This document shows, piece after piece, positions 1 to 42,493 of a stretch of 42,493 bases of DNA. The stretch comes from Acidobacteriota bacterium (lineage in GTDB: Bacteria; Acidobacteriota; Terriglobia; Bryobacterales; Bryobacteraceae), in contig VFZW01000011.1 in NCBI GenBank assembly GCA_016871055.1, positions 1 to 42,493 on the forward strand. Direction: 5' to 3'. The position numbers and the translations under genes were made by a program. The notes beneath the pieces are model-generated. The model was not told the DNA's origin. It did not search any database and was given only the letters and a program-made list of their open reading frames with translations. Within the stretch, counting starts at the first letter, position 1. Each line of letters begins with the position of its first letter.

Positions 1-1
1 T

Positions 2-421
2 CTGAGGATCTTTATCTACTACATTGGGCGTGCGAAGGATGCGCATGCGAACGCCATCGCGGAGGACTTCGTTGGACGCGCGGCGAAGTTTTGTGCGTGT
101 GAGATGCGGGAGATCAACCCCTTGAGATTTGACGTGCACGCGCGGCATCCGGCTGCGCGGAAGATCTATCTCGATCCTTTGGGGAAGGAGCTGGATTCCG
201 TGCAATTTTCGCGCGTGTTCTCCGATGCTGAGATGAACGGGCAGGACCTGGTGTTTCTTATCGGCGCGCATGAAGGGCTGACTTCCGGACAGCGCGCCGA
301 AGCGGATTTGCTGCTTTCATTGAGCCGCATGACTTGGCCGCATGAGCTGGCGCGGGCGATGTTGGCGGAGCAGGTTTATCGGGCGTTTGCGATTCTACGA
401 AAGCATCCTTACGTGCGGTAA
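2..421 (+). CDS. rlmH: 23S rRNA pseudouridine-1915 N3-methyltransferase RlmH (5' end at window edge)
   Basis: RlmH methylates N3 of pseudouridine 1915 in helix 69 of 23S rRNA with SAM, and is a small SPOUT-fold cytoplasmic enzyme. The frame is open from base 2. The first visible residues (LRIFIYYIGRAK) align with the extreme N-terminus of RlmH, so the gene is complete or lacks at most a codon or two. The CTG at 2-4 could be a rare start or an internal codon. The SAM-site loop LIGAHEGL and the C-terminal signature around LSRMTWPHELARAMLAEQVYRA, ending in a HPYVR tail, are typical of the family, as is the length of about 139 residues. An ATG at 104 also lies in frame but would remove the N-terminal strand of the fold. 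accD follows 25 bp downstream. Confidence 0.93.
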   Translation: MRIFIYYIGRAKDAHANAIAEDFVGRAAKFCACEMREINPLRFDVHARHPAARKIYLDPLGKELDSVQFSRVFSDAEMNGQDLVFLIGAHEGLTSGQRAEADLLLSLSRMTWPHELARAMLAEQVYRAFAILRKHPYVR

Positions 422-446
422 GCGATACTAGTAGCTGCAACCTCAT

Positions 447-1304
447 ATGGCTTGGTGGACAAGAAAAGAACCTAGCGTCAACACTGCATCCGACGAACAG
501 CGCCGCGTAAAAACGGAGGGCCTTTGGGAGAAGTGCGACGGCTGTAACCAGATCATCTGGAAAAAGGAACTCGACGAGTCCAAGAATGTGTGTCCGAAGT
601 GCGGGCATCACTTCAAGCTCGACGCCGAGGAGCGATTGACGCTGCTGTTCGATGACGGCAAGTTTGAATTCCACGACCGCACGCTGCACTCGACCGATCC
701 GCTGGAGTTCGTCGACTCGAAGCCTTACAAGGCGCGGTTGGCGGCGATGAAGAAGACGACCGGTAACGCGGATGCGATTCTGGCGGCGTCGGGGACGATC
801 AAGGGTCGGCGGGTGCATGTTTGCGCGCTTAACTTACGCTTCGTCGGCGGCAGTATGGGCGCGGTGGTTGGTGAGACGATCGCGCGGGCGATCGACCGGT
901 GCCTGGCTGAGAAGACGCCGCTGATTGTTGTCAGCGCCTCGGGCGGCGCGCGCATGCAAGAGGGCGCCGTGAGTTTAATGCAGATGGCGAAGATCTCGGC
1001 TGGGCTGATGAAGCTCGATGAAGCTGGCCTGCCGTATGTGAGCATATTGACCGATCCGACGACGGGCGGCGTGACGGCGAGCTTCGCGATGTTGGGCGAT
1101 TTGAATATCGCCGAGCCGGGCGCGCTGATTGGTTTCGCGGGTCCGCGCGTGATCGAACAGACGATCCGGCAGAAGCTGCCGGAAGGGTTTCAACGCAGCG
1201 AGTTTCTAGTCAAGCACGGCTTTCTGGACGCGGTGGTAGCGCGGCCGGATTTGCGCGATTATTTGGCGCGGTCGTTTGACTTCTTTCTTGGGCCTGTCTC
1301 GTGA
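447..1304 (+). CDS. accD: Acetyl-CoA carboxylase carboxyltransferase subunit beta (AccD)
   Basis: This is the beta half of the carboxyltransferase that moves CO2 from carboxybiotin to acetyl-CoA, giving malonyl-CoA for fatty-acid synthesis; it works as an A2B2 complex with AccA, which is not in this window. At 285 residues it has family length. Near residues 30-52 there is a four-cysteine zinc ribbon (CDGC then CPKC). The crotonase-like core has the GARMQEG oxyanion segment and the TTGGVTASFAMLGD block. No strong Shine-Dalgarno precedes the ATG. The stop codon overlaps the GTG start of the next gene (GTGA), so the deacylase is probably translationally coupled. Confidence 0.96.
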   Translation: MAWWTRKEPSVNTASDEQRRVKTEGLWEKCDGCNQIIWKKELDESKNVCPKCGHHFKLDAEERLTLLFDDGKFEFHDRTLHSTDPLEFVDSKPYKARLAAMKKTTGNADAILAASGTIKGRRVHVCALNLRFVGGSMGAVVGETIARAIDRCLAEKTPLIVVSASGGARMQEGAVSLMQMAKISAGLMKLDEAGLPYVSILTDPTTGGVTASFAMLGDLNIAEPGALIGFAGPRVIEQTIRQKLPEGFQRSEFLVKHGFLDAVVARPDLRDYLARSFDFFLGPVS

Positions 1305-2857
1305 GGCGATTTCTTTTCGCTCTCGGGCTTGTTTGCGCGGGCGCCGATTTCGATGTGCTGATCCGCAACGCTCGGATTGTCGATGGAACGGGTAATCCGT
1401 GGTTCCGCGGCGATGTCGGCGTGAAGGCGGGGCGGATCGCGGCGATCGGCGCGCTTGCGACGAAGACGGCGGACAAGACGATAGACGCTTCGGGCCGTGT
1501 TGTGGCGCCGGGATTTATCGATGTCCATACGCATGTTGAAGGCGCGGTCGAACTCAATCCGATGGGCGCGAACTATTTGCTCGATGGCGTGACGACGATC
1601 GTTACGGGCAACTGCGGCGGGTCGCGGGTGCAATTAGGCGAGTGGTTCGATCGGCTGGAAAAGATCAAGCTCGGGCTGAATCTGGCAACGCTGATTGGCC
1701 ACAATTCGGTGCGTCGCGAGGTGATGGGCACGGCGAATCGCCTGGCGACCGAGGACGAGATCGCAAAGATGCAGGGCCTGGTCGATCAGGCGATGCGTGA
1801 TGGCGCGGTCGGCTTTTCTACGGGACTGATCTACATACCGGGAACGTATTCGGACACGCGCGAGGTTGTCGCGCTGGCGAAGGCCGCGGGCAAGTACAAC
1901 GCCGTTTATGCGAGCCACATGCGTGATGAAGGCGCGAAGATTCGCGAGGCGATTACGGAAGCTGTGACCGCGGGACGGGAGTCGGGCCTGCGCGTGCAGA
2001 TCAGCCATTTTAAGATTGACGCGCCGAAGTTATGGGGGATGTCGAAGGACTCCGTAGCGCTGGTGGAAAAGTTTCGCGGCGAAGGCGTCGATGTTGTCGT
2101 CGATCAATATCCTTACGATCACGCGTCTACGAATTTGGGCATCACTCTGCCGAGTTGGGCGTTGGCGGATGGGCAGAAGGCGATCGAGGAGCGGTTGGCG
2201 TCGGCCGAGACGCGGAAGCGGATTACGACCGAGATGAAGAGGTTGTTGCTCGATCTTGGGCATGACGATTACTCGTATGCGACCGTTGCCAACTATGGCG
2301 CCAACGAAAAATACAACGGCAAGAACATTTCGGAGATCAATCGCTTGGAAGGGCGGGAGAAGTCGCTGGACAACGAAGTGGAGACGATCCTGACGATGGT
2401 CGCCAAAGGCGGCGCGCAGATGGTTTATCACTCGATGGGCATGGACGATGTCGAACGTATCTTGCGCTATCCGAATACGGCGATTGCGTCCGATGGCGGT
2501 ATTCGCGAGTTTGGCGTTGGCTTACCCCATCCACGCAGCTATGGCACTAACGCGCGCGTGCTGGCGGAGTTCGTGCGCAAGCGCGGGACGATTACGCTCG
2601 AAGACGCGATTCGGCGAATGACCTCGCTGCCGGCGCGCACGTTCCGATTCACCGATCGGGGACTGGTGAAAGAAGGCTATGCGGCCGATCTCGTGGTCTT
2701 CGATCCGGCGAAGGTTCAGGATCTGGCGACGTATCCCGATCCGCATCACTACAGCGAGGGTTTCGATTTTGTGCTAGTGAACGGCGTGGCCGTCGTCGAT
2801 CAAGAAAAGTTGCAAGAGACCCGGCCCGGCCGCGTACTACGCCACAAGCCCGAATGA
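1301..2857 (+). CDS. N-acyl-D-amino-acid deacylase-type amidohydrolase, exported
   Basis: Member of the metal-dependent amidohydrolase superfamily, D-aminoacylase branch, which hydrolyses N-acyl-D-amino acids; the true substrate cannot be read from sequence. The GTG start at 1301 overlaps the accD stop and gives a short signal-like N-terminus (MRRFLFALGLVCAGA). Visible metal-site motifs in order are GFIDVHTHVEG, the GNCGG cysteine loop, ASHMRDEG, the ISHF histidine, and the late ASDGG aspartate, followed by the ADLVVFDP strand that closes the composite beta domain. The length of 518 residues fits the family. It shares a 4-bp ATGA overlap with the following ABC-F gene, so accD, this gene and the ABC-F gene look like one transcript. 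Confidence 0.88.
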   Translation: MRRFLFALGLVCAGADFDVLIRNARIVDGTGNPWFRGDVGVKAGRIAAIGALATKTADKTIDASGRVVAPGFIDVHTHVEGAVELNPMGANYLLDGVTTIVTGNCGGSRVQLGEWFDRLEKIKLGLNLATLIGHNSVRREVMGTANRLATEDEIAKMQGLVDQAMRDGAVGFSTGLIYIPGTYSDTREVVALAKAAGKYNAVYASHMRDEGAKIREAITEAVTAGRESGLRVQISHFKIDAPKLWGMSKDSVALVEKFRGEGVDVVVDQYPYDHASTNLGITLPSWALADGQKAIEERLASAETRKRITTEMKRLLLDLGHDDYSYATVANYGANEKYNGKNISEINRLEGREKSLDNEVETILTMVAKGGAQMVYHSMGMDDVERILRYPNTAIASDGGIREFGVGLPHPRSYGTNARVLAEFVRKRGTITLEDAIRRMTSLPARTFRFTDRGLVKEGYAADLVVFDPAKVQDLATYPDPHHYSEGFDFVLVNGVAVVDQEKLQETRPGRVLRHKPE

Positions 2858-4788
2858 TTTCACTCAATTCCGCCGGGAAGCGCTTCGGCCCGAAGCTGCT
2901 GTTTGAAAACGTGACGTGGATGGTGACGCCGCAGGAGAAGACGGGGTTGGTCGGCGGCAACGGTACGGGCAAGACGACGCTGCTGAAGATTTTGGGCGGC
3001 GCGGATACGCTCGACTACGGCGATATTTCGTTTACGAAGGGGATGTCGCTCGGATATCTGCCGCAGGACGGATTGTCGCTGCGAGGGCGCACGGTGTTCG
3101 CGGAGTGTTCGAGCGTGTTCGACGATTTGCGGGACATGGAACGGGAGATGGAATCGCTGATGCACCGCATGTCGGAGGTCGATACGGCAAGTCAAGAGTA
3201 CGTCACGATCACCGATCGATTTCACCGGCTTGAGAACGAGTTCACTTCGCGCGACGGATACACGGTCGAAGCCCAGGTCGGCACGGTCCTAAACGGGCTT
3301 GGCTTTCCGAAAGACGACTGGCATCGGATGACGGAGGAGTTCTCCGGCGGCTGGCAGATGCGTATCGCGCTGGCGAAGCTGCTGTTGCAAAAGCCGTCGT
3401 TGCTGCTGCTGGACGAGCCGACGAACCATCTGGATCTTGAGGCGCGCAACTGGCTGGAAGACTATTTGATCAACTATCCGTTCGCGTATGTAATGATTTC
3501 GCACGACCGCTATTTTCTGGATGTGACGGTGAACCGCATCGTCGAGATCTGGAACAAGGGCATGCACTTCTATAGCGGCAACTACGAAAAGTATTTGCGC
3601 GAGAAGACCGAGCGGCGAGCGATGATCGAGGCGGCGTATCGGAATCAGCGCGAGCGAATCGAGCAGCTGGAGGCGTTTATCAATCGCTTTCGCTATCAGG
3701 CGACGAAGGCAAAGCAGGTACAGAGCCGCATCAAGGAATTGGAGAAGATCGAGCGCATCGAGATTCCGGCGGAGGAGAAGACGATTCACTTTTCGTTTCC
3801 GCAGCCGAAGCCGAGCGGGCGCGTGGTGGCGGAGTTCAAGGGCGTGGCGAAGTCGTATGGCGAGAAGCACGTGTTCGACGGCGTCAACTTCGTCATCGAG
3901 CGCGGCGAGAGGATTGCGCTGGTGGGGCATAACGGGGCGGGGAAATCAACGTTAATCAAGTTGTTGGCGGGGATTGAGCCTCTAACCAAAGGCGAGTACA
4001 CACTGGGTCACAACGTCGAGCTCGACTACTTCGCGCAGGATCAATACAAAGAGCTTGATCCGGATTCGCGGATGTTGGACGATCTCACGCATATCGCCGG
4101 GCTGAAGACACAGACGGAGTTGCGCAGTTTGCTTGGGTGTTTTCTGTTCAGCGAAGACGATGTGTTCAAGCGGATCGGCGTGTTAAGCGGCGGCGAGCGG
4201 AATCGTTACGCGCTGGCGAAGATGATGCTGCGGCCGTCCAATTTCGTGCTGCTCGACGAACCGACGAACCATCTAGACATGCGGGCGAAGGACATCCTGC
4301 TGCAGGCGCTGGAGGGATATTCGGGCACGGTGGTGTTTGTTTCGCACGATCGGTACTTCATCGACAAGCTGGCGACGAAGGTGTATGAAGTCGGCGATGG
4401 CGGTGTGGAGATCTTTCCGGGCAACTACGAGGAGTATGTTTGGCGGAAAGAGGGCGGACAACAGGCGCTGGACGCGCGGATCGCCGCACAGCAGAAACCG
4501 CCGACGCTGGACGATGTGCCGAAGCCGCTGGAGGCTGCGCCGGCGCCGGCGAAGAAGCGGATCAATCCGATCAAGCTGAAGCAGCTTGAGGATCGGATCG
4601 AGGCGCTGGAGAAATCGATTGCGGGCGCGGAAACGGAGATTGCCGAATTGGAGGCCGCGCTGGCGAACTATTCGAGCGCCAGCGATCCGGTGCGGACGGC
4701 GCAGCGGCTGGACGAGTTGCGCACGCAACATGAAGGATTCCTCGCCGAGTGGGAAAAGGCATCGGAGGAGTTGGCCGCCGTTCAGTAG
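2854..4788 (+). CDS. ABC-F family ATPase (translation/ribosome-associated)
   Basis: This has two ABC ATPase domains in one chain and no membrane segments, the hallmark of ABC-F proteins, which bind the ribosomal E site. Domain 1 has Walker A GGNGTGKTT, signature FSGGWQMR and Walker B LLLLDEPTNHLD. Domain 2 has GHNGAGKST, LSGGERNR and FVLLDEPTNHLD. The arm/linker between them (about residues 245-300) is basic and helical with a RYQATKAKQVQSRIKELEK segment, resembling the YheS/Uup type. The C-terminal 80 or so residues form a charged coiled coil preceded by an Ala/Pro stretch. No feature separates a housekeeping factor from an antibiotic-protection one; the accD neighbourhood suggests housekeeping. 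Confidence 0.93.
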   Translation: MISLNSAGKRFGPKLLFENVTWMVTPQEKTGLVGGNGTGKTTLLKILGGADTLDYGDISFTKGMSLGYLPQDGLSLRGRTVFAECSSVFDDLRDMEREMESLMHRMSEVDTASQEYVTITDRFHRLENEFTSRDGYTVEAQVGTVLNGLGFPKDDWHRMTEEFSGGWQMRIALAKLLLQKPSLLLLDEPTNHLDLEARNWLEDYLINYPFAYVMISHDRYFLDVTVNRIVEIWNKGMHFYSGNYEKYLREKTERRAMIEAAYRNQRERIEQLEAFINRFRYQATKAKQVQSRIKELEKIERIEIPAEEKTIHFSFPQPKPSGRVVAEFKGVAKSYGEKHVFDGVNFVIERGERIALVGHNGAGKSTLIKLLAGIEPLTKGEYTLGHNVELDYFAQDQYKELDPDSRMLDDLTHIAGLKTQTELRSLLGCFLFSEDDVFKRIGVLSGGERNRYALAKMMLRPSNFVLLDEPTNHLDMRAKDILLQALEGYSGTVVFVSHDRYFIDKLATKVYEVGDGGVEIFPGNYEEYVWRKEGGQQALDARIAAQQKPPTLDDVPKPLEAAPAPAKKRINPIKLKQLEDRIEALEKSIAGAETEIAELEAALANYSSASDPVRTAQRLDELRTQHEGFLAEWEKASEELAAVQ

Positions 4789-4818
4789 CCGGTAGTGCTA
4801 TCATGCGCGGTGACCGCC

Positions 4819-5688
4819 ATGAATGCACAAGAACGAAGTCTCGACAATGTAAATCCGCGCTCGCGCCGCCGGGTGTTTCTGAAGACGAAGCTGGCCGCAG
4901 GATTCGCGATGGCCGTTCGGCCGATTTGCGCGCAGACGCAGATTAAGACCGACGCCGCGGGCCTGACCGCGGGCGAGGTGAAGATTCCCACCGGAGGCAT
5001 TGAAATTCCGGCGTATCGAGCGATGCCGGCGGCGGGATCGAACTTTCCGGTCGTGCTGGTGGTGCAAGAGATTTTCGGTGTGCACGAACACATCAAAGAT
5101 ATTTGCCGGCGGTTGGCGAAGCTGGGATTCTTGGCGATTGCGCCCGAGATGTACGCGCGGCAGGGCGATGTCAGCAAGCTGACGGATTTTCAAGAGATTC
5201 TCAAGATCGTTGGCAAAGTGCCGGACTCGCAGGTGATGGCGGATCTCGATGCCACGCTTGCGTACGCGGCAACGACTGGCAAGGCGGATATGGCGAAGTT
5301 TTCGGTTACGGGCTTCTGTTGGGGCGGGCGCGTGGTTTGGTTGTATGCCGCGCACAATCCGAGGTTGAAGGCAGGAGTGGCGTGGTACGGACGGTTGATT
5401 GGCGCGCCGGGCGAGATGACGCCGAAGCATCCACTTGACATTGCAAAGGACTTGAAAGCGCCGGTACTTGGGTTGTACGGCGCGAAGGATCGCGGTATTT
5501 CGATCGATTCGGTCGAAAAGATGCGCGAGGCATTGAAGGCGGCTGGCAATTCGAAATCGCGGATCGATGTGTATCAAGAGGCCGATCACGGCTTTCACGC
5601 CGACTACCGCCCGACCTACCACGATCCCAGCGCCAAGGACGGCTGGCAGAAGCTACAAGCGTGGTTCAAACAAAACGGCGCGGCGTAA
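4819..5688 (+). CDS. Dienelactone hydrolase family protein, Tat-exported
   Basis: Alpha/beta hydrolase of the carboxymethylenebutenolidase type. The nucleophile is the cysteine in GFCWGG; the acid is in the GLYGAKDRG strand; the base is the histidine in [11 protein letters not shown]. The start at ATG 4819 gives an N-terminus with a twin-arginine motif (SRRRVFLKT) followed by a hydrophobic stretch ending in AQ, so folded export is likely. An in-frame GTG at 4795 would add eight residues and is less attractive. At about 289 residues including the signal it fits exported members common in Acidobacteriota. The substrate is unknown; it may hydrolyse lactones or esters in the periplasm. Confidence 0.88.
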
Positions 5689-5730
5689 GTAACACCTTCG
5701 CCACGTCCGTCATCCAAAAAGGAGAAAGCG

Positions 5731-5985
5731 ATGTTCGGAATCATTGGCACCATCATCTCCGGTCTGGTTGTGGGCGTTATCGCCAAGGTGCTAATGCCTG
5801 GGAAGGATCCCGGCGGCTTTGTAATGACGATATTGCTGGGGATTGCGGGCTCGTTTTTGGGCGGATGGGGCGGGCGCGCGTTGGGGTTGTACGGCGAAGG
5901 GGAATCGGCCGGTTTTATCATGTCGGTTCTTGGATCAATTGCGCTCCTGTTTGCGTATCGTATGATGAAGGCGCGACAAGCCTGA
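5731..5985 (+). CDS. GlsB/YeaQ/YmgE family small membrane protein
   Basis: An 84-residue protein with three hydrophobic segments and glycine zippers ([48 protein letters not shown]), the standard layout of the transglycosylase-associated/GlsB family of stress-linked inner-membrane proteins whose biochemical role is unknown. A strong Shine-Dalgarno, AAGGAG at 5719-5724, sits 6 bases before the ATG. It lies 42 bp after the hydrolase and only 6 bp before the DUF4126 gene. Confidence 0.93.
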
Positions 5986-5991
5986 CAACAC

Positions 5992-6888
5992 ATGGATAAG
6001 TGGTCGATAATTTCGCAGGTGCTTGGGCTGGCGATCGGCGCGGGCTTGAATTTGTACGCGGCGGTGCTCGTGACGGGTCTGGGGCTGCGGTACGGGCTGC
6101 TCAGCAATTTGCCCGGTGAATTGAACTTGCTGGCTCATCCGGCGGTGCTGATAGCCGCGGGTGTGATGTATGTGGCCGAATTCGTGGCGGACAAGGTGCC
6201 GTTCTTCACCCCGATCTGGGACGCGGTGCACACGTTTATCCGGCCGATCGGCGGCGCGCTGCTGGCGCTGGGGGCGACGGCGGATCTCGATCCCGTTGTG
6301 CGAGCGATAGCGATGATTGTGGCAGGCTCGCTGGCGTTAGGCACTCACTCTAGCAAGATGGGATTCCGCTTGATGGCGCACACGGCGCCCGAGCCGACGA
6401 CGCACTCGGCGATCAGCGTCGCGGAGGATTTTGGCGTTGTCGTGCTGTTGGCGCTCGCGTATGAGTATCCGCACATCGCCGTGCTGGTGTTTCTGTTGAT
6501 CATTGTCTGTATTGCGATGTTCGTGCCGCTGCTGCTGCGTATTCTGCGATTCCTCATCGCGGGATTGATGGGCCGCGTGGTGTCGTGGTTTTCGACGATT
6601 CCAAGCGATGACGTTCCGGAGTGGGTGCCGGATCGCAAGAACGCGGTGCGGGCGTTCGCGCGAACGGCAAAGGGCGCGCCGAAGTTGGCGTCGGGGTGGT
6701 TGCATCCCGCGTCGGGGCAGTTTCATTTTCGGCGGTGGGGTGTGAAGAAACTCATTGACGCGGGGGCCGTGGAACCTGGCGTGAATTGGGGCTTGGTGTA
6801 CAACGTCGTCCGCACCGAGGCGGGTGCGACGTTCTATGTGACCAAGGAGTGGTGCGAGGCTCTGACGTGCGTTAGTCCGACTTCTTAG
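5992..6888 (+). CDS. DUF4126 family integral membrane protein
   Basis: A 298-residue protein. The first two thirds hold several hydrophobic helices, including GLAIGAGLNLYAAVLVTGL, a HPAVLIAAGVMYVAEF segment, and a long helix near IAVLVFLLIIVCIAMFVPLL. The motif FADKVPFFTPIWD-like stretch (here VADKVPFFTPIWDAVHTFIR) and the THSSKMG turn are characteristic of DUF4126. The last 90 or so residues are soluble and basic. The function of the family is unknown. The start is 6 bp after the GlsB-like stop, so the two are probably co-transcribed. Its 3' end overlaps the convergent holin-like gene by 17 bp. Confidence 0.85.
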   Translation: MDKWSIISQVLGLAIGAGLNLYAAVLVTGLGLRYGLLSNLPGELNLLAHPAVLIAAGVMYVAEFVADKVPFFTPIWDAVHTFIRPIGGALLALGATADLDPVVRAIAMIVAGSLALGTHSSKMGFRLMAHTAPEPTTHSAISVAEDFGVVVLLALAYEYPHIAVLVFLLIIVCIAMFVPLLLRILRFLIAGLMGRVVSWFSTIPSDDVPEWVPDRKNAVRAFARTAKGAPKLASGWLHPASGQFHFRRWGVKKLIDAGAVEPGVNWGLVYNVVRTEAGATFYVTKEWCEALTCVSPTS

Positions 6889-7231
6889 ACGAGCTGTCCG
6901 TCATCCACCCGCCAACCGTTGTAATCACACTCAGCACCAGTGAGCCGAGAAACGCGGCGATGAAGCCATCAACGCGGAAGCCGGGAACGATGGCCGCCGC
7001 CAGCCACAACATCAGTGCGTTGATGACGAGCGAGAACAGTCCGAGTGTGAGGAAGCGCGCCGGCCAGGTGAAGAACTTGATGAGGTTGCCGAGCGTTGCG
7101 TTGATGAAGCCTGTGGCGGCAGCGGCCATGAACGCCGCCGATATGCCGGTGACGTGAATGCCGGGCACGAAGTATGCGGCGCTGAAGACCGCGACGGCCG
7201 AGATGGCCCATCGAACGAGTAGCGATGTCAT
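6872..7231 (-). CDS. Phage holin family (YvlD/Phage_holin_4_2-like) membrane protein
   Basis: A 119-residue protein with four hydrophobic segments, including the PGIHVTG turn and a NALMLWLAAAIVPGF segment typical of the Phage_holin_4_2/YvlD family. Despite the name these are usually chromosomal membrane proteins not tied to phage, and nothing else here is phage-like. It is the last gene of the lipid operon, starting 1 bp after the cytidylyltransferase stop, and its tail overlaps the DUF4126 gene convergently by 17 bp. The C-terminus is polar and basic (SSSKKSD). Confidence 0.85.
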   Translation of the reverse strand: MTSLLVRWAISAVAVFSAAYFVPGIHVTGISAAFMAAAATGFINATLGNLIKFFTWPARFLTLGLFSLVINALMLWLAAAIVPGFRVDGFIAAFLGSLVLSVITTVGGWMTDSSSKKSD

Positions 7232-7232
7232 T

Positions 7233-8183
7233 TCAGTAGACCGAGTAGAAGTATCGCACGGCGTGGAAGAAGACGGGCGCCGAGAAACAGACCGAATCGA
7301 TGCGATCCAGAATTCCGCCGTGGCCTTCGAGCAATCCGCCCCAGTCTTTGATGCCGCGGTCGCGTTTGATCACCGACATCACCAAGCCGCCTAGGAAGCC
7401 GAAGACGGTGATCAACAGCGACAACGCCGAGGCCGCCAGCGGCGAGAACGGCGTGATTTGCCAGAGCGCGGCGCCTAACACGGTGGCGCTGAACACGCCG
7501 CCAATCAAGCCTTCCACGGTCTTGTTGGGGGAAAGCCGCGCTGCGATCTTGCGGCGACCGAAAAGTTTGCCCCAGATGTATTGGAGCACGTCGCTGGCTT
7601 GGCCGATCAACACGAGAAACACGCACAGCAGCGCTTCGCGGCCTTGGTACCCGGGGATGTCCAACGTCAGAAGCGCGGGCACGTGGCTAAGGCAGTACGC
7701 GCAAATCATGAGTCCCCATTGCATTTCGGCGGTGCGTTGCAGGAACTTGCGCTCGTCGGCCATGAGGGCGGATAGAATCGGCAAACTGAGGAACGCGTAG
7801 ACGGGAATGAAGATCGCGAAAAGGCCGTACCAGCCGATGCCGATGAGGCCGTATTGCACGGGAATCGCGATGAAGAAACTGACAAACAATGCGACGTGAT
7901 CGGCGCGGCGTACCGGTGTTTGTGTAATGAATTCGCGAAATGCGAGGAAGGAGAGAAATCCGAAAAGTCCGATTATCGCTGGCGCGCCGGCAACGGTGGC
8001 GGCCATTGCGATCGCGATCATCATCCACCATGCGCGGATGCGTGCGTTGAGGTTGTCTACGACGGCTTGCGAGGGCCCGCCGGCGAAACGCGCGCGCAGT
8101 GAAAATCCGACGCCGCTGGCGACGAGCAGGACGCCGCCGAGCGCGGCGAAAATGAGCAGAATTTCGTGCGGCAGGTTCATCAT
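7233..8183 (-). CDS. Phosphatidate cytidylyltransferase-like protein (CdsA/YnbB type)
   Basis: Multi-pass membrane enzyme expected to convert phosphatidate and CTP to CDP-diacylglycerol. The 316 residues contain about eight hydrophobic helices, and the C-terminal third carries the cytidylyltransferase signature SVIKRDRGIKDWGG followed by GHGGILDRID, with the conserved K-D and D-R-x-D acidic residues. The ATG overlaps the stop of the upstream plsC-like gene. Because it sits with homologues of YnbA, YnbC and YnbD, I infer it plays the YnbB role, supplying the CDP-diacylglycerol used by the operon's own phosphotransferase, rather than being the main housekeeping CdsA. The two cannot be distinguished by motif alone. 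Confidence 0.88.
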   Translation of the reverse strand: MMNLPHEILLIFAALGGVLLVASGVGFSLRARFAGGPSQAVVDNLNARIRAWWMMIAIAMAATVAGAPAIIGLFGFLSFLAFREFITQTPVRRADHVALFVSFFIAIPVQYGLIGIGWYGLFAIFIPVYAFLSLPILSALMADERKFLQRTAEMQWGLMICAYCLSHVPALLTLDIPGYQGREALLCVFLVLIGQASDVLQYIWGKLFGRRKIAARLSPNKTVEGLIGGVFSATVLGAALWQITPFSPLAASALSLLITVFGFLGGLVMSVIKRDRGIKDWGGLLEGHGGILDRIDSVCFSAPVFFHAVRYFYSVY

Positions 8184-8793
8184 TGAGGGCGTAACTCCAG
8201 CATGGCGGATCGGAGGCGATCGAGAAAGGCTTCCTTAGGCTCCTGGACTTCATAGCGCAAAACAGCGCCGAAACTCATCGAGCAGAGCAGGGGAACCGGG
8301 AAAAAAAATCCTTTTGGCATCACGCGGTAGGCGTTGTCGATCCAAACGGGCACGACCTCCGCGTCCGGGCGGGCCTTCAGCAGATGATGGACGCCGGACT
8401 TAAAAGGGCCAAGCGTCTCGCCATCGCCCCGGGTTCCTTCGGGAAAGAAGATCAACGACTGGCCGGCGGCGATGGCGTCGAACGCCGGTTGGAGCGGGTT
8501 ACCGTGGACGCCGGCGCCTCGATCGACGAGAACGGCGTTAAAAACGTCCTCGATCACAAAGCGGCGAATGGGGCCTTGCAGCCAGTAGTCGGACGCGGCG
8601 ACGGGCCTCGTTGCCGCGCGCAGGGGGGGCGGGGAAGCGCGGTCCACAGCAGAAGGAAGTCCATGTGGCTGGTGTGATTGCTGCAGTAGATGCGAAGGCG
8701 CGCCTCGGGCGCGCAACCGATCCAGCGGCCTTGGGCGCCAGTCAGGAGCTTGGCTCCGGTCGTGATGAATCCGCGCACGATCGCCGCGAGCAT
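8180..8793 (-). CDS. PlsC-like 1-acylglycerol-3-phosphate acyltransferase, interrupted by a frameshift in a G7 run
   Basis: Lysophosphatidate acyltransferase family; the expected product is phosphatidate, the substrate of the next gene. The start ATG at 8793 overlaps the upstream stop by one base (TAATG). The first part in frame carries the NHTSHMD catalytic motif (NHx4D) and LLLWTALP; the rest, in another frame, starts LRAATRPVAASDYWLQ and holds the FFPEGTRG motif and the C-terminal half. The frames join at a run of seven G on the + strand (8623-8629; seven C on the coding strand). One added base restores a continuous chain of about 204 residues. The stop overlaps the cytidylyltransferase start. 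As written the gene is broken; a homopolymer sequencing error or slippage are alternatives to true inactivation. Confidence 0.85.
8623..8629. other. G7 homopolymer at the plsC reading-frame break
   Basis: Seven consecutive G on the + strand, followed by C and four more G. The two halves of the plsC-like gene meet here and need one extra base to be in frame. Runs of this type are the usual site both of sequencing indels and of polymerase slippage. Confidence 0.8.
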
Positions 8794-9200
8794 TACAGTT
8801 GCAACAATACCGCGGCGGCGAGTGTGAGCAGTTGAATCGCTACCGCTATGAGGAGGCGCTTCCATAATGCGATGCCGCCCGCGATGCGGTCTTCAATGGA
8901 GCGGGTTTCCGCCGGCGCGTTTGCAAGGCGCGCGGAGGCGAGGAAAAAATCCAACTGACTAGCGGCTTTGGCAGGGTCGTCGGCCAGCATGTCGAAGAGT
9001 TCGGAGTCGAGCTTGACGCGGATCGAGTAGTAGATTACCCCCGTCCATGCGAGCAGCGACAAGGCGATGAGCGCGTATCCAAGCGCGCTTGCCGGGCGGT
9101 GCGCGAATGCAGCGATTCCGCCGACGTGCGCGGCGTAACTGGCGGGAAGCGCTGATCGAAGGAGAGCGGCCGCGGCGCGGCAATCAAGGGCCGAATTCAT
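8793..9200 (-). CDS. Small two-helix membrane protein of unknown function in the lipid operon
   Basis: About 135 residues that I do not recognise as a named family. The first hydrophobic segment is near residues 40-60 (SALGYALIALSLLAWTGVIYY) and the second at the C-terminus (LLIAVAIQLLTLAAAVLLQL). Between them is a soluble helical stretch with acidic and Arg residues (SELFDMLADDPAKAASQLD, SIEDRIAGG). The gene overlaps the end of the phosphatase gene by 17 bases from ATG 9200, or 26 bases from an alternative in-frame GTG at 9209, and its TAA overlaps the plsC ATG. The tight embedding in the operon argues for a role with the lipid enzymes, perhaps as a scaffold; that is inference. Confidence 0.7.
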   Translation of the reverse strand: MNSALDCRAAAALLRSALPASYAAHVGGIAAFAHRPASALGYALIALSLLAWTGVIYYSIRVKLDSELFDMLADDPAKAASQLDFFLASARLANAPAETRSIEDRIAGGIALWKRLLIAVAIQLLTLAAAVLLQL

Positions 9201-10404
9201 TTCTGCCACCGGACCATTGTTGCAAACATTTCTGTGCTTTTGTGTTTAACCTGGTTAGCGGTCGGTTTTGGTGGATCTCCGCGATGGCGTCTTGGGCCGA
9301 CTGTACGCGGCCGGTTGCGATTAACCATGCCGCCACGGCTATAGCCGATCGAGAGACACCGAGGGCGCAACAAACAAGCACAGGCTTTGGTGCGGATTCG
9401 ATGGCCTCGGCGGCGCGTGTGAGATCGGTGTTTGCTGGAGGTGTCAAATCGAGAACGGGAATTACGGTTTCGGCGTTGGTGGAGAGTTCGGCGGTGAGGT
9501 CGACGACGCTTGCGAACGTGTGTCGCTCGCCGATGCGGCGCGCGCGGCCCAGCCATACTCCTTCGCGGATCTCAGTCTGAGCGGGCGTTCCGCGCGTCCA
9601 CAGGTAAGCATTGACTCGCGCGCCGATTTCGACAGGCCACATCCAGAAGGGCATGCGGCCGTTTTTCTTGCCCAGCATGGCCGCGTTGCCCGACCAGTAT
9701 GCAGCGGCGACTATCGACAGGGGAAACGCGACGAAAAGCAGTAGCCACGCCCAACCGCGTACGGTGAATGCGAATGCCGTTAGCGTGATCGCGGCCGCGA
9801 GATATGCCGAGGCCAGTTTCGGTTGCGGGTTCGCTTTTTCAGGCATCGCGGCGACGATCAAGACGCCTAGCCACGCGCCCATCGGCAAGTCGATGAACTG
9901 GTGTTGATACGTTGTCCACGCCGACAGGGCGATCAATACGAACCAGGCGCATGTCCAGCGCGGGAGCCGACGCTTGTAAAAGTCCCAGAGGATCACGGCC
10001 AGGCTGACGTGTAGCGAGGGTGCTTGATTGAACGGCTGATCGAAGCCACGTAGTTGCGCGAAGAGCCATCCGGCGGCGCCGTCGACGGCGGGCTCGGCGT
10101 AAGCCACGCGCAGCGGAAACGCGACGAACCACGCGACCGATATCAACTGCACGGCGAGCAGGCGCCGCGCGTGGGTATCCAGTTCTTTCTTCGACTTCCC
10201 GATGAGAAGGGAAAAACCGTAGAGAAGATCGCTCGACCAATACGGAAAAATTGTCCACGCGAGGAACGGCAGATGCCGCTCCCAATCGAAAGCGAGAGAC
10301 GGCACGTGGCTGCGCGCGGCCGCGGTTGCGTTAGCGAAGTTGTAGGTTAGGAAGAACAGCGGCCCCAGGAACGCCAACCACATCAGGCCGCGCAGCCTAA
10401 GCAT
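9184..10404 (-). CDS. PAP2 membrane phosphatase fused to dual-specificity phosphatase (YnbD-like)
   Basis: 406 residues in two catalytic parts. The N-terminal membrane part has about six hydrophobic helices with PAP2 motifs: APSLHVSL (the PSxH histidine) and WTTYQHQFIDLPMG, the later H...D motif. The C-terminal cytosolic part is a dual-specificity/tyrosine-type phosphatase with the Cys-x5-Arg loop CALGVSRSA. This architecture is that of E. coli YnbD. The likely substrate is a phosphatidylalcohol phosphate or another prenyl or lipid phosphate made by the operon's phosphotransferase; this is inferred. The start overlaps the stop of the hydrolase-methyltransferase gene by 8 bp. Confidence 0.88.
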   Translation of the reverse strand: MLRLRGLMWLAFLGPLFFLTYNFANATAAARSHVPSLAFDWERHLPFLAWTIFPYWSSDLLYGFSLLIGKSKKELDTHARRLLAVQLISVAWFVAFPLRVAYAEPAVDGAAGWLFAQLRGFDQPFNQAPSLHVSLAVILWDFYKRRLPRWTCAWFVLIALSAWTTYQHQFIDLPMGAWLGVLIVAAMPEKANPQPKLASAYLAAAITLTAFAFTVRGWAWLLLFVAFPLSIVAAAYWSGNAAMLGKKNGRMPFWMWPVEIGARVNAYLWTRGTPAQTEIREGVWLGRARRIGERHTFASVVDLTAELSTNAETVIPVLDLTPPANTDLTRAAEAIESAPKPVLVCCALGVSRSAIAVAAWLIATGRVQSAQDAIAEIHQNRPLTRLNTKAQKCLQQWSGGRNEFGP

Positions 10405-12127
10405 TCACTCGTTCCGCGATGGACACGGTGAAGATGCCGAACTCGTCGATGCGTTGCGCTACCTTGCGGAAGCCGGCGTTTCGGACTAACTCATCCAACT
10501 CTCCCTGCGTGCGGCGGCGCATGATCCACGGTTTGCCGTCGCGGTGGCTGGTCAGCGTACGCGCGATCATTTCGAGTTGCGGATGCCACGGTTGGCCGGT
10601 GTAGATGATGAAGCCTCTGGGCTCGATGGCTTCGGCCAGGCCGGCGAGCGATGTTTCGAGCCATGCATTGTCAGGGAATAACTCGTAGAGCCCGCTGACG
10701 ATGGCAATCGTCGGTTTCGGGTCGATCGCGGCGAGGCTGGCGCGATCGAACGCGTCGCCTTGCTCGAAGTTCGCGTTCAGCTCCTTTTCCGCGATCAGCC
10801 CGCGGCCGGCCGCAACGTTGCTGGCGTCGTAGTCCCGCAGGAAAACGTGATCCGCTTTGACGTTGGCGACGGCGTCGAGGACATAGCGGCCATGGCCCGC
10901 GGCGATGTCGACGATCTTCACTTTGCGGCCTTCGCGACGCAGAGCGGCGGCCGCCTCGGCGATGGACGCTTCGACATGTTGTTTCCGTATTCGAATCCCT
11001 CGCCAGCCGATGGCTTCGAGATAACCCTTGTCGACGAGTTTGCCGATTGGCGTGATGCCCGAGGGTTTGTTTCGATAGACGTAATCGAGTGTCGCGCCTG
11101 AATCGAAGCCTGTCGCAAGGCCGAGCCGAATGCCTTCCGACAGACGCCCGCCAGACTTCATCGACAGGCGCTGATTCGCGTACATCCAGGTTCTGGGTGA
11201 TAGCTTGCAGGCCGGCGCCGACATGGCGTCGAACTCGTCTTTCGTGAAACCACGCTTGTCGGCGTGGCGCGAGGAAACGGCCTCGTAGGGCCTGTCGAAT
11301 TGGGCGAGGATGAACTTGCGTGCCTGGGCGAGAGGTTTGGCGCGATCCCTCTCGCCGAGCGTGTCGTGGTAGAAGCCGGGAAAGCTGAGGTACTCTTTGT
11401 TCGTCGTGCCGAGCCGCTCATAGAAACGGAACTGCGGCGCTTCGTGGACGACCCAGTCCGAGCCGGAGACGAGCAGTTGCGTGGGGACGGTGATCGCAGC
11501 GGCGTCGTCGATCACGCGATCGGCGGTTTTGTACAAGCCGAGCAGGACGCGGGCCGAGATTGGGCGCTTGATGAGCGGGTCGGTCTTATAAGACTCGGCA
11601 CGCATTTCATCGTGCGTCAACATTCCCGGTTGCACGTAGCTGTTGACGAAGAAGTCGCCGTAGACCCTGTGCCAGAGCGCCAATGACGGTTTGGCGAGCG
11701 GGACGAAGAGTTTGACCTTAAATGCGGGCGAGGCGAGGACCTGGCAGCGAATTTGTGGCGCGTAATCGTGCGCCCATGCCGCGGCGATTACGGCGCCGAC
11801 GCTTTGCGCAACGATGGCGATGTTGGTTGTGGGGATTTCGTAAGAAGCCTCGATGTGCCGCACGAATTGGTCGAGATCGGCCGAGAACGTGGCCATGGTG
11901 ACGTTGCCGTCCTGCACGCCTTCGCTGCGGCCGTGGGCACGAGCGTCCCAAGCGAAGAAGGAAAACTCCGGCAGATCGATTTCATCGGGGACGTGGGCCA
12001 TGCGTCCGGAGTGCTCGTGTCCCCGGTGGAGAAGGACGATCGCGTTCGAGCCAGTACCGGGCCAGTAGCGATAGAACAGAGTCACGCCGTCTTTTGTTTG
12101 AAACGATTTCTCGATAGTTTGTCGCAT
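10397..12127 (-). CDS. Alpha/beta hydrolase fused to class I SAM methyltransferase (YnbC-like)
   Basis: 576 residues. The N-terminal 300 or so form an alpha/beta hydrolase of the monoglyceride-lipase type: LLHRGHEHSGR oxyanion region, AWDARAHGRSEG, a nucleophile serine in VAQSVGAV (Ala in place of the first Gly of GxSxG), an acid in SGSDWVV and a histidine in FPGFYHDTLGE. The C-terminal half is a Rossmann methyltransferase with the SAM loop IVDIAAGHGRYVLDAV and a following acidic residue in RDYDA. This rare fusion matches E. coli YnbC in order and length. It is not obvious whether it cuts or modifies a lipid head group. The stop overlaps the phosphatase gene; the next gene upstream ends 4 bp before its ATG. 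Confidence 0.88.
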   Translation of the reverse strand: MRQTIEKSFQTKDGVTLFYRYWPGTGSNAIVLLHRGHEHSGRMAHVPDEIDLPEFSFFAWDARAHGRSEGVQDGNVTMATFSADLDQFVRHIEASYEIPTTNIAIVAQSVGAVIAAAWAHDYAPQIRCQVLASPAFKVKLFVPLAKPSLALWHRVYGDFFVNSYVQPGMLTHDEMRAESYKTDPLIKRPISARVLLGLYKTADRVIDDAAAITVPTQLLVSGSDWVVHEAPQFRFYERLGTTNKEYLSFPGFYHDTLGERDRAKPLAQARKFILAQFDRPYEAVSSRHADKRGFTKDEFDAMSAPACKLSPRTWMYANQRLSMKSGGRLSEGIRLGLATGFDSGATLDYVYRNKPSGITPIGKLVDKGYLEAIGWRGIRIRKQHVEASIAEAAAALRREGRKVKIVDIAAGHGRYVLDAVANVKADHVFLRDYDASNVAAGRGLIAEKELNANFEQGDAFDRASLAAIDPKPTIAIVSGLYELFPDNAWLETSLAGLAEAIEPRGFIIYTGQPWHPQLEMIARTLTSHRDGKPWIMRRRTQGELDELVRNAGFRKVAQRIDEFGIFTVSIAERVNA

Positions 12128-12131
12128 CGCC

Positions 12132-12713
12132 TTAACTCAGTGCGCACCGCACACGGTTCACTACCGTAACCGCGCAAAGGAACGCTGCTAATTTCGGTAT
12201 TGCCTGTTCCAGTTCCGGCCGTAAGTCCCACCCGAGCGCGTAAACCGCCGCCAAGGTTCCAAACGCCAGCGCTCGGTCGCTCTTTCCGAATGGTCCATCA
12301 TAGCGCCGTTGGCCCGTGGCTAGAACGCAGGACAGTCCCGCTAGCTCGGTCAACGCGGCCAGGAATATCGTCGCCGCCATCCACCAGGGATCGAGAAACA
12401 AAAAGGGATAAAGCAGAGCGGCGTCGCTGATCACGTCGGTGAGTTCGTTTAGCATTGCGCCGAGCGGGGTTTGTTGCGCGTGCTCGCGGGCTAGCATGCC
12501 GTCGATTGCGTTCAACGCCATCCGTACGAATAAGACCACCGGCAGAATCCACCAGACGCGGGGTTCTTCTGATGCTCGATAGCCCGCGCCGACCGAGAGC
12601 AGGCACGCGGCGAGTGTGACTTGATTGGCCGTCACGCCCGCGTTCGCCAGCACAGCAACCGTGGGACGCAGAGCGTTTTGAAAAGCCGGCTTCAACTCGT
12701 AGACGCTGGGCAT
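12132..12713 (-). CDS. CDP-alcohol phosphatidyltransferase (YnbA-like)
   Basis: Membrane enzyme that transfers a phosphatidyl group from CDP-diacylglycerol to an alcohol. The CDP-alcohol signature is present as DGMLAREHAQQTPLGAMLNE followed by LTD: in the usual pattern DGx2ARx8-9Gx3Dx3D the third acidic position is Asn here. To my memory the same Asn occurs in E. coli YnbA, so it marks this branch rather than inactivation. The ATG at 12713 gives MPSVYELKPAFQNALRP, matching the start of YnbA, and 193 residues. A longer in-frame extension to 13016 exists but runs through a decayed toxin-antitoxin remnant and is rejected. First gene of the lipid operon; the acceptor alcohol is unknown. Confidence 0.88.
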   Translation of the reverse strand: MPSVYELKPAFQNALRPTVAVLANAGVTANQVTLAACLLSVGAGYRASEEPRVWWILPVVLFVRMALNAIDGMLAREHAQQTPLGAMLNELTDVISDAALLYPFLFLDPWWMAATIFLAALTELAGLSCVLATGQRRYDGPFGKSDRALAFGTLAAVYALGWDLRPELEQAIPKLAAFLCAVTVVNRVRCALS

Positions 12714-12740
12714 TCTATGTAATAGTAGCGGCACCCAGGT

Positions 12741-12935
12741 GGGAAAATAGTCAGAGTGGTGGGCAAGCCAGCCGATTTTGCCGTTCTTCATCACTAGGTT
12801 CTCGTCGTTCGCGTCGCCAATGTCTACGCTCTGCAAATAGAGCACATCGCCCGGACAGTCATAGGAGCGGATGAGCGGCATTGTTCGTCGATTATGCGAC
12901 AGCAGCTCTCTGAACTGGGCGCGGGCATCCGCAAA
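12741..12935 (-). pseudogene. Remnant of a DUF5615 (PIN-like) toxin, C-terminal part
   Basis: The reading frame that runs into the YnbA-like gene contains LLSHNRRTMP, then PGDVLYLQSVDIGDANDENL and ends HHSDYFP. This order matches the C-terminal half of DUF5615 proteins as I know them (a SHDRRTMP block, then PGVLIVPQ-IG-AIEELLL, then an N-R-x-x-YLP tail). The N-terminal half with the catalytic acidic residues is absent and the tail runs without a stop into the next gene, so this is not a working gene. It lies directly after the DUF433 remnant, the usual order for these pairs. This is recognition by eye and not tested by a profile search. Confidence 0.5.
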
Positions 12936-12939
12936 ACAC

Positions 12940-13029
12940 CAGAGATTCGCAACGGAGGTACCCGTACCCGACCGGAACGAGGGACACGCGCGTGCCGGCC
13001 ACATAGTAGCGACCATTCCGTTGCACGAC
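12940..13029 (-). pseudogene. Remnant of a DUF433 antitoxin, N-terminal part
   Basis: Reading from 13029 downwards one frame gives VVQRNGRYYVAGTRVSL and then VPVGYGYLRCESL, closely following the DUF433 N-terminus (a -YYVAGTRVSLDSV- core and a -F-RGESPE- helix). The frame then degenerates and stops. It starts about 16 bp after the trpD stop. With the adjoining DUF5615 piece it makes a collapsed antitoxin-toxin pair in which the junction, and with it most of both genes, has been deleted. Confidence 0.5.
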
Positions 13030-13044
13030 GCTTACGGCTCAGGG

Positions 13045-14076
13045 CTATTCGAGTCTCGACGCCTTGCGCAGCGCCTCCAACTTCGCCAGCGCCGCGCCGG
13101 AGTCGATCGACCACGCCGCTTTTTCCATCGCCTCGCGGGCGTTAGCGGCGGCGCCGACAACAAGCAATCCGGCTGCCGCGTTGAGCAGCACGATGTCACG
13201 GCGCGGGCCCGGTACGCGCCGCAGGATTCGCTCTCCGATGTCGGCATTCTTGACCTTGTCGCCGCCGCGCAGATCGGCCAGCGACGCGCGCGCCACGCCG
13301 AAGTCGCGAGGCTGCCAGACTTCCTTTCGGAACGATCCGTCCGCTACTTTCCAGACTATTGTCGAGCCCGTCGTGGTGATCTCGTCGAGTCCGTCCGAAC
13401 CGTGCACGAGATACTGCGTGCCTTCGTTTAACGCCGCCAGCGTGCCTGCCATTAGATCGCCCAGATCCTCGCCCGGCACGCCGATCAACTGCGCCGTCGC
13501 CGATGCCGGATTGCAGAGCGGCCCCATCAAATTGAGAACCGTGCGCACTTTCAATTCCGATCGGACCGGCGCGGCGTGTTTCAACGCTGGATGCAGCAGT
13601 CGCGCGAAGAGAAATCCGATTCCCGCTTCGCGAATGCACGCGCCCATTCTTTCGGGTGAGATCTCGACCGTTACGCCCATCGCTTCGAGAACATCCGCGC
13701 TGCCACATAATGACGACGCCGAGCGGTTGCCGTGCTTGGCCACTTTCACGCCGCAGCCGGCGACGACGAATGCAGCGACGGTCGAAATATTGAACGTGTC
13801 TAAACCATCGCCGCCTGTGCCGCAAGTGTCGAGTGACGGACCCGGTCCCGCATCGACACGGATCATCGCTTCGTGCATTGCACGCGCGAAGCCGGTCAAC
13901 AGTTCGACGGTCGCCAGTCGCGGGGGGACGGCGGCCAGGAAGGCGGCCAGGCGGACGGGAGAGACCGAGCCCGCTAGTATGAGCCGCATCGCCGCCGCGG
14001 CGTCGGCTTCAGAAAGGTTCTCGCCGCGAAACGCGGCCTGCAGAATTGGAAAAAACTGGTCGTCGGAATCGTTCAC
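13045..14076 (-). CDS. trpD: Anthranilate phosphoribosyltransferase (TrpD)
   Basis: Second step of tryptophan synthesis: anthranilate plus PRPP to phosphoribosyl-anthranilate. The PRPP site is [17 protein letters not shown], followed by [19 protein letters not shown] and the metal/anthranilate region GSDGLDEI. The GTG at 14076 gives 343 residues and places the N-terminal domain [15 protein letters not shown] correctly; a much longer open extension into the sucC antisense strand is spurious. No other trp gene is nearby. The start lies only 24 bp from the divergent sucC start, so at least one of the two promoters must lie inside the other gene. Confidence 0.95.
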
Positions 14077-14100
14077 GATGCTAAACTGAAAGTTTACCCT

Positions 14101-15258
14101 ATGAAAATCCACGAGTACCAAGGAAAGGCGGTTTTGGCACGCTTCGGCGTGCCGGTGCCCAAGGGCAAGACCGCTTTTACGGTGCCAGAGGCAGAAGCCG
14201 CCGCCAAGGAGTTGGGCGGCTTCGTTGTCGTTAAGGCACAGATTCACGCCGGCGGCCGCGGCAAAGGCGGCGGCGTCAAGGTTTGCAAGACCGTCGACGA
14301 CGCGGTCGAAGCATCGAGGAAAATTTTGGGTATGCAACTGATTACGCACCAGACTGGCCCGCAAGGCCAGAAAGTGCGCCGGTTGCTGGTCGAAGAAGCG
14401 CTGCCGATTGAGAAGGAAATGTATCTCGGTATCACGCTCGACCGCGCCAGCGGCAAGAACGTGTTCATGGCCTCGTCGGAAGGCGGCATGGAGATCGAAG
14501 AGGTCGCGCATCACTCGCCAGAGAAGATTCTGAAGGAGACGATTGAGCCGGGCGTTGGCCTGCAGCCGTTTCAAGCGCGCAACCTCGCATTTGGAATCGG
14601 CGTGCCGGCGGCAAGCGTGAATGGCGCGGTCAAAGCGATGATCGCACTGGCGAAGGCTTACGACGAAATCGACGCCTCACTGGCCGAGATCAATCCGTTC
14701 ATTTTGTTGAAGGACGGCCGGGTGATGGCGCTCGACGCCAAGCTGAATCTCGACGACAACGCGCTGTATCGCCACCCCGAGTTCACCGATCTGCGCGATC
14801 TGGACGAAGAGGATCCGCTAGAGGTGGAAGCGTCGAAGTTCTCGCTCAACTACATCAAGCTCGACGGCAACATTGCTTGCATGGTCAACGGCGCCGGCCT
14901 CGCGATGGCGACGATGGACATCATCAAGTACGCCGGCGGCGAACCCGCCAACTTCCTCGACGTTGGCGGCGGCGCCAACGAGGAACAGATCAAGAATGCG
15001 TTCCGCATTCTGCTTTCCGATAGCGCCGTGAAGGCCGTGTTGATCAACATCTTCGGCGGCATTTTGCGTTGCGATGTGCTGGCCGCCGGTGTCGTCAACG
15101 CCGCCCGCGAATTGGGCATCAAGCTTCCGGTTGTCATCCGCATGGAAGGCACCAACGTCGAAGAAGGCAAGCGGATTATCCGCGAGTCCGGCTTTAACTT
15201 CCAGGTTGCCGAAGGCATGAAGGACGCCGCCGAGAAAGTCGTGAGGGCCGCGCGATGA
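14101..15258 (+). CDS. sucC: Succinyl-CoA ligase (ADP/GDP-forming) beta subunit
   Basis: TCA-cycle enzyme, beta subunit, with SucD converting succinyl-CoA to succinate with nucleotide formation. The 385 residues begin [20 protein letters not shown], the canonical SucC N-terminus. The ATP-grasp part contains [16 protein letters not shown] and the metal-site AEINPF. The C-terminal ligase domain contains [13 protein letters not shown] and [11 protein letters not shown]. The stop overlaps the sucD start as ATGA. There is no clear Shine-Dalgarno in the 24-bp gap to trpD. Confidence 0.97.
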
Positions 15259-16127
15259 GCGTACTCGTAAACAAAGACACCCGCCTGATTGTTCAGGGAT
15301 TCACCGGTGCGCAAGGCACCTTTCACGCGACGCAGTCGATCAACTATGGAACCAATGTCGTCGGCGGAGTGACGCCCGGCAAAGGCGGCTCGAAGCATTT
15401 AGACCGCCCTGTGTTCGATACCGTTGCTGGGGCCGTGCGCGAAACCGGCGCGAACGCGACCGTAATTTTCGTGCCGCCGCCGTTTGCGGGCGACGCGATC
15501 ATGGAAGCCGCCGAAGCGGGTATCAAGCTGATCGTCGCGATTACCGAAGGCATTCCGGTGCGCGACATGATCGCGGCCAGCCAGTTTTTGCAGGGGCGCG
15601 ATTGCCTTCTGATCGGTCCCAACTGCCCGGGCATCATTACGCCGGGTGAGTGCCGCATCGGCATCATGCCGGGCCACATCCATCTCAAGGGCCACGTCGG
15701 CGTTGTGAGCCGCTCGGGTACGCTGACGTATGAAGCGGTCGGTCAATTGACCTCGCTTGGCATCGGGCAGTCGACCTGCATCGGTATCGGCGGCGATCCG
15801 ATCATCGGCACCACGCATATCGACGCGATCAAGCTGTTCAACGAAGACCACGAAACGCACGCCATCGTCATAATTGGCGAGATCGGCGGCAAAAACGAGG
15901 AGATCGCCGCGGCGTACGTGAAAGAGCACGTGAAGAAGCCCGTCGTCGGTTTCATCGCGGGCCAGACAGCGCCCCCCGGACGCCGCATGGGCCACGCCGG
16001 CGCGATCATCGCGGGCGGTTCCGGCAAAGCGTCGGACAAGATGGCCGCGATGGAAGCGGCCGGAATTACAGTTTGCAGCACACCGGCCGACATCGGCCAA
16101 AAAGTGAAGGAAAGACTCAGCAACTAA
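15255..16127 (+). CDS. sucD: Succinyl-CoA ligase alpha subunit
   Basis: Alpha subunit carrying the phospho-histidine: the N-terminal CoA-binding Rossmann domain has [13 protein letters not shown], followed by a [11 protein letters not shown] block, and the active histidine lies in [13 protein letters not shown]. The 290 residues are of standard length. It overlaps sucC by 4 bp upstream and ndk by one base downstream (TAATG), so the three genes are translationally coupled. Confidence 0.97.
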
Positions 16128-16546
16128 TGGCAATCGAACGTACATTTGCAATGATCAAGCCCGACGCGGTTGCGCGTGGCATCACGGGGCAGATCATCTC
16201 GATGATTGAAGAAAACGGCTTCCGCATCGTCGCGATGAAGAAGCACCACATCAGCCAGAAAGAAGCCGAAGGCTTCTATGGCGTTCACCGCGAGCGGCCG
16301 TTTTTCGGCAGCCTGGTGAAGTTCATGACCGAAGGCCCGGCGATTCTGCTGGTGCTCGAACGGGAAGACGCGATCGCGAAGTGGCGCGAAGTGATGGGCG
16401 CGACCAATCCGGCCAATGCAGCCGAAGGCACCGTGCGCAAGCGCTTCGCCGAGTCGATCGAGCGCAACTGCGCGCATGGTTCCGATGCGGTTGAAACGGC
16501 CGCAGTCGAAACGCTGTATTACTTCTCTCACTCCGATCTTTCGTAG
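16127..16546 (+). CDS. ndk: Nucleoside diphosphate kinase
   Basis: Balances NTP pools through a phospho-histidine intermediate. [15 protein letters not shown] at the N-terminus, the KPDAV nucleotide site, and the active-site [13 protein letters not shown] with its histidine are all present; 139 residues is normal. The ATG at 16127 shares its A with the sucD stop. Coupling to the succinyl-CoA ligase makes sense because that enzyme makes GTP or ATP that Ndk interconverts; a physical association of the two is known in other bacteria. Confidence 0.97.
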
Positions 16547-16549
16547 CTC

Positions 16550-17740
16550 CTAACTCCAGGAGGGTTCGCCCTTGGCCGTGTGTTCATTAACCCATTTCGG
16601 GTTGCTCGTGAGACCGAGGCCGGGCCCTTCTGGAAGCGCAAACAGACCCTTGCGAATTTGCGGCGTTGATCCAGCGGCCATTTTCCCTTTGTAGCCGCAA
16701 TACTCGCCGTTCAGATTTTCCATCTTGAAGAAGTTCTGAATTGCGCCGCCGATTTCAGCACCGGCGAAGAAGCGGATCATCGACGCGGGCCCAATGCGCG
16801 GCGCTATTGGTACGCGCATGGGCGCCGCGTAGCCGGCGAGCTTCCGGCAACCGGTGATGCCGCCGGAGAACGCGGGATCGGGGTGAAGGATGTCGGCGAC
16901 ACCATTGTAGAGATATGGCTTGAAGCCGCTGACCATTTCGACTTTTTCGCTCGTCAGAATCGAACCTTCGTCGAACGCCGCAACTCTTTCCCCGCATCCG
17001 AATACGTGAACGGCAGCGGGTCTCCTAAGGACACCGGATCGGACGGCTCAAGCGCCTTGCAAAGGCCGATGGCAGTCGGTAAATCGAACTGACCCAAGCC
17101 GTGCATCGCGATGTCCATGTCCGGCCCACCTGCCGCGCGCGACTTTTCTTAGATCGGCGCCGTCGATCGTTGGCGTCCACGGTTCGTTGCAATTGCGCTC
17201 GCCCGCCCCCACGCCGAACTCGTACGCCGTGAAGCCCTCGACCGAAGCCTTCGCTTTTTGCATCCAGTCGCGGTATTGCGCGGCGTCGGTCATGTCGGCG
17301 ATGCGGCCATTTGCATACACGGGCACCGAGGGGCGCATCGGTCCGCCGATCAACCGGTAGACGGGATAGCCGAGCACTTTGCCGGCGATGTTCCAGAGCG
17401 CGATGTCGATGCTGCTGACGAGCGGGATCTGCGGCGCGAAAGGATTCTGTGGCGCGGTCATCAGGTAGAACAGGCGCTCGATGGCCGATTAGTTGCGCGT
17501 TCAAACGTTCGGTGCGCGCGCGCCATCGACGCGCTCAAGCCCGCTTCACCATAGCCGGAGATGCCTGCATCGGTGTGGACGCGGATCAGACAACCGTCGC
17601 CCACGTTATCGAGTTGCAGCGCTTTGATCGCGGTGATTTTCACCATCTTGCCGGCGGGCGCGGCCAGCACGGCAGTTCAGCCAGACGACGGCTGGTAACG
17701 CCAGCGCCGTGCGAAGAAAATTGCGGCGTGTCGAGTTCAT
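16550..17740 (-). pseudogene. Enolase-superfamily (mandelate racemase/muconate-lactonizing type) gene with several frameshifts
   Basis: Pieces of one protein appear in changing frames. From ATG 17740: a twin-arginine signal (NSTRRNFLRTALALPAVV). Next frame: KMVKITAIKALQLDNVGD and ISGYGEAGLSASMARAH. Then LNAQLIG, then AIERLFYLMTAPQNPF and IDIALWNIAGKVLGYPVYRL. Then GGPDMDIAMHGLGQFDLPTA, and finally AAFDEGSILTSEKVEMVSG through to the stop at 16550. I count at least five breaks, near 17690, 17505, 17490, 17145 and 16995, and most are not in homopolymers. The order and spacing otherwise match a sugar-acid dehydratase or racemase-like enolase-superfamily enzyme of about 400 residues. The gene is almost certainly dead. 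Confidence 0.8.
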
Positions 17741-17772
17741 GAGCGCATTCAGCATATCATCGGCTTCACGCC

Positions 17773-18369
17773 GTGAATAATCTGTTGCGCATCCTTAACG
17801 AAGTCCGCGGCTGCACCGTGTGCGCGGCCTCGCTACCGCTCGGGCCGAAACCTTTGCTTGCGGCGCATGGCGACGCGCGGGTGTTGATCATTGGCCAAGC
17901 GCCCGGCAAGGCGACTCACGAAGCGGGCATCCCGTGGCGAGATCGCAGCGGCGATCGATTGCGCGAATGGCTTGGTGTTTCACACGACGAGTTCTACGAT
18001 CCGCGTTTGTTCGCGATTGTGCCGACCGGTTTTTGCTATCCGGGGACCGGATCGAGCGGCGATCGACCGCCGCGCCCCGAGTGCGCGCCGCTTTGGCATC
18101 CACGCATTCTGCCGCTGCTCACGCAAGTTCGTTTGACGATATACCTCGGCAGTTTCGCCTTCAGCGCGCGTTTTGGAGATCGCTATGAAAACCTCTCCGC
18201 CGCCGCGGAGGACTTCGCGGCGCTGTTGCCCGCGAACATTGTACTTCCGCATCCCTCGCCACGGAATGGCATGTGGGCCGCTAAACGCCCGTGGTTTGCT
18301 TCGGAACTGCTTCCCGCGCCACGAACCCGCGTCCGCGCGGCTATCGCTTCGACGGCGATTTCGGCTTAG
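17773..18369 (+). CDS. Uracil-DNA glycosylase superfamily protein with a four-cysteine iron-sulfur pattern
   Basis: 198 residues from GTG 17773. The catalytic-side motif is LIIGQAPGKATHEAGIPW and the DNA-intercalation/His motif is LPHPSPRNG, both of the UDG fold. Cysteines at about residues 14, 17, 88 and 104 have the spacing (CxxC ... C-x15-C) of the [4Fe-4S] cluster in family 4 enzymes, so a cluster is likely. The motif GQAPG differs from the GE(A/G)PG of classical family 4, so the base specificity is uncertain. It is divergent from the dead enolase-like gene, with 32 bp between starts, and its 3' end overlaps the convergent ankyrin gene by 29 bp. Confidence 0.8.
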   Translation: MNNLLRILNEVRGCTVCAASLPLGPKPLLAAHGDARVLIIGQAPGKATHEAGIPWRDRSGDRLREWLGVSHDEFYDPRLFAIVPTGFCYPGTGSSGDRPPRPECAPLWHPRILPLLTQVRLTIYLGSFAFSARFGDRYENLSAAAEDFAALLPANIVLPHPSPRNGMWAAKRPWFASELLPAPRTRVRAAIASTAISA

Positions 18370-19645
18370 CGCCGCTCTTGGCGATAAGCTCAGTTAACAG
18401 GTCGACGGCCTTGTCGATTGGCAGAACGTCGGCAAGGTCGATCGGCGTACGTCCCGTCTTGTTTTTCTCATCGAGGGGTGCGCCCTTGTCGGCGAGGAAC
18501 TGGATCACTTCGCAGACGCGCAATTGCGCCTCGAGCATCGCGCCACCGGACGTTCCTGTCACCGAGGCGTGGATCAGCGTCGCGCCGTCGCGCGTCGCTA
18601 CCTTTACATCGTCGTCAAACTGATAGGCGAGTTTCACCGCCTCCACCTTCGCGCTGCTGGCCGACGCCATGAGGAACGATTCGCCGTCGGGTGTGCGGTA
18701 CTTCGGGTCCGCTCCTGCTTCTATCAGCGTCTTCATCACGCCAATCTGCCCCGAGCGCGAGGCGGTGAACAACGGCGTCTGATTTCCCGGAGGGCCGCGG
18801 AAGAAACCGCGCCCGCCCGCGGCCTGTTCCGCTGTCTTGGCGTCGATCTTGGCACCCTTTTCCAACAGCTTCTTCGTCAGTACAACGTCGCCCGCCTGCG
18901 CCGCGAGATGCAGCGGCGTATTCCCTGTTCGATCTGCGGAATTGGGATCAGCGCCGGCGTCGAGCAACGCTGATGCCGCGGCCGTGCTGCGATGTGAGGA
19001 AGCCATCAGAATGGCCTTTGTGCCGTCGGGCAGCGCGTAGTTTGGATCGGCGCCCGCGCCGATTAACGCGTGAACAGAAGCGGCGTCGTTCTTGGCGATG
19101 GCGAACGAAAGTGGAGTGAATCCGGATTTCGAGGCGGCCTTCACGTTGGCGCCTTTTTCGATCAAGGCTCTCACCGCTGCCGTGTGGCCCTCCGCGGCGG
19201 CCCACATCAACGCCGATTGTCCCTTGCGCGACTCGACTGCGTTGATGTCCGCGCCCGCCGATGCCAGCGACCTCACCGCTTCCACATTGCCCGATCCCGC
19301 CGCCAACATCAACGCCGTCTCGCCGTTGAAGCGCGCGGCCTTTGCATTGGCGCCGGCCTTCAGTAACACGGCGATCAGTGCCGCATCGCCGTTCAGCGCC
19401 GCTAAAGTAATCGGCGTCTCGCCATACTCGGACGCCGCGTTGACATCGGCTCCGGCGGCGATCAACTTCAACGCGATCTCGCGCTCGCCGAGTTGTACCG
19501 CCCACGCCAAGGCTCCCGCGACCGGCTTCTGTGATTTCTTTAGCGCCGCTTCGACAGCGCGCACATCGCGCCGTGTCACCGCTTCCGTCAGAGGATCGGC
19601 GGCCGATAAAATCGCGATCGCCGCAACTGCGAGGACTCCGCGCAT
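18341..19645 (-). CDS. Secreted ankyrin-repeat protein
   Basis: 434 residues: a short signal peptide (GVLAVAAIAILSAAD) followed by roughly ten ankyrin units of about 33 residues, seen as recurring G-TPL-A---G and LL--GAD-N patterns (for example KLIAAGADVNAASEYGETPI, TGNTPLHLAAQAGD, KTLIEAGADPKYRTPDGES). A gap in register near residue 275 (GGRGFFRGPPG) interrupts the array. The C-terminus is basic (KPKSPSKR). The ATG shares a base with the DUF1552 stop (TGATG), so it is translated with that gene. Likely a periplasmic protein-binding scaffold; its partner is unknown. Confidence 0.88.
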   Translation of the reverse strand: MRGVLAVAAIAILSAADPLTEAVTRRDVRAVEAALKKSQKPVAGALAWAVQLGEREIALKLIAAGADVNAASEYGETPITLAALNGDAALIAVLLKAGANAKAARFNGETALMLAAGSGNVEAVRSLASAGADINAVESRKGQSALMWAAAEGHTAAVRALIEKGANVKAASKSGFTPLSFAIAKNDAASVHALIGAGADPNYALPDGTKAILMASSHRSTAAASALLDAGADPNSADRTGNTPLHLAAQAGDVVLTKKLLEKGAKIDAKTAEQAAGGRGFFRGPPGNQTPLFTASRSGQIGVMKTLIEAGADPKYRTPDGESFLMASASSAKVEAVKLAYQFDDDVKVATRDGATLIHASVTGTSGGAMLEAQLRVCEVIQFLADKGAPLDEKNKTGRTPIDLADVLPIDKAVDLLTELIAKSGAKPKSPSKR

Positions 19646-20976
19646 CAGACGTGCGCCAGGCGGCCGGTGCTATCGCCGAAGCCTTTGCACGGAACGCCGG
19701 CGGCGTCGAACATATTGAGGAAGAGGTTGTTCAGCGGTGTCTCGGATTGGTAGACCAAGTGTCGATTGCCCTTGAACAAACGCTGGCCCGCGACGAGGGC
19801 GATCGGCAGGTCGTGATGCGTGTGGATGTTCGCGTCGCCGAGGCTCGATCCGTAACAGATCGCGAGGTGATCGAGCAGATTGCCGCCCGCTCCGTCTGGC
19901 GTCGCCAGCATCTTCGCCACATAACCAGCGAATATCTTGACCAGGTGCTCGTCGATCTTCGCCACCTTCTCGATCTTTTCCGGATCGTTCATGTGATGCG
20001 TCAGCGAGTGGTGTCCGTCGGAAATGCCGATCGACCGGTACGGACGATTGCTGCCCGCGCGGCCGAGCATGAACGTGACCACGCGCGTCATGTCGGTCTG
20101 GAACGCCAGCACCTGCAAATCGATCATCAGCTTCGCGTGTTCTTCAAACGTCTCTGGTGTGCCGTCGGGACGCTTCAAATCGCTGGGCAGCTTCATCGAA
20201 GCGTTCTGCTGTTCGGCCTTCTGAATGCGCCGCTCCAGGTCGCGGATGGCGTCGAGATACTCGCTCAACTTGTTCCGGTCTCGCGAACCAAGTTCCGTCT
20301 GCAAGCGGTCGATCGAACCCGCGACGTAATCGAGAATGCTACGCTGCTGACTCAGCCGCGCCCTCCGCGCCGCAGGGTCAACGCCTCCTTCGCCGAAGAT
20401 ACGTTCGAACACGATACGCGGATCGCTTTCCATTGGCAGAGCGACGCTCGGCGTCTTCCACGACACCGTGTTCGTGTACGCGCAGCTATAGTTCTGATCG
20501 CAGGCGCCCGCGAGGCCGGGCGCTTCCAAAGACAGTTCGAGCGAACTCAACTGCGTGTGTTTGCCAAGCTCCGCGGCGGCGACCTGGTCGGCGGAGATTC
20601 CGCATCCAACGTTGGTCTCCGAACGCCTCGGATGTACGCCGGTCAGCCACGTCGCGCCTTCGCGCGCATGGTCGCCCGGTCCGTCGCCCAAGGCGCGGCC
20701 CTGCACTTGCGCGAGGCCCGTCAACACCGTCATGCTCTCGCGGAACGGTTCGAGCGCCTTCATGGACGGCGTGATCGCGAAGTTCGCGCCCTTCTCCTTG
20801 GGCGTCCAACGGTCCAAAATCATGCCGACCGGGTGATAAACAAACGCCAGGCGCACGGGTTGCGCGGGCGCCGCCGACAATGCGGGCAGCATCGCATCCA
20901 GGGTCGGCAGCGCAATGGCCGCGCCGGTTCCGCGCAGTATCGCGCGGCGGGAGAGAGCTTTTTTCGATACGATCAT
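19645..20976 (-). CDS. DUF1552 (HXXSHH) family protein, Tat-exported
   Basis: 443 residues with a twin-arginine signal (SRRAILRGTGAAIALPTLD). The HXXSHH-type motif that names Pfam family PF07586 appears as HHSLTHH around residue 325. The protein belongs to a family common in Planctomycetes and Acidobacteriota where it is almost always paired with a DUF1592 cytochrome; the reaction is not established. Here the DUF1592 gene overlaps upstream by 4 bp (ATGA) and the ankyrin gene overlaps downstream by 1 bp. Related to sulfatase-like folds only distantly, if at all. Confidence 0.88.
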   Translation of the reverse strand: MIVSKKALSRRAILRGTGAAIALPTLDAMLPALSAAPAQPVRLAFVYHPVGMILDRWTPKEKGANFAITPSMKALEPFRESMTVLTGLAQVQGRALGDGPGDHAREGATWLTGVHPRRSETNVGCGISADQVAAAELGKHTQLSSLELSLEAPGLAGACDQNYSCAYTNTVSWKTPSVALPMESDPRIVFERIFGEGGVDPAARRARLSQQRSILDYVAGSIDRLQTELGSRDRNKLSEYLDAIRDLERRIQKAEQQNASMKLPSDLKRPDGTPETFEEHAKLMIDLQVLAFQTDMTRVVTFMLGRAGSNRPYRSIGISDGHHSLTHHMNDPEKIEKVAKIDEHLVKIFAGYVAKMLATPDGAGGNLLDHLAICYGSSLGDANIHTHHDLPIALVAGQRLFKGNRHLVYQSETPLNNLFLNMFDAAGVPCKGFGDSTGRLAHV

Positions 20977-23243
20977 TTTCCGGAAGACCTCCTCATTTGG
21001 AACTGCGGGCTTTCGACGATGGCGTCAAGGAACGCGCTCATGCGGTAATCCTCGGCGGCCGCTTTTCGGGCGATCATACGCACCGTGGGTTTGTCGCGCG
21101 CTTCCAGCCCGCGACCCAAGGCGTACGTCATTAATTTTTCCACAACCGTGTGGATGAATTCATCCCTGTGTTTTTCGAGCAGCAGCGACTTCAACCCACT
21201 TGGCCCATCGAATGCGGCGCCGTTCGGCAACTTGCCCTTCGCGTCGACTGCCACGCCGCTGTCCTCGGCGCGCCACGCGCCCACGCCGTCAAAGTTCTCG
21301 AGCGCGAATCCGATCGGATCCATGCGCCCATGGCATGAAGCGCAGACCGCGTTCGTGCGGTGCAACTCCATCGCCTCGCGCAAACTTAATTTGCGGCCCT
21401 CTTTGTTCTTCGCCTGCAATTCGGGCACATCGGCGGGCGGCGGGGGCGGAGGAGTGCCGAGCAGGTTTTCGAGAATCCACTTGCCGCGCTGCACGACCGA
21501 CGTTCGATTCGGATACGACGTCACCGTCAGGATGCTGCCCTGCCCAAGCAGCCCCCCGCGATTGCGGTCGGGCAATTCCACCCTGCGGAAGTGCGGGCCG
21601 TAGACGCCGCGCACGCCGTAATGCTCGGCGAGTTGCTGATTGAGATAGGTGTAGCTGGCATCGAGCAGTTCGCGCACACTGCGCTGGTTGCGGAAGATGT
21701 TGGCAAGAAACAGCTCGGTCTCTTTCTGGAAGCCGGCGCGAAGGTTTTCATCAAAGGTTGCGAAGATGTCGGAGTCGGGCTTGGTGTTCGCCAGCGTGCG
21801 GAGGAACAACCACTGGCCGCCAAAGTTCTGGATCAGCGCGTCCGATCTGGGATCGTCGATCATGCGGCGCAGTTGTGCTTTCAGAACGGCGCTGTCGCGC
21901 AGCTTGCCTTGCGCGGCGAGCGCCAGCAACTCGTCGTCGGGAATCGAACTCCAGATGAAGAACGAGAGCCGCGAGGCGAGTTCGTAGTCGTTCAGCTTGT
22001 AGTTGGTCGATGGCGCTACACCCTTCGGATCGCGCTCAATACGGAAAAGGAAATCGGGCGAAACCAGCAGTGCTTGCAAAGCGTTTGCAATGCCCGCTTC
22101 AAAGTTGGTTGCCGCCTTGTAGAAGTTGAAGAGCGGACGGATATCGTTTGCCATGACCGGCCGGCGAAACGCTCGGCGCGCGAGGTTGGTGACGATCGTC
22201 GTCGCGCAGGCGTCGTCCTGCGATTTGCACGTAAAGATCCTGGCGCGGCTGGGCGTAGAGCCCGGTCCGGTTGCGTTGAACGGCCCTTCGATTTTTGCCA
22301 ATGCAACGTCTGGTGCAACGCCGCGTTGCGGCGCATGCCAGCGCTTCACGCTCGCGCCATCGATACGCAAATCCATCTCGCCGGGTTTCTCCGCGGGCAT
22401 GCCGGGAGGCGCACCAAACGTGCGGCCGAACGTGCGCAGAGAGACTTCCGGCTTCGGCGATTCGCGCAAAAACGTCACGGCGATGTGATGCAAGCCGGCC
22501 TTTACCGGCAGCTTCAATCGGAACGGCGTCGGCGGAGCGCCTTCGCCCGTCGAGCCAGCGAGATCGACGCGAATTTCGTACTCGGCATCGAGCGGAAAGT
22601 AGTGCTGAAACGCCATTCCGTTCGCCGCACCGACTGGAACTTCTTCGGTCGATGGCGCCTTGCGTTGACTACGCACGGTGCTGCCGTAGGTCGCCACTTC
22701 GGACAGCATCGACATATCGCCGATCGCCTGGCGCGTCACCGTGCGAGCGACGGAGAGATAACGTTCGAGCAGCGACGGCGACATCGACAACAGATCCGCC
22801 ATGTTGTCGAAGCCGAAGCCCGATTCATCGACCGGCAATTGCAAGCCCGGTTGCGTGTCGAGCGCAAGCAAGTCGCGAATCGCGTTGCTGTACTCGGCGC
22901 GATTCAAGCGATGTGGCATTGGGGCGCCGGGATTCGGCTTCGCGAGCGCCGCGCGGTCAAGCGTCGCCGCGAGATTTTTCGTGAATGTATCGATGGCGGC
23001 GGCGTTGGGCCTCGGCATTCCGGGCGGCGGCATCTGGCCGGTCTTCACCGCGCGCAGAACCCTTTCCCAGACGGGCGCGTCGTCACCGGCTTTCGCGGGA
23101 TCGAGGCCAGTCAACACTAAGCCTCCTGCTTTCATCGCGGCGCTGTGGCACCCGGTGCAAAAGGTGCCGGTCAGCGAAACCGTTTGTGCCGCGGCCGAGA
23201 GCGCGCAGAAGAGGAGGAGTACGGCGAAACGTGACACGTGCAA
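20973..23243 (-). CDS. DUF1592 domain protein with c-type haem motifs
   Basis: 756 residues from TTG 23243, or two codons shorter from GTG 23237. A signal peptide ends near AAAQ. A CTGCH haem-binding site follows at about residues 29-33. The middle carries the DUF1587/DUF1595/DUF1592 modules (PHRLNRAEYSNAIRDLLALD; ELASRLSFFIWSSIPDDELL), and near residue 640 a second CASCHGRMDPIGFALENFD motif marks DUF1588 and the DUF1585 tail. The family is a large exported multi-domain protein of unknown reaction, proposed to handle polysaccharides. It is translationally coupled to the DUF1552 gene. Confidence 0.9.
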   Translation of the reverse strand: MHVSRFAVLLLFCALSAAAQTVSLTGTFCTGCHSAAMKAGGLVLTGLDPAKAGDDAPVWERVLRAVKTGQMPPPGMPRPNAAAIDTFTKNLAATLDRAALAKPNPGAPMPHRLNRAEYSNAIRDLLALDTQPGLQLPVDESGFGFDNMADLLSMSPSLLERYLSVARTVTRQAIGDMSMLSEVATYGSTVRSQRKAPSTEEVPVGAANGMAFQHYFPLDAEYEIRVDLAGSTGEGAPPTPFRLKLPVKAGLHHIAVTFLRESPKPEVSLRTFGRTFGAPPGMPAEKPGEMDLRIDGASVKRWHAPQRGVAPDVALAKIEGPFNATGPGSTPSRARIFTCKSQDDACATTIVTNLARRAFRRPVMANDIRPLFNFYKAATNFEAGIANALQALLVSPDFLFRIERDPKGVAPSTNYKLNDYELASRLSFFIWSSIPDDELLALAAQGKLRDSAVLKAQLRRMIDDPRSDALIQNFGGQWLFLRTLANTKPDSDIFATFDENLRAGFQKETELFLANIFRNQRSVRELLDASYTYLNQQLAEHYGVRGVYGPHFRRVELPDRNRGGLLGQGSILTVTSYPNRTSVVQRGKWILENLLGTPPPPPPADVPELQAKNKEGRKLSLREAMELHRTNAVCASCHGRMDPIGFALENFDGVGAWRAEDSGVAVDAKGKLPNGAAFDGPSGLKSLLLEKHRDEFIHTVVEKLMTYALGRGLEARDKPTVRMIARKAAAEDYRMSAFLDAIVESPQFQMRRSSGK

Positions 23244-23261
23244 GGGCTTGGGAGTATTGTA

Positions 23262-24437
23262 TCATTGGGCCTTCGCCGCCGATACCCGCGTATCGCCGCG
23301 CAACAGCTCAAAGCGCAACATCCACTCCGACGGCGCGTCGGCCGCAGGGAACTTCCAGCCTCGTGCGGCGGTCAGAACCCGGCTTGTGAAGTAAGCGCTG
23401 GCCCGGGGCGGCGCGATTGTCGCTTGCGCCACGCGGCCGTCGGGATCTACTTGGACACGCACGTTCACGCGGACGCGCCCGCGAATCGTCCGGCGCGCCG
23501 AAGACGGGATATCTGGCATTACTCTTGTGACGCCGTCAATGTTGGCGGATGCGGTTGGTGTTGATTCCGCCGGTTTCGGCGGAGTGGGCGTTGCGGTTGG
23601 CTTCGCCGGCTCTGGCTTCGCGGGTTTGGGCTTCGCTGGCGCCCGCTTCGCCGCGGTTGTCGCCGGCGGCGGGCTGGCAGGCGCCGGCTTCTGAACCGGA
23701 AAGGGTTCCGTCTTTAGCTCAGCCACGACAGGCGGTGGCGGTTCCGTCGTCGGTGCAGGACGGAATGCAAACACGCCGGCGAGTACCACCGCGGCCACGC
23801 CGCCTGCCCACAGTTTTCGCGGAGTGGCTTGCTTGCCAAGCAGGCATGCTTCGATCCGTGCAGCGGTCCAGCCTGCAGCCGCGCCCTTAACGATTTGCGC
23901 GAACGGCGGCGTTGGGTTGCCGTTCATCGATTGCTTTACCAATTCGCCGATGGCCGCGCAGTCGGCCGTTGTGCCGCCGCCCGGCGTTAGTGTATGGCTC
24001 GAGAGTTTCCACTGGCCGCCATACGTCAGAAGTTCTCCCGCGTTTAACTCCCCATGCGCGAAGCTGCGTTCGTGGAGATACCGAATCACTCCGATCAACG
24101 CCGCCAGCGCCTCTCGCGCCAGGTTCGCCTCCGTGTTTCGATCCGGCCGTTCCATGACGATGTAGGCGCAAAGCGCTTCATCGAAGGTCGTCTCACCACG
24201 CGAGTAGACTTCGACCAGCGCCGGATGCGAAAGGCCCGCCGCCTCGCGCCAACTCTTGCGGCGTCCGGCGACCTCTTCGATCGTTCCAGGAAAGAATCGA
24301 ATCAGTGCGGTGCGTCCTCGGTACGATGTCTCATACGACGCGCCCGCGCCGCCGCAAGCGGTCAATCGATCAAGCACGAATTTTCCGTCGATGGTTTGCC
24401 CTTCCCATCGTTGCCAGAATTCTTGATCGAAGTGCAT
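23262..24437 (-). CDS. Pseudokinase-transmembrane-TonB C-terminal fusion protein
   Basis: About 391 residues. Residues 1-200 follow a Ser/Thr kinase fold: a degenerate glycine loop (ACGGAGASYETSY), ALIRFF where the ATP lysine is Arg, hinge AYIVMERPD, catalytic loop FAHGELNAGEL where HRDLK-N is altered, and SSH in place of DFG. It should not phosphorylate. One transmembrane helix (LWAGGVAAVVLAGVFAF) is followed by a Pro/Ala/Lys-rich linker of the TonB type and a TonB C-terminal domain (VRVNVRVQVDPDGRV, SRVLTAARGWKFP). ATG 24437 is chosen because GGAGGT (24448-24453) lies 10 bases before it; an upstream ATG at 24461 lacks such a site. ExbB/ExbD are not in the window. Confidence 0.78.
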   Translation of the reverse strand: MHFDQEFWQRWEGQTIDGKFVLDRLTACGGAGASYETSYRGRTALIRFFPGTIEEVAGRRKSWREAAGLSHPALVEVYSRGETTFDEALCAYIVMERPDRNTEANLAREALAALIGVIRYLHERSFAHGELNAGELLTYGGQWKLSSHTLTPGGGTTADCAAIGELVKQSMNGNPTPPFAQIVKGAAAGWTAARIEACLLGKQATPRKLWAGGVAAVVLAGVFAFRPAPTTEPPPPVVAELKTEPFPVQKPAPASPPPATTAAKRAPAKPKPAKPEPAKPTATPTPPKPAESTPTASANIDGVTRVMPDIPSSARRTIRGRVRVNVRVQVDPDGRVAQATIAPPRASAYFTSRVLTAARGWKFPAADAPSEWMLRFELLRGDTRVSAAKAQ

Positions 24438-24485
24438 GATCGGCCGCACCTCCGGTAGCATTTATTGTACGGCGCGGGACCCCAT

Positions 24486-25736
24486 TCAAACTAGCCGAAT
24501 CCCCCGCGGATCCCAGTTGATCGCCTGCTGCTTCTCCAGGCTCAGATTCACCGCCAACGACGGCCCCGCCGTTCGAGCGCCAAACGTCGCGTCCTCAAAA
24601 AACGACTTCCGCGTGCGCACCGCGTTGATGAAGTTCGCCACGTGATCGACATGCGCATTATGCGACCGCGGCGGCGTGAAGCGCTCGCTGCCATCGGGCC
24701 GCATCCCATCCGCGGTCGGTTTCGCCGACGGATACTTCGACCGATACTGCGCCAGGATTTTCTGCTGCGTCGCCTTCGAAAACGTGTCGATCGTATAACC
24801 AGGCTCCGCTTCGCGCGGTTTGCGGTCGACGGTCACGCCGCCCATCGTCACTTCCATCGTGCCTTCACTGCCGACGAACTTCAGTCCGAACCGCTCCGGC
24901 GGCGCCGCGCCACTCGCCAGATTCACACGCAGCGCGAACGTAAACGTCGGATAGTCCATCATCGCCAGCACCACGTCGTACGCGTCGCGCCCGTCTTTCC
25001 AATACCGCACGCCGCCGGTCGCGTAGATGCGATTCGGCCTCAGGCTTGACGTCGCCACATGCAACCCCGTCAGTAGATGCACAAACAGATCACCGCTCAC
25101 GCCCGTGCCGTAGTCCTTGTAATTGCGCCAGCGGAACAACCGAACCGGCTCAAACGGCACCTTCGGTGCATTGCCCAGAAACCGGTCCCAATCGATGCGC
25201 GCCAGCGTGGCGTCCTCGCCGGGCAGCGTGTACTGCCACGCGCCCAGCGCCGTATTGCGATCGAGCCACGCTTCGATCAAATTCATCTCGCCGATCGCGC
25301 CCTGCTGTATCAACTGCTGCGCTTTCAGAAAAACCATCGCGCTCGCGTACTGGCTACCCACCTGCAAAATCTTTCCCGACTTCGCCTGCGCGTCCATCAG
25401 CATCTGGCACTCGGGGAACTTGTGGCACATCGGCTTTTCGACGTACACGTCTTTGCCCGATAGCAACACATCGTGCGCAATCTGCGCGTGCCAGTGGTCC
25501 GGCGTCGCGACGATTACCGCGTCGATGTCTTTGCGCGCGATGATCTCGCGATAGTCGCGCGTCGTGAACACGCCCGCGCCCCAGCGCTCCTTGGCGCGCT
25601 CCAGCCGCCCGTCGTAGATATCGCCGACCGCCACGATCTCGGTGCCGCCGAGCGAGAGCACATCGTTCGCGTCTCCGGTACCCATACCGCCGGCGCCGAT
25701 TAGCGCGAATCGAATTTTGTCGTTGGGAGAGGCCAT
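24486..25736 (-). CDS. Gfo/Idh/MocA family oxidoreductase without signal peptide
   Basis: 416 residues. The N-terminal Rossmann fold has FALIGAGGMGTGD, ATPDHWHA and the catalytic-lysine motif VYVEKPM. The C-terminal domain contains WDRFLGNAPKVPFEPVRLFR and a KDYGTGVSGDLFVHLLTGLH block. It acts on sugars or related polyols with NAD(P); the substrate is not readable. An AAGGA Shine-Dalgarno-like stretch lies before the ATG. It is clearly related to the oxidoreductase at 27227-28522 but lacks that protein's twin-arginine leader, so the two may work in different compartments. Confidence 0.9.
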   Translation of the reverse strand: MASPNDKIRFALIGAGGMGTGDANDVLSLGGTEIVAVGDIYDGRLERAKERWGAGVFTTRDYREIIARKDIDAVIVATPDHWHAQIAHDVLLSGKDVYVEKPMCHKFPECQMLMDAQAKSGKILQVGSQYASAMVFLKAQQLIQQGAIGEMNLIEAWLDRNTALGAWQYTLPGEDATLARIDWDRFLGNAPKVPFEPVRLFRWRNYKDYGTGVSGDLFVHLLTGLHVATSSLRPNRIYATGGVRYWKDGRDAYDVVLAMMDYPTFTFALRVNLASGAAPPERFGLKFVGSEGTMEVTMGGVTVDRKPREAEPGYTIDTFSKATQQKILAQYRSKYPSAKPTADGMRPDGSERFTPPRSHNAHVDHVANFINAVRTRKSFFEDATFGARTAGPSLAVNLSLEKQQAINWDPRGIRLV

Positions 25737-25751
25737 GTTCTTGAATCCTTC

Positions 25752-27245
25752 TTATTGAACGAAAACTTTGAGCGGCGCGCTGGGCACGCCCGAAACCGTG
25801 ATCTGCAATTCCTGTTCGCCCGGGGCGGCGTCGGCGGGCACCTCGATGTTGCACTGCTGCACACCGGGAAAGCCTGGCGCCGCGCCCAGAAACAACGCGC
25901 CCGCCGCGCGTCCGCCGAGTGTCGCATTCCACGGTCGCGCAATTCCCGCACCGGAAACATACAACACCAGTGGGCGGCCTTTTGTAACTGGCGTCGCAGC
26001 CGAATTTAGTACGCCTTCATCGAAATTCACAGCGACCGGATAAAACGCCGCCGCTGTTTCCGTAACGCTGAACAACCGCTCCACGCGGGTTGTCGAATCT
26101 TCGAGCAACTTCAATCTCGCCATGCCCGGCTGCGTCGCCGCTGGGATAAGAAGGTTGATCTGTTCCGCCGTATTTGCGAGGATCTCCGCCGCGCGATCGT
26201 TGACCGTTGCACGCAGACCGCTGAGCTTCGTGCCGAAAACCGACACGATCGAACCCGCGGTCACAGGACGGATATCGAACGACGCCGAATTGACGATCGC
26301 GTTCGCCGGTACACATGCCGTCGTCGCTTCGGCGCATGGATTCGCGCGTTCGGTGCGCGGCTTGCAGCCCGAACTCAACGCACAAACGTCGTCGCGCAAC
26401 TTCGGCAGCAGCGGGTAGAGAGCCACGCCGGGGCACTCGGTTCGTCCACTGGCTTGCGGTGAGAGCCCGGCGTCGCGATGCCCGCTGATGACGTTCAGAT
26501 CGAGCCCGCTGGCCGCATGTCGCGCTTGGCCGAGTGGATCGAGATTGTACTTCGCCGCCTGCCATGCGAGCAGTTCGCGCAGTTTCGTCAACGAGGCGGA
26601 TGACGGCGCCCGATCCGTGAACGTCCCCATCATCGAAAAGCCCGCCGTGCCCGTATTGACGCCAGAAAAGTGCGCGCCCAAAATTCCATCGCCGCGCCCT
26701 TCATACGCCACGCCGTTCGGATCGATCAGATAGTTATAGCCGATATCGGCCCACCCATTGCCGCGCACATGCAACTCCCAAATCGCGCGCATCACCGCCG
26801 CCCAATCGGTCGACGAATTTGATCCCGCGGTGTGATGCACGACGAGATGAGTCGGCGTTGTGCGCGACGGACTCGCATTCGCCGGGCAGACAAACGGGGC
26901 GGGGCACCACTGCGCGCGGCCTACGATCGCCGGGTCTCCTTCGGCGACCACGGCGCGCGGCGTTACGCCGGGATCAATGAGCAGCAACTTCGCCGAACCC
27001 GCGCCTTCCACTTCAACTCGCCGCGCTGGCGAGTCGAACCACACCAGCGTGCCCTCTTCCGCATCGGTCGACAGCTCACGCCACGAAGACCATGCGACGC
27101 CGTCGAAGGAAGTCCGCACGCGTACATGCCGGTGCTCGCCCGCGGCGACACCGAGCGCGCGTGCTTCGCCTACCAACAGGCGCCGCTCGTCCGCGCCAAA
27201 ATAGACACACGCCAATAACAGCGCCGCTAGCCCTTGACTTCGCAC
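25752..27245 (-). CDS. Secreted N-acetylmuramoyl-L-alanine amidase/PGRP protein with TIGR03437 C-terminus
   Basis: 497 residues with a short signal peptide. Residues about 110-285 form a peptidoglycan-recognition/amidase-2 domain: HLVVHHTAGS, GWADIGYNYLIDPNGVAYEG, SGHRDAG and TECPG give the zinc ligands (a His of HHT, His256, Cys271) and the tyrosine, so it should be catalytically active on the MurNAc-L-Ala bond. The last 180 residues start with IVNSASFDIRPVTAGSIVSV, the TIGR03437 module typical of Solibacter surface proteins. It lies between two related oxidoreductase genes, overlapping the Tat one by 19 bp. A role in cell-wall recycling or attacking other bacteria is possible. Confidence 0.88.
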   Translation of the reverse strand: MRSQGLAALLLACVYFGADERRLLVGEARALGVAAGEHRHVRVRTSFDGVAWSSWRELSTDAEEGTLVWFDSPARRVEVEGAGSAKLLLIDPGVTPRAVVAEGDPAIVGRAQWCPAPFVCPANASPSRTTPTHLVVHHTAGSNSSTDWAAVMRAIWELHVRGNGWADIGYNYLIDPNGVAYEGRGDGILGAHFSGVNTGTAGFSMMGTFTDRAPSSASLTKLRELLAWQAAKYNLDPLGQARHAASGLDLNVISGHRDAGLSPQASGRTECPGVALYPLLPKLRDDVCALSSGCKPRTERANPCAEATTACVPANAIVNSASFDIRPVTAGSIVSVFGTKLSGLRATVNDRAAEILANTAEQINLLIPAATQPGMARLKLLEDSTTRVERLFSVTETAAAFYPVAVNFDEGVLNSAATPVTKGRPLVLYVSGAGIARPWNATLGGRAAGALFLGAAPGFPGVQQCNIEVPADAAPGEQELQITVSGVPSAPLKVFVQ

Positions 27246-28522
27246 TTCGTCGCGTCCCAGAACAGCGTCTTCTTCTCAAAGTAGGAACGGTTCGAAAGCA
27301 ACGCCGGGCCCGCCGCGCGAAGCCCGAACAACGCATCTTCCACCACCGGTGTCCGCGTCTTCACGGCATTCCAAAAATTACGATGATGATCGAGATGATC
27401 GCTGTAGCCGCGCGGCGCGTGGAAGCGATCTTCGCCCACCGGCATCATGCCGTCAGCGGTTGGCACCGACGGCGGATACTTCGCGTTGTAGTTCTTCAGG
27501 ATCTCGTCCTGCACTTTGCGCGGGAACGTGCCGATCGTGTGGCCCGGCGCGTTTTCACGTGTGACCTTCGCCACCGTCACGCCGCCGCCGACCGTCATCA
27601 CTCCTTCACTGCCGACAAACCGGAACCCGCTCGTTTCACCCGCGCCATTGACGAAATTCACGCGAAGCGCTAAGTTGAAGCCAGGGTAATCGTAGAGCCC
27701 CATCATTACATCGGGGACATCGCGTCCGTCCTTCCAAAACCGAAGCCCACCGGTCGCGAACACACGCGACGGCCCCTGCGCGCCGGTGATGAAATGCATA
27801 CCGCTGAACAAATGCACGAAAAGATCACCCGCCACGCCCGTGCCGTAGTCCTGATAGTTGCGCCAGCGGAACAAACGAATCGGTTCAAACGGCCGCTTCG
27901 GGGCGCTGCCAAGGAAGCGGTCCCAATCGATCGTCTTCGGCGACGCCTCCGGGTCCATCGAATACTGCCACGCGCCGATCGCCGAGTTACGATCCCACCA
28001 CGCCTCGACTAAATTCAGCTCGCCAATCGCGCCAGCCGCCAGCAACTGCCGCGCCTTGTCATATACGATCGACGACACCCGCTGGCTGCCTACCTGCAAA
28101 ATCCGATTCGTCTTCTTCGCCGCCGCGATCACCGCATGCCCGTCATCGACCTTCTGCACCATCGGCTTCTCGACGTAAACGTCCTTGCCCGCGTTCATCG
28201 CGTCGATGGCGATCTGCGCGTGCCAGTGGTCAGGCGTCGCCACGATCACTGCGTCGATGTCCTTCTTCGCCAGCACTTCGCGATAGTCGCGCGTTGTGAA
28301 CAGGTGCGAGCCCCACTCTTCCTTCGCGCGCGCCAGGCGGCCCTCGTAAACATCGGCCGCGGCGACCATCTCGGTGAGTCCCGTCTGCAGCGCCGCGTGC
28401 ACATCGCCCGACCCCATTCCGCCAGCTCCAATCAGCGCAATGCGAATCTTGTCGTTCGGGCGTGTCTGCGCCAGCGCGGCGGTTGTCGCGGTGGCGGCTA
28501 GGAAGTTTCGTCGAGTAGCCAT
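27227..28522 (-). CDS. Gfo/Idh/MocA family oxidoreductase, Tat-exported
   Basis: 431 residues from ATG 28522. The N-terminus MATRRNFLAATATTAALAQ is a twin-arginine leader; after it come IALIGAGGMGSGDVHAAL, ATPDHWHAQIA and DVYVEKPM. The C-terminal domain has FLGSAPKRPFEPIRLFRWRN and GTGVAGDLFVHLFSGMHF, close to the paralogue at 24486-25736. A longer in-frame extension upstream to 28909 runs antisense to the next gene and is not real. Exported Gfo/Idh proteins bind their cofactor before export; many act on sugars in the periplasm. Overlaps the amidase start. Confidence 0.9.
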   Translation of the reverse strand: MATRRNFLAATATTAALAQTRPNDKIRIALIGAGGMGSGDVHAALQTGLTEMVAAADVYEGRLARAKEEWGSHLFTTRDYREVLAKKDIDAVIVATPDHWHAQIAIDAMNAGKDVYVEKPMVQKVDDGHAVIAAAKKTNRILQVGSQRVSSIVYDKARQLLAAGAIGELNLVEAWWDRNSAIGAWQYSMDPEASPKTIDWDRFLGSAPKRPFEPIRLFRWRNYQDYGTGVAGDLFVHLFSGMHFITGAQGPSRVFATGGLRFWKDGRDVPDVMMGLYDYPGFNLALRVNFVNGAGETSGFRFVGSEGVMTVGGGVTVAKVTRENAPGHTIGTFPRKVQDEILKNYNAKYPPSVPTADGMMPVGEDRFHAPRGYSDHLDHHRNFWNAVKTRTPVVEDALFGLRAAGPALLSNRSYFEKKTLFWDATKCEVKG

Positions 28523-28652
28523 GGCAGTACTGTTCTTAATTGAGAATACCCCGTACTCCGCCGGAAAGGCGCCACGTCGTTGAATTCTCCTGCCGCACCC
28601 ATACGTCGTTGTGGTAGCATTCCCCTGAAGTTCAACCCCAGGGAGGTTCTCT
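28523..28652. promoter_or_regulatory. Divergent intergenic region with a strong ribosome-binding site and small hairpin
   Basis: 130 bp between the divergent Tat oxidoreductase and the 28653 gene. GGGAGG at 28641-28646 is a strong ribosome-binding site for the latter. CCCTG (28623-28627) can pair with CAGGG (28639-28643) across an 11-base loop, which would cover part of that site. Promoter boxes could not be assigned with confidence. Confidence 0.4.
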
Positions 28653-29732
28653 ATGCGTTTGTTGCTCGGTTGCGCGGCCATCGCCGCTTCCGTCGCGTTC
28701 TCCGCCGAAGGCCCGTCAATGGCCGCAGGCAAAGTGGAATTGAAATCCGCAGACGTCCTCGCCTTCGGCCCCGCTGGAATTCTCTTCGTCGGCGACACCG
28801 TGTCGGCCACGCTTACCGCGATCGACACCGGCGACAAAACGCCAAACAAGAACCCCGGCCAAATTGAATTAAAGGCGATCAACGAGAAGATCGCTGCCGT
28901 TCTCGGCACCGCCGCCGATCAGATTTCGATCGCCGACGTCGCCGTCAATCCCGTCTCCCGCCGCGTCTATCTCTCGGTTGCTCGCGGCCGCGGCGCGCAG
29001 GCCGTTCCGCTCGTCATGACTACCGACGCTTCCGGCAAAATCAGCGAACTCTCGCTCGATAACGTGAAGCACGCCAAGGTTGCGCTCGTCGACGCGCCCT
29101 CCGCCGAAGCCAAGAACGCCCGAGGCCAGAGTCCACGCATGGAAACTATCACCGACATCGGTTACGCCGAAGGACGCGTCTTCGTCGCCGGTCTGTCGAA
29201 TGAAGAGTTCGCCTCCAGCCTCCGCTCGTTCCCGTATCCGTTTAAGGCCGCCGACAAGGGCGCAGGCATCGAAATTTTCCACGGTGCGCACGGCCGCTTC
29301 GAAACAAACGCGCCGGTTCGTACGTTCGTCCCTTATAAGGTTGCCAATACGCCGCACCTCCTCGCCGCCTACACCTGCACGCCACTGGTGACGATTCCGC
29401 TCTCGGAACTGAAGCCCGGCAACAAGGTGAAGGGCAAGACCATCGCCGAACTGGGCAATCGCAATCGCCCGCTCGACATGATCGTCTACACCAAGGGCGG
29501 TAAGGATTTTATCCTCATGGCCAACTCCAGCCGTGGCGTGATGAAGCTGCCGACTGCCAATCTCGACAGCTACTCCGCCATCGTTGCGCAGACCGAAAAG
29601 CAGGGCGTACCGTACGAAACGATCGCCGAGCTCAAGGACGTGCAGCAGCTCGATAAGTACGACGACAAGTCGGCCATCCTGTTGCAGACCACCGGCGGTT
29701 CGATGGATCTGCGCACGATCGCGCTGCCGTAG
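28653..29732 (+). CDS. Secreted protein of unknown function, probable beta-propeller
   Basis: 359 residues with a signal peptide (MRLLLGCAAIAASVAFSAEG). The body shows repeated short strands with G-I-FVGDT, RRVYLSVARG, GRVFVAGLSNEEF and KDFILMANSSRGVMKLP, the look of a YVTN-like or six/seven-bladed propeller, but no family could be named. The strong GGGAGG ribosome site just upstream suggests good expression. It is followed after 2 bp by the Ig-like gene, so the two form a unit. Confidence 0.75.
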   Translation: MRLLLGCAAIAASVAFSAEGPSMAAGKVELKSADVLAFGPAGILFVGDTVSATLTAIDTGDKTPNKNPGQIELKAINEKIAAVLGTAADQISIADVAVNPVSRRVYLSVARGRGAQAVPLVMTTDASGKISELSLDNVKHAKVALVDAPSAEAKNARGQSPRMETITDIGYAEGRVFVAGLSNEEFASSLRSFPYPFKAADKGAGIEIFHGAHGRFETNAPVRTFVPYKVANTPHLLAAYTCTPLVTIPLSELKPGNKVKGKTIAELGNRNRPLDMIVYTKGGKDFILMANSSRGVMKLPTANLDSYSAIVAQTEKQGVPYETIAELKDVQQLDKYDDKSAILLQTTGGSMDLRTIALP

Positions 29733-29734
29733 TC

Positions 29735-30766
29735 GTGAAACAAGTTGTATCGTTCATCGCGCTCGCCCTCTCTGCGCTCGCGGCCGATGTCGCCGTGCGC
29801 AGGGAGGGCTCCGCGTTTCGAGCCGCCGGATTACCCGCGACCCCGCCCGAAGGCGGCTGGCCCGCGGTCTTCCGTGTGCACGTCGGCGATGCGTCGATGC
29901 CTCCGGTCATGGGCACATATGCGGTCGACGGCGCCGATGTCATCTTCAAACCCCGTTTCGCCATTCCCCCCGATGTCGCCTGCCGCGCCATCGCCGCGGC
30001 CAAGGAGTTCCGCTTCGCAGCCGCCGTGCGCGAGCGCAAATCGACGACCCACGTCGCGCAGGTCTATCCCACCGCACCGGAAATCCCCGCCAATCAACTG
30101 AAGTTCTATCTCGAGTTCTCCGCGCCCATGGAAAAGGGCCAGGCCTGGGAACGCATTCGTTTGCTCAATGCCGAAGGCAAGGTCGTTGAACTCGCGTTTC
30201 TCGAAATTGAGCAGGAGCTGTGGGACCGCGAAACCAAACGCCTCACGCTGCTTTTCGATCCCGGCCGCATCAAGCGTGGCGTGATGCCGCGCGATCAGGT
30301 CGGGTCGGCGCTCATCGCCGGACAGGCGTACACGTTGCAGGTCGACCGCGACTACCGCGACGCCGAAGGCAATCCGCTAACGCAAGAGTTCCGTCGCGAA
30401 TTCCGCGTCCGTGTCGAAGATCGCGAGCCCGTCGAGCCTTCCAAGTGGTCGTTCCAACTGCCGGATGCCGGCACGCGCGCGCCTTTGCGTGTCGCCTTTG
30501 GTGAACCGCTCGACGCCGCCCTCGCAACGCGGCTGATCGGCATCGACGGCATGAGCGGAGCACTCACGCTAACCGCTAACGAAACAACTCTTGTCTTCAC
30601 GCCCGACACAAACTGGGAATCGCGCGAATACAAGCTCCTCGTCGACACCGTGCTCGAAGACCTCGCCGGCAACCGCGTCGGCCGCCCGTTCGATGTCGAT
30701 ACCTTTAACCGCATCACTGTTCGTACGAATCGCGGCGTAGTCACCGTGCCGTTTCGCGTGCGGTAG
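29735..30766 (+). CDS. Secreted protein with bacterial Ig-like (Big_5-type) domains
   Basis: 343 residues from GTG 29735, 2 bp after the preceding stop. A signal peptide (QVVSFIALALSALAAD) precedes an all-beta body. Two stretches look like SbsA/Big_5 Ig-like domains: LKFYLEFSAPMEKGQAW to the TLQVDRDYRDAEGNPL segment, and LRVAFGEPLDAALATRLIGI to LLVDTVLEDLAGNRVGRPF. Each ends in the D-x-x-GN turn common to this fold. No catalytic motif was seen. Probably a periplasmic or surface partner of the preceding propeller-like protein. Confidence 0.75.
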   Translation: MKQVVSFIALALSALAADVAVRREGSAFRAAGLPATPPEGGWPAVFRVHVGDASMPPVMGTYAVDGADVIFKPRFAIPPDVACRAIAAAKEFRFAAAVRERKSTTHVAQVYPTAPEIPANQLKFYLEFSAPMEKGQAWERIRLLNAEGKVVELAFLEIEQELWDRETKRLTLLFDPGRIKRGVMPRDQVGSALIAGQAYTLQVDRDYRDAEGNPLTQEFRREFRVRVEDREPVEPSKWSFQLPDAGTRAPLRVAFGEPLDAALATRLIGIDGMSGALTLTANETTLVFTPDTNWESREYKLLVDTVLEDLAGNRVGRPFDVDTFNRITVRTNRGVVTVPFRVR

Positions 30767-30836
30767 CGCCGGGCGGGCACAACCCGAACTGCTTCTCCAA
30801 CGAATCACTTCCGGCTCAACGGCTCTCGCCAACCGC

Positions 30837-31655
30837 CTATCGCCCCGCCGTGCCCACCAGCGCCAAAACCGCCCAAGCCGTCGTCGAAACATGCTGCGCA
30901 TAACTCTGCGCCCCCGGTGGCCGCGTCGTCCCATCCCACGCCCCATCGCCGCGCTGCAACTTGATCAGCAACGCCCGCCCGCGCTCCACAGACTCGCCAC
31001 GCCGCAGCGCGAGCATAGCCAGAGCCGTATCGAAAGGCTCTGCCGGCGTCTTCGGATATTGCCCCCAACCACCATCGGATGTTTGCGCCGCCAACAAGTA
31101 CGACCTCGCCGCGGCGTCTTCGGAATTCTCCAGCAACCGCACCGCTGCATCCGCCACGTTCGCCAATGGAACGCTTCGAATGAACTTCGAAGCCGCGTCG
31201 ACCTGTGCCGTGTAACCGCCGCACGCCTGCAACACGCCTCGTGCAAAGTACGTTGCCAGCGGCGTCCCGTATGTCACCGGCGATCCCCCGTCGATCTCCC
31301 ATGCCCCATTCGCCGACTGGTCTTTTGCCACAATCGCCGCGGCCTCGCAAATGGCTTTCTGATTCTTAGGCGCGGCCGCAAGCAGCGCATTCGCAAACTG
31401 CACTCGCGCCAGCTTCTTATCGCTGACGACGGGATCGCCCCCATTGGTCGCCCAGATTGACGGATTGGTCAACCACGCGGTGGTCTCCGAATGATCGCGC
31501 CCAACCGCGTACAACGCCCGCGCCGCGTCGCCATTGTTGTGGCACGAAAAGCAGCCGTTATCGCGCCGCCACTTGGCGACCTCTTCCGCCAAGTACGAGA
31601 TCGCCCGGTCGACCGGCGTCGACTGCAGCGCAACCAGCAACACGGCGGCAAACAT
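30837..31655 (-). CDS. Secreted haem-motif protein with terpene-cyclase-like alpha-alpha toroid
   Basis: 272 residues. The signal peptide is short (MFAAVLLVALQSTPVD). At residues 35-39 there is a single CFSCH haem c motif. The rest is helical with repeated QxxDGGW-like elements (AQTSDGGWGQYP, LQRGDGAWDGTTRP, DQSANGAWEIDG), the signature turns of squalene/hopene cyclase and prenyltransferase toroids. The catalytic DxDD motif of cyclases is not seen, so it is unlikely to cyclise terpenes. No distal methionine can be picked. It is divergent from another CxxCH protein with 71 bp between starts. The role is unknown. Confidence 0.72.
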   Translation of the reverse strand: MFAAVLLVALQSTPVDRAISYLAEEVAKWRRDNGCFSCHNNGDAARALYAVGRDHSETTAWLTNPSIWATNGGDPVVSDKKLARVQFANALLAAAPKNQKAICEAAAIVAKDQSANGAWEIDGGSPVTYGTPLATYFARGVLQACGGYTAQVDAASKFIRSVPLANVADAAVRLLENSEDAAARSYLLAAQTSDGGWGQYPKTPAEPFDTALAMLALRRGESVERGRALLIKLQRGDGAWDGTTRPPGAQSYAQHVSTTAWAVLALVGTAGR

Positions 31656-31726
31656 GATCCCAGCGTATCCTACGTAAACTTTCCGCGGCGACGGTCTTTC
31701 CTCGGCAACTCCGCGTCTACAAGTGC
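31656..31726. promoter_or_regulatory. 71-bp divergent spacer between two haem-motif genes
   Basis: Both flanking genes start here and run outwards and both encode exported CxxCH proteins, so the promoters of both must lie in this 71-bp spacer or inside the genes. I could not identify promoter boxes or operators reliably. Confidence 0.35.
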
Positions 31727-32377
31727 ATGAAGCGCAAACTCCCCGTCCTCCTGCTCACCGCCGCCGCCTTCGCCGCCCGCATCGATGACCTTCCCGCGCT
31801 CCTCGACAAGTTCGACGAAGCCCTCCAACAACGCCTTCTCAAGCCCGCGCCGAAAACGCTCGGCATGTCGCGAATCATGGTGCGCCCATCGTTCGGCCAT
31901 CACTTCGCCCCCGTGCGCTCGGACAAGCGCGACTTCATGCCCGAGAACGAACACGAGAAACAACTTATCGCCGCGCTCGAATCGCGCGGTGTGCAACTTG
32001 GCGTCTATCTATTCGGCGAAGACATACTCAAACACGATGCCAACGCGCTGAACTTCCGCGCGCTGAAGGGCCCCGGCGCAATCACGGAAGGAACACCCCG
32101 CCCTGCCTGGTATCCCAGTCTCGCCAAGACACGAGCCGCCGATGAAAACGCCCTTCCCGACTGGGGCGAGATCTACCCCATCGCACAACAAGCCATGAAA
32201 ACGTTTCAAACAGGCGAGCCCGGTTTTGCGACCGAAATCGGAACGTGGACCATCGCCGCCCGCCCAGCCCTCGCCACCGACGCCCGCTGCGTGCATTGCC
32301 ACCAAGCCGCCGGATCAAAAGCGCAATTGGGCGACGCCGTCGGCGGCATCGTCTACGCCTACCGCGTCAAGCCTTAG
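31727..32377 (+). CDS. Exported DUF3365/Tll0287-like protein with a C-terminal CxxCH haem site
   Basis: 216 residues with a signal peptide (KRKLPVLLLTAAAFAARID). The C-terminal part WTIAARPALATDARCVHCH, then AQLGDAVGGIVYAYRVKP, matches the end of Tll0287-like (DUF3365) haem sensor proteins in which a CxxCH follows an ARP-P--TD segment. The N-terminal half is helical with a HHF motif that could supply a distal ligand. Convergent with the 32374-33492 gene by a 4-bp stop overlap. The sensor-versus-electron-carrier question is open. Confidence 0.65.
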   Translation: MKRKLPVLLLTAAAFAARIDDLPALLDKFDEALQQRLLKPAPKTLGMSRIMVRPSFGHHFAPVRSDKRDFMPENEHEKQLIAALESRGVQLGVYLFGEDILKHDANALNFRALKGPGAITEGTPRPAWYPSLAKTRAADENALPDWGEIYPIAQQAMKTFQTGEPGFATEIGTWTIAARPALATDARCVHCHQAAGSKAQLGDAVGGIVYAYRVKP

Positions 32378-33492
32378 CCGCGCCACAAACAATGCAGCGC
32401 GTGGTTGCTCATCACTAGCAGTTCGCCACGCTCGTTGAACGCCGGCGCTGTCAGCAGAGTCTCGCCCGGAAACTCACGCAACGTCGCCGCGCGTCCGTCC
32501 GAGGTGAATCGCATCAGCTTCGACCCGATCGATGCCAGTAATCGGTCGTCGCCGGTAATCGCCGCGCCCGTAATCTTGTCCGCCGTTTCATACATCCACT
32601 CAGGCGCGCCCGTCTCCGATACCTCCAATATCCGCCGCGCGCCCAGCACGTACGCGCGATGATCGTACCCAATCAGAGGCGGCGAATCCAGATAAGGCGA
32701 GCCGTCGGGCAGCGCAGTCGCCACACACTCGCCACGCACCGTGAACTGCCACAGCGTGCCATCCACGCGCATCACCACGCGCCCGGCTTCATCGATGCTC
32801 AACCCGCGCGGTTCGAACACGCCTGAGAGCCTTCGCAAATACTGCAAGTTCAAATCGAGAAAATCCACCCGGTTCGAATACGCCGCCACGATAATCTCGT
32901 TGTGCACCGCCACAAGCAGCGCGCCCGACTCCGTCTCGATCAACAACCCGCGCCGCCGCGACCCTTCGTGATTGACCTCGATCGTCTCAAGCGTCGTCAT
33001 CTTTCCGCCGCCGATCTTGTCGGCGATGCTCGCCACCACAAACGTGTCCTTTACCCGGTGTAGGAACGAGCGTGTCGAGTTCGACCCACCCACCAGGGCC
33101 GCATGAAAGCCATGTCCGAAGGACGGAATCGGAACTGCGATAAATTGACTGTCGTGATCGGTCGTGTAGACCAGATTCCGCGTCGTGTCCCACTCGGCAT
33201 CGCCGGTTGCGCGCCGCCGGCGATCCGATAAATGCGCACGGTCGTAGTGTAGCCACGCCGAATCTGCATTCACAAACGCGCCGAATCCGTGCGCGAGCAC
33301 CGCATGCGGAAACGCATCGCCAACAGCGGGCGCGGTCCAAACCGTGTGCCATTCGCCATTACCGATCGCCGTAGCGTAGCGCCCGTTGTTCCGTGACCCG
33401 CCATGCGCGCGCAGGACTTCGGGCGCCGGATGCGGTAGCGCTGGAGGGGTCGCGGGCCGCGAGGGAGCAAAGGTCAATGCAATCGGTTGCAC
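32374..33492 (-). CDS. Putative beta-propeller protein of unknown function
   Basis: 372 residues from GTG 33492. Repeating short strands, for example GALLVAVHNEIIVAAYSNRV, GRVVMRVDGTLWQFTV, DRLLASIGSKLMRFTSDGRA and GELLVMSNHALHCLW, give the outline of a six- or seven-bladed propeller of PQQ/WD-like shape. No signal peptide is visible, so it is probably cytoplasmic, unless the true start lies elsewhere. I did not recognise a family. Its stop overlaps the DUF3365-like gene and its start faces the TonB-receptor gene across 88 bp. Confidence 0.6.
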   Translation of the reverse strand: MQPIALTFAPSRPATPPALPHPAPEVLRAHGGSRNNGRYATAIGNGEWHTVWTAPAVGDAFPHAVLAHGFGAFVNADSAWLHYDRAHLSDRRRRATGDAEWDTTRNLVYTTDHDSQFIAVPIPSFGHGFHAALVGGSNSTRSFLHRVKDTFVVASIADKIGGGKMTTLETIEVNHEGSRRRGLLIETESGALLVAVHNEIIVAAYSNRVDFLDLNLQYLRRLSGVFEPRGLSIDEAGRVVMRVDGTLWQFTVRGECVATALPDGSPYLDSPPLIGYDHRAYVLGARRILEVSETGAPEWMYETADKITGAAITGDDRLLASIGSKLMRFTSDGRAATLREFPGETLLTAPAFNERGELLVMSNHALHCLWRG

Positions 33493-33580
33493 GTCCCTCT
33501 ATCGTACTCGCACAAGTGATAGACTGCATAGCACGGGGTGATTTTCACCTCGATAACCCTCGACACCGGAAGAGGTAGTT
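33493..33580. promoter_or_regulatory. Divergent spacer before the TonB-receptor gene, with a short inverted repeat and ribosome site
   Basis: The 88-bp spacer holds the short hairpin GGTGA-TTT-TCACC (33537-33549), a candidate operator or 5'-UTR structure, and GAGGT at 33572-33576, the ribosome site of the receptor gene. Promoter boxes were not identified. Confidence 0.35.
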
Positions 33581-36500
33581 ATGCTTCAGAACCTTTTGCT
33601 CACATCCCTGGCCTGCGCGAGCCTATACGCGCAAGGCGAACGCGGAACATTCAACGGAACCGTCCTCGATTCATCCGGCGCGGCCGTGGCCGGCGCGCAG
33701 GTGAAGATTCTCAACCCGGCGACCGGCGTTGAGTTTTCGACCGCAACCACCGACGCCGGTGTTTACCGTGCGCCCTCGATGCAGCCAGGCACGTACCGCA
33801 TCACCATCACCGCGGCCGGATTCAAAGCCGCCGTGCGCTCCAACGTCATCCTTGCTGTCGCGCAAACACTGACCGTCGATTTTAACCTCGAAGTCGGCAA
33901 CGTCCAGGAATCGATTACCGTCTCCACCGACCCGCCTCTCCTTGAAACCGGTACCGCAGAAATCGGCAGCTATGTCTCGAAGAAAGAATTCGATACATGG
34001 CCCATCGTCGTAGGCGACGGCCGCCGCCAGATCCAGCAGTTCATCTTCACTTCGCTGCCCGGCACCGTCGGTGGCACCTGGCAAGGCTCGATCAACGGCA
34101 GCCAGAATTTTTCACACGAAATCCTGATCGACGGCATCTCCGTCGGACGCATGGACCTTGCCGGCGGCGCCAACAACGAGTTCAGCCCCTCGGCCGAAAC
34201 GATCTCCGAGTTCAAGCTGCAGACCGGCACCGTCAGCGCGCAGTACTCCGGCGGGCAAACTTCGGTCGCCAACTTTGCGACAAAGTCCGGTACGAACTCG
34301 CTGCACGGCACCGCCTACTATTACGGCCAGAACGACGCCCTCCGCGCCAACAGCTTCAACGCGAACGCGAACGGCATCAAGCGCCAGCCTTTCAAGCAAC
34401 ACAACTACGGCTACTCCGTTTCCGGCCCCGTCATGTTGCCGAAACTTTATGACGGCCGCAACAAGAGTTTCTTCTTCACGAACTTCGAACAGACCAAGGT
34501 AAAGGACTTCAACGCCACTGCCGTTACTCAACTCCCGACCGTCGATTTTAAGCAAGGAAACTTCGCGCGTCTGTTGAATAACGGCTTCACCGGCCAAGCC
34601 GCCTCCGGCACCAACGTCGGTGTCGACGCCGATGGCCGTCCCGTAGTCTTCGGCGCGATCTACGATCCCAACACGACTCGCCAGACGCCGAGTGGCGCCT
34701 GGATTCGCGATGCGTTCCCCGGCAACATCGTCCCGAGAAACCGCTTCAGCCCCGTCTCGTCGAAGATCCTCGAACTCGCGCCTATCACCGATCCGTTGTT
34801 CGATCAGATGTTGCGCAACATGCCGGCATTGGGCGCCTGCTGCCCGATCTTCAACGAGAAGATGTTGACCTTTAAGGGTGACCATCACTTCAACGAGAAA
34901 CACCGCACCAGCGGCATGGTCAATCGGAATTTTCGCCTTCGCAACAATTCCCCCGGGGGCCGTTGGGGCCCGCCTCCGGGAACACCGACCAACGTCTACC
35001 AGTTGCAGAACACGCCCGGCACAATGGTTCGCCTCGCGCACGATTTCACCATCACGCCCTCTCTGCTCGGTCACGCCGCCCTCGGCTACAACCGCTTCGG
35101 CAACCTCAATCAGAGCGTGTACGTCGACCAGGATTGGCCTGCCAAAATCGGTGTGCTAAACGTTCCCGGCACGCACTTCCCGGTGCTCAATTTCGCCGGT
35201 CAGAACTTCCAAGGTGGCGGCATCGGCGCCGGCGGACGGTTGGCTTCGGGCAACCGCGGCGGGTCTTTCAACGGTTCCACCATCGGTCAGGTCGACATGA
35301 CCTACGTCCGAGGCAAGCACAACTACAAATTCGGCTTCGAAAATCGCCGCTACTACTACAACATCCGCAATAAGAGCGGCTCGGGCGATTTCAACTTCTC
35401 GCCGAATCAGACTGCGCTGCCCGGTTTTATCAACCAGACCGGACACTCGTTCGCCAGCTTCCTGCTCGGAACCTATAACACGGCATCGCGCAACGAAGTC
35501 AGCTCCAACTTCGGCCACCGCTGGAGAACCTTCGACTTCTATTACCAGGACGACTGGAAGGTGTCGAAGAAATTGACGCTGAATCTCGGCATGCGCTGGG
35601 GCATCGTTGGCGGATTGATTGAAGTCGCCGGCCGCATGTCGGGCCTCGATCTGTCCAAGCCGAATCCCGCGGCAGCCAATCGCCCTGGGATTCTCGCCTT
35701 CGCCGACGATCAGAACCTCCGTGGATTCCAGAACACCTACTGGGCGCAGCTTTCGCCCAAGTTCGGTTTCGCCTACGCTATGACGAACAAACTTGTCATG
35801 CGCGGCGGCTATGGCATCAATAATACGCCCGCTATCTCCAACGGCTTCGGCTTCGGCGGAACGCTCGGTTACGCGACTAATATTCTCGTTAACCCGTCCA
35901 CCCGTACCTACCGGTTCGCCGAGGACGTTGGCGGAGTGTTGCACCAGCCGTTTCCGTCTCTCACAACGACGCTCCCCAACAAGAGCGCAACGTTGGCCAA
36001 CAATCAGGGCATCGATTACTACCCGCTCGACGGCAACCGCCTGCCGTATGTGCAGAACTGGAACCTGGGCTTCCAGTACCAGTTGCCTGCTTCCACCGTC
36101 GTCGAAATTAACTACGTCGGCAACAAGGGTACCCGTCTGATCGCCAAGGGTTTCTCGCAGCCGAACAATCTGCCGTTCGCCATCACCCAACAATACGGCG
36201 ATCTCCTGCCTCGTCCGTGGAACGCGCAGAGCCCGATTCCCGCGCCCTTCCCCGGCTTCTCGGGAACTAATTTCCAGGCGTTGCGTCCCTATCCGCAGTT
36301 CACAGGGATAAACGATATCTTCCCGAACATCGGTTCGTCCAGTTACCACTCGGCGCAGGTGCAGGTGACGCGGCACTTTACCAAGGGCATCGCCATCCTC
36401 GGCGCATACACTTGGTCGAAGGCGATTGGCCTGACCGATAACGCGATCGACGCTGAAGGTGTGGCCGACGTGTTCAACCGCAATTTGGAGCGGGCGATCA

Positions 36501-37102
36501 CCAATTACCACTACCCGCACGTATTTAAGGTCAGCGGCATCTACGAACTGCCGATCGGCGCCGGCAAGAAGCTGAATATGAGCGGCATCGTCGACAAGTT
36601 CTTCGGCGGATGGCAGTTCTCTGGCAACCTCCAGGCGCGATCGGGCAATCCGGTCGCCATCGGAACGTCCGGTATCAACTTGCCGACCGGTAACGCCGCT
36701 CGACCCGACTACGTGGGCGGCCAGGCGATCATCGCCAACGCCAATGCGCCGCTCAACTTCCGCGGCTTCGCCGGCGGCGTGCCTTATTTGAACCGCGCGG
36801 CATTTGCCAATCCGGCTGTCTTCGCCGGTGGCCAGAACGTCGTGACCCGCCTCGGAACGGTTGGACCCTATCTGCCCAACATCCGCGACCGTCACTGGAT
36901 TCGCGAGGACATCGCCGTTCAAAAGATGTTCAAGATCGATGAGATCCGCAACTTCGAATTGCGCGGCACGTTCCAGAACCCTTGGAACCGCCACGGTATC
37001 GGTGGGTTGATCACCAACATCATCGACCCGAGTTTCGGCCAGTTCACCGGCCAGCAAATGGGCGCCCGTAATATCGAACTGATGCTGCGTTTCGCCTTCT
37101 AA
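33581..37102 (+). CDS. TonB-receptor-like outer-membrane protein with carboxypeptidase regulatory-like N-terminal domain
   Basis: 1173 residues. A signal peptide ends near LYAQ. A carboxypeptidase-regulatory-like/CNA-B-type Ig domain (about 20-105: GTFNGTVLDSSGAAVAGAQV ... PGTYRITITAAGF) is followed by a plug-like domain (ILIDGISVGRMD; SAETISEFKLQTG) and a very long beta-barrel rich in aromatic strands that ends in the C-terminal phenylalanine (ELMLRFAF), as outer-membrane proteins do. Such OAR/'TonB-dependent receptor' proteins are numerous in Solibacter and usually import glycans or peptides. It stands alone, with GAGGT before the ATG. Its stop overlaps the repeat-protein gene by 4 bp. Confidence 0.93.
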   Translation: MLQNLLLTSLACASLYAQGERGTFNGTVLDSSGAAVAGAQVKILNPATGVEFSTATTDAGVYRAPSMQPGTYRITITAAGFKAAVRSNVILAVAQTLTVDFNLEVGNVQESITVSTDPPLLETGTAEIGSYVSKKEFDTWPIVVGDGRRQIQQFIFTSLPGTVGGTWQGSINGSQNFSHEILIDGISVGRMDLAGGANNEFSPSAETISEFKLQTGTVSAQYSGGQTSVANFATKSGTNSLHGTAYYYGQNDALRANSFNANANGIKRQPFKQHNYGYSVSGPVMLPKLYDGRNKSFFFTNFEQTKVKDFNATAVTQLPTVDFKQGNFARLLNNGFTGQAASGTNVGVDADGRPVVFGAIYDPNTTRQTPSGAWIRDAFPGNIVPRNRFSPVSSKILELAPITDPLFDQMLRNMPALGACCPIFNEKMLTFKGDHHFNEKHRTSGMVNRNFRLRNNSPGGRWGPPPGTPTNVYQLQNTPGTMVRLAHDFTITPSLLGHAALGYNRFGNLNQSVYVDQDWPAKIGVLNVPGTHFPVLNFAGQNFQGGGIGAGGRLASGNRGGSFNGSTIGQVDMTYVRGKHNYKFGFENRRYYYNIRNKSGSGDFNFSPNQTALPGFINQTGHSFASFLLGTYNTASRNEVSSNFGHRWRTFDFYYQDDWKVSKKLTLNLGMRWGIVGGLIEVAGRMSGLDLSKPNPAAANRPGILAFADDQNLRGFQNTYWAQLSPKFGFAYAMTNKLVMRGGYGINNTPAISNGFGFGGTLGYATNILVNPSTRTYRFAEDVGGVLHQPFPSLTTTLPNKSATLANNQGIDYYPLDGNRLPYVQNWNLGFQYQLPASTVVEINYVGNKGTRLIAKGFSQPNNLPFAITQQYGDLLPRPWNAQSPIPAPFPGFSGTNFQALRPYPQFTGINDIFPNIGSSSYHSAQVQVTRHFTKGIAILGAYTWSKAIGLTDNAIDAEGVADVFNRNLERAITNYHYPHVFKVSGIYELPIGAGKKLNMSGIVDKFFGGWQFSGNLQARSGNPVAIGTSGINLPTGNAARPDYVGGQAIIANANAPLNFRGFAGGVPYLNRAAFANPAVFAGGQNVVTRLGTVGPYLPNIRDRHWIREDIAVQKMFKIDEIRNFELRGTFQNPWNRHGIGGLITNIIDPSFGQFTGQQMGARNIELMLRFAF

Positions 37103-38890
37103 GGCCGCACGAATTCGTAGTCGATGGGCGGCAGCCAAACGCCGTTGCGGCGGGTCCAGAGGCGGACCCACAGCGGGGCGAATGGCTGCGCCCCGCATGG
37201 GGGTTGTGTGTTCTGCGTTGTGCAGACGACGTTTGGAATGGTGACGCTGGTTCCGCTGGTCAGCGTCGCATGAAGATTGCCGATTCCCCGCTGCGTGCCG
37301 AAGTCGAACCAGTTGTCCTGCGCACCGGCGCCTGGGCTCCAGGTAAAGGTAACGTTAGTGGGCGGGAGGGTGGATAGCGGCGTCGGCGCGGTGAGTTTGG
37401 CGCGGGGATCGGCGGTGCAATGAGTGGTCGCGGTGAAGGGTATGTCGATCGGCGGCAGATATCCCGCGGCGGTGCGCGTCTAAAGGCGCGCGAAGAGTTG
37501 TTGGCCGTTGCAGGGAAGGCCGAAGACTTCGATCTGCGTTGATCGCACAATGCCGGCGGCGATGTTGCCGATGCCGACGGACGTGCCGACGTCGAGCCAG
37601 TAATCGAGAGCAGCCGTACCCGTGGTCCACGAGAAGATTTGGGACGCCGCGGGAAGCGCCGAGCCGGAGGCTGGAGAGATGAATGTCGCGCGGGGATCGC
37701 CGCCGCATGAGGTTGCCGCCGTGTAGGAGTAATCGATCGGCGGGAGATATCCGGCGGCATTGCGGGTCCACAAGCGCACCCAGACGGTGCGGCCGTCGCA
37801 TGGGATTCCAGCGACGTTTTTCGTGACGCCGGCGACGGTGCCGGCGAAGTAAAGCCCGTTGCCGGGCCCCGGGCCCACGTCGAGCCAGTAGTCGATCGCG
37901 TTGAGGCCCGCCGACCAGGTGAATTGGGCGGAGCCGTTGATGACGGTTTGGGCGATGGGGGCGGTGATTTGGCCCTTGGCGGATGCGCCGCAACTGAGCG
38001 GGGGGACGAAGCGATAGCCTGAAGCGCCGTAATAACCCGTTGCGTAGCGCGGGGTGATCTGGGCGTGCACGAATGCTGAGCCGGCGCAGAAGTCCGCGGT
38101 TATCGTCACCGAGGTTCCAGTGATGCTACCAGCCCATATGTTGCCTTGACCGTGGATCGTGCCAAGGTTCAAGAAGTAGTCGATGGCGCCCGGGGCTTGT
38201 GTCCAAGTAAAGGTGACGGTTGAGCCGGGCAGGCGTGATTCGCGGGCTGGAGTGACGAGGCCACTGCTGAAAGGACTCACGCAGGAGAAGCTGTCGAGGT
38301 AGGTGAAGTCGACAGGATCGAGATATCCGCTGGCTGTACGTGTCCAAAGGCGCACCCACACCGTACTCCACGGAACGCAACGGAGGGTCACGGTGCGGGT
38401 GTTGGTGGTCTGGAAGCCGGCGGATATGTCGCCGATGCCACGGGCGGTACCGACATCGAGCCAATAGCCGATGGCGCTGGCGGGAGCATTCCAACTAAAC
38501 GTGGCGCTGTTGTTAAACAGAGTGTTGCCCGGCGAGGGACTCAGGATGGTTGCGCGTGGATCGGGGCCGCAGTTGGTTGGTGCGGTGTACGTCGCCGTGA
38601 AGGGCGTGGTGCTGGTAGAGCCGACGTAGCGGCTTCGAAGGGTGAGGTGAAAGGTTTGGCCGTTGCAGGGAATCTTCGACACGGTATAGGAAAGGCCGGT
38701 GGTCGGTCCGTAGAAGATATCGCCGGTAAGTGAGTTGGGCTGGGAACCGATCGAGAAATCGTATTCGATGATAGTGGGGTTGTGCTCCCACGTGAATGTC
38801 ACCGTGTTGCCAGGAAGGACCGAGCCCGGCGGGGGATAAAGGATGACGGAGTCGCCATCCGGTTCAAGGCCAAAACAGAGCGCGGCGGAG
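37099..38890 (-). repeat. Six diverged tandem protein repeats of about 95 codons
   Basis: The units begin near DPRATILSPSPGNTL-type segments and end near VWVRLWTRNAAGYLPPIDY. Nucleotide identity is low, so the duplication is old. Units 2, 4 and 5 are most alike; unit 6 has an insertion after its first Cys. Confidence 0.7.
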
Positions 38891-38916
38891 AAGTGGGCCA
38901 ACCTTATATGACGCAT
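37099..38916 (-). CDS. Exported six-unit repeat protein, interrupted by an in-frame amber codon
   Basis: From ATG 38916 (weak signal: HIRLAHFSAALCFG) the frame reads to a TAG at 37480-37482 and continues, in the same frame and with the same repeat pattern, to a TAG at 37099-37101: 605 residues if the amber is read through, 478 if not. Six units of about 95 residues recur, each with a P---- G--LP--- -TFTW strand, a DYWLDVG- -G-GNI stretch, and a cysteine pair, closing with VWVRLWTR--AGYLPPIDY. The amber replaces the Trp of RLWTR in unit 5. No family is recognised; fibronectin/Ig-like. It is probably a secreted adhesin or structural protein. Confidence 0.75.
37480..37482 (-). other. In-frame amber codon (TAG) in place of a conserved Trp codon
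   Basis: The coding strand reads CGC CTT TAG ACG CGC; in the parallel units the codon between RL and TR is TGG. A G-to-A change of TGG gives TAG. Reading through restores units 5 and 6 up to the stop overlapping the TonB-receptor gene. Confidence 0.85.
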
Positions 38917-38995
38917 TGGGGATGATCGTACCAGAATTTTTCGCTGTCGTGGCAGAGTTTTGAGCCCGTCCGCACATTCCCTGGCAGGAGCCCTC

Positions 38996-40419
38996 ATGCA
39001 ATACCCCAGCACACAGCTTCCTGGCGGGTACGCCGCCGGTCATCCGGTCCCGAGCAGTTTTCCGATCTTCACCGCGCCCTCCACCCGCACCGAAAAGAAC
39101 GTCGTCCGTCTGCCGCTGGTGTCGACCGCCTGCTGGCGCCTCAACGATCTCCGGTTCGACTTCGATTCCTCCTTCGTCATGCCCGCCGCGCACGGCGAGT
39201 TCGTCGCACTGCGGAAGATCATCGACGCCCACCCCGGGTCGCCGATGTCGGTCTTCGGGCACTCCGATCCTGTCGGCAACCTGGAATACAACAAGGAGCT
39301 GTCGGGCCGCCGGGCCGAGGCCATCTACTCGCTGCTGACGCACGACGTCGCCCGCTGGGAAAAATTCTACAAGAACTCGCACGGCGGCGACGACTGGGGC
39401 CTGAAGCAGATTCAGGTTATGCTCGACGCCCTGGCCTACGATCCCGGCAACACCGCCGGTGAATCGACCAAGCGTTCGAAAGAAGCGATCCAGGCATTCC
39501 AGCGTGCCAACAATTTGAACGACGACGGCGATGCCGGGCCACTGACCCGCGCCGTGCTCTTCCAGAAATACTTCGAGTTCCTCTTCCCGCGCAAAGTCGA
39601 AAAGCCCGAGTTCCTGCACAAGGGCATCGACCCCGGCGGCAAAGGCGATTTCCAGGGCTGCGGCGAGTTCAATCCGGCCATGATTCTGTCCAAGGACGAA
39701 GCGAAGAAGATGTCCGAGGAAGAGCGAAACGCCGAGAACGGCGTGAACCGGCGCGTGCTCATCCTTTTTTTAAGCCCGGCACCGAAGATCATGTCGAGAA
39801 ATGGCCTTGCCCGCGCGTCGCCGAGGGCGGCGGTGATTGCAAAAAGCGGTTCTGGAGCGACGCCGACAAGCGCCGCGCCAAGCAGGAAGAGCGCCGGACC
39901 TTTGCCGATACCGAGGACACGTTCGCGTGCAGATTCTATCACCGATTGACCGAGTCCTCGCCGTGCGAAATCTCGGCCGCCCGGTTGATGTTTGTCGAAA
40001 TCTTCCTGGACCTCCCTGAGACGTGGACCGAAGCCGCCGAGAAGTTCCAACTCGTCAGCGCCGACGGCGAATACGACCGGACGATGACCCGCGCGCAGGC
40101 GTCCCTCCGCAGCGAAGGGCGGTACGCGCTGACTTTCACGAACGTGATTGCCGGGCAGAAGTACACGCTGTATCACTACCCGGCGCCGGAGACGCGGTTG
40201 GCTGTGTTTTCCGAGATCCCCTTCGATGTAATTAACAAGGTCGGTGGTACGTCGAGCTTGGCGGTCGTGAAAGCCGAAGCAAATCCGCAAATTGAGTACG
40301 TCGAGGTGTCGTCGGAAGACCCTGTGCTATTCAACGAACCGGGATCGTTCGATTTTAGTCCGTATCTGTTTGCCGACCCGCACGAGATGGAAGATGCGTT
40401 TGAATTGGAGACGGTCTAA
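38996..40419 (+). CDS. OmpA-like/peptidoglycan-binding protein, interrupted by a frameshift in a T7 run
   Basis: ATG 38996 follows AGGAG. Part 1 holds an OmpA-like region (FDFDSSFVMPAAHGEF, MSVFGHSDPVGNLEYNKELS, GRRAEAIYSLL) and a peptidoglycan-binding helix pair (IQAFQRANNLNDDGDAGPLT). After NRRVLIL the frame fails at a T7 run. One extra T restores FFKPGTED, KWPCPRVAEGGGDCKKRFWS, TFACRFYHRLTESSPCE and on to the end at 40419, about 474 residues in all. This second half, with its Cys-rich linker, follows a layout I associate with OmpA/peptidoglycan proteins beside injection-system effectors. The TAA overlaps the next ATG by one base. Confidence 0.78.
39765..39771 (+). other. T7 homopolymer at the OmpA-like gene frame break
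   Basis: Seven T follow CC and precede AAG. With eight T the frame reads LFFKPGTED and continues; with seven it turns into LSPAPK and ends near 39949. Slippery for both sequencing and transcription. Confidence 0.8.
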
Positions 40420-42493
40420 TGGACGCCGAACCACATTGGCCGTCGCCCAATCCGCCGCCGCCGGCCAAGGACAAGCGCGACCCCGGCGAAATCGAAATCG
40501 AAATTGAAGATCCGGCCACGCCGCAACAGGATCCGGAAGATGCACCCAACCAGCTGGACAGCACGATTTTTTCGCCAGCATTCTCGTTCGTGGAGTATCG
40601 CTCGTACAAAATCCTAAGCGGGGGCGAGCATCTGTACTACCCCGACATGGAGGCTACTCGCGTTGTTGCGCCGAAGCCGCTTCTGGAGCATGATGTGGAG
40701 CCGCCGGCGAAAGGGGATTTCGGAGCGGACGATCTGCCTTGGGTGCCTGTGAAGGGCAAGTGGATTTATTTGTTCCAGGACTATCTGGATACGTTTTCGT
40801 GGTTTAGCGAGTCCTACATCGATTCGAACGGGCTGATCGCGTCGGTGGATCTGGCCGGCGCAAAAAACAGCGAGCCCAATGACCGCCCGGCGCCGCAAAC
40901 CGGTCACGAACTGGCGTGCGTGGCTCATACTATCAATGGCGAGCCGGCTTTTTATTACGGCTATTTGAGCCGCGTGCGCTTGCCGCTTGATGCGATTCGA
41001 ATGCTGCTTAAGCATGGCCGCCAGTTGCTGCTATGTGTCGATACGAACGTCAAAGAGCCGCGCAATCCGAAGGCGGGCTTGATTCGCCAGAAGAACGACG
41101 TTTTCCTGTTCGGTGTGACTGATCCGATGTCTGTGGCGCTCGATCTGGGCCGTTTGTATTTGATCGACCGGATGGATCTGTTGACGAATACGCTTCCGTC
41201 GGACGAACTCGGCGCCAGAGTGCGCCGGGACATCGAAGAGCGGCAGGCGAAGTATATGATCGGCGGAATTCTGGAAAAAGTCATGACGAGCAATGACCAA
41301 ACGGCGAAGCAGTTAACAGGGATGTTCAAGAAGACTGACGCGAAGGGGAAGATTCTGCCTCCGCCGATTACGATGCTTCGGGAGTATCGGGAGTCCTACG
41401 ACCGAAAGCTGCGGACGCTAATGGTCCGGTCGGAAGCTTCGGCGGCGGCCGTCTGTTCTTGGTTGGCGGGGACCTTGATGCGAATTGCCTGGGTGGGGCA
41501 TTCGGCGAAATGGAGCGACATACCGGCTTACTTGCGTGTTTTTGGCCAAGCGGCGCTGCGGATTTCCGAGTCCGACGCGGGGCAGGCCTATCTCGGAGAC
41601 GTGCTGGAAACGCCGGACCACTGGATTCATCAATACGCGCTGCCCGCCGAGACTCCTGGCCCGACGACGTACGGCATCATTTCGGCGTCGGCGTCGGCTG
41701 TGTTTAGTGTGTCGGAGCAACTCGCGGCGCGATACATTCGGTTGCACGGGACGAAGGCCGCCAGTTACGTAACCGACTCGCTGAACGCCGTGGTCGGCGG
41801 CGAAGTATTTCATGTCGCCGAGGTCAAGATCATGGGGACGCGGCTGGACGGTTCGCAGAAACGCGTGAGCGCATATGAAGTTCGCACGAATTTCAGCGGC
41901 AAACTGACGCTGGCGAAGTTCCTCGCTCCCGGATCGGACTTCAATAAGTATGGAGGGCGCGCGCTTTATTTTGCGGGCGTCGGATCGTTCCTGTTGGCGG
42001 CCAAGGCGCTCTATGATGGCGGATTTTCTGGACTCACTTCGGAGGTGCTGATCGGCGCCGCGGCGAGCGTGTCCGATATTGCCGGTTCGACGCTTGGGCT
42101 GCTAGGAAAAATGGGCGAACAGGGCTTGGCGGTGCTGGGGGGGCATATCGGCGGCGATCGGGTTCGCGATGTCGGTGAAAGGCATCGCTACCTCGGCCGA
42201 CAGACAGGACTACACGTCGGTTGGGGGTATTCGTTGTCGGCGGCGGGATCGGCCCTGACGTTCCTCTCTTGCTACTTGGCCTATATGGGCGGAGCGAGCG
42301 CGGCGACGGGTTTTGGAATTCCATTGGGCGCGGCGCTGGCGATAAGCGGAATGGCTTTGGGCCTGCCCGGAACGCTGATCGTCACGTTTGGCGGACACAC
42401 CGATTTGATGGTGTTTGTGAATCACTGTTCTTTCGGGGCGAATTATGGCGCTGGCGGCGAGATGCCCTGGTCGGGGAAAAAGAAGATGAGCGA
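40419..42493 (+). CDS. Large protein of unknown function with hydrophobic C-terminal part, partial (runs off the window)
   Basis: ATG 40419, overlapping the previous TAA, opens a frame with no stop to the window end: 691 codons plus two bases. The start is MDAEPHWPSPNPPPPAKDKR followed by an acidic stretch. A compact N-terminal domain (about 50-200) contains WVPVKGKWIYLFQDYLDTFS and GHELACVAHTING. A long polar middle (about 200-500) follows. Near residues 512-570 and 602-660 lie hydrophobic segments (ALYFAGVGSFLLAAKALYDG; YSLSAAGSALTFLSCYLAYM; AALAISGMALGLPGTLIVTF). This domain order resembles pore-forming VasX-type effectors only in outline. Coupling to the OmpA-like gene suggests a shared envelope role. 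Confidence 0.72.
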   Translation, partial: MDAEPHWPSPNPPPPAKDKRDPGEIEIEIEDPATPQQDPEDAPNQLDSTIFSPAFSFVEYRSYKILSGGEHLYYPDMEATRVVAPKPLLEHDVEPPAKGDFGADDLPWVPVKGKWIYLFQDYLDTFSWFSESYIDSNGLIASVDLAGAKNSEPNDRPAPQTGHELACVAHTINGEPAFYYGYLSRVRLPLDAIRMLLKHGRQLLLCVDTNVKEPRNPKAGLIRQKNDVFLFGVTDPMSVALDLGRLYLIDRMDLLTNTLPSDELGARVRRDIEERQAKYMIGGILEKVMTSNDQTAKQLTGMFKKTDAKGKILPPPITMLREYRESYDRKLRTLMVRSEASAAAVCSWLAGTLMRIAWVGHSAKWSDIPAYLRVFGQAALRISESDAGQAYLGDVLETPDHWIHQYALPAETPGPTTYGIISASASAVFSVSEQLAARYIRLHGTKAASYVTDSLNAVVGGEVFHVAEVKIMGTRLDGSQKRVSAYEVRTNFSGKLTLAKFLAPGSDFNKYGGRALYFAGVGSFLLAAKALYDGGFSGLTSEVLIGAAASVSDIAGSTLGLLGKMGEQGLAVLGGHIGGDRVRDVGERHRYLGRQTGLHVGWGYSLSAAGSALTFLSCYLAYMGGASAATGFGIPLGAALAISGMALGLPGTLIVTFGGHTDLMVFVNHCSFGANYGAGGEMPWSGKKKMS

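Follow-up and report, generated by a model that had tools for sequence, protein, structure and literature searches.

A gene cluster on the minus strand of a 42,493-nucleotide stretch of DNA (the window) belongs to the ynb operon family. In Pseudomonadota and Acidobacteriota, the common form of this family looks like a six-gene operon in the order A-C-D-X-PlsC-B, and the E. coli version looks like a trimmed one. As the six-gene form reveals the parts that E. coli lacks (PlsC and X), the whole pathway becomes open to testing. It also singles out YnbA, a protein whose chemistry should fail under the current model of its family.

Gene content of the locus

The four ynb gene types named in the initial annotation were confirmed, together with three further genes, in the region 6872-12713 (Table 1). 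In Pfam, the YnbA-like protein matched CDP-OH_P_transf (E 6e-11; PF01066, 43 bits against a cut-off of 22), the YnbB-like protein CTP_transf_1 (E 2e-63; 215.6 bits against a cut-off of 24), the YnbC-like protein Hydrolase_4 plus Methyltransf_20 (E 7e-140) and the YnbD-like protein DSPc (E 6e-10); the PAP2 half of the latter had no Pfam match. These domains support the lipid-enzyme content that had been proposed, and the acidobacterial host was supported as well. Nearly all starts were thought to overlap the preceding stops; this is true for four of the six junctions but not for A/C (4-base gap) and B/H (1-base gap). A promoter scan of the locus detected none, and a terminator scan gave fewer candidates than the shuffles.

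Table 1. Genes of the ynb locus in the window
Gene product	Position	Strand	Remarks
YnbA-like membrane protein, CDP-alcohol phosphotransferase fold	12132..12713	-	signature residues 1 and 3 are Asn (N68, N89); D71, D93 retained
YnbC-like fusion: monoacylglycerol-lipase-type hydrolase and Methyltransf_20 methyltransferase	10397..12127	-	S109, D224, H254
YnbD-like fusion: PAP2-type membrane phosphatase and dual-specificity phosphatase	9184..10404	-	PSLH, H168, D172; D319, C346, R352
X, small two-helix membrane protein	8793..9200	-	standing member of the operon; E. coli without X
PlsC-like 1-acylglycerol-3-phosphate acyltransferase gene	8180..8793	-	frameshifted in C-rich run
YnbB-like CTP:phosphatidate cytidylyltransferase (CdsA family)	7233..8183	-	Gly at TmCdsA Asp219 position
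Phage_holin_4_2-type membrane protein (H)	6872..7231	-	neighbour within genus only

Each operon gene is under purifying selection when the window is compared with the sister genome (X and H on L027 were left out of the dN/dS table, as this locus lacks both and the placements were spurious). The PlsC-like gene, listed initially as an acyltransferase, does contain both expected motifs, but NHTSHMD in the N-terminal part and FPEGT in the C-terminal part are in different frames, with the break near 8620-8645. Among 80 PlsC members, 79 have NHxxxxD and FPEGT in one frame, the window being the sole miss. The sister genome carries a different frameshift. The 2-base PlsC differences of the window and the sister are at separate sites of the gene, and no other gaps occur in the 4476 bases aligned to L028; in the alignment to L027, two one-base gaps within C, near 11271-11273, compensate each other. 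An old pseudogene was rejected because the PlsC pieces, compared apart between window and sister, gave dN/dS values of 0.06-0.16. The frameshift is either recent or a sequencing or assembly error. With a broken PlsC the strain would need another acyltransferase, and its genome (G000) contains two strong acyltransferase matches outside the operon.

Relation to E. coli ynbABCD and common form of the operon

The E. coli K-12 operon ynbABCD (b1408-b1411) has the same four orthologues and the same two fusions on one strand. In blastp comparisons with the K-12 proteins, identity was 46% over 198 columns for YnbA (1e-44), 40% over 273 for YnbB (4e-56), 55% over 574 for YnbC (E 0) and 36% over 433 for YnbD (8e-66), so the proposed orthology is borne out for all four. 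Both fusions (hydrolase-methyltransferase and PAP2-dual-specificity phosphatase) have the E. coli domain order. Two points had been named beforehand, relatedness of the fusion genes to YnbC and YnbD and conserved co-occurrence, and both came out in favour of the proposal. Gene order differs, as the E. coli genes run A-B-C-D and E. coli has neither PlsC nor X. Because the order of the window is the commoner one in the loci kept, we took orthology rather than order as defining the ynb operon. In E. coli itself, ynbABCD is present in 4242 of 5426 complete genomes (at least 80% coverage, in one place).

A YnbC relative is encoded in 431 of 448 pattern-matched stretches of genome contigs, and the best 80 of these 431 were kept. 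Among 89 non-redundant loci with C, we counted A in 86, D in 87, B in 80, PlsC in 79, X in 77 and H in 4, usually in the order A-C-D-(X)-PlsC-B. This co-occurrence in YnbC-encoding stretches indicates that the grouping exceeds chance. PlsC and X are thus standing members, and the view of the window operon as an expanded one to which they had been added does not hold. The holin-like gene had also been seen as an addition; apart from the four loci it was found as a fragment in the sister genome. It is a genus-level neighbour and probably not a core member of the operon. Clusters in Variovorax, Pseudomonas, Xenophilus and others contain the identical six genes in the usual order, with a C that is 57-60% identical to that of the window; unlike the window, they lack the holin-like neighbour and have the PlsC motifs in a single frame. 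Flanking genes differ between the loci examined, and no steady partner was found among the flanking and inserted genes at these loci. At one of them (L018), a MacB-type permease and a beta-lactamase-fold protein are inserted inside the cluster. In X, residues R61, D65, D84, R100 and R105 are invariant across 16 sequences.

YnbA has the fold but not the full signature of its family

The predicted structure of YnbA (mean pLDDT 93) matches solved CDP-alcohol phosphotransferases with Z scores of 11.3 to 19.1. The best fold match is a phosphatidylinositol-phosphate (PIP) synthase (Z 19.1, rmsd 3.8, 189 aligned), and among solved relatives PIP synthases also come closest in sequence (E 6e-12). MtPgsA1, RsPIPS and MkPIPS have the fold and part of the signature in common with YnbA. 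However, instead of the canonical DxxDGxxAR(x8)GxxxDxxxD, YnbA reads N..DG..AR(8)G...N...D, whereas these PIP synthases carry Asp at D1 and D3. Asn occupies positions 1 and 3 in every YnbA copy readable there, including that of E. coli; all four aspartates are present in 44 of 45 other members of the family. All 83 full-length copies retain the second and fourth Asp, both Gly, the AR pair (AK in one copy) and the glutamates E90 and E123, which are specific to this family. E90 adjoins the third signature position and E123 sits in a later helix. With Asn in place of two of the signature aspartates, YnbA is called CDP-alcohol phosphotransferase-like here rather than a canonical member; the plain label given in the initial annotation is doubtful. 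The change from D31 to N30 was considered as a cause of altered base specificity and rejected, as Asn is common at this position in the superfamily. MAFFT and HMMER differ by one residue around MtPgsA1 R152/R155, and no claim is built on these residues.

In MjPSS, changing the third Asp to Asn abolished activity beyond rescue, according to the available part of PMC8633023. Judging from its sequence, YnbA, if active, must use a metal site unlike that of its known relatives. Tentatively, YnbA may represent a CDP-alcohol phosphotransferase subfamily with a rebuilt metal site, defined by the two Asp-to-Asn changes and the new invariant E90 and E123, and possibly working with one metal ion or a phosphate nucleophile. 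If so, it could make a phospholipid class outside the range of the known enzymes, and such an enzyme would be present in most E. coli and in hundreds of other bacteria.

YnbB and the number of CdsA copies

YnbB resembles CdsA, including TmCdsA, in carrying the CTP_transf_1 domain and the greater part of the CDS motif. The window protein resembles eukaryotic CDS in its residue at the TmCdsA Asp219 position (Table 1), and in the motif KDX5PGHGGX2DRXD it has every fixed letter except Pro, which is Glu, so the strict motif is absent. E. coli YnbB retains both the Asp and the Pro. At the Pro position, 81 YnbB members have E (68), P (6), Q (3) or A (1), and 3 were not matched by the pattern. According to the available part of PMC7018664, E. 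coli YnbB forms CDP-diacylglycerol from phosphatidate and CTP in vitro; it did not replace CdsA for growth, as described in the available part of PMC6362211.

Carriers of the operon in the same genus mostly have a CdsA match in addition to the one inside the operon, and three genomes without the operon (G010, G015 and G016) have one. Two PF01148 matches were found in the sister genome (G007) and in the further carriers G003, G004, G009, G012, G014, G017 and G018 (these seven 93-100% complete). The genome of the window (G000, 95.7% complete) has a single match. That the window YnbB is the sole CdsA of its genome was rejected in view of these eight relatives; most likely, the housekeeping copy falls in an assembly gap.

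A putative phospholipid pathway and its alternatives

On balance, we lean towards an operon that makes and trims a minor phospholipid, starting from lysophosphatidate and passing through CDP-diacylglycerol; the YnbC and YnbD domains would finish or remodel it. PlsC would acylate lysophosphatidate to phosphatidate, YnbB would convert this with CTP into CDP-diacylglycerol, and YnbA would pass the phosphatidyl moiety on to a small molecule, most probably a phosphorylated sugar or alcohol. In YnbD, the dual-specificity phosphatase half, which probably lies in the cytoplasm, would strip an extra phosphate, and the PAP2 half would work on a lipid phosphate at the outer face. In YnbC, the hydrolase half may take an acyl chain off a lysolipid or lipid, and the methyltransferase half may add a methyl group to the product or its head group; X probably serves as a small membrane partner. 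The data establish orthology, domains, conserved active-site residues of C and D, co-occurrence and the genes absent from E. coli, whereas substrates, step order, topology and product are inferred. Among the matches listed in our literature search, there was biochemistry for YnbB only among ynbABCD, and none described a product or substrate of A, C, D or X, or a clear phenotype for any of them. Counting against a building route are the Asp-to-Asn changes in YnbA, the failure of YnbB to replace CdsA, the broken PlsC and the single CdsA match in G000, and, for the CDP-diacylglycerol step, the two motif deviations of the window YnbB.

The phosphatase and lipase content is also compatible with lipid turnover, and the catalytic residues of the two phosphatase domains and the lipase domain are conserved. 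The triad of the YnbC hydrolase half is invariant in 20 sequences, and this half matches monoglyceride lipase in fold (Z 29.9, rmsd 2.5, 269 aligned; hydrolases fill the match list obtained with the complete YnbC model). Human MGLL and M. tuberculosis Rv0183 have a similar fold and triad but, unlike YnbC, are not fused to a Methyltransf_20 methyltransferase. In YnbD, PSLH and H168/D172 show little or no variation across 19 aligned sequences (11 of which match the PAP2 model), and D319, C346 and R352 are invariant in the aligned set. A salvage operon, in which YnbC and YnbD would break down lysophospholipids and lipid phosphates and the fragments would be reused by PlsC and YnbB, is nevertheless unlikely, as it alone leaves the methyltransferase and the nearly constant YnbA unexplained.

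It is also improbable that YnbB and YnbA make a pyrophosphate-linked, MPIase-like glycolipid (for example GlcNAc-PP-diacylglycerol), in a reaction where CDP-diacylglycerol is attacked by the sugar phosphate rather than by a hydroxyl. The available parts of PMC6362211 and PMC7018664 report that YnbB overproduction raises MPIase and that membranes with overproduced CdsA convert CTP, phosphatidate and GlcNAc-1-phosphate into GlcNAc-PP-DAG. A phosphate nucleophile would do without a strong general base and would suit the altered metal site of YnbA. However, deletion of ynbB leaves the MPIase level unchanged (available part of PMC6362211), phosphoglyceride-linked enterobacterial common antigen is made without need for ynbB (PMC8609368), and ynbA is mentioned neither in the available part of PMC6362211 nor in PMC8609368.

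A catalytically dead YnbA that serves to bind CDP-diacylglycerol or to keep the other enzymes assembled is quite unlikely. The Asn residues at positions 1 and 3 and the finding that such changes kill or cripple a relative (available part of PMC8633023) point this way, but one would expect drift in an inactive enzyme at the residues kept in all full-length copies. Finally, it is very unlikely that YnbA is a PIP synthase and YnbD the phosphatase yielding phosphatidylinositol: the fold and sequence relatives of YnbA, PTPMT1 among the matches of the dual-specificity phosphatase half (ranked below other phosphatases) and inositol-1-phosphate synthase in G000 and 5 of 6 other acidobacterial carriers tested would fit, but in 5 of the 11 carriers tested, namely all 4 proteobacterial ones and G003, this synthase was not found, its E. 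coli control was silent and YnbA lacks two signature aspartates. Moreover, according to the available part of PMC6506517, the fourth Asp of PIP synthases is followed immediately by K or R, where the 83 YnbA copies have V (74), L (7), A (1) or I (1).

The operon and its common form

Seven genes lie at 6872-12713 on the minus strand of the window. The lipid operon there is real and conserved and belongs to the ynb family, whose common form it shows. The orthologues of YnbA, YnbB, YnbC, and YnbD (A to D) show 46%, 40%, 55%, and 36% identity to the E. coli K-12 proteins, in alignments that cover most of each protein. Both fusions correspond to YnbC and YnbD, and the operon genes are found together in related genomes, so neither unrelated best hits nor absent co-occurrence speaks against the kinship proposed in the initial annotation. 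This kind of operon is already known, since both fusions carry names in the RefSeq annotation of E. coli. Four of the six junctions overlap, the other two being gaps of 4 bases (A/C) and 1 base (B/H). Comparison with a 95%-identical sister genome, G007 (A and part of C on its stretch L027, the remaining genes on L028), gave dN/dS values of 0.04 to 0.23, indicating purifying selection on each gene. Upstream of A, an anthranilate phosphoribosyltransferase-like frame (13045-14574) is listed from a far-upstream TTG; by eye, its N-terminal part is unlike the enzyme and the true start probably lies further in.

Genes of the ynb-type operon in the window, with Pfam matches
Gene	Positions	Strand	Pfam match
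A	12132-12713	-	CDP-OH_P_transf
C	10397-12127	-	Hydrolase_4 + Methyltransf_20
D	9184-10404	-	DSPc
X (small two-helix membrane protein)	8793-9200	-	no match
PlsC-like acyltransferase	8180-8793	-	Acyltransferase, both pieces (N-terminal piece below cut-off)
B	7233-8183	-	CTP_transf_1
H (holin-like)	6872-7231	-	Phage_holin_4_2

A frameshift within a C-rich run breaks the PlsC gene of the window, and the sister's copy (L028, 1431-2225) is broken too, at a different place. Two 2-base differences in PlsC are the only gaps across 4476 bases aligned to L028; outside PlsC, the operon shows a single pair of one-base gaps, which compensate each other, within C on L027. The PlsC pieces show dN/dS values of 0.06 to 0.16 against the sister, and the breaks are therefore very recent or errors.

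Scanning genome_contigs with YnbC of the window gave 431 loci that code for a relative. The best 80 of these, the same-genus stretches, the window, and E. coli, minus 15 short and 5 duplicate loci, gave 89 loci with C, which carry A in 86, D in 87, PlsC in 79, B in 80, H in 4, and, by an iterated profile, X in 77. The operon had been called expanded; with PlsC and X this widespread, it has the usual gene content of the family instead. These counts are weighted to Variovorax and Pseudomonas, numerous among the best 80 of 431, and the C proteins form 19 groups at 75% identity. By midpoints, X lies between D and PlsC or B in 71 of 77 loci; in two Aquitalea loci it lies beyond D with PlsC and B upstream, and in four the frames run together and its position is not resolved. 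The commonest order was A-C-D-PlsC-B (36/95 rows, duplicates included and X under-detected). Six Shinella and Rhizobium clusters (L063, L072, L078, L090, L092, and L107) have A on the strand opposite C, and one locus (L018, 9830-13360) holds a MacB/FtsX-type permease and a beta-lactamase-fold protein within the cluster, with D and X on either side.

PlsC is missing from 10 of the 89 loci (best 80 of 431 included); E. coli is the clear complete case, and several others are cut by contig ends. The tree places E. coli, on a long branch, with Aquitalea and Chitiniphilus, at an SH-aLRT of 92 that falls short of 95; the clusters of these two genera have the order A-B-PlsC-C-D. The most economical explanation is that the E. 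coli operon descends from an A-B-PlsC-C-D-X cluster and has lost PlsC and X. At least 80% of ynbABCD is found in one place in 4242 of 5426 complete E. coli genomes. In each of five E. coli copies listed, an insertion sequence lies under the match; loss of ynb may be tolerated in those five strains.

The operon is patchy in Acidobacteriota, since Methyltransf_20 matched in 13 of 297 genomes and at full length in 5, the window's among them. Within the window's genus 13 of 19 genomes gave a match, against none above cut-off in 22 other genomes of the same order. The full set of six genes is present at two more distant loci from Acidobacteriota, L158 and L159, in orders differing from the usual A-C-D-X-PlsC-B. 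A third (L161, 2819-7003) has an A-B-PlsC-C cluster, in which D and X matches were not found, and a fourth (L160, 7654-9414) has C alone, with a YHYH protein/DUF6702 pair on one side and a beta-helix protein on the other.

Conserved residues of the operon proteins

The part likely to surprise a specialist is a conserved double Asp-to-Asn change in YnbA. The A model has a CDP-alcohol phosphotransferase fold (mean pLDDT 93) and is nearest to PIP synthases by fold (Z 18-19) and by sequence profile. Its signature, N..DG..AR(8)G...N...D, is exact in 83 of 86 family members; L041 departs after the third position (frame lost), L019 has AK instead of AR, and L071 starts within the motif. Asn stands at the first place in all 85 readable members and at the third in 86/86 (best 80 of 431 loci included throughout), and three of three additional distant copies share these residues. 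All four aspartates are present in 44 of 45 other CDP-alcohol phosphotransferases (30 top hits by score from a search of 60 genomes, 5 from the window's genome, and 10 weaker ones picked by hand), the remaining one being unmatched by the pattern. The four aspartates bind the two metal ions in MtPgsA1 (PMC6506517), and in MjPSS changing any of them reduces or abolishes activity, Asn at the third not being rescued by Mg (PMC8633023). E90 and E123 are Glu in 83/83 A proteins (best 80 of 431 loci included), whereas these positions are not acidic in MtPgsA1; one might guess that they compensate for the lost charges. PIP synthases keep a basic residue after the fourth Asp, where 81 of 83 A proteins have V or L, and no inositol-1-phosphate synthase was found in 5 of the 11 carriers tested; phosphatidylinositol is therefore an unlikely general product.

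The hydrolase half of YnbC has a monoglyceride lipase fold (Z 29.9). Its S109, D224, and H254 are invariant in 20 sequences, as are D407, A409, and G411 of the methyltransferase half. Across 19 YnbD sequences, P129, S130, L131, H132, H168, and D172 are invariant, together with the phosphatase residues D319, C346, and R352; a PAP2 model matches 11 of the 19 sequences.

YnbB and dedicated CdsA copies

Asp at the TmCdsA-219 place and Pro in the CDS motif occur together in 6 of 81 B proteins (best 80 of 431 loci included), those of E. coli (L001), L062, L064, L084, L071, and L103, none in the usual order; this fits the grouping of E. coli with Aquitalea and Chitiniphilus in the tree. Gly takes the Asp place in 72 of 81, and 3 were unmatched by the pattern; eukaryotic CDS likewise has Gly there (PMC7018664). 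The usual-order clusters that were read have B with this eukaryote-like Gly, Asp plus Pro being the prokaryotic CdsA type, and clusters of the six have B ahead of PlsC or adjoining A.

In the same genus, the C carriers G003, G004, G007, G009, G012, G014, G017, and G018 have two CdsA-family matches each, and of the three in G006 two are partial; genomes without C (G010, G015, and G016) have one each. There are two exceptions. G001 lacks a C match, yet has a second, partial CdsA-family match, and in the window's genome (95.7% complete) the operon's B is the only one. Because same-genus relatives mostly carry a second match, the housekeeping copy most likely falls in an assembly gap. This genome has two strong acyltransferase matches outside the operon.

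In the portions of the literature searched, a biochemical study was found for YnbB only. YnbB is reported to form CDP-DAG in vitro; its overproduction raises the glycolipid MPIase, it does not replace CdsA, and deletion of ynbB leaves both growth and MPIase without a clear change (PMC6362211, PMC7018664, PMC10881803, and PMC8609368). A transposon screen listed ynbB, which the same authors found dispensable for phosphoglyceride-linked enterobacterial common antigen. Among the matches inspected, a search by name or family set found no description of the operon; a persistence study lists a ynbC substitution (PMC13313352).

Elsewhere in the window, at 24486-28909 on the minus strand, a peptidoglycan-amidase-like gene lies between two oxidoreductase genes, seemingly of one family by eye.
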